From Bacteroidales bacterium (lineage in GTDB: Bacteria > Bacteroidota > Bacteroidia > Bacteroidales > VadinHA17), in NCBI GenBank assembly GCA_003141495.1, contig PLMC01000037.1:55554-90370 (forward strand): 34,817 nt of DNA, written 5' to 3'. A model generated the notes under the pieces. It saw only the letters and a program-made list of their open reading frames with translations, did no database searches and was not told the DNA's origin. Position 1 is the first letter of the stretch. Each line of letters starts with the position of its first letter. The translations under genes and the position numbers were made by a program. This document shows positions 1 through 34,817 of this stretch, one piece after another.

Positions 1-308
1 GTTCTTTTATCTTCATCCTTGCTGTAGTTTTTTTCCTGAAGACGATAATCAGGGATATCATCTTCTTCTATATAATCATCTAATGTGAATTCCTCCTGGT
101 CTTTATCTTTCTCATCGAACTGATCTTCTTCTGTTTCTGCAGGAATATCTTCTTCCTCGGCACCTTCCTCCAGGGCAGGGTTTTCTTCAAGTTCCTTTTT
201 AATACGCTGTTCAATCTGCAAAGTAGGAACTTCCAGCAGTTTGATCATCTGGATCTGCTGCGGGGAAAGTTTCTGAAGCAATTTCTGCTGTAATCTTTGC
301 TTTAACAT
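1..308 (-). CDS. rpoN: RNA polymerase sigma-54 factor RpoN, N-terminal part (partial)
   Basis: This is the amino end of sigma-54, cut by the window edge after about 102 codons. I translated it by hand: it opens MLKQRLQQKLLQKLSPQQI, followed by QMIKLL and then a stretch ending ELEENPALEE. That is the glutamine- and leucine-rich region I that contacts activators and core polymerase. It then runs into a very acidic linker (EEEDIPAETEEDQFDEKD), which is region II. The ATG at 306-308 is preceded by a purine-rich GGGAGAAAAG, an unusually good ribosome binding site for this window. It lies 39 bp after asnS on the same strand and is probably cotranscribed with it, an arrangement common in Bacteroidota. 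The DNA-binding and RpoN-box regions are outside the window. Confidence 0.93.
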   Translation of the reverse strand, partial: MLKQRLQQKLLQKLSPQQIQMIKLLEVPTLQIEQRIKKELEENPALEEGAEEEDIPAETEEDQFDEKDKDQEEFTLDDYIEEDDIPDYRLQEKNYSKDEDKR

Positions 309-347
309 CTTTTCTCCCTAATTTTTATATCCGGGAATCAGATTCTT

Positions 348-1745
348 TTAAAATTCAGCATTCTTCGGCGTTCTTGGGAATGGTATCACATCACGTATAT
401 TTGACATTCCTGTTACAAACAATATTAACCTTTCAAACCCAAGGCCAAATCCGCTGTGAGGTGCGGAACCAAATCTTCTTGTATCGAGGTACCACCAGAA
501 ATCCTTTTCCTGCAACTTCAGCTCTTTAATACGTGAAAGTAGCCTGTCATATTGCTCTTCTCTCTGAGATCCACCGATTATTTCACCTATCCCCGGGAAC
601 AGAACATCCATGGCTCTGACAGTTTTGCCATCGTCATTCTGTTTCATATAAAATGCCTTTATCTCTTTAGGATAATCAGTAAGAATTACGGGCCTTTTGA
701 AATGCTCTTCAACCAGATACCTTTCATGCTCAGCCTGCAGGTCGCGTCCCCACCCAACCGGATAGTCCCATTTCTTCCCTGAGGACGTAAGAATTGAGAC
801 TGCCTCGGTATATGTAATTCTTACAAATTCATTATCAACGACAAATTTAAGTCTTTCAAGGAGGGCTTTGTCAATCATATTATTAAGAAATTCAAGATCT
901 TCGCGGCAGTTATCCAGCGCATATTTGATAATATATTTAACAAAATCTTCTGCAAGATCCATGTTATCATTCAGGTCATAGAATGCCATTTCAGGTTCTA
1001 TCATCCAGAATTCGGCAAGGTGTCTAGGTGTATTGGAGTTTTCGGCCCTGAAAATTGGCCCGAATGTGTAAATGTCTCCCAGTGAAAGAGCGCCAAGTTC
1101 TCCTTCAAGCTGACCGGAAACAGTCAGATTTGTCTGCTTTCCGAAAAAATCGTTTCTGTAGTTAATGGAACCATCACTATTTCTAGGCATATTCTTGAGA
1201 TCCATGGTTGTAACCTGGAACATCTCCCCGGCTCCCTCAGCATCACTCCCTGTAATAATGGGAGTATGAAGATAGACGAATCCTTTATCATTAAAGTATT
1301 TGTGAATTGCGAATGCCATTGCATGTCGAATTCTGAAAACAGCCCCGAAGGTATTTGTTCTGAAGCGCAGATGAGCATTCTCTCTGAGGAATTCCATTGA
1401 ATGACCTTTCTTCTGGAGTGGGTAGGTTTCAGCATCGCTTTTCCCGTATAGTTCAATGCCGGCAGCGCTGATCTCGAGATTCTGACCCTGGCCCTGCGAC
1501 TCAATCAACTTGCCGTTAACGGCTATACAGGCTCCTGTTGATATCTCTTTTAAAAGATTCTCGTCAAAAGAAGAGGCTTCAACAACTATCTGGATGTTGT
1601 TTATTGTCGACCCGTCATTAAGAGCAATGAATATAATGTTTTTGTTTCCCCTCTTGGTTCTTACCCATCCTTTTACCAATACATCTGATCCCAACACCGG
1701 GTTGGACAACAGGTTTTTTATCTTAATTCTTTTCATCATAAGCAT
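348..1745 (-). CDS. asnS: Asparagine--tRNA ligase
   Basis: The class II aminoacyl-tRNA synthetase charges tRNA-Asn with asparagine in the cytoplasm. The 465-residue length is normal. An N-terminal OB-fold anticodon-binding domain (about 15-105, with [16 protein letters not shown]) is followed by the catalytic core. Motif 2 reads [25 protein letters not shown], split here as [13 protein letters not shown] and EFWMIEPE; motif 3 is [20 protein letters not shown], with PFPRTP close to the end. SGQLEGE and NTPRHLAEF favour AsnS over AspS. The start is uncertain by two or three codons because the protein begins [19 protein letters not shown] motif at 1770-1777 (minus strand) fits the Bacteroidota -7 box but lacks a well-spaced TTTG upstream. 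rpoN follows 39 bp downstream. Confidence 0.97.
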
Positions 1746-2056
1746 TTAATATCAAAAAAAACAGATGTGCAAAAATAATAAAATGTTAACCGCAAAGGCA
1801 GAAGAGACCTCATTAATTTCTTCATGGCACTATTTTTGTGCGTCAGTGTCTTCTTAATCAGTTTATTTGACCGGTTATGATAATATTTACCCTATATCAG
1901 AGTTATTAACATTATGGCACAGTGCTAAGAGCGCAAGGCACAGGATGGAGAGATCGACATGTCTTATCCTGCGCTCAGAGCTTAAAGAATGTAATTGGTT
2001 TGAAAATTGGTAAAATCTGAATAACTTTGGATATAAATTGAAAATAATCAGGAATT
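1746..2056. other. Divergent intergenic region with a hairpin, between asnS and the usp gene
   Basis: The 311 bp between two divergent genes hold no convincing ORF. At 1929-1976 there is an imperfect hairpin: GAGCGCA pairs with TGCGCTC, and inside it GGAT pairs with ATCC. The outer bases GCT and AGC extend it to about 1924-1981. It ends 18 bp before the -33 box of the usp promoter. Its role is unknown; it has no U tract, so it is not an obvious terminator. Confidence 0.5.
1999..2029 (+). promoter_or_regulatory. Bacteroidota-type promoter of the usp gene
   Basis: TTTG at 1999-2002, exactly 19 bp, then TAACTTTG at 2022-2029. This is the full Bacteroidota sigma-ABfr pattern (TTTG, N19, TAnnTTTG). 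It predicts transcription from about 2036, some 20 nt before the ATG at 2057. There is no enterobacterial -35/-10 pair here. Confidence 0.8.
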
Positions 2057-2908
2057 ATGGAAGAACCGAAGAAACTTATAGTTGTACCATGGGATTTCTC
2101 TCATGTTGCTGAAAACGCATTAGCACATGCGGTAAAAATAAGCCGGATGGTAAACAATGATATATGTCTTTTGCATATTGTAAATTCAGGCATCACCCCC
2201 AAGGCTTATGCAGAAAAAACCACACATCTAAAACACCTGGTTGAAGAAAACGGGAGAAAATATAATGTCCCCATTGTTTATCATATTTCCAAAGGGAGTA
2301 TTTTTTCGGCAATAGCTGAATTTGCTAATGAGAAAGAAGCCAATCTCGTTGTAATGGGCACGCATGGAATGAAAGGGATGCAAAAGCTTACCGGAAGTTG
2401 GGCTTTAAAAGTCATTGTAAAATCAAAGATCCCGTTTATAGTTGTTCAGGATCCACCGGCCGATCAGGAAAGGTACCATAATATTGTCTTCCCTGTAGAT
2501 TTCAGAGGTGAGAATAAAGAGAAGATCAAGATGGCCATTTTTATGGGGAAGTATTTTGATTCAAAGGTTCATATGCTTGTATCGGTAAGCACAGATAAGA
2601 ATATCCTAAAAAAGACAAAAACAAATCTGAATTTTGCTATCAAATACCTGATTCAAAATAATATAGATTATGAGATCCACGATATGCCAAAAGGGAAGAT
2701 AGCAGAACAGACAATCGATTTTGCACAAAAGATTAATGCCGACCTGATCCTGATAGTGACTACTAAGAATATTACTTTCGCTGATTACCTGGTAGGAGCT
2801 TCTGAACAATATATTATTGCCAACAGTTCCAGGATACCTGTCTGCTGTGTAAATCCAAAAGCCTCATTCGCCAGTGTGGGACAATTTATGGGTGGTTGGG
2901 GATCATAA
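2057..2908 (+). CDS. Universal stress protein, two tandem Usp domains
   Basis: A 283-residue soluble protein with two UspA-type domains, about 5-140 and 147-278, twice the length of a single-domain Usp. Domain 1 opens KLIVVPWDFSHVAENAL and closes with VVMGTHGMKGMQKLTG followed by SWALKVIVKSKIPFIVVQ, matching the ATP-binding G-x2-G-x9-G(S/T) region fairly well. Domain 2 opens NIVFPVDFRGENKEKI, and its C-terminal loop (IVTTKNITFADYLVGASEQY) has lost the glycine pattern, so only the first domain is likely to bind nucleotide. Such proteins act in stress survival; the specific signal cannot be read here. A canonical promoter lies just upstream, and gldA follows after 55 bp, so the two may be cotranscribed. 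Confidence 0.92.
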   Translation: MEEPKKLIVVPWDFSHVAENALAHAVKISRMVNNDICLLHIVNSGITPKAYAEKTTHLKHLVEENGRKYNVPIVYHISKGSIFSAIAEFANEKEANLVVMGTHGMKGMQKLTGSWALKVIVKSKIPFIVVQDPPADQERYHNIVFPVDFRGENKEKIKMAIFMGKYFDSKVHMLVSVSTDKNILKKTKTNLNFAIKYLIQNNIDYEIHDMPKGKIAEQTIDFAQKINADLILIVTTKNITFADYLVGASEQYIIANSSRIPVCCVNPKASFASVGQFMGGWGS

Positions 2909-2963
2909 TAGAATCCCCTTTCATTATCTTTACAACAGGTAATGAAAAAATAATATCCATGTT

Positions 2964-3878
2964 ATGTCCATTGTAATTCAGGGTGTTTCAAAATTTTATG
3001 GCATACAAAAAGCCCTCGATAATATCTCTTTTGAAGTAAAGACCGGAGAAATAGTCGGATTTATTGGCCCGAATGGTGCCGGAAAGTCAACAATGATGAA
3101 GATCATTACCGGTTTCATACCCGCATCTTCGGGCAGAGTTAGTGTTAATGGTCTCGCTGTTGAAGCTGATAATCCAGAAGTCAAAAAGCAAATTGGCTAT
3201 CTTCCTGAGAATAACCCTCTTTACCCGGAAATGTATGTCAGGGAATATCTTGGTTTCGTGGCTTCAATTTATAAGTCAGGCCTATCAGGGAAAAAGCAGA
3301 CAGATAATATAATTGAATTAACCGGGCTCTCACCTGAACAGAATAAAAAGATTGGTTCACTCTCTAAAGGCTACAGACAAAGAGTGGGCCTGGCACAGGC
3401 TCTCATCCATAATCCTGCAGTACTTATACTTGATGAGGCCACGACCGGCCTTGATCCCAATCAGATCGTTGAAATACGAAACCTCATTAAAGAAGCCGGA
3501 AAAGAAAAAACGGTGATGCTTTCGACACATATTATGCAGGAGGTTGAAGCCATTTGCGACAGAGTGATAATCATTGATAAAGGAATAATTGTTGCTGATG
3601 AAGAAAAAAGTAAAATATATTCTAAAATCAAGCGATCCAAACAGGTCATTCAGGTTGAGTTCGATAAGGAAACGAGGGATTCACTTCTGGCCGAAATTAA
3701 AAACGTGAGCAGTGTGAAAAAAATCCATGACAATGTTTGGCTGATTGAGGCGGAGGGGGATGAGGATATACGTCCATCAATTTTCAACTTTGCAGTAAAA
3801 AATAATCTTACTGTCCTCTCATTAAATAAACAGGAGAATAATCTTGAAGAGGTCTTCAGGCATCTTACGAACGGATGA
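2964..3878 (+). CDS. gldA: GldA-type ABC transporter ATP-binding protein
   Basis: A 304-residue ATPase subunit of an ABC transporter, closely resembling GldA of the gliding-motility GldAFG transporter. It has Walker A GPNGAGKST at 35-43, the Q-loop region IGYLPENNPLYPEMYVREYL, the signature LSKGYRQRVGLAQAL, Walker B VLILDEATTGLD and the H-loop MLSTHIMQEVEAICDRV. The YLPENNPLYPEMYVREYL stretch and the C-terminal region ending NNLEEVFRHLT are typical of the GldA/Bacteroidota branch. The membrane partners GldF and GldG are not next to it, which is common outside the classic gliders. Transport substrate is unknown. The start at 2964 gives the usual N-terminus MSIVIQGVSKFYG. Confidence 0.88.
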   Translation: MSIVIQGVSKFYGIQKALDNISFEVKTGEIVGFIGPNGAGKSTMMKIITGFIPASSGRVSVNGLAVEADNPEVKKQIGYLPENNPLYPEMYVREYLGFVASIYKSGLSGKKQTDNIIELTGLSPEQNKKIGSLSKGYRQRVGLAQALIHNPAVLILDEATTGLDPNQIVEIRNLIKEAGKEKTVMLSTHIMQEVEAICDRVIIIDKGIIVADEEKSKIYSKIKRSKQVIQVEFDKETRDSLLAEIKNVSSVKKIHDNVWLIEAEGDEDIRPSIFNFAVKNNLTVLSLNKQENNLEEVFRHLTNG

Positions 3879-4047
3879 ACTATTTGTTATTCCCATTTTT
3901 TTTTGTTCCTTTGTGCCGTAATAGATTAGTGGAAAGATTTGTGCTGATTGCAACCACAGGAAAAAAATGCTAAACCGCTGATAATTCCCTTTTTACAATC
4001 AACATATCTTCCTTTTTAATAATTAATAATTAATTTAAAATATTATT

Positions 4048-5391
4048 ATGGGATATTTATTTACTTCCGAATCAGTTTCAGAAGGACACCCCGATAAAGT
4101 AGCAGATCAGATATCAGATTCTTTGCTTGACGAATTCCTTCGCTGGGATCCGGAATCAAAAGTTGCCTGCGAGACATTTGTAACAACCGGACTTGTCGTT
4201 TGTGGAGGGGAAGTCCGCACAACAGGATGGGTTGATCACCAGGAGTGTGCCAGAAGTGTAATACGTAATATCGGATATACAAAAGCCGAATACCGTTTCG
4301 ATTGCGACTCATGCGGTGTTATATCAACCATACATGAACAATCGAGCGATATAAATCAGGGGGTTGTCCGTGACACGCCTGAAGAACAGGGAGCAGGTGA
4401 CCAGGGAATGATGTTCGGCTATGCCTGCCGGGAAATGGATAATTATATGCCATTAACTATTGAGCTTGCCCACAGGCTTCTGCAGGAGCTTGCGGCAATA
4501 CGTCATGAGGGCAAACAGATGAAATATCTCAGGCCCGACAGTAAATCTCAGGTCACAGTTGAATATGACGATAATAACAAACCTCTCCGTATCGATACTA
4601 TAGTTATAAGCACCCAGCATGATGAATTTGTTCTGCCAAAAGACAAATCACAAAAGGCGGAACAGGTTGCTGAAAAAGCTATGCAACAAAAGATAGGCGA
4701 GGATATTGAGAAGATTCTCATACCAAGAGTTAAAAAAACACTTCCTGTTAGAATTCAGAAACTTTTCAACAACGACTTTAAACTCCTTGTCAACCCCACC
4801 GGGAAATTTGTAATAGGAGGTCCTCATGGAGACACCGGACTGACAGGCCGTAAGATCATTGTTGACACTTATGGTGGATATGGGGCTCATGGTGGAGGTG
4901 CATTTTCGGGGAAGGACTCATCTAAAGTTGACAGATCGGCTGCTTATGCCGCACGTCATATTGCAAAAAACCTGGTGGCAGCAGGTGTTTGCGACCAGGT
5001 ATTGATCCAGGTAGCTTATGCTATTGGCGTTGCTCAACCAGTTGGTCTTTATATAAATACTTACGGCTCTGCCAAGGTAAAAGATAAAAAAGGCAATGTT
5101 CTGCACGATGGAGAGATTGCTCAGACAATCAATAAACTTTTCGATATGCGGCCATATTCGATAGTTCAGCGTTTTGGCCTGAAAAACCCTGTCTTTCTTC
5201 CAACAGCATCATACGGACATTTCGGACGTGACAGCTATTCAAAAAATGTTGAAGTTTACTATGAAGTACCCGGAAGCAAGCCAAAAGTCCTCAATGGAAA
5301 CGGGAAAAAGTCGTACCAGAAAAAAGTCGAGTTCTTTGCATGGGAGAAACTGGATTATGTGGATAAAATAAAGAAGGCGTTTAAGTTGTAA
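4048..5391 (+). CDS. metK: S-adenosylmethionine synthase
   Basis: Makes S-adenosylmethionine from methionine and ATP. At 447 residues it is longer than the 384-residue E. coli enzyme, as expected of the Bacteroidota form, which has extra segments in the middle (about 190-235) and near the C-terminus. Diagnostic pieces are [18 protein letters not shown] (ATP-binding His), [21 protein letters not shown] (the flexible-loop signature), [16 protein letters not shown] and [19 protein letters not shown] (P-loop-like). It faces the methionine operon tail to tail, separated by a palindromic repeat, so the enzyme that produces the riboswitch ligand sits beside the riboswitch-controlled genes. The 169 bp upstream is AT-rich, with no clear -7 box and no SAM riboswitch. 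Confidence 0.98.
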
Positions 5392-5428
5392 TGAAAATAA
5401 ATCCTATCTCTGCTTCGAATCAAATGTA

Positions 5429-5535
5429 CTCACCCCCTTTAATCCCCTCTCTACTTCGTAAAGAGGGGTAAACTAAATGATAGAGTGTACGTTACACTCC
5501 CTCTCTAAGAATTAGAGAGGGGGAAGGGGGGTGAG
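5429..5535. repeat. Palindromic C-run/G-run dispersed element, copy 1
   Basis: A nested palindrome between the convergent metK and metF genes. The ends are CTCACCCCC and GGGGGGTGAG. Inside are two hairpins, CCCCTCT with AGAGGGG and CCCTCTCTAA with TTAGAGAGGG, joined by TAAACTAAA and by a small GAGTGT/ACACTC hairpin. The same plan (terminal C run, hairpin, TWAACTAA-like spacer, hairpin, terminal G run) recurs at 10232-10312 and 20953-21051. Here it may also serve as a two-way transcription barrier. Confidence 0.8.
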
Positions 5536-5549
5536 TTCATTAAAGCACA

Positions 5550-6503
5550 TTAGAACGACGCTTTGACTATTCTTGCGATATTATCGGACCTACCTAAGGT
5601 ATAATAATGTATACCCGGTACTCCCATTTTAATTAATTCCCTGGATTGAGCCACAGCCCACTCTATTCCGGCCTCTCTTGCCTCAGAATCATTTTTACAT
5701 TTAGTTACAGCGGAAAACAGATCATTCGGCAGGTCTATATGAAATGTCTGCGGAAGAAGCTTAATATCATTAAGTGCAGAGATGGGTTTAATACCAGGAA
5801 TTATAGGAACAGTTATACCTGTCTTCCAGCATTCATCCCTGAACCTGCAGAATCTGTTATTATCAAAAAACATCTGTGTTACAATATAACTCGCTCCTGC
5901 ATCAACTTTTCGTTTCAGGTTCTCCATATCTACCTGCCTGTTGGCGGCTTCAAAGTGTTTCTCAGGATAACCTGCCACTCCTATGCAAAAATTGGTAGGA
6001 TCAGCATTTTCAAGATTATCTTCAAGATATTTACCTTTGTTCATATCAACAATCTGCTGCACAAGCTCATATGCATTGGCATGACCATTTTTCTCCGGAA
6101 TGAATATCCGGCTTCCTTTCTGCGGATCACCCCGTAATGCAAGGACATCATCTATCCCAAGAAACCTCATCTCAATAAGTACATTCTCTGTTTCCTCTTT
6201 GGAGAAGCCCCCGCATAGAATATGAGGAACTACAAGTATATTATACTTATATTTGACAGCCGCTGCAAGGGCAAATGTTCCGGGACGAAGACGCACCACC
6301 CTTTTCTCAAGAAGACCGTCGGGACGTTCCCTTAAAATGGTTTCATTACGATGAGATGTGAAATTAATATAAGCAGGTTCATACTCAATTAGTCTGTCAA
6401 TTGCTGTATATATTCTCTCAATGCTATGCCCTTTAAGGGGAGGAAGGAGTTCAAACGTGAATAATGGTCCTTTCGCGTTATTAATCTTTTCTAATACAGT
6501 CAT
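5550..6503 (-). CDS. metF: 5,10-methylenetetrahydrofolate reductase
   Basis: A flavoprotein that reduces 5,10-methylene-THF to 5-methyl-THF, the methyl donor for MetH. The 317 residues form a single TIM-barrel domain of bacterial MetF size. The N-terminal FTFELLPPLKG carries the catalytic Glu (FEFFPP in E. coli); DVLALRGDPQKGS is the FAD/folate region; FCIGVAGYPEKHFEA, GASYIVTQMFFDN and PIIPGIKPI follow in the expected order. It starts 12 bp after the metH stop on the same strand and is the last gene of the SAM-riboswitch operon. Confidence 0.96.
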   Translation of the reverse strand: MTVLEKINNAKGPLFTFELLPPLKGHSIERIYTAIDRLIEYEPAYINFTSHRNETILRERPDGLLEKRVVRLRPGTFALAAAVKYKYNILVVPHILCGGFSKEETENVLIEMRFLGIDDVLALRGDPQKGSRIFIPEKNGHANAYELVQQIVDMNKGKYLEDNLENADPTNFCIGVAGYPEKHFEAANRQVDMENLKRKVDAGASYIVTQMFFDNNRFCRFRDECWKTGITVPIIPGIKPISALNDIKLLPQTFHIDLPNDLFSAVTKCKNDSEAREAGIEWAVAQSRELIKMGVPGIHYYTLGRSDNIARIVKASF

Positions 6504-6515
6504 CTCAAAATGATA

Positions 6516-9500
6516 TCATAAATTTGGAGAGAGCCATCTCGTAGCTTCATCAATAGTAAAATTCTTTCTCTTTGCATAATCTTTCAACTGATCAGAAGCT
6601 ATCTTTCCTATATTAAAATATGCCGATCCGGGATGAGAAAAAATATACCCGTTTACCGATGCCGGTGGTATCATAGCAAAGTTTTCGGTAAGTCGAGCAC
6701 CGATAGTTTTCTCTGCTCCCAGGAGGTCAAAGATAACTTGTTTTTCCGTATGATCGGGACAGGCAGGGTATCCGGGAGCCGGTCTTATTCCCTTATACTT
6801 CAGTTTAAGCACATCATCAACCGATAGATTCTCCTGACTTGCATACCCCCAGTATTCTCTTCTGATCTTTTCATGAAGCCATTCAGCAGCAGCTTCAGCA
6901 ATCCTGTCGCTCAATATCCTGATCATTATGGTTGCATAATCATCATCTTTAAATTTATCAAACGCTGCCTTATCAATATCTGCTGTCACTACAAAAGCTC
7001 CTATCCAATCGGTCAGTCCTTCACTCTCAGGTGCAATATAATCGGAGAGAGAGAGATTGGGGACATTTTTTTCCTTTGGTTCCTGGTTTCTTAAGAACCT
7101 GAAGACAGTTTTTATCTTCTTTTTGCTTTTATCTGAAAAGACCTTAACATCATCTCCATCAGAAACTGCAGGAAATAATCCAAAAACGGCCCTGGCTGTC
7201 AGAAGTTTCAGATCGATTACTTTTTTCAGATATATTTGTGCATCATCAAACAATTTCTTTGCTTCAACACCTTTTACGGGATCACTGAAAATTGCAGGAT
7301 ATTTACCCGATAATTTCCATGCAAAGAAAAAGTAGGTCCAATCGATATAATTCTTAAGTTCATTCAGATCAATATCATGAATAACATGAAGTCCCGGTTT
7401 GACCGGTTCAATAAGTTTAAAAGTCTTCCAGTCGGTAAAATATTTGTTTCCCCTGGCATCTTTTAATGAGAGAAGATTTTTTTCAGTCTGACGCGAGTTA
7501 TGGTCTTCCCTCATCTTTTTATACTTTGCTTTTATTGATGATACATAGGAACTGTTATCTTTCTGAAGAAGTGACGAGAGAACTCCGGCAGCTTTTGATG
7601 CATCTTTAACATGGATCACTGCATTTGAATATGCAGGTGCAACCTTAACAGCAGCATGTATCTCAGAGGTTGTCGCACCTCCTATCAGAAGAGGCAGCGT
7701 TATTTTTCTCCGTTCCATTTCTGAGGCAACATGAACCATTTCTTCAAGAGAAGGCGTTATTAATCCGCTGAGGCCTATAATATCAACTTTTTCATTAACA
7801 GCAGTGTCGATGATCTTTTCAGCCGGAACCATAACTCCAAGATCAATTATCTCATAGTTATTGCACGACAATACAACTCCGACAATATTCTTCCCGATAT
7901 CATGAACATCACCTTTGACAGTTGCAAGAAGAACTTTCCCCGCAATCTTTTTCTCTTTTCCTTCACTCTCCTGTTCAATATACGGAGCAAGCTTAGTTAC
8001 TGCCTTTTTCATCACCCGGGCGCTCTTAACGACCTGTGGGAGGAACATTTTCCCTGATCCGAAAAGATCTCCAACCTCATTCATCCCTCCCATTAAGGGA
8101 CCTTCAATGAGCTCAATTGACCGGCTGAAAAGGGGCCTTGCCTCTTCAACATCCTGTTCAATAAATTCATCGATACCTCTTATCAGAGAATGCTTGATCC
8201 TGTCAATGACATTGAGCTGACGCCATGCATCCTCCTTTTCCACTTTCTTTCCTTCGTTCTTTATCCCTTCCGCAAACTTCACAAGCCTTTCAGTAGAATC
8301 CTTTCTCCTGTTTAACACAACATCTTCAACCAGACGAAGAAGGTCGGGTTGTATTTCAGTGTAAACCTGCAACATACCTGGATTAACAATTCCCATATCC
8401 AATCCGGCTTTTATAGCATGGAACAGGAAAACCGAATGTATTGCTTCACGGACCTTGTCTGTTCCACGGAAAGAAAATGAAAGATTGCTTATTCCCCCGC
8501 TTACCCTGGCATATGGAAGGTTTTGCTTAATCCACTCTGTCGTTTTAATGAAATCAATTGCATAGTTATTATGTTCTTCAATCCCGGTTGCTATTGCCAG
8601 TACATTAGGATCGAATATTATGTCTTCAGGCGGGAATGCAAGCTTGTCAACAAGAAGATGGTAACATCTTTCAGCAACACTTATTCTCTTTGCTAGTGTA
8701 TCGGCCTGGCCTGTCTCGTCAAATAACATAACTACAGCTGCGGCTCCATATTTTCTTAATGTCCGGGCATGGTCAAGAAATATCTTCTCTCCTTCCTTCA
8801 GGCTTATGGAATTTACGACTGATTTTCCCTGAATACATTTTAGCGCCGATTCGATAGTATTCCATCTCGATGAATCAATCATCAACGGAAGTTTTGAGAT
8901 ATCCGGTTCAGCCATGATCAGATTAACAAACTTCACCATCGCTTTTTCCGAATCAAGCATGGCTTCATCCATGCATATATCGATTATCTGGGCTCCTCCT
9001 TCCACCTGATTGCGGGCAATCGTTAGTGCCTCATCATATTTTTCCTCCCTTATGAGCCTTGCAAATTTTATTGATCCTGATACATTGGTCCGTTCACCAA
9101 TATTCACAAAGTTGGTTTCCGGTGTAATTGTCAGGACTTCAAGACCGCTTAGCCTTGTATATTTTTGAATTTCAGGCCTTACCCTTGGCTTATATCGCTT
9201 TGATGCTTCTGCTATTTCCTTTATATGCTGAGGAGTTGTCCCGCAACAACCCCCGATAATATTTACCCATCCTTCTTTCATAAAATCTTCAGCAATCGTA
9301 GCCATAAACGACGCAGACTGATCATATTCGCCAAACTGGTTTGGAAGGCCGGCATTTGGATGTGCCGAAATATAAAACCCCGATTTCAAGGATAATTCCT
9401 CAACAAACGGACGCAGCTGTTCAGCTCCAAGCGCACAGTTCAGGCCTATACTGAAGAGAGGAAAATGTGAGACAGACACCAAAAATGCTTCGAGAGTCTG

Positions 9501-10166
9501 GCCAGTTAATGTCCTCCCGCTTGCGTCGGTAATTGTACCTGATACCATCACAGGAAGTGTTTTCTTTTTTTCCTCAAATACAGAATCAATTGCGAATAAA
9601 GCCGCTTTGCAGTTCAGAACATCAAAAACTGTTTCAACAAGAAGTATATGTACACCTCCGTCAATAAGCCCACGGGCCTGTTCAGAATATGCCACAACAA
9701 GTTCATCAAAGGATATAGCCCTGGCACCCGGGTCATTGACATCCGACGACATTGAGGCAGTTCGGTTTGTCGGCCCAAGAGTTCCGGCAATAAAATGCTC
9801 TTCCGGTTCACCGGAATTTTCAAATTCCATAATAGTTTCAGCTGCAAGATGTGCCGATTGAAAATTCATATCATATACCTGTTCCTCCATTCCATAGTCC
9901 GACATGGAGATCCTGTTGGAATTGAATGTATTGGTTGTAATTATATCAGCACCTGCTTCCAGGTATTGCCGGTGAATATCTTTAATAATTTGAGGTTGTG
10001 TGATGGACAGGAGATCATTATTCCCCTTCTGCAGCATGGGATGTTCCTTAAACCTTTCTCCACTGTAATCCTTTTCCTGAAGCTTGTGCTTCTGGATCAT
10101 GGTCCCCATTGCGCCATCGAGAATGAGGATCTTCTGCTGAATGATATCTTCTAGTTTTAGCTTCAA
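6516..10166 (-). CDS. metH: Cobalamin-dependent methionine synthase
   Basis: Transfers the methyl group of 5-methyl-THF to homocysteine through cob(I)alamin. The 1216 residues cover all four modules of the E. coli enzyme (1227 aa). The homocysteine domain (about 1-330) has the zinc cysteines in [11 protein letters not shown] and GGCCGTTP. The pterin domain (about 345-610) contains [13 protein letters not shown]. The cap and B12-binding domains (about 650-890) contain [13 protein letters not shown] (DxHxxG, with the lower-ligand His) and [10 protein letters not shown]. The reactivation domain (about 905-1216) ends with [15 protein letters not shown], which binds SAM. It is therefore a full, self-reactivating enzyme that needs vitamin B12. 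It lies between hom and metF, with a repeat element in the hom-metH gap. Confidence 0.98.
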
Positions 10167-10231
10167 TTTTCTATAATATTAGTATACAAGGCATTTTATT
10201 ACAAAATTAGGTTCTTTTTCCCTTATTTTCT

Positions 10232-10312
10232 ACCCCCCAACCCCCCAAATGGGGGGCTTTTAATATTCACCAGGTTAGTTAACCCCCCAATTGGGGGGAA
10301 GGGGGGTTGACT
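10232..10312. repeat. Palindromic C-run/G-run dispersed element, copy 2
   Basis: Lies in the hom-metH gap and runs into the 3' end of hom. It contains two perfect palindromes, CCCCCCAAATGGGGGG (one-base offset) and CCCCCCAATTGGGGGG, joined by a spacer that on the minus strand reads GGTTAACTAACC, plus outer C and G runs. Read on the minus strand it aligns closely with copy 3 (20953-21051). The hom reading frame enters it and stops inside it. Confidence 0.82.
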
Positions 10313-11502
10313 TTTCGTCCGGTATTCACAATAAAAACATCCAGATTACGAAGTTGTTCCCGCAAAGCGTAAAGTCTTTCCAGATTCATCACTCCGATAA
10401 CATATTTATAAAATCTCCCGCTAAAGTATTCCGACACTTCTTCAAATCCAAATAATTCTTTATCCTTTTCATCATTATACCTTAAGTATACCTCCAGTTT
10501 GAAGTTACGGGTGTATTTAGATACTGTTCCCTGCAGGAACTTTTTATATTCATACCTGTACCCGTATGAGTTCGCGGATATGTCCGACAGAACTGCACTG
10601 CCTGTTGCATGGCCACCGGCTCCCTTTCCGCTGAAAAACTGTTTATCGGCAAATGCAGCCTCAGTAATAACCCCATTATATTCATTATCTACGTTATACA
10701 GGTATTTGTCCGATGAAATAAACCGCGGAAGAACAAAACTTGTTATTGTGTTCTCATTTGTTTTACCGACAAAAGGTACCAGCTTAATCTTGAATCCCTT
10801 TTCTTTTGCATACTGGATATCAAATTTTGATATTGTATTGATACCATAATGAAAAACTTGCTCTGGTTCAAGAAACAGTCCATAAGCGTGACCGGTAATT
10901 ATACAAAGTTTATATTTTGCATCCCAGCCCTCTACATCAAGAGTCGGATCGGATTCTGCGAATCCCCTTTCCTGTGCCTCCTTCAATGCTTCTGCATACG
11001 GGATTCCGTTATTATGCATTCTTGTAAGGATATAATTTGTCGTACCGTTAAGAATTCCGCGTAAAGAGTAGAGCAATTCATTGTCGTAATACTCCTCCAG
11101 ATTCCTGATTATTGGAATACTCGCTCCTGCAGAGGCCTCATAAAGAAGGGATACATTATACTCGGACTGCATCTTAACAAGCTCCTTAAAATGTTTTGCC
11201 ACCATCATCTTATTGGCAGTCACAACATTCTTCCCGCTTCTCATTGCAGTCGTTACAATATTGAATGCTTCATCTGCGTCATCGATTAGCTCAACCACCA
11301 GGTTGATTGAAGAATCATTCAGTATATCATTTTTATCGTAGGTGAAATTTGTCATCGGGATTCTCCTCTTTTTTGTACGGTCCTTAACACAAATCTTCAC
11401 AATATCGGCTTTGAAACCTTTACTGCTGTTAAGCACATCGTGTAGTCCCTGCCCAACGCATCCGTAACCGAATAAACCAATCCTTAATTTTTCCTGTGTC
11501 AT
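10279..11502 (-). CDS. hom: Homoserine dehydrogenase
   Basis: NAD(P)-dependent reduction of aspartate semialdehyde to homoserine, giving the carbon skeleton for methionine. It is monofunctional (407 aa), with no aspartokinase domain. The Rossmann motif is LRIGLFGYGCVGQGLHD at the N-terminus; the substrate domain shows ASAGASIPIIRNL, GILNGTTNYILTRM and FAESDPTLDVEGWDAKYKL (catalytic Asp and Lys). The region after about 320 is not a clear ACT domain. Its start is only 2 bp from the metY stop. The last ten residues, VNPPSPQLGG, are encoded by a palindromic repeat element, so the native C-terminus probably ended near NTGRK or was replaced. Placement in the met operon suggests a methionine-dedicated copy. 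Confidence 0.94.
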   Translation of the reverse strand: MTQEKLRIGLFGYGCVGQGLHDVLNSSKGFKADIVKICVKDRTKKRRIPMTNFTYDKNDILNDSSINLVVELIDDADEAFNIVTTAMRSGKNVVTANKMMVAKHFKELVKMQSEYNVSLLYEASAGASIPIIRNLEEYYDNELLYSLRGILNGTTNYILTRMHNNGIPYAEALKEAQERGFAESDPTLDVEGWDAKYKLCIITGHAYGLFLEPEQVFHYGINTISKFDIQYAKEKGFKIKLVPFVGKTNENTITSFVLPRFISSDKYLYNVDNEYNGVITEAAFADKQFFSGKGAGGHATGSAVLSDISANSYGYRYEYKKFLQGTVSKYTRNFKLEVYLRYNDEKDKELFGFEEVSEYFSGRFYKYVIGVMNLERLYALREQLRNLDVFIVNTGRKVNPPSPQLGG

Positions 11503-11504
11503 TT

Positions 11505-12827
<1,323 letters not shown>

Positions 12828-12836
12828 TTACAAATA

Positions 12837-12867
12837 CCTGACAGACAGATACAGCTGTCTCTCCAGG
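12837..12867 (-). promoter_or_regulatory. Hairpin between SAM riboswitch and metY, possible expression platform
   Basis: On the minus strand CCTG-gag-AGACAG pairs with CTGTCT-gt-CAGG around a six-base loop, 27 nt before the metY ATG. What follows is TATTTGTAAAAA, a poor U tract, so a classic terminator is doubtful. It could act by hiding the start region or by rearranging with the riboswitch some 130 nt upstream. The rest of the leader (12868-12998) shows nothing I can name. Confidence 0.4.
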
Positions 12868-12998
12868 ATTTCTGTTTGTTAACTGAGAAAATGACTGATT
12901 GTAAATCAAACCTTTTACCGGCACATGCACATAGGCATGAGCGGCATGATAAAGTTGTTGTATGTCAAATGAATCGAATTCATGTTTTTCGTGTTAAA

Positions 12999-13112
12999 TT
13001 TTTATCATCTCCCGGTTTTCCGGGATTAGGTTTTGGCACCGTTCTCCGTCAATTGGCGGATTGGTTGCCAGGGTTTCTCGGAGCCTAATCTCTTCACCCT
13101 TCTTAATAAAAA
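12999..13112 (-). ncRNA. SAM-I (S-box) riboswitch
   Basis: Read on the minus strand this matches the S-box core. P1 is TTTTTATTA (13104-13112) with TGATAAAAA (12999-13007). Then come AAGAAGGGTGAAGAGATTAG, GGCTCCGAGAAACCCTGGCA and ACC, carrying the kink-turn/pseudoknot consensus GAAACCC-GGCAACC. A P3 hairpin (CCG...CGG) follows, then GGTGCCAA, and a P4 hairpin CCCGG-AAAA-CCGGG just before P1 closes. It lies 190 nt before metY and should switch off the metY-hom-metH-metF operon when SAM is plentiful. Confidence 0.93.
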
Positions 13113-13153
13113 CCAAACACCCTTTAAAGGAAGGAATATCTGATTTGTGGGAT

Positions 13154-13184
13154 CAAAGGTAAAAAGGATTTCTGGAAATACAAA
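13154..13184 (-). promoter_or_regulatory. Bacteroidota-type promoter of the methionine operon
   Basis: On the minus strand TTTG (13181-13184), exactly 19 bp, then TACCTTTG (13154-13161). Transcription should start near 13147, about 35 nt before the riboswitch P1 stem. The match to TTTG-N19-TAnnTTTG is complete. It ends 10 bp before the start of the neighbouring dispersed element (13194). Confidence 0.78.
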
Positions 13185-13193
13185 TAATATTAT

Positions 13194-13520
13194 GTTCATT
13201 TCTTTTGCTTGCCCAAAAGAAACGAACCAAAGAAAAAGGCAGCCTCAAATCTTTTTTGGGCTTACGGCGATTTTGGTTAGAATATCCATTAACAAGAAGA
13301 TCCGTATCAACATTTGGGTTTCAAATGGCCTCAGAGAATTTTGGGAAATAGCGACTGTTATGAGGCTTGCTGCGAGGGCCTTAAGTAAGCAATACTGTTT
13401 GAGTGAGCAGCGCGAACGAGTTGTATTGCGTGCGCAAGCCGAAAAACAGCCGCCCCAAAATTCTCTGCAGCCTTGAACTTTCTTTGGTTACTTTCTTTGT
13501 TTCAAGACAAAGAAAGTAAC
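13194..13520. repeat. MITE-like dispersed element with hairpin ends, copy 1
   Basis: The left end is a hairpin, TTTCTTTTG-CTTGCC-CAAAAGAAA, followed by CGAACCAAAGAAA. The right end is another, TTACTTTCTTTGT-TTCAAG-ACAAAGAAAGTAA (13488-13519), preceded by CTTTCTTTGG. The reverse complement of the right end aligns with the left end, so the ends form a degenerate inverted repeat of about 40 bp. The first 48 bp (13194-13241) recur, inverted and with one mismatch by eye, at 24277-24324. The interior of about 240 bp has no convincing ORF. It occupies most of the metY-cysS gap. Confidence 0.7.
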
Positions 13521-13594
13521 AATGAATAGAGTTTGGGGCAGCACCCCGATTAAAGAAAATTTACCTTACTTTTGTCTTACCAAACAGTTACATA

Positions 13595-15064
13595 ATGCAG
13601 AACAATCTTTCCCTCTTTAACACCCTTTCTAAAAAGAAAGAACTTTTCAAACCGCTTAACCCGCCATTTGTTGGTATATATGTCTGCGGTCCAACAGTAT
13701 ACAGTCATGCTCATCTCGGACATGCCCGCCCTGCCATAACCTTCGATTTGCTTTTCAGATATCTTATGCATCTCGGCTATAAGGTGCGGTATGTGCGAAA
13801 TATAACCGATGTCGGACATCTTGAAAATGAAACCCTGGGTGAAGGAGAAGATCGTATTGAAAAAAAAGCCAGACAGGAACAGATAGAACCAATGGAAGTG
13901 GTGCAGAAATATGTGAATACTTACCATAGAAATATGGATCAGCTCAATACGCTGTCACCTTCAATTGAACCAAGAGCAACCGGACATATAATCGAACAGA
14001 TTGAACTCATTAAGACCCTGATTAAGAGCGGCTATGCTTATGAATCAAATGGTTCTGTCTATTTTGATATCATGAAATACAATCAAAAATATCAATATGG
14101 GAAACTTTCGGGCAGAGTTTTAGAAGAACTCATCAGTAACACCCGTGATATTGAAGGACAGGATGAAAAACGAAACTCATATGATTTTGCTGTCTGGAAA
14201 AAGGCCAGCCCCGAACACCTTATGAGATGGCCTTCCCCATGGAGCATCGGTTTTCCCGGATGGCACCTGGAATGTTCTGCAATGAGTATAAAATATCTTG
14301 GTGAAGAGTTTGATATTCATGGAGGGGGAATGGATCTTATGTTCCCGCATCATGAATGTGAGATAGCCCAGTCCACAGCGGCCCTTGGTAAAGAATCAGT
14401 TCATTACTGGATGCACAATAATATGATCACTATCAACGGGCAAAAGATGGCCCGGTCACTTGGCAATTTTATTACACTCGATCAGCTTTTCAGCGGTGAT
14501 AATCCTGCGTTGGATAAAGCATATTCGCCTATGACAATACGGTTTTTCATTTTGCAGGCTCATTACCGGAGTACCATCGATTTCTCAAATGAAGCACTTC
14601 AGGCTGCAGAAAAAGGATTTCAGAAACTGATGAAAGCGATAGATTCGCTTAGCAAAATCAAACCTTCAGATCATTCAACGGTTGATATCAGCAAACTGAA
14701 GGAAAAATGTTATGAAGCACTCGATGATGATCTGAATAGTCCAGTATTATTATCCCATCTTTTTGAAGGAGTGAGAATTGTCAATTCAATTATTGACGGA
14801 AGTGAAAAAACAGATGCTTCGGGACTTGAATCGCTAAAAGAACTATTCAACACATTTGTTTTTGAGATACTTGGGTTAAAAGATGAATCTGCTATAAAGG
14901 GCGATGAGAAACTTACGGAAGAGCTGATGAAGATTATTATCGATTTAAGACAGGCTGCAAAGAATAATAAAGACTGGCACACTTCAGATAAGATCAGGAA
15001 TGAGTTGAACAAGATTGGGGTTAAATTGAAAGACAAGAAAGATGGGGCGGACTGGGAGATATGA
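13595..15064 (+). CDS. cysS: Cysteine--tRNA ligase
   Basis: Class I synthetase charging tRNA-Cys; 489 residues, the usual length. The zinc/cysteine site is built from CGPTVY near residue 29, GWHLECSAM and HHECEIAQ. The HIGH motif appears as HLGH in [12 protein letters not shown] and the KMSKS motif as KMARS in [11 protein letters not shown]. The C-terminal helical bundle (about 330-489) ends in the short basic/acidic tail [13 protein letters not shown]. The ATG at 13595 is preceded by TACTTTTG (13567-13574), a fair -7 box without a properly spaced TTTG. The stop overlaps the ispG start (ATGA), so the two are translationally coupled. Confidence 0.97.
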
Positions 15065-16965
15065 AAAACAACATTGTAAAGACGGATTTTTCTCCCTCCA
15101 GGGGGGACCGCAGAGGGGCTCTCTATATTTCCTCAGTGGTCCATATCGGCTCCATCCCTCTCGGTGGCTCCAACTCTATCCGCCTCCAGTCGATGACCAA
15201 CACAGATACCCTCGACACAAGGAAATCGGTTGCCCAATGCATACGGATTATTGAGGCCGGAGCTGATTATGTGAGACTGACCGCACAGGGTATCAGGGAG
15301 GCAGAAAACCTGGCCGTAATAAAGAAAGAACTGCGAAAAGCCGGTTTTAACACTCCTCTGATTGCCGATATTCACTTTAATCCTGTTGCTGCCGAGGCCG
15401 CCGCACGGCTTGTTGAAAAGGTCAGGATAAATCCAGGTAACTATGCAGACAAAAGAGCATCTTTTGAAAAACAGGAGTTCACTGAAAAGGAATACAACGA
15501 GGAACTTGAGAGGATCCACGCAAAGTTGCTCCCTCTAATAAAGATATGCCGGGAAAATAAAACAGTGATCCGTATCGGAATTAATCATGGTTCACTCTCC
15601 GACCGGATTATAACCCGTTTTGGTAATACTTCAAAAGGCATGGTTTTTTCTGCTTTGGAGTTTATCAGGATCTTCAGTGCTGAGAATTTCAGCGATCTTG
15701 TACTTTCAATGAAATCATCCGACACTGCTGTAATGATCGAAGCTACACGAATGCTGGTATATATGATGCAGAATGAAGATTTTTCTTATCCTCTGCATCT
15801 TGGTGTGACAGAAGCCGGGGAAGGTGAAGACGGGAGGATCAGATCAGCCGCAGGAATTGGAGCACTCCTGGCGGAAGGGATAGGCGATACAATAAGGGTC
15901 TCTTTATCAGAAGATCCGGAAAAAGAGATACCTGTTGCAAAAAAACTTGCCGGTTACTATCCCAGAGGAGTATCTCATGCTGCCCCGGATAAACCGCTAA
16001 CCTTTAAAGCTCCATCAGCTAAACCAAAAATTCTTAAGCGAATAAATGGTCCGTTGGTAGTCTCAAATATGACCTCCTTTCCTGAAATAAATGCAGCTGT
16101 ATATAAGAATACCGGTTATAGCTCTGATGCAAAAACCGGTGAGATTAAAAAAACCGACGGTTCAGTCGATCTGATTATTGTTAAGAATTGTCCTGAAAAT
16201 GTCCCTGAAAACGTTTCCCTTATACTCCCCTACAGGATTTGGCATGAAAACAGGGGAAAGAACAGAATATACCCATTATTCTCTCCTGAGACATTTCATG
16301 AAAGTAAATACAGATCTGAGAAATTAAATGTCTTGCTGACCGGTTCTCATTTCAATATTGAATATCTTAAAGATCCTGCTCCTGATACTACTCTGGTTAT
16401 ATTCACTTTTAATTCTGAAAAAGAGCTGTACGCTGCCGATTATTTTCTCAATGCTCTTGAAGAAAACAACCTGAGCTATAATATAGTGCTGAATCCGGTT
16501 TTCCGGGAAAACAATCTGGAAGACCTTCAAATAAAAGCTTCTTCACTTTTAGGTCGTTACATTCTTGACAGAAGAGTTACAGGGATTTCAATCACTAATA
16601 CAGGGGATATTGATTTCAGTGACATCACTTCACTTGCTTTTTCCATTCTTCAATGTACCGAAACACGCATAACCCGAACAATATATCTCTCATGCCCGAC
16701 TTGCGGACGAACAAAGTTCGATCTCCCGGAATCTGTCAAAAAGGTAAAAGCGGCTACGAGACACCTGAAAGGACTAAAAATAGCTGTTATGGGATGTATT
16801 GTAAATGGTCCTGGCGAGATGGCAGGGGCCGACTATGGATATGTCGGAGCTGGCAATGGCAAGGTTCATATTTACAGGGGTACGGTTCCGGTATTGAAAA
16901 ACATCCCTGAAAAAGATGCTGTGGAAGAATTGCTGAAGGTTATTGAGAAAGACATAGCTGAATAA
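15061..16965 (+). CDS. ispG: 4-hydroxy-3-methylbut-2-enyl-diphosphate synthase, long (three-domain) form
   Basis: A [4Fe-4S] enzyme of the MEP isoprenoid pathway that turns methylerythritol cyclodiphosphate into HMBPP. At 634 residues it is the large form with an inserted domain (about 300-530), as in Bacteroidota, Chlamydia and plants, rather than the roughly 370-residue E. coli form. The TIM barrel shows [29 protein letters not shown] and [12 protein letters not shown]; the cluster domain has CPTCG (Cys545, Cys548) and GCIVNGPGE (Cys579, Glu586). The N-terminus before PLGG is about a dozen residues longer than I expect and coincides with a GC-rich CCTCCAGGGGGG run, so it may hold repeat-derived sequence. 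It overlaps cysS by 4 bp. Confidence 0.96.
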
Positions 16966-16967
16966 TT

Positions 16968-17067
16968 TTCTCTGTGAACCTCCGTGCTTCTCTGTGTTAC
17001 TCAGTGTAAGTTCTTAATTATTAGTTAAACAGAGAGCCACAGAGTATCCACAGAGGGCCACAGAGGA
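16968..17067. repeat. CTCTGTG / CACAGAG inverted repeat cluster
   Basis: Between the convergent ispG and rnr genes, TCTCTGTG and CTTCTCTGTG on the left face ACAGAGAGCCACAGAG, CCACAGAGGG and CCACAGAGG on the right, around an AT-rich centre (TTCTTAATTATTAGTTAA). The transcript could fold into a long imperfect hairpin from either direction, which fits a bidirectional termination role. I know similar CACAGAG-rich strings as dispersed intergenic repeats in many genomes, so it may simply be repeat DNA. Confidence 0.6.
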
Positions 17068-17084
17068 ATAACGAAGGATGAAGT

Positions 17085-19220
17085 TTAGCTATTCGCAAGC
17101 CTATAATCGAGTTGTTTCTTCTGAAGATCGGCTTTTACAACCTCAATATTTACCTTATCTCCAAGAGTGTAGATCTTGCCCGTTGAACGTCCTTTTATAC
17201 AATAGTTCTCTTCATCATATTCATAGAAATCATCTGCAAGCTCCCGGATATGGATCATCCCTTCACATTGATTCTCAATTATCTCCACATATATACCCCA
17301 TTCTGTAACTCCGGAAATAACTCCCTCAAACACCTTCCCTGTCTTATCACTCATATACTCAACCTGTTTGTACTTAACAGATGCTCTCTCTGCCTCGGCA
17401 GCCAGCCTTTCCATTTTTGATGAGTGATCACACAGTTTTTCATACTTATCCTTGCTGCCAGGATTCTCTTCAGAAAGATAAGCTGATAGAAGCCTGTGTA
17501 CCATCATATCGGGATAACGACGTATGGGTGAAGTAAAATGTGTATAATATTTAAATGAAAGTCCGTAATGGCCTATATTGTCTGTTGAATAAATAGCCTT
17601 TGCCATCGACCTGAGAGCAAGTGTTTCAATAATATTCTGTTCCTTTTTGCCGGCGACAGAGTTAAGCAATTTATTCATCGCTTTTGGCAATGATGTCTTG
17701 TCATCCTCAATCAGTTTATAACCGAAACGGGTAATAAAATGGCTGAAATTGCTTATTTTCTCCGGATCAGGTTTATCGTGAATACGATAAACAAAAGTTT
17801 TTCCTCTCAGCTTTTTCCCGACATATTCTGCAACACGCTTATTGGCCAGGAGCATGAATTCCTCAACGAGCTGGTTAGCCGTACCCATATCGCGGAATTT
17901 TATCCCGAGCGGTTTTCCCGCTTCATCAAGTTCAAATTTCACTTCAATCTTTTCAAAAGCAAATGCACCCAGGGCAAATCTTTTCGCCCTTAGTTGCTGC
18001 GCCAGCCTGTGAAGCAAAAAGACCTCATCTTTCATGGCACCGTCTCCGGCATCAATTACCTTCTGGGCTTCACTATAAGAAAATCTTTTATCGGAATTGA
18101 TAATTGTTCTTCCGAACCACTCATCAATCACTTCTGATTTATCATTCAATTCAAACACGGCTGAATAAGTGAGTTTATCTTCGGAAGGATTGAGTGAACA
18201 GATATGATTTGAAAGTCTTTCAGGAAGCATCGGCACAACCCTGTCAACCAGATATATTGACGTGGCTCTCTGTCTGGCTTCCTCTTCCACTAATGAATCC
18301 ATTTTCACATAGTGGGTTACATCAGCGATATGAACCCCTACTTCCCAGTTACCATTTTCCAGCTGTTTAAGAGATAAAGCATCATCAAAGTCTTTTGCAT
18401 CCTCCGGATCAATCGTAAAAGTCGGTATTTTGCGGAAGTCCCGGCGAACTTTAATATCGCTTTCAGTAATTTCTCCCGGAATTTTTTCAGCGTCAGCCTC
18501 GACCTCTTCAGTAAAGCTATAAGGAAGTTCAAACTCTGCAAGAATAGCATGCATCTCCGTTTCGTGCAGACCAGGATAACCAAGTATATTAATGATCTCT
18601 GCAACAGGATTTTTTGATTTCGGATCCCAGTCGACCACCTTTGCGACAGCTTTCTGTCCCTGTTTTGCACCATTTAGTTTTGATATCGGGATATACAGGT
18701 CAAATGGCATGTTCTTATTATCGGGAATAAGAAATGCAAAGTTGGGCATAATCTCAACAGTTCCGACAAATGAGGTTCTCCATCTTTCTATGATCTCCAC
18801 AACTTCCCCCTCGGGTCTGGCTCCTTTTCTTTTGGCATAAAGCCACACTTTAACTTTATCGCCGTGAAGAGCTGTTTTCAGGTTTTTAGCAGTGACAAAT
18901 ACATCGTCTTCAAGATCGTCGGTTGAGATGAATCCGTATCCCATCCTCGTCATGTCAACAGTACCGGTGATATACCCCCTGGTTATTTTAATCTTGTATT
19001 TTCCATGAAATATTTCCTGTACGCTGCCTTGTTTGGAAAGATCCCTCAGGATATCTGATATCATCTGCCTTCCGGGAGCATCGGTAATATTAAGACGTTT
19101 AGCGATCTGCTTATAATTAAACCCCTGTTCGGGGGTTTTGGTCAATGTTGCAAGTACTTGTCCGATAAGTGATTCTCTTGAAATGCCGGCATCTTTCCTG
19201 GCCATTCCTTTCTTACTCAT
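17085..19220 (-). CDS. rnr: Ribonuclease R
   Basis: A processive 3'-to-5' hydrolytic exoribonuclease that degrades structured RNA. The 711 residues give, in order, an N-terminal winged-helix region (about 10-75), cold-shock/OB domains (about 80-240), the RNB catalytic domain with FTIDPEDAKDFDDALSL (the metal-binding aspartates) and HYGLSFKYYTHFTSPIRRYP, and a C-terminal S1 domain (about 625-705) with GKVFEGVISGVTEWGIYVEI. It is shorter than E. coli RNase R (813 aa) because it lacks the long basic tail. It is transcribed away from the PqqD-like gene, leaving 70 bp between the two starts. The ATG at 19218-19220 gives a lysine/arginine-rich N-terminus (MSKKGMARK). Confidence 0.96.
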   Translation of the reverse strand: MSKKGMARKDAGISRESLIGQVLATLTKTPEQGFNYKQIAKRLNITDAPGRQMISDILRDLSKQGSVQEIFHGKYKIKITRGYITGTVDMTRMGYGFISTDDLEDDVFVTAKNLKTALHGDKVKVWLYAKRKGARPEGEVVEIIERWRTSFVGTVEIMPNFAFLIPDNKNMPFDLYIPISKLNGAKQGQKAVAKVVDWDPKSKNPVAEIINILGYPGLHETEMHAILAEFELPYSFTEEVEADAEKIPGEITESDIKVRRDFRKIPTFTIDPEDAKDFDDALSLKQLENGNWEVGVHIADVTHYVKMDSLVEEEARQRATSIYLVDRVVPMLPERLSNHICSLNPSEDKLTYSAVFELNDKSEVIDEWFGRTIINSDKRFSYSEAQKVIDAGDGAMKDEVFLLHRLAQQLRAKRFALGAFAFEKIEVKFELDEAGKPLGIKFRDMGTANQLVEEFMLLANKRVAEYVGKKLRGKTFVYRIHDKPDPEKISNFSHFITRFGYKLIEDDKTSLPKAMNKLLNSVAGKKEQNIIETLALRSMAKAIYSTDNIGHYGLSFKYYTHFTSPIRRYPDMMVHRLLSAYLSEENPGSKDKYEKLCDHSSKMERLAAEAERASVKYKQVEYMSDKTGKVFEGVISGVTEWGIYVEIIENQCEGMIHIRELADDFYEYDEENYCIKGRSTGKIYTLGDKVNIEVVKADLQKKQLDYRLANS

Positions 19221-19290
19221 ATTTCAGTTTTTGCGAAGGTACAAAAAGGAACCATAAATTTTAATACATTTGATTGATAATTGGAATGCA

Positions 19291-19575
19291 ATGACTGGAT
19301 TGAACTCGATATTTTCCCAATCTGCATCAATAGTTACCCGGAAAACAGGAAATGAATATGTGCTTGTACCCATTACAAACAACATAGCAGATATGAACAG
19401 CGTTTATACCCTGAATGAGACCGCGGCGTTCATATGGGAACTGATTGACGGGAAACGAAGTGTTGAAGAAATAATCATTAAATTGACAAATGAGTACGAT
19501 ATTGATAAACAAAACGCCGAGTCAGATGTTTTTACATTTATTGAAAATATGAGTAAATATCTTATAATACGTTAA
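19291..19575 (+). CDS. PqqD-like peptide-recognition protein (RRE)
   Basis: A 94-residue protein with the PqqD fold used as a RiPP recognition element, the part that binds the leader of a peptide substrate. Seen features are the N-terminal strand region ASIVTRKTGNEYVLVPI, the conserved YTLNETAAFIWELIDG and the helical SVEEIIIKLTNEYDIDKQ, ending in VFTFIENMSKYLIIR. I chose the ATG at 19291 because an in-frame TTG at 19270 lies inside TACATTTG (19265-19272), a likely -7 promoter box. It is the first of five tightly packed genes. PqqD homologues occur beside lasso cyclases, radical SAM maturases and HPr-kinase-like proteins; here only the last is present. Confidence 0.82.
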   Translation: MTGLNSIFSQSASIVTRKTGNEYVLVPITNNIADMNSVYTLNETAAFIWELIDGKRSVEEIIIKLTNEYDIDKQNAESDVFTFIENMSKYLIIR

Positions 19576-19622
19576 TTACATTTTTTACATGAATAGTATT
19601 TATAGATAATGTTCGGGAAAAT

Positions 19623-20510
19623 ATGAGGAATTTTAATTTAAACATTGCAGGATATAATATAGGGTTTGAGGCTTCAGCAAACGGACCGGAGCTTAAGCCT
19701 GCAGCAAGATTCCTCCGGAATATCAAGCCGAATAACAGCTCGGATATCCTTATCCGGGTTCATTCAGAACCATTTAACCTGCCAAAAGGAGCCGAAAGAG
19801 TTTTCCGGGCCCCATATGTTGAAGAAATTAATGGCATCCAGTTCAATAATGAAACAAACTTTTGGAGCGTCTGGAAATATCGTTCCGAGCTTTATATCTG
19901 GACAATCTTCCCACTTTCTGTTTCAGAAAAAAATGCGGTTTTGAAATTCTCACTTACATCTATGGAATGGGATCTCTGGATTTATGGCGCCAAGGATGAG
20001 ATGGATCCTTTCGAATATCCTCTGGATGGACTGATCCTGTATTACCTTACAGTTATAAATGGTGATATAATGATCCATGCATCGGGAGTTAACAATGCAG
20101 GACATGGTTATGTTTTTAGCGGAGTATCTGGGAAAGGGAAATCCACTATTGCAAAGCTCTGGGATGATTCAGGAGCCAAAGTGATCCACGATGACAGGCT
20201 TATCCTGAGATATACTGGAAATGGATACAAAATGTTTAATACACCTGTTTATAATAATGATGAACCTCGCGAATCACCTCTTAACAAGATTTTCATTATT
20301 GAACATGGTCCCGAAAATATCATGGTCCCATTAAAAGGAGCCAACGCAGTGACACAGGTAATGGCGAACTGTATACAACACAACTGGGGAGCAGATATTA
20401 TCGCCCGGCTTCTTGGTTCTATTTCGATTATGTGCGGAACAATTCCAGCATCAAAGCTTTTCTTCAGACCCGACAGAAGTGTAATTGACCTTATCCTCGA
20501 TAATGAATAA
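19623..20510 (+). CDS. HPr-kinase-like ATPase (RiPP-associated type)
   Basis: A 295-residue protein whose C-terminal half resembles HPr serine kinase. The P-loop is GVSGKGKST at 167-175, preceded by IMIHASGV and followed by VIHDDRLIL (Asp190, Asp191), in the positions of the kinase catalytic acids. The N-terminal half (1-140) is not recognisable and has aromatic-rich strands (WSVWKYRSELYIWTIF). True HprK regulates the PTS, but no PTS gene is nearby. Family members next to PqqD proteins (lasso peptide kinases, ScmC of the SynChlorMet cassette) are thought to act on peptides, so a peptide-modifying kinase is my inference. The next gene starts inside this one's final codons. Confidence 0.8.
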   Translation: MRNFNLNIAGYNIGFEASANGPELKPAARFLRNIKPNNSSDILIRVHSEPFNLPKGAERVFRAPYVEEINGIQFNNETNFWSVWKYRSELYIWTIFPLSVSEKNAVLKFSLTSMEWDLWIYGAKDEMDPFEYPLDGLILYYLTVINGDIMIHASGVNNAGHGYVFSGVSGKGKSTIAKLWDDSGAKVIHDDRLILRYTGNGYKMFNTPVYNNDEPRESPLNKIFIIEHGPENIMVPLKGANAVTQVMANCIQHNWGADIIARLLGSISIMCGTIPASKLFFRPDRSVIDLILDNE

Positions 20511-20955
20511 CGGGAGGAACAATCATACGATTTTGAAAGATATCGGACTTACATTACTCGCAGAAGGAAAAACCATCAGAATAAAAGCTCATGGGTATAG
20601 TATGTTTCCCTGTATTAAACCAGGTTCGCTCATTCTGATCGAACCATTGAACATAAAGGGTCTGCCACATCCCGGAGAGATTATTGCAATAAAGAGGGAG
20701 AACGGACTTATTGTTCACCGTCTTTCCAGGATAATAAACAAGAACGGTGTTACATTCTATACCGCCAGAGGAGATAGCAATGCATACGCCGATAATCCGG
20801 TTAAAATCGATAAAATAGCAGGAAGGATAGTTCGTGCCGAATCAACAGGCGAAAATCCTGTTCCTGCAGATATCAGAATTAACACAAGACCAAAATATTT
20901 TATTAACAGAATAAGAGTTATCGGGATAATTTTATGGAAGAAAATCAGATTTTGA
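20503..20955 (+). CDS. S26-family signal peptidase, Ser-His type
   Basis: About 150 residues. The catalytic serine lies in HGYSMFPCIKPGS (Ser33), the second conserved block is GLIVHRLSRI (His72), and the third is FYTARGDSNAYADNPV. The His in place of the Lys of ordinary leader peptidase places it with the SipW/ER-type (S26B) branch. A hydrophobic C-terminal stretch (YFINRIRVIGIILW) may anchor it; no N-terminal membrane segment is seen. The ATG at 20503 overlaps the previous stop by 8 bp and is better than the upstream in-frame TTG at 20485. It may process a peptide or protein exported by the adjacent transporter. Its stop lies at the edge of a palindromic repeat. Confidence 0.83.
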   Translation: MNNGRNNHTILKDIGLTLLAEGKTIRIKAHGYSMFPCIKPGSLILIEPLNIKGLPHPGEIIAIKRENGLIVHRLSRIINKNGVTFYTARGDSNAYADNPVKIDKIAGRIVRAESTGENPVPADIRINTRPKYFINRIRVIGIILWKKIRF

Positions 20956-21051
20956 CCCTCCTTTTCCCCATTGGGGGGTTTACTTACAAAGAGGATCCAG
21001 CAGCCCCCCATTTCGAGCCCGTCGAGGAAGAGAGGTTGGGGGCGAAAAAAA
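20953..21051. repeat. Palindromic C-run/G-run dispersed element, copy 3
   Basis: Starts at the stop of the S26 gene: ACCCTCCTTTTCCCCATTGG, GGGG, TTTACTTA spacer, then AGCCCCCCATTTCGAGCCC, GTCGAGG and a final GGTTGGGGGCG. It aligns with the minus strand of copy 2 (10232-10312), including the CCCCAATTGGGGGGTTAACT part and AGCCCCCCATTT. The second palindrome here has been altered by a short CGAGCCCGTCGAGG insertion. It separates the first three genes of the cassette from the exporter gene. Confidence 0.75.
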
Positions 21052-21073
21052 CAGGAGAAAGAAAAAGAATTAA

Positions 21074-22861
21074 ATGAGAGAAAAAATAAATCTATTCCGG
21101 GAATCATTAAAGCTTGTCTGGAACAGCTCACCAGGATGGACATTTGCAAATATTATACTGTCTGTGCTACGCAGTGTCTTTCCCCTCATGCTTATCTGGC
21201 TCCTGAAAATAGTTATCGATGATATTACCAGGGCAACCACAGCTGCTTCCTCCACTCCGAACATAAATTTACTTTTGCCGATACTGGCAGTTGTTATAAT
21301 CTGGTTTCTCGATGAAGCCTCTTCCGATTTCAGTAATTATGTCCGTAAAAAACAGGCTTTGAAGCTTGAGGTTTATATGTATGGTTTGTTGCATTCAAAG
21401 GCAATAAAACTTGACCTTATCAACTTTGAACGTCCCGAGTATTTCGATTGTCTGTCACGTGCCTCAAGAGAAGCCCCATGGCGTCCGAACAGCATCCTGA
21501 ATAATCTGGTTTCCATGCTTAGAGGACTCCTCTCCCTGTTACTTATGGCCGGACTAATATTAACTCTTCACTGGACACTTGCTTTACTTCTTCTTGTTGC
21601 AAATATTCCGGGAATCTGGCTGCGGCTCTATTATGCAGATATCCTGTATAATTTTCAGAGAGAGCAGACTCCCGAAGCCAGGAAATCAGCATATTTTAAC
21701 TGGCTGCTGACAGGCGACAGACCTTCCAGGGAATTGAGGCTATTCGGACTGGGAAATTATTTCATCAGTCTTTTCAGGAAGTCTTTCCTGAAACAAAAAG
21801 AGGAAGAGATCAATATCATAAGAAGAAGAACAGTTATAGAATTTGTATCCAATCTTTTTAAAGCATCAGCACTTTTGGTTTCTCTTTTATTTATCGCACA
21901 CCAAACAATCAGTGGAAAACTTTCTTTAGGTCAGATGGCAATGTTCCTGCTGGCATTCAGGCAGGGAATGATATATATAAAAGATTTATTCAGTTCGCTG
22001 GCAGGATTGTATGAAGACAGTCTCTTCATAGGTGACACATTTGAATTCCTGAATCTGAAGGAGAGTGTTACCGCTGCTGAACCTGTAATTGTGCCAGCTC
22101 CATTAAAGGAAAAAATAGTGGCAGATAATGTATCCTTCACTTATCCGGGGAATAGCTTCAGGACTATCAATAATGTCTCATTTGAGATAAAAAGGGGTGA
22201 AATAATAGCTCTTGTCGGACCAAATGGTGCCGGTAAAAGCACGCTTGTGAGGTTATTATGCAGACTTTATGATTCGGATTCGGGAAACTTAAAATACGAT
22301 GGCAGTGATATCAGGAATATTGATCCTGAAGAATACAGGAAACAATTTTCAGTTATTTTCCAGGACTTTATGCTTTACAATCTTACAGCAGGCGAAAACA
22401 TCCGGATGGGTAATATTGATGAAAAAAGTCCTGCTGTGAGGATAAAAGCTTCAGCAAAAAGTACCGGTGCTCACGATTTAATCGATAATCTGCCTAATGG
22501 TTACGAAACTGTCATAGGAAACCTGTTTGATGATAGTCGTGAACTCAGCTGGGGTGAGTGGCAGAAGATTGCATTGGCAAGAGCTCTCTTCAGGGATGCT
22601 CCAATACTTATTCTTGATGAGCCATCCAGCGCTCTGGATGCTGACACCGAATATGATATCTTCAGCCGGTTCAGGGAGATAGTTAAAGGCCGTACCTCGA
22701 TTCTTATAAGTCATCGGTTTACAAATGTCAATCTGGCCGACAGAATAATTGTCCTCGATAAAGGGGAAATTGCTGAAACCGGTACCCATGAGCAGTTAAT
22801 GAAGAGAGGTGGGATGTATTTCACCATGTTTACAAAACAAAGCAGCAGGTTTAACAGATGA
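21074..22861 (+). CDS. ABC exporter, fused membrane and ATPase domains
   Basis: A 595-residue half-transporter. Membrane segments span about 20-320 (for example NIILSVLRSVFPLMLIWLL and LLSLLLMAGLILTLH, then WTLALLLLVANIPGIWL). The ATPase domain (about 345-590) has Walker A VGPNGAGKST, Q-loop FSVIFQDFMLYNLTAGENI, Walker B PILILDEPSSALD and H-loop SILISHRFTNV. The ABC signature reads LSWGEWQ instead of LSGGQ or LSGGE, with tryptophan at the first glycine. There is no C39 peptidase domain, so any leader removal would need another protein, perhaps the S26 peptidase upstream. The ATG at 21074 follows a purine-rich run; the stop overlaps the next gene by 4 bp. Confidence 0.9.
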   Translation: MREKINLFRESLKLVWNSSPGWTFANIILSVLRSVFPLMLIWLLKIVIDDITRATTAASSTPNINLLLPILAVVIIWFLDEASSDFSNYVRKKQALKLEVYMYGLLHSKAIKLDLINFERPEYFDCLSRASREAPWRPNSILNNLVSMLRGLLSLLLMAGLILTLHWTLALLLLVANIPGIWLRLYYADILYNFQREQTPEARKSAYFNWLLTGDRPSRELRLFGLGNYFISLFRKSFLKQKEEEINIIRRRTVIEFVSNLFKASALLVSLLFIAHQTISGKLSLGQMAMFLLAFRQGMIYIKDLFSSLAGLYEDSLFIGDTFEFLNLKESVTAAEPVIVPAPLKEKIVADNVSFTYPGNSFRTINNVSFEIKRGEIIALVGPNGAGKSTLVRLLCRLYDSDSGNLKYDGSDIRNIDPEEYRKQFSVIFQDFMLYNLTAGENIRMGNIDEKSPAVRIKASAKSTGAHDLIDNLPNGYETVIGNLFDDSRELSWGEWQKIALARALFRDAPILILDEPSSALDADTEYDIFSRFREIVKGRTSILISHRFTNVNLADRIIVLDKGEIAETGTHEQLMKRGGMYFTMFTKQSSRFNR

Positions 22862-24030
22862 AAAGCGAAGTAAGGATAAGTGATGAAGAACACCTTCTGC
22901 TGGAATTATGCCGCCTTGAATTCAGTGATGAACAGATAAACAGGATCAATTCGCTTCTTGCTGTTATAACCGACTGGCCCTATTTCAGTAATCTTGCCAA
23001 CGAACATGGTGTTGCTGCACTGGTCTGGTATAATCTTGAGAAATATCAGCTTCATTCAGAAATACCTGAGGCTGCTGCCTATTTCCTAAAGTGCACATTA
23101 ATGAGGAGCCTGGGCCGGAATACATTCAATACCGAATCTATGGGTGAGGTTCTCAGGTTGCTTAATGCAGAGAATATCAAAATTGTTATTCTTAAAGGAA
23201 TGGCACTTGAGAATTCGGTTTATGGCAATCAGGGATTACGACAAATGTCAGATGTTGATATCCTGATAAACAGGGATGAGTGCATCAAAGCACGAAAGAT
23301 TCTTTTCCGTAACGGATATGTATCGCTTCCTGTAAAATCATTTTTTCATAAACTGATTCTGGCCTATTACGGCAAGCATCTTCCCTCACTCATTAAGAAT
23401 GGGACTTCTGTTGAGATACACCATGAGCTTTTCGGGGGAAGAAAAAACTTAATGACTAAAATGCTTTACAATAGCAGTTATATGCTTGAGATAAAAGGAG
23501 AAAAAGCCTGGTTTCCTCAGCCTCAGATCTTCTTTCTTTATCTGGTAAAGCATCTCTGGTTGCACGAGATGAATAATGAATCGCAACTCAGGTTATACAC
23601 TGATCTGATTGTTCTGATTGAAAAACATAATTATGAGATATTAAATTATAATCTCCTGAAATGCGCTTCAGATGCGGGTATGTCGGAGATACTTGCATGG
23701 CATCTGGAGCCGTTAAGAGATATATGGAGTGTTTCTTTCCCGGGATGGCTAAACGACTTTATTGATAAATGGCATAATGAGGATTTTATAGACAGGTTTT
23801 TTTTCTTCCTGAGGAGTCCAAAGAATAATCCATCAGGTGATAAGGCCGGATTTTATCGTCATATTCTAGCAGAGATTCCCGGATTCCATCGTAAGTTTCT
23901 ATTTATTTTAGGAGATCTCTTCCCAACCGTCAGTTTTATGAAGAACCGTTATAAATGTAAAAGTACATGGAAGGTATTGCTTTACTATCCGCATAGGTTA
24001 GGGAAGGTTTTATGGTTATTCAGGAAATGA
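22858..24030 (+). CDS. PF14907-type nucleotidyltransferase
   Basis: A 390-residue protein of the uncharacterised nucleotidyltransferase family often found in lasso and other RiPP clusters. The core motif is KIVILKGMALENSVYGNQGL followed by RQMSDVDILINRDECIKARK: the GxxL...R..SDVDIL pattern with paired aspartates that would bind the metal-nucleotide. ILFRNGY and NGTSVEIHHEL follow, also typical. The N- and C-terminal thirds are helical and unassigned. It overlaps the exporter by 4 bp (ATGA) and ends the cassette; a MITE-like repeat starts 14 bp later. Substrate unknown; nucleotidylation or phosphate-group transfer to a peptide or sugar is possible. Confidence 0.82.
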   Translation: MKSEVRISDEEHLLLELCRLEFSDEQINRINSLLAVITDWPYFSNLANEHGVAALVWYNLEKYQLHSEIPEAAAYFLKCTLMRSLGRNTFNTESMGEVLRLLNAENIKIVILKGMALENSVYGNQGLRQMSDVDILINRDECIKARKILFRNGYVSLPVKSFFHKLILAYYGKHLPSLIKNGTSVEIHHELFGGRKNLMTKMLYNSSYMLEIKGEKAWFPQPQIFFLYLVKHLWLHEMNNESQLRLYTDLIVLIEKHNYEILNYNLLKCASDAGMSEILAWHLEPLRDIWSVSFPGWLNDFIDKWHNEDFIDRFFFFLRSPKNNPSGDKAGFYRHILAEIPGFHRKFLFILGDLFPTVSFMKNRYKCKSTWKVLLYYPHRLGKVLWLFRK

Positions 24031-24043
24031 ATTGATTCTTTAT

Positions 24044-24324
24044 TGTTCGTGCCTTTTGCTCCTCCAAAAGAACCGAACGAATTACATATTGTAGATTAAA
24101 AAATTAATCTATCTTTTGCGAGTTCGCGAATACCTTTATAAATAATAAATTATGAGCAATAATCAAGGCTGCAGTCCCGAGGACTCGCGATTGAGGCGCG
24201 AAGGCAAAAGCGGAACCGAGCTCGCATTTGCTGACGCAGATTTGTAATCCGTGCCCACTGTTCTTCTCGGTTCCGGTGCCCTTTTCTTTGGTTCGTTTCT
24301 TTTGGGCAAGCAAAAGAAATGAAC
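24044..24324. repeat. MITE-like dispersed element with hairpin ends, copy 2
   Basis: The left end (24044-24082) reads GTTCGTGCCTTTTGCTCCTC followed by CAAAAGAACCGAACGAA; the right end (24285-24324), read on the minus strand, begins GTTCATTTCTTTTGCTTGCC and continues CAAAAGAAACGAACCAAAG. The two ends are thus inverted copies, each able to fold as a small hairpin. The right 48 bp match 13194-13241 with one mismatch. The interior of about 200 bp contains CCGAGGACTCGCGATTGAGG and other GC-rich DNA unlike its AT-rich surroundings. No ORF in it is credible. The remaining stretch to 24464 is AT-rich and holds nothing I can name. Confidence 0.7.
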
Positions 24325-24464
24325 AAATATTCTTTTTAGGAACAAAAAATGAGTTATTTTCAATTAAAACCTAAAATAATTCCAAATTTATTTGGTGAAT
24401 TACCCCTTTTTTGTTTAATTTTATAACTGAAGTCAAGTTCAAGGCAATATTGATTCTGGCAATA

Positions 24465-24674
24465 ATGAACAAGTTTCAGAAAGAGACTTTAAAGATGAGG
24501 TTACTAAAACTTGCATCTTTGAAAAGCACGGGAGCACCTGCCGAGCTGGCGTTAAGATTTGAGATCAGTGAACGAAGCGTAAAGAGGATTGTTAAAGAGC
24601 TCCGCGAAGAGGGAACAGATCTCAGGTACAGTCAGTCGAGGCGGTCATATGTAACCGAGGAAGATTATCAATAA
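24465..24674 (+). CDS. Small helix-turn-helix protein
   Basis: Sixty-nine residues when started at the ATG at 24465; an upstream in-frame start at 24411 would add a hydrophobic, unlikely 18 residues. It is almost entirely an HTH domain: LLKLASLKSTGAPAELALRF, EISERSVKRIVKELREEG, then TDLRYSQSRRSYV, the small wing. It resembles the N-terminal part of the HTH protein at 29345-29689 (TGTPEEFARQLGVSRTSLYE, then LIDELRSRGAPIAYSKS). In Bacteroidota such short HTH proteins often accompany double-glycine peptide genes. A long transcribed 3' region with a structured RNA and terminator follows. Target unknown. Confidence 0.7.
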   Translation: MNKFQKETLKMRLLKLASLKSTGAPAELALRFEISERSVKRIVKELREEGTDLRYSQSRRSYVTEEDYQ

Positions 24675-24781
24675 TATGTTGTATAACATATCGATCATCC
24701 ATTTTTCTGTCCCCGGCGTTTTTTAAAATTGTATAATAAAGTCTTTGTCGTTTTAATTTATATGGGTTTTAATTTAGGTAA

Positions 24782-24966
24782 TATCAGCATCGGGAAGTGG
24801 ATTAGTCACAGAATTATTAGGAATTCCGGCTATTCAGCACATTCCGGTTTTAGAGGTCGTTCCTCGCTGCATTTTTCGTGCTTTTAGTCTCGTTCTTTTG
24901 AACGGAAGGTCGTCCTGACCGAGACCCCACCCCGGGAGAGTGCTGATTATCTCTCGGGGTTTTTTA
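24782..24966 (+). ncRNA. Candidate structured RNA ending in a terminator
   Basis: The 317-bp gap 24675-24991 has no ORF but dense pairing on the + strand. ATCAGCA at 24783-24789 can pair with TGCTGAT at 24941-24947, closing a domain of about 165 nt. Inside are GGAAT/ATTCC, GAGG-TCGTT-CCTC, GCA-TTTTTCG-TGC and an arm GTCTCG/CGAGAC that encloses CGTTC-TTTT-GAACG and GGTC-GTCCT-GACC. A terminator follows directly. A weak promoter (TTTG at 24744, TAATTTAG at 24770, 22-bp spacer) would start transcription near 24784. Either an independent small RNA or the 3' UTR of the HTH gene; I recognise no known family, and a divergent 6S-like RNA is only a guess. Confidence 0.45.
24930..24966 (+). terminator. 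Rho-independent terminator
   Basis: CCCC-GG-GAGAG pairs with CTCTC-GGGG (one-base bulge) around a ten-base loop and is followed by TTTTTT (24960-24965). It faces rightwards, so it ends the + strand transcript from the HTH gene or the candidate small RNA. Its loop carries TGCTGAT, the same bases that could close the upstream RNA domain. Confidence 0.8.
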
Positions 24967-24991
24967 TAGGTTCCGGGGTTTGTGTTTTAAC

Positions 24992-25705
24992 TTAATTGCC
25001 TGGTGGAATATATCGTAGAAGTGAGATAGACACAGAGATCATATTCATAAGTACATGAAAAATTATGCAAATCAGGAATCCCTTTTTATAATATAATCGG
25101 GTAAAAGATAAAATAAATCCGATCGCCAATTGAGGAAAAATAAGGATAAGTGCAATGAAATACTGAGATGCTTCAATAATTTTATAATTGGATATATGGA
25201 CCAATCCAAAAAGGATAGGCAAAGAATAAAATATGTATTTAAAATTTTTATTCCAAAATGAAATTAAACTTGATTTATAAGTAGAAGCCAATGCATATAT
25301 CAGGATGAATACCAGGAAAAAAGATATTATTGAAATAAGGTGATTACAAAACCGATGGATGATAAGAGAAATCAGAGTTGAGACTGAAAGGGCAAGATTA
25401 ACCGGATTAAAAAGAAGTGATAATCTGAAGATGATCTCTTCAGTGACAGGTGCAAAAACCGTAGCTAAAAAGAAATAAATCCAAAGATGTTCCTTTAGTG
25501 ATGCAGGAACTTCAAATGTTTCATTAACCGGAAGAGCTAAAAAAACAGGAAGTATTGTGAGATTAATCGCGCTTATTAATCCAATAACCAGAAAGGTGAG
25601 CAAATAGATTTTTAAAGCTGTAACTAAAATATTTGTATTTTTTCTTTCAAGGGATTGATATTGTGGTCTTTGAAGGAAATGGAAGAATTCGGAGGGGCTG
25701 AACAT
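24992..25705 (-). CDS. CPBP-family intramembrane metalloprotease
   Basis: A 237-residue polytopic membrane protein of the CAAX-protease/bacteriocin-processing (Abi, PF02517) family. Motif 1 is TEEIIFR (Glu89, Glu90, Arg94), motif 2 FGLVH (His170) and motif 3 HVLMN (His217, Asn221), so the metal site is complete. Six or more hydrophobic segments are visible (for example IYLLTFLVIGLISAINLTIL without break, and SIISFFLVFILIYAL). Relatives beside bacteriocin genes give self-immunity; others process peptides. A TAAATTTG box lies at 25733-25740 on the minus strand, with no paired TTTG at 19 bp. It stands between a + strand RNA/HTH unit and the hairpin array. Confidence 0.85.
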   Translation of the reverse strand: MFSPSEFFHFLQRPQYQSLERKNTNILVTALKIYLLTFLVIGLISAINLTILPVFLALPVNETFEVPASLKEHLWIYFFLATVFAPVTEEIIFRLSLLFNPVNLALSVSTLISLIIHRFCNHLISIISFFLVFILIYALASTYKSSLISFWNKNFKYIFYSLPILFGLVHISNYKIIEASQYFIALILIFPQLAIGFILSFTRLYYKKGFLICIIFHVLMNMISVSISLLRYIPPGN

Positions 25706-25816
25706 TGTAACTATTCATATTATTTGTACATCCAAATTTACAAGATTAAGCATAGATTCTGAAGAGCCGGTTTTTTTAAATATGAAGAATTTCAATTATT
25801 TATTTACAAATATTGC

Positions 25817-26292
25817 GGTGCGATGCACCTCTCTAATCCATTACGTATCCTGCTACAAATATTGCGGTGCGATGCACCTCTCTAATCCATCATGTTCCCA
25901 TATTTTCTACAAATATTACGGTGCGATGCACCTTTCTAATCCATTACGTATCCTGCTACAAATATTACGGTGCGATGCACCTTTACAATCCATTTCATGC
26001 CATGATTTACTACAAATATTGCGGTGCGATGCACCTTTCTAATCCATTACGTATCCTACTACAAATATTACGGTGCTCTGCACCTCTACAATCCGTTTTA
26101 TGCCATTATTTTCTACAAATCGGTGCGATGCACATCTCTAATCTATTACATGCCATTATATGCTACAAATATTACGGTGCTCCGCACCTTTATAATCCGT
26201 TTCATGCCATTATTCTCTACAAATTTTTCGGCGCGATGCACCTTATAATTCCCTTACAACCGTTATTCTAAAAATATTTTGGTGCGAGCACC
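25817..26292. repeat. Left hairpin array (10 units of about 50 bp)
   Basis: Ten direct units, each with a palindrome GGTGC-NNN-GCACC preceded by TACAAATATT. Hairpin starts are at 25817, 25866, 25920, 25969, 26023, 26072, 26122, 26176, 26230 and 26281, so the period is 49, 54, 49, 54, 49, 50, 54, 54, 51, partly an alternating 103-bp double unit. Loops are GAT, TCT or TCC. Linkers are of two kinds, CTAATCCATTACGTATCC and CAATCCGTTTCATGCC. The last six units match the six units of the right array one for one. Long ORFs through it are periodic translations of the repeat. The repeat is part of the spacing too, so it is not a CRISPR array. Confidence 0.93.
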
Positions 26293-26484
26293 TTTGACAA
26301 TCGGTGCAAATATTTTTCCTGGAAAAGGTATAGCCCGTTGCAGCGTTTTTCATAATATAACCATTTACCATCAAATATCAGGATACACTTTTTGTTTAAT
26401 ACTTAGCAGCAGAGCTGCGAAATATTTGTAGAAATGAATTTATAAAATGAAACATAAGGTGCAGAGCACCGGAATATTTAATTC
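26293..26484. repeat. Left copy of the 192-bp array-terminal segment
   Basis: Nearly identical (about eight differences by eye) to 27257-27448. It starts TTTGACAATCGGTGCAAAT, and ends with two hairpins in opposite orientation to the array units: GCAGC-AGA-GCTGC at 26406-26418, followed by GAAATATTTGTAGAAAT (the reverse complement of the TACAAATATT leader), and GGTGC-AGA-GCACC at 26458-26470, 52 bp later. Its final 7 bp overlap the tnpA gene and provide its stop codon. The last 80 bp of the two copies appear identical. Confidence 0.9.
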
Positions 26485-26957
26485 CAACCATTTATATCAT
26501 TAAAGAATTCAAACAGGTATTCATTGCTAAATATAACCTCATTCTTTTCCAGCATTTCCAGGTATTCTTCTTTAAATGGTCTTTTTCTATGATGTTCTTC
26601 CTGCGATAAAATATATTTTACAACGTTATCAATTTCTGATCTTGAATAGGTAAATGCTCCATAACCTTTTTGCCAGTCGAATTTAAATTTAGACAATCTT
26701 TTTTCTTTAATCCATGCATTGGTTGCCGTTTTAATTTCTTCCATCAAATCAGGAATCAGCTGATTTACATTATATCCGATTAATATATGTATATGGTCGG
26801 GCATTGAACCAACTGCCAGCATTTTATGATGGTGGTTTTGGGCAATTCCGGTAATATATTTCTCCATTTCATTTTTCCATTCTTTTTTAATTAAAGCATT
26901 GCGGTTTCTTACTGCAAATACCAGATGGAAATAACATTGTGTGTATGTATTCGCCAT
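26478..26957 (-). CDS. IS200/REP-type HUH tyrosine transposase (TnpA)
   Basis: A 159-residue Y1_Tnp single-strand transposase. The HUH metal motif is MPDHIHILIG (His55, His57), and the catalytic tyrosine is Tyr115 in NVVKYILSQEEHHRK, with Gln119 as third metal ligand; all key residues are present. Opening residues MANTYTQCYFHLVFAVRNRN are typical of the Bacteroidota IS200-like group. It differs from insertion-sequence TnpA in its setting: it is sandwiched between arrays of small hairpins, as RAYT enzymes are with REP sequences. The start lies 21 bp from the first right-array hairpin and the stop 7 bp from the last hairpin of the left segment, and the stop codon belongs to the repeated segment. 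No TnpB partner is present. Confidence 0.9.
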   Translation of the reverse strand: MANTYTQCYFHLVFAVRNRNALIKKEWKNEMEKYITGIAQNHHHKMLAVGSMPDHIHILIGYNVNQLIPDLMEEIKTATNAWIKEKRLSKFKFDWQKGYGAFTYSRSEIDNVVKYILSQEEHHRKRPFKEEYLEMLEKNEVIFSNEYLFEFFNDINGWN

Positions 26958-26978
26958 TTTATTAATATTTTATATTTC

Positions 26979-27256
26979 GGTGCGATGCACCTCTCCAATC
27001 CATTACGTACCCTACTACAAATATTGCGGTGCTCTGCACCTCTACAATCCGTTTCATGCCATTATTTTCTACAAATATTTCGGTGCGATGCACCTCTCTA
27101 ATCTATTACATACCATTATATGCTACAAATATTACGGTGCTCCGCACCTTTATAATCCGTTTCATGCCATTATTTTCTACAAATTTTTCGGCGCTCTGCA
27201 CCTCTCTAATCTATTACATGCCATTATATGCTACAAATATTACGGTGCTCTGCACC
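26979..27256. repeat. Right hairpin array (6 units of about 54 bp)
   Basis: Hairpin starts at 26979, 27028, 27082, 27136, 27190 and 27244 (spacing 49, then 54 four times). Loops run GAT, TCT, GAT, TCC, TCT, TCT; the fifth unit has a GGCGC left arm, a mismatch also seen in the corresponding ninth left unit (26230). Linker types follow the same order as in left units 5-10, showing that array plus terminal segment was duplicated as a block. The array lies just upstream of tnpA, in what would be its promoter region. Confidence 0.93.
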
Positions 27257-27448
27257 TTTGACAATCGGTGCAAATATTTTTCCCGGAAATGGTATAGCCC
27301 GTTGCAGCGTTTTTCATAAAATAACCATTTACCTTCAAATATCAGGATATACCTTTCGTTTAATACCTAGCAGCAGAGCTGCGAAATATTTGTAGAAATG
27401 AATTTATAAAATGAAACATAAGGTGCAGAGCACCGGAATATTTAATTC
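27257..27448. repeat. Right copy of the 192-bp array-terminal segment
   Basis: Counterpart of 26293-26484. The inverted-orientation hairpins are GCAGC-AGA-GCTGC at 27370-27382 and GGTGC-AGA-GCACC at 27422-27434. It ends GGAATATTTAATTC at 27448, after which the two copies diverge at once. Its end provides the stop codon of the small membrane protein at 27442-27633. With the left copy and both arrays it brackets tnpA in a direct repeat of about 450 bp. Confidence 0.9.
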
Positions 27449-27633
27449 TCCTTCTTTTTCCGATAGGCATTTTTTAGGATAGTAATGAAACCTGCTAAAC
27501 CAAGTATTATCATCATAATATAATCCGGCCTGTTAAATTCCTCCTTGCTGAATAGCCTAAACAGTAAATAAATCGATAAAACAAGGAGTAGAGATTGCAA
27601 TAATCCGTCTAGTTTCTTCATATCCAGTTTCAT
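27442..27633 (-). CDS. Small two-helix membrane protein
   Basis: Sixty-three residues, or 59 if started at the second Met (MKKLDGLLQS). There are two hydrophobic segments, about 11-27 (LLQSLLLVLSIYLLFRL) and 38-53 (IMMIILGLAGFITILK), with a basic tail YRKKKEN. I do not recognise the family. Its size and location downstream of a peptide-export locus suit a small immunity protein, but this is inference. The final Asn codon and stop come from the end of the duplicated repeat segment, so the original C-terminus may have been cut. The 210 bp between it and the CPBP gene upstream hold no recognisable feature. Confidence 0.55.
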   Translation of the reverse strand: MKLDMKKLDGLLQSLLLVLSIYLLFRLFSKEEFNRPDYIMMIILGLAGFITILKNAYRKKKEN

Positions 27634-27843
27634 CTTTAATCCATCGCTTAGTGCGATCCATAATCCCGAGCTTTAAACTGTTGTCTCCCGCATCAGCTCT
27701 ACATCCCGATAAAATACCAAGACTATATAGCGTGTAGAAATGGTTGTAGGTAGATTAGTATCATCTCCCTTTTCTACTTAAATAATTAATAACTAATACC
27801 TCCGGAAAATTTATAAATCCAGGATTTACTTTATAATTCTTGA

Positions 27844-28734
27844 TCATGCCTCAGCTTTCAGTGTAGCAATGTTAATAGACGAGGGCTCTATCTTCCCTGA
27901 GTGCATTATCTTCCTTGTATTAGTAACATATAAATAGACTATAAAGAAACTTATAACTAAAGTTGAGATTAAAGATCCTTCCAGACCAAAGCCTTCAAAT
28001 GGGAACTTTGATCCTGAAAAACTCTCTATTTTTAAAACCTCTTGAGTTGTAAAACCGCTAACAGAAAATCCAAATATCGGACCTTGGAGAAGATTCCAAC
28101 TGAAGTGAAATCCTATAGGTATTGAGAGATTCATCCTCTTTAGATATAATTGACAAAAAAAAATGCCGATTAAAAAAATGTTCAACATGCCAATCCAATT
28201 AAATGAGGAGTTAAAAGCATGCATCAGACTAAATATTAACGAAGAAATGATAATACTAAAATATTTGTTTGATTGATTATACAGATTAGTAAAAATGAAT
28301 CCTCGGGACATGGCTTCCTCAGAAACCGCTATAAGAAAGAATATTATTGCATACAGGAGAATGCTAATATTAAATCCATGGAATGTGATTTTTGTTTTTG
28401 TGGTAAGAGTTAGTATAATAATGATTAATAATATCTCTATTGCACCTAGTCCTACCCCGAAAAGTAGCCCTTCAGGCTTAAGCATCGAGTTCAGGAATGT
28501 TGGCTTCTGTTTGCTAATGACTTTGGAGACAAAGAATATGGCTGAGAAGGTGCCAAGAAATACTGCTACCTGACTAATTAGTAAAAAGCCATAATCAGTC
28601 GAAATGAGTGTGTCAAACTCAGTTTTTGATGCTGCATAAGATTCAGGATAAATTAAAAAGACTATACCATAAAATAAAACTAAAAACAGCAACCAAAGTG
28701 GGAAAAAGAGCAGGATTTTTGTCCAAATGTTCAT
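27844..28734 (-). CDS. CPBP-family intramembrane metalloprotease (likely immunity or processing)
   Basis: A 296-residue polytopic membrane protein. Motif 1 is SEEAMSRGF (Glu139, Glu140, Arg144), motif 2 FSLMH (His172), and motif 3 HFSWN (His210, Asn214), giving a full CAAX-protease-type metal site. Hydrophobic segments include LLFFPLWLLFLVLFYGIVFL at the N-terminus and ILLIIIILTL. It lies downstream of the two double-glycine peptide genes on the same strand, after a hairpin. This position matches the CPBP immunity proteins of class II bacteriocin operons. It is related in family but not closely similar to the CPBP protein at 24992-25705. Confidence 0.87.
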   Translation of the reverse strand: MNIWTKILLFFPLWLLFLVLFYGIVFLIYPESYAASKTEFDTLISTDYGFLLISQVAVFLGTFSAIFFVSKVISKQKPTFLNSMLKPEGLLFGVGLGAIEILLIIIILTLTTKTKITFHGFNISILLYAIIFFLIAVSEEAMSRGFIFTNLYNQSNKYFSIIISSLIFSLMHAFNSSFNWIGMLNIFLIGIFFCQLYLKRMNLSIPIGFHFSWNLLQGPIFGFSVSGFTTQEVLKIESFSGSKFPFEGFGLEGSLISTLVISFFIVYLYVTNTRKIMHSGKIEPSSINIATLKAEA

Positions 28735-28848
28735 AAAAATAAGATAAAGGTTTTTAATCCTTGAATTTTAAAAATCAATTTAATGAATCTTTATAAAGAA
28801 AAACTTAGTCCCATAATAATTTATTATAACAAAGATAAAATTTAGCAA

Positions 28849-28882
28849 ACTAAAGCGAAGATAATCCTCGCTTTAGTTTTTT
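28849..28882. terminator. Hairpin terminator between peptide genes and CPBP gene
   Basis: ACTAAAGCGA pairs perfectly with TCGCTTTAGT (28849-28858 with 28868-28877) around a nine-base loop. On the + strand it is followed by TTTTT; on the minus strand, the direction of the peptide genes, by TTTGCTAAATTTT. It begins 11 bp after the 65-aa peptide gene's stop. It probably limits read-through from the peptide genes into the CPBP gene, and would stop + strand transcription more strongly. Confidence 0.7.
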
Positions 28883-28888
28883 ACTAAT

Positions 28889-29086
28889 TTATACTGGCCT
28901 ATACTTAAGACTAAGGTCTACACTTACCGCAACAACTCCTGGGCCATTCCCCCCATTGGCAGCATATATTACCATTTCTCTAAGTAAGAAACCTAAATCA
29001 TAAGCAAAACCACCGCCGTTTACTAACAAAAGACCTTCATTAGTTAACTCTTTTATACCTTTCAGTGAATAGTTAATTGTTTCCAT
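28889..29086 (-). CDS. Double-glycine-leader peptide 1 (bacteriocin-like precursor, 65 aa)
   Basis: Leader of 25 residues, METINYSLKGIKELTNEG then LLLVNGG, with the expected hydrophobic positions before the cut: Leu at -12, Leu at -7, Val at -4, Gly at -2 and -1. Cutting gives a 40-residue core beginning GFAYDLGFLLREMVIYAANG and ending SLKYRPV; it has a glycine-rich centre (NGGNGPG) and no cysteine. Cleavage one residue later (after NGGG) fits the consensus less well. A C39-peptidase exporter is encoded 0.6 kb upstream on the same strand, so secretion is a sound inference; antibacterial activity or signalling is not shown. The 55-aa peptide gene lies 29 bp upstream. Confidence 0.78.
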   Translation of the reverse strand: METINYSLKGIKELTNEGLLLVNGGGFAYDLGFLLREMVIYAANGGNGPGVVAVSVDLSLKYRPV

Positions 29087-29115
29087 TTGAAAAATTTTTA
29101 GGTTATAAGATACTA

Positions 29116-29283
29116 TTATTTCGCAACTTCAGGTTTTCCTGCAATGCCAGCTTTGAAGTTGTCCCAATCGTTTATAACAGCCACAAAGGCTGCTACTATT
29201 AGCGCTCCCCAAATGAACCCACCATTAACATCTCTTTGTTCAGTAAATGTTAGATAAGTAATTTGACAATTTAGATTTTCCAT
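29116..29283 (-). CDS. Double-glycine-leader peptide 2 (bacteriocin-like precursor, 55 aa)
   Basis: A short gene translated by hand. The leader MENLNCQITYLTFTEQRDVN-GG has Leu at -12, Glu at -8, Val at -4 and Gly-Gly at -2/-1, a very good match to the C39 consensus. The 33-residue core begins FIWGALIVAAFVAVINDWDN and ends FKAGIAGKPEVAK: one amphipathic or membrane-active helix followed by a basic tail, as in class II bacteriocins. ATG at 29281-29283, stop at 29116-29118. It lies 61 bp after the HTH gene and 29 bp before peptide 1. With peptide 1 it could form a two-component bacteriocin, or the two may be independent. Confidence 0.75.
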   Translation of the reverse strand: MENLNCQITYLTFTEQRDVNGGFIWGALIVAAFVAVINDWDNFKAGIAGKPEVAK

Positions 29284-29344
29284 AATAAAAATGTCTTAAT
29301 AATAATCTGTTATCATTCCCCATTTCTTTCACATGCCCGGGGCT

Positions 29345-29370
29345 TTAGCATGGTAACGTTACCATACTAA
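29345..29370. promoter_or_regulatory. 26-bp palindrome, candidate operator
   Basis: TTAG-c-ATGGTAACGTTACCAT-a-CTAA: the inner 16 bp are a perfect palindrome and the outer four pairs continue it past one mismatch. It overlaps the last codons and stop of the HTH gene and lies 62 bp before the 55-aa peptide start. There is no U tract, so a protein-binding operator is more likely than a terminator. The HTH protein itself is the obvious candidate ligand. Confidence 0.45.
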
Positions 29371-29689
29371 GGTCGGAGAGCAGCGTACGGAAAAAAAGGA
29401 TTTTGGAGAAAATTTTTACCCCACCTGAATTTTCTTTCTTTTCATTATAGGTCAATGGCCGGAGTGAACATGTTACGGCTATGTCGTACGGCTGCATGTA
29501 AAAAAATGTCTTTGCCGATTTTGAATAGGCAATCGGCGCTCCGCGTGATCTTAATTCATCTATCAATTCGTAGAGACTGGTGCGGCTTACACCCAGCTGC
29601 CTTGCAAATTCTTCGGGAGTTCCGGTCTTCTGCCTCGAGACAAGTCTATGCATCATACTTATCCGGTCGAGATATTCAAATACCTTCAT
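29345..29689 (-). CDS. HTH regulator of the peptide locus
   Basis: One hundred and fourteen residues. The N-terminal 65 are an HTH_11/DeoR-like winged helix: RISMMHRLVSRQKTGTPEEF, ARQLGVSRTSLYELIDELRS, then RGAPIAYSKSAKTFFYMQP. The rest (DIAVTCSLRPLTYNEKKENS and a GGVKIFSKILFF segment) is characteristic of a group of short HTH proteins I associate with Bacteroidota double-glycine peptide loci; its function is unknown. It starts 13 bp after the exporter gene's stop and precedes both peptide genes, so it is probably in the operon and may control peptide expression. A palindrome overlaps its 3' end. Similar in its HTH part to the protein at 24465-24674. Confidence 0.78.
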   Translation of the reverse strand: MKVFEYLDRISMMHRLVSRQKTGTPEEFARQLGVSRTSLYELIDELRSRGAPIAYSKSAKTFFYMQPYDIAVTCSLRPLTYNEKKENSGGVKIFSKILFFRTLLSDLSMVTLPC

Positions 29690-29702
29690 ATTATATTGTA
29701 TT

Positions 29703-31871
29703 TCAGGTTTTAACTATTTCCTTAATATCAATTGTCTGGTGCGTCCACATCCTGCGAAACGGACCCTCAATAACTGACAGTTCTGCTAATGAGCCGTCCT
29801 GAACAACCATTCCTTTATCAAGCATTATAACTCTGTCAGCCATGTTAATCGTTGAAAGCCGGTGGGCAATCACAATTACTGTCTTATTTTCTTCCCTGAG
29901 TAACTTTAAAGTGTTTTGTACAAATATCTCCGCCAGTGAGTCAAGTGAGGAGGTGGCTTCATCAAGGATCAGAATCTGGGGATCGCGATAAAGCGCCCTG
30001 GCAATGGCTATTCGTTGCTGCTGCCCTCCTGATAAAGTAGCTCCGTTCTCTCCAAGGTAAGTATTGAATCCATGCGGAAGTTGTTCAATAAATTTTGTCA
30101 TCCCAAGCTTATCACAAACTTCAATCACCCTGTTCATATCAGGAGTAAAATTACCGACAGCAATGTTATCTACAACATTTCCGGAGAAGAGATCAATTCT
30201 CTGGGGAACCACGGAAACAACTTTACGCAATGACTGGTTGGTAAGATGACGAAGATCATAACGTCCGATGCGAATATGACCTGACTGGAGCGCATAGAGA
30301 TTTTGAAGTAATGAAACTAAAGTAGTCTTGCCGGAACCGCTCTCACCTGCAACAGCAGTTATCTCTCCCTTTTTTATTGTAAGATTCAGAGAATCGAAAA
30401 CCTCTACCCTGGTTCCATACCGGAACTTCACGTTCTCAAAATGTATGTCATCAATCATTTCAGGTTTTAGTTCTATCTTGTTTGCTTCATCTTCTATCTC
30501 AAGGTCAAAAATTTCAAATAGCCTGTCGGCAGCAATCCCGGCATCCTGCAGGGTGCGGTTAAAACCTATTACAGAGGTAACAGGACCAGTAAAATATCCT
30601 ACTACCGAATAAAATGAAAGCAGCTCCCCTGGCGTAATCTGTGAGCCGATTGCGTATCCCGCTCCCACCCACAAAACAAGAATTGTAATCAATTGTGAAA
30701 TAAGACTGGTAGAGCTTGATGAAAAAATACTGTTTAATCCTGATTTGTAAATTATCTCAAGAAGACTGACAAATCTGGTCTCGGTTTTCAAATTTGAAAA
30801 ATTCTCGAGGCCGAATCGTTTAATGGTCCCCGCTGAGTTGAGAGATTCCACCAATTGTGCCTCAAGATCTGCCGCTCTTTCCATAACTGTTCGCTGTACC
30901 TTCCTGTTAAGCCTGTTTGAGATATAATATATCAGGGTATAAAGAGGGACAACAATAAGCATGATAAGCGCCAGTTTCCAGAAGAAGGTAAACATCAGTA
31001 TAAAAGAAACTATCAGGATGAAGATGTTAAGAATGAAATTTATTGATACCTCATTAACAAATAAACGAATCTTGACTGCATCACCAATTCTTGATATTAT
31101 TTCACCTGTCCTCATGTTATCAAAGAAGGTCTGAGGCAGTTTTAACAGATGCTGATAGTATCCAAGTATAAGTGTCGCATCAATTTTCTGTCCGGTTTTA
31201 AGAATAAAAACTGACTGGAAAAAACTAAGCAGGAGTCTCAGTACAATAATGAGCACCATTGCAATGCCAAGCAGGTTTAAAAGGCTTAGATTCCCTCCCG
31301 GCAGTACGGTATCAACAAGCTTCCCCACATAAATTGACATTGCAAGTCCAAGTACTGAGAATACCAGTGCGCCAGCAAGCGATTGCAACAGAATGCCCCT
31401 GTGAGGTCTTATTAGATTCCAGAAGCGAACCTGGGCCGATACTTTTTCATTTCTGACTGTAAATTTCTCCCCGGGAGCAATAAGTACCAGCACTCCGGTC
31501 CACTGTTTTCTGAATTCTTCATGTTCAATCTTATGAAAAGCCCCATCTCCGGGATCCATGATCTCAATGTACTTATCCGTTGTTTTTATTAAGACCACAT
31601 AATGATGAAGGACCTCTTTCACAATAATATGTGCAATTGCCGGTTTTGGAATTTTAAACAGGCTATCCCAATCCCCTCTCACCCCTTTTGCCAGAAATCC
31701 CATTTTTCCTGCTGCTTCCACAAGTCCTAAAATATTTGTCCCTTTCTTATCGGTTCCGGCAAATTGTCTGATTCGCGCTACCGGCAATGCCAGTTTATAC
31801 CAGGCAGCGACCGAAGCAAGACAAGCTGCTCCGCAATCAGTAATATCCCTCTGTTTTACAGTTATTTTCAT
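29703..31871 (-). CDS. Peptidase-containing ABC exporter (C39, bacteriocin type)
   Basis: A 722-residue transporter that cleaves double-glycine leaders and exports the core peptide. The C39 domain (1-135) has catalytic Cys13 (TDCGAACLASVAAWY), His90 (LHHYVVL) and Asp106 (IMDPGDG), all present, so it should be an active protease. Membrane segments lie at about 155-440, and the ATPase domain at 475-722 has Walker A GESGSGKTT, signature LSGGQQQRIAIARAL, Walker B ILILDEATSSLD and H-loop IVIAHRLST. The HlyD partner is encoded 7 bp upstream. Two fitting substrates are encoded just downstream. Some relatives export other peptides, so the product class is inferred from the neighbours. Confidence 0.95.
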   Translation of the reverse strand: MKITVKQRDITDCGAACLASVAAWYKLALPVARIRQFAGTDKKGTNILGLVEAAGKMGFLAKGVRGDWDSLFKIPKPAIAHIIVKEVLHHYVVLIKTTDKYIEIMDPGDGAFHKIEHEEFRKQWTGVLVLIAPGEKFTVRNEKVSAQVRFWNLIRPHRGILLQSLAGALVFSVLGLAMSIYVGKLVDTVLPGGNLSLLNLLGIAMVLIIVLRLLLSFFQSVFILKTGQKIDATLILGYYQHLLKLPQTFFDNMRTGEIISRIGDAVKIRLFVNEVSINFILNIFILIVSFILMFTFFWKLALIMLIVVPLYTLIYYISNRLNRKVQRTVMERAADLEAQLVESLNSAGTIKRFGLENFSNLKTETRFVSLLEIIYKSGLNSIFSSSSTSLISQLITILVLWVGAGYAIGSQITPGELLSFYSVVGYFTGPVTSVIGFNRTLQDAGIAADRLFEIFDLEIEDEANKIELKPEMIDDIHFENVKFRYGTRVEVFDSLNLTIKKGEITAVAGESGSGKTTLVSLLQNLYALQSGHIRIGRYDLRHLTNQSLRKVVSVVPQRIDLFSGNVVDNIAVGNFTPDMNRVIEVCDKLGMTKFIEQLPHGFNTYLGENGATLSGGQQQRIAIARALYRDPQILILDEATSSLDSLAEIFVQNTLKLLREENKTVIVIAHRLSTINMADRVIMLDKGMVVQDGSLAELSVIEGPFRRMWTHQTIDIKEIVKT

Positions 31872-31878
31872 AAAATTA

Positions 31879-33048
31879 CTACCCTTTGGTATAGGTATAA
31901 GGATTGAACCATTTATCTGCCTTATCGAATAACAAATGATACAAACTCCGTCGGATTACCAGGATCCTGGTACTGAGGCTCATCCCCTTTTTAATTTCAG
32001 CTTTATAACCATTCTTTAGTGAAAGGAATGTTTTTTCAGGTTTACATTTAACCCTGAAATATGCGACTGATCCATCTTCAACTATCATATCATCAGAAAT
32101 ATCAATAATATCACCCTGCAGCATTCCCCATTCATTATAGTTAAATGCGTCTACCTGAATTTTAACTTTCTGTTTTTCGTGGATAAGCCCGATATCGGCG
32201 GGTTTTACAAAACAGGTCGCAACCAATTCTCCTCCCGGAGATATCTCCGCAATTTTCTGCCCCGGAGTTACAAGGCTTCCGGGCTGAATATCTGAACTTT
32301 GAATTATTTCTCCACCTGTCGGAGCAAGAACTATTCTGTTTGTAAGCTCCTCAGAGCACTGCTTTAATTCGGCAAGCAATTTGACCGAATCATTTCGACG
32401 TAAGGATAAGTCACTCTGCCATTGAGATTTCTGAGATAATAATATCTGATCCAGATTGTCTTTCTCGGAACTAAGCAAAAAGAGAGAGTTTTCATAATCA
32501 ATCTTCGGTATGATCTGCTGATTATAAAGAAGCTTATTCCGTTCATGTTCCGTTATCTTCTTCTGGTATTTTTGCAACTGGATCAGATGCTGATTTTTCA
32601 GATTCTCGAATTCAGCCTTATAGCATTGCGTAATTAATCCCAGATGATAAAACCGGCCTTCCAAAGAAGAAATTTTAGTCAGTTTTTCCAGGTCCTTCAT
32701 AGAAGCATCGTTTTCCCCTGTCCTCTGTTCCAGAGAAGTGTACTGAGCCCTTATTGATTCTCTATCAAAGATCAAAAGCGTATCACCTTTTTTTACTGCT
32801 TTTCCATTACGGATCGATGTATAAATAATTTTGCCCTGGAATGGAGCAAAAACAACCTGCTTTTCAATGTCCGATTGAAAATAGCCTCTGGCCTGCACTG
32901 AAACATCCACATTGATAAAAGGAAGAATGGCAATACTAAAAATGATCATCCCAATTATAATCCAATAGATGATCCTGCTCCTTGTATTTATTGTAACAAG
33001 GTAGGTTTCAAGACTGAATTTTGATATTGAGAATGGTATCAGGTCCAC
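31879..33048 (-). CDS. HlyD-family membrane fusion protein of the peptide exporter
   Basis: A 389-residue periplasmic adaptor. One membrane anchor lies at about 26-45 (IIYWIIIGMIIFSIAILPFI). The split lipoyl domain is seen as VFAPFQGKIIYTSIRNGKAV before and LAPTGGEIIQSSDIQPGSLV after a coiled-coil hairpin (about 105-245, rich in Glu, Lys, Gln and Leu). A beta-barrel region follows (VKIQVDAFNYNEWGMLQGDI, then IDISDD). It links the inner-membrane ABC transporter to an outer-membrane TolC-like channel, which is not encoded here. First gene of the operon. A lone TAAATTTG box is at 33160-33167 on the minus strand. Confidence 0.92.
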   Translation of the reverse strand: MDLIPFSISKFSLETYLVTINTRSRIIYWIIIGMIIFSIAILPFINVDVSVQARGYFQSDIEKQVVFAPFQGKIIYTSIRNGKAVKKGDTLLIFDRESIRAQYTSLEQRTGENDASMKDLEKLTKISSLEGRFYHLGLITQCYKAEFENLKNQHLIQLQKYQKKITEHERNKLLYNQQIIPKIDYENSLFLLSSEKDNLDQILLSQKSQWQSDLSLRRNDSVKLLAELKQCSEELTNRIVLAPTGGEIIQSSDIQPGSLVTPGQKIAEISPGGELVATCFVKPADIGLIHEKQKVKIQVDAFNYNEWGMLQGDIIDISDDMIVEDGSVAYFRVKCKPEKTFLSLKNGYKAEIKKGMSLSTRILVIRRSLYHLLFDKADKWFNPYTYTKG

Positions 33049-33460
33049 TTTGATAAAATTCTAGCACTTCAATACTTCAAACTTTAGGCACTCCCAACTC
33101 CAGGCACTACAGGCACTCCTAAACAAGACATTAATTCACGATTTAGAAACACAGCTACCCAAATTTACTAAATATTTTAATTGGATACTATAAATGAGCG
33201 GGTTTTTTAAAGCAAAACGTGCGAAATACATCTGAATGCCTATACCTTATATAATACAGCACAGTTATCCGCTGCGCTGTAATGGGAATTTGAGATTGCT
33301 TCGCTTCGCTCGCAATGACTTTCAAGGCTATGGAATTCGTGCTAAGAGGTAAAAAGAACCTAATAAAATTGGTTGTTATTGCGAGAATCCGCCAGTCGGC
33401 GGAGACGAAGCAATCTGCCAATCGTATTACCAAATATGATTAGGAAATCCTCCAGCCAAA
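33049..33460. repeat. Intergenic region with inverted ATTGCTTCG repeat pair
   Basis: No credible gene. At 33292-33319 (GAGATTGCTTCGCTTCGCTC then GCAATGAC) and 33375-33417 (GTTATTGCGAGAATCCGCC, AGTCGGCGGAGACG, AAGCAATCTG) lie two inverted copies: AGATTGCTTCG pairs with CGAAGCAATCT and TCGCAATGAC with GTTATTGCGA. The inner CCGCC-AGTC-GGCGG is its own hairpin. Similar ATTGCGAG strings are common dispersed repeats. At 33087-33118 GGCACTCC and AGGCACTAC form a short direct repeat. Confidence 0.6.
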
Positions 33461-33485
33461 TAAAAAGCCCGTCTTTCAACGGGCT
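33461..33485 (-). terminator. Rho-independent terminator of the PKD protein gene
   Basis: On the minus strand AGCCCGT-TGAAAG-ACGGGCT is followed by TTTTA, a textbook stem and U tract, about 160 nt beyond the PKD gene's stop codon. It faces the right way for that gene. Confidence 0.85.
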
Positions 33486-33520
33486 CCTAAATATGTGATC
33501 TGATTCTATTCTCCCTTTCG

Positions 33521-33560
33521 TACGACTCACGACTCAAGACTCACGATTCACGGAAATCAA
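33521..33560. repeat. Short degenerate tandem repeat
   Basis: About four imperfect copies of a 7-10-base unit, GACTCACGACTCAAGACTCA then CGATTCACGG, in the 3' untranslated part of the PKD gene. It has no coding sense and no known role. Confidence 0.55.
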
Positions 33561-33646
33561 ATTCTTATCTTCCGTGTGCTGTGTGTCGTGCACCTTGTAT
33601 CCTCCATCCATTCTTCCGGTTGCCTGATACCTGTAGCTCCACGCCA

Positions 33647-34817
33647 TTAATGAAGGAGTGTCACATCTCCCACCTTCTTGAACGGTTGACCATTAGCATA
33701 CTTCCCTTCCACATACCATACATATACACCCTGCTGGCAGAGCTTATGCTGGTAATAACCATTCCATGGTTTATTGATATCGTGACTTTCAAATATCAAC
33801 ACACCAAGCCTGTTGAAGATCTGAAGCTTATACGTAATCACTTTCTCCCTGATACCCGGGAAGAAGAACTGATCAATCTCTATACCTCCGGTAGGCAGAT
33901 GATCAATATCAATTTCTGACTGTGTATTCGGAGTGAACACCGTTGAGAACCTCAACACTCCCGAGGGCTCCACTGTCACGGCAGGCGACAATACAAACTT
34001 GTCACTGCAGGTAATATTCACACCATTAACCACATTATTTAAATATGCCCAAAGGGTAACATCATAAATTCCTTCTGCCATGTACTTATGATACGGCTCC
34101 TTGACCTTCGAGGTATCTCCGTCACCAAAATCCCAGAGATAAGAATCTGCTCCCTGGGTCAGATTGAACATTCTTACCTTTTCATCATTCACAAATACCA
34201 CTGTTGGCGATACCTGGAAGTTTGCCTTGGGTGATGGGTAGGAGTTGACAACCTGAGAATACGTTGATACCCCTCCCGGTCCAGTTACTGTCAGCTCAAT
34301 ACGGAAAGTACCCGGATCAAAGTATGTGTATGTCGGATTCTTAGCTGTTGAAGCGCCTCCGTCACCAAAGTCCCACATGTAAGTTGTACCTGGTGTATTT
34401 GTATTAAGGGAAGTGTTATTGATCTCAATATTCAGAGGCGAACAACCTGACGGTACCAGGTCGAAATTCGCAACCGGAGGAATTGGCGTAACGATTACTG
34501 AGTGTTTAACGCTATCTGAACAATTTGCATTGCTCACGTTCAACACAACATTGAAAGTACCCAAACCTGTATAAGTATGAGTCGGACTCTGGATAGTCGA
34601 TGTGGCACCGTCTCCGAAATTCCATAACCATGTCCAGGTGCCCGGATTAGTGGTATTTGTAAAGACTACAGGATTACCAGCCGCATTATAGATCTGAGTA
34701 ACAGGAACCGCGGTGAACTGAGGAAGCGGTACCGGCATCACTGTTATATCCATAGTCTTCACATCGGTGCAGTTGTAGAACGATGTTGTTGTTAGTGTCA
34801 CCGTATGAACAACAGGA
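33647..34817 (-). CDS. PKD-repeat surface protein with gliding/type IX C-terminal domain (partial)
   Basis: The C-terminal 389 residues of a probably very large secreted protein; the reading frame is still open at the window edge (…PVVHTVTLTTTSFY), so the GTG at 34799-34801 is not a real start. Three PKD domains follow each other, each with the WDFGDG-type motif: LWNFGDGATS, MWDFGDGGAS and LWDFGDGDTS. The last 95 residues, from VLRFSTVFTPN through IFNRLGVLIFES and KPWNGYYQ to GVYVWYVEGKYANGQPFKKV, form the gliding motility-associated (type B) C-terminal domain that directs export by the type IX system and cell-surface display. Function of the rest unknown; adhesin-like roles are usual. Confidence 0.93.
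   Translation of the reverse strand, partial: PVVHTVTLTTTSFYNCTDVKTMDITVMPVPLPQFTAVPVTQIYNAAGNPVVFTNTTNPGTWTWLWNFGDGATSTIQSPTHTYTGLGTFNVVLNVSNANCSDSVKHSVIVTPIPPVANFDLVPSGCSPLNIEINNTSLNTNTPGTTYMWDFGDGGASTAKNPTYTYFDPGTFRIELTVTGPGGVSTYSQVVNSYPSPKANFQVSPTVVFVNDEKVRMFNLTQGADSYLWDFGDGDTSKVKEPYHKYMAEGIYDVTLWAYLNNVVNGVNITCSDKFVLSPAVTVEPSGVLRFSTVFTPNTQSEIDIDHLPTGGIEIDQFFFPGIREKVITYKLQIFNRLGVLIFESHDINKPWNGYYQHKLCQQGVYVWYVEGKYANGQPFKKVGDVTLLH

Follow-up and report, generated by a model that had tools for sequence, protein, structure and literature searches.

For RAYTs, an enzyme accompanied by cognate hairpins that are dispersed, occur as inverted pairs and form ordered arrays beside the gene is a known arrangement (PMC2817692, PMC3116915, PMC8266576). 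Tandem REP/REPIN arrays, some of them beside RAYTs, have been reported in P. fluorescens SBW25 (PMC3116915), so that the premise of the first-pass annotation of the present locus, according to which REPs normally occur singly or in pairs, cannot be upheld. For TnpA-Y1 subclass 1.2, a Bacteroidetes/cyanobacterial group of low-copy enzymes of about 148-150 aa with the hallmarks DH[IV]H, WQ and Y---Q--HH, REP is recorded as 'no' (Quentin et al., 2018, PMC6006769). The automatic REP search of that survey demanded stems of 7 bp or longer with a GT[AG]G tag 0-2 nt to their 5' side (PMC6006769), and the hairpins described below would escape it because their stems are 5 bp long and have no such 5' tag. 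No description of hairpins for subclass 1.2 was found in the open-access literature; subscription papers and preprints lay outside this scope, and priority is to that extent not certain.

The locus described here lies in a stretch of 34,817 nucleotides of a Bacteroidales genome, hereafter the window. It belongs to the known REP/RAYT type, a domesticated transposase with its hairpins, and represents a branch of it that had not been recorded; the IS200-type enzyme of this branch is common across Bacteroidota.

Hairpin arrays and transposase of the window

A pattern search identifies 18 hairpins of the GGTGC-N(2-3)-GCACC type at 25817-27434, 16 direct and two inverted, of which 14 match GGTGC-N3-GCACC exactly, compared with 0.0 in simulated sequence of the same dinucleotide make-up. 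The direct units flank the transposase gene in the number given by the first-pass annotation: ten in the left array (25804..26292, plus strand; hairpin starts at 25817, 25866, 25920, 25969, 26023, 26072, 26122, 26176, 26230 and 26281) and six of the same type, found by the same pattern search, in the right array (26972..27256, plus strand; starts at 26979, 27028, 27082, 27136, 27190 and 27244). A left-array unit typically reads [C/T]TAC-AAATATTnC-GGTGCnnnGCACC, which on the other strand is a hairpin, 9 nt and GTAG; the minus strand of the direct units is GGTGCnnnGCACC-GnAATATTT-GTAG. CTAC is missing from the first right-array unit, as it is from other element ends. With the tag included, the left edge of the element, which had been delimited as 25817-27448, lies slightly further out, at about 25804.

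A 197-bp module is present in two copies (26288..26484 and 27252..27448, both unstranded) that are 96% identical at an offset of 964 bp. The duplication around the gene is therefore as annotated, but the proposed size of about 450 bp is too large, since the 197 bp together with the adjoining units come to about 365 bp. Both copies carry a variant hairpin which, as read from the sequence, is followed by GTAG after 9 nt. In copy 1 it is GCAGCAGAGCTGC-GAAATATTT-GTAG (26406..26431, plus strand), with GTAG at 26428-26431 and a spacer of exactly 9 nt; in copy 2 it is found at 27370..27395 on the plus strand. Each copy is closed by one of the inverted hairpins, which start at 26458 and 27422. The first, GGTGCAGAGCACC with the end box GGAATATT (26458..26478, plus strand), abuts the tnpA stop, and the second, GGTGCAGAGCACC-GGAATATT (27422..27442, plus strand), forms the right end of the whole element; the end box was judged against the consensus from 50 dispersed-element ends.

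Spacings between hairpin starts are 49, 54, 49, 54, 49, 50, 54, 54 and 51 bp in the left array and 49, 54, 54, 54 and 54 bp in the right one. An alternation of 49 and 54 bp, as first described, is found in the left half of the left array and not elsewhere, while the suggested double unit is supported because the best-scoring periods of TRF are 103 and 108 bp. A CRISPR identity was considered for the array and ruled out, because its spacers are near copies of one another. An Rfam scan of 24-29 kb gave no known RNA family above noise.

The tnpA gene (26478..26957, minus strand) is an intact ORF for a Y1 HUH transposase of 159 aa (Pfam Y1_Tnp, E=3.5e-26) with DHIH at 54-57, WQ at 95-96 and Y115---Q119--H122H123. 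The four residues singled out by the first-pass annotation (H55, H57, Y115 and Q119) show no variation in two alignments, one of 22 and one of 37 sequences, and neither do H122/H123. By motif match, DHIH, WQ and Y---Q--HH (YILSQEEHH) place the enzyme putatively in TnpA-Y1 subclass 1.2. The low intragenomic copy number and low identity of that subclass are found here as well, with three Y1 genes in the window's own genome and paralogue identities of 36-67%. The two further genes of the same type (L001 and L003, contig C40) have other hairpins nearby, which were read by eye as ACACCGGAGGTGT / ACCGCTCCGCGG, and CCCTTCGGGG.

TnpA passes the NCBIfam IS200 model and fails the REP_Tyr_transpos model (31.7 bits vs a cutoff of 80), and the residues after Y115 are ILSQEEHH, so that the RAYT NP motif is absent after the catalytic tyrosine. 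An AF2 model built from the 37-sequence alignment has a pLDDT of 91, and its nearest solved folds are the TnpA proteins of ISDra2, IS200 and IS608, with E. coli RAYT (4er8) scoring lower. The enzyme is thus not a classical RAYT and is predicted to be of class 1 (IS200-like). Calling the system RAYT-like was apt as to function, in that the HUH transposase is accompanied by cognate hairpins of its own which also occur elsewhere in the genome, but not as to the RAYT clade, in view of the two model scores and the subclass 1.2 motifs.

Two CPBP (Rce1-like) proteases flank the hairpin element. The genes at 19270-24030 and 29345-33048, which include those encoding a PqqD-like protein, an S24 peptidase-like protein, an ABC transporter, NTP_transf_5, a C39-peptidase ABC transporter and an HlyD protein, look like a peptide-modification/export neighbourhood. 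An intergenic stretch of 66 nt at 24900-24965, which is 84-97% conserved in several genomes of the same genus and ends in a GC-rich hairpin and a T run, is possibly a small RNA or a strong terminator; it has no Rfam match.

Hairpins beside related transposase genes

A scan of genome contigs with an alignment of relatives provided 80 tnpA loci, from Bacteroidota and a few records under other names, and whole genomes provided 32 more, giving 112 loci that are mostly from Bacteroidota, the cyanobacterial members being left out. The first-pass annotation had asked whether related TnpA genes have no such arrays; relatives across the phylum do carry repeated hairpins. Within 800 bp of tnpA, one 5-bp-stem hairpin occurs in at least two and up to 15 copies at 95 of the 112 loci, and no repeated stem is found at the other 17. 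When the vicinity of tnpA was compared with regions 2-2.8 kb away at the 79 loci with enough distant sequence, repeats were found only near the gene at 69 loci and only far from it at none (paired test, p=3e-21). The explanation that the hairpins are chance or low-complexity repeats unrelated to the gene could appeal to a stem of merely 5 bp, but is refuted by the shuffles, by these far controls and by a reversed-pattern control, which gave 0 sites in the window's own genome compared with 30 for the GGTGC hairpin; we consider it practically out of the question.

In 150 units from 62 loci, the hairpin is followed on its 3' side by the tetranucleotide [A/G]TAG after exactly 9 nt, whereas any other offset up to 41 nt accounts for 0-21 units. 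Despite differing stems, the sequence leading up to this tag is conserved, with roughly nnA[A/C]T[A/G]TTK before it and AA after it. Neighbouring hairpins have a pitch of 46-56 bp at 48 of 77 loci, typically about 51-53 bp. The anatomy of hairpin, 9 nt, [A/G]TAG and a pitch of ~51-53 bp is conserved, and the 'no' entered under REP for subclass 1.2 needs correcting. The aligned hairpin units show no conserved tetranucleotide on the 5' side that could act as a guide in the manner of IS608. At one locus (L061), the region upstream of tnpA (-762 to -196) has a denser array of GGTGCGTAGCACC with a 39-bp pitch and without the GTAG tag; elsewhere in that genome (G061:C25:149095-154562), ~80 one-strand copies of GTCCCACGCGGGAC at a pitch of ~67 bp resemble a CRISPR array.

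The stems vary by clade and include GGTGC, GTCCC, GCTCC, ATCCC, GCCCC, GTTCC and others. The same stem is shared by 0.4% of the TnpA pairs at 30-40% identity and by 87% of those at 80-95%; the Mantel r is -0.36, the permutation extreme being -0.17, and 48 stem changes are counted on the TnpA tree vs at least 63 in shuffles. Of 13 pairs of paralogues from one genome, with TnpA identities of 36-67%, 12 have different stems. The sequence of the stem follows the phylogeny of TnpA. Counting bare 5-bp hairpins over whole genomes was rejected as a cognate test and replaced by these flank-based and within-genome tests, because such counts are confounded by a CRISPR-like array and by the presence of several TnpA families in one genome. 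For example, the genome of an ATCCC-flanked locus, that of Dyadobacter sediminis, holds 161 GCTCC hairpins, and a second, GCTCC-flanked TnpA is also found there. Among the TnpA positions, only E32 predicts the stem slightly better than permutations do (0.34 vs a maximum of 0.33), and it is not relied on.

Were the hairpins transcription terminators, or mRNA-stability or attenuation elements for tnpA and its neighbours, with a secondary link to TnpA, the 14 terminator-like matches in the region (1.3 expected) and the intergenic position of the studied element would be accounted for. The co-variation of stem and TnpA, the paralogue-specific stems, the fixed and one-sided [A/G]TAG at +9 and the dispersed elements far from tnpA would be left unexplained, and we regard this alternative as very doubtful. 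It is possible that hairpins have been co-opted as terminators or stability elements.

Dispersed elements with hairpin ends

The GGTGC hairpin is also found far from tnpA in the window's genome and its relatives, usually in inverted sets of 64-430 bp; lengths of about 97, 146, 197, 248 and 300 bp, in steps of ~51 bp, are typical. The ends of these elements are sharp: 50 outer ends share hairpin-GNAATATT, in which each fixed position is the same in 43 to 49 of about 50, with conservation up to 8 nt and no conserved target sequence beyond the end boxes seen in these 50 ends. The GTAG of inner units is missing from most outer ends.

At one orthologous intergenic site, the element is present in four species (G000, G035, G019 and G005) and absent from 12 relatives, and the corresponding gene pair without it is 29-33 bp apart between the flank matches in G017, G018, G020 and G001. 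As the relatives are too diverged for the exact empty-site junction to be readable, the element may have been lost and not gained at this site. The window's genome and G035, which represent two close species, share four orthologous elements with closely matching flanks and with interiors that are replaced or re-sized; in one pair (L024/L141), nearly the whole stretch between the terminal hairpins differs and the terminal hairpins and flanks stay. These comparisons reveal that, between species, elements are gained or lost and their contents turn over within limits set by the hairpin boxes. An inverted hairpin pair, defined ends and presence or absence at a site, by which REPINs and BIMEs are recognized, are all found in the dispersed elements.

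It is quite conceivable, if not our favoured reading, that the hairpins are cognate REP-like sites but that the arrays and their copy-number changes come from replication slippage or unequal recombination of 51/103-bp repeats and not from TnpA. The higher-order units of 103/108 bp found by TRF, adjacent spacers that are near copies, a 964-bp offset duplication that resembles a segmental duplication and the unit indels that separate orthologous elements would all follow from such processes. The same pitch recurs, however, in clades with unrelated spacers and stems, and slippage alone does not give the L024/L141 pair. The replaced interiors may point to more than slippage in the making of the arrays. 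The suggestion of the first-pass annotation that the enzyme itself amplified the arrays is a conjecture, the same picture being expected if units of 51/103 bp slipped or recombined unequally.

Several dispersed elements of relatives (L153, L149, L146 and L157) retain, beside a hairpin, just the final 20-30 codons of tnpA, and some elements may therefore be deletion derivatives of tnpA-bearing copies. L146 (G019:C344) is on a contig that also matches the window's CPBP gene, and another tnpA copy survives on contig C212, which suggests that tnpA was lost at the L146 site in G019. Such remnants, together with the IS200 model and the IS200/IS605 TnpA folds, would also be expected of an ordinary IS200/IS605 insertion sequence with multiplied subterminal hairpins. 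Against this explanation, which appears unlikely, stand the low identity of within-genome paralogues (36-67%), unlike that of IS copies, the many direct and inverted hairpins in place of one per end, and hairpins that far exceed tnpA in number (161 GCTCC hairpins vs 2 tnpA in G070). The gene is also almost missing from plasmids and phages: two Bacteroidota plasmid records have a good match, TnpA is absent from 50,697 phage records, and phage/viral collections are empty or nearly so, as expected of a domesticated enzyme.

In four draft genomes with hairpins (G035, G006, G027 and G032), no close TnpA was found, which speaks against the link of enzyme and hairpin. Most of the relatives are drafts, however, and arrays break assemblies: contigs C8 and C119 of the window's 3.5-Mb draft genome end in hairpins, and the G035 contig corresponding to the window's flank stops within the array. 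Gaps in draft assemblies may partly explain such genomes.

Proposed mechanism and comparison with known systems

Based on what is established about TnpAREP and IS200 enzymes (PMC8266576, PMC5934647) and on the anatomy described above, we infer binding, cleavage, the strand used, the cleavage site and TnpA as the cause, and propose that the locus is probably a REPtron-like system whose enzyme, a Y1 transposase of class 1 (IS200-like, subclass 1.2), recognises and cuts its own hairpins. TnpA would recognise its short hairpin as folded single-stranded DNA with the [A/G]TAG tag 9 nt 3', and would cut and rejoin DNA beside the hairpin, by which units and elements may be excised or rejoined. The tag may itself be cut, as a site on the 3' side of the hairpin like the one cleaved at the right end of IS608, or it may serve for recognition, with the cut between AATATT and TGTAG, which would fit the element ends. 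Inverted hairpin units would give rise to small non-autonomous REPIN/MITE-like elements of about 64-430 bp, bounded by hairpin-GNAATATT, that could insert in intergenic DNA. Tandem units of 49-54 bp may build up beside tnpA and inside dispersed elements, either because units insert repeatedly or because they recombine with one another. More tentatively, and with the odds somewhat against it, the system may represent a second, independent domestication of an IS200-type enzyme into a REP-generating one, in a class and phylum other than those of RAYTs, with an enzyme that builds both dispersed elements and regular arrays of near-constant pitch (~51-53 bp, close to five turns of the helix) from hairpin-N9-[A/G]TAG units.

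These results provide a recognisable candidate substrate for a transposase subclass previously without one, and extend REP/RAYT-type biology to a large part of Bacteroidota, in whose genomes many unannotated intergenic hairpins would be explained. With dozens of natural enzyme-hairpin pairs that have different stems and one constant tag, the reading of hairpins by HUH enzymes, the spread of REPs and whether regular arrays are made by the enzyme are directly testable. New are the enzyme class, the phylum-wide extent, a tag that lies 3' of the hairpin at a constant distance of 9 nt, the end box and a pitch that hardly varies.

With IS200/IS605 elements (IS608, ISDra2; PMC5934647), the system shares the protein fold, and its hairpin with a nearby tetranucleotide recalls the hairpin and cleavage site at an IS end. 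Unlike them, it forms no fixed IS with one hairpin per end and no near-identical copies, and has no tnpB beside the gene in the window and no visible guide tetranucleotide. Rarity on plasmids and absence from phages also set it apart from insertion sequences and are as reported for RAYTs.

The likeness to the REPtron (RAYT/TnpAREP, class 2; E. coli, Stenotrophomonas and Marinomonas; PMC2817692, PMC8266576) is closer: a low-copy HUH Y1 enzyme is flanked by its own hairpin family, with a GTAG tag, enzyme-hairpin co-evolution, several independent systems per genome and intergenic dispersed copies. Inverted cognate hairpins flanking the gene and genome-wide dispersal, by which RAYTs are recognized, are found for the window's system, and in Marinomonas the stem of REPMb is likewise 5 bp long, with REPMb clustered in the vicinity of its tnpA. 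The present enzymes differ in being of class 1, with Q--HH after the catalytic Tyr where class 2 has the NP motif, in having [A/G]TAG 9 nt 3' of the hairpin and not the GT[AG]G of RAYTs at its 5' foot (0-2 nt), and in the near-constant pitch of ~52 bp and the GNAATATT end boxes. As in REPINs, the tandem REP/REPIN clusters of P. fluorescens SBW25 (PMC3116915) and BIMEs, inverted hairpin pairs appear as the mobile unit, and as in the SBW25 clusters, tandem arrays are ordered, some adjoin the gene and each enzyme has a separate family. The system differs from REPINs and BIMEs in phylum and enzyme class, in the single-orientation tandem units within one element and in element lengths that change in steps of ~51 bp.
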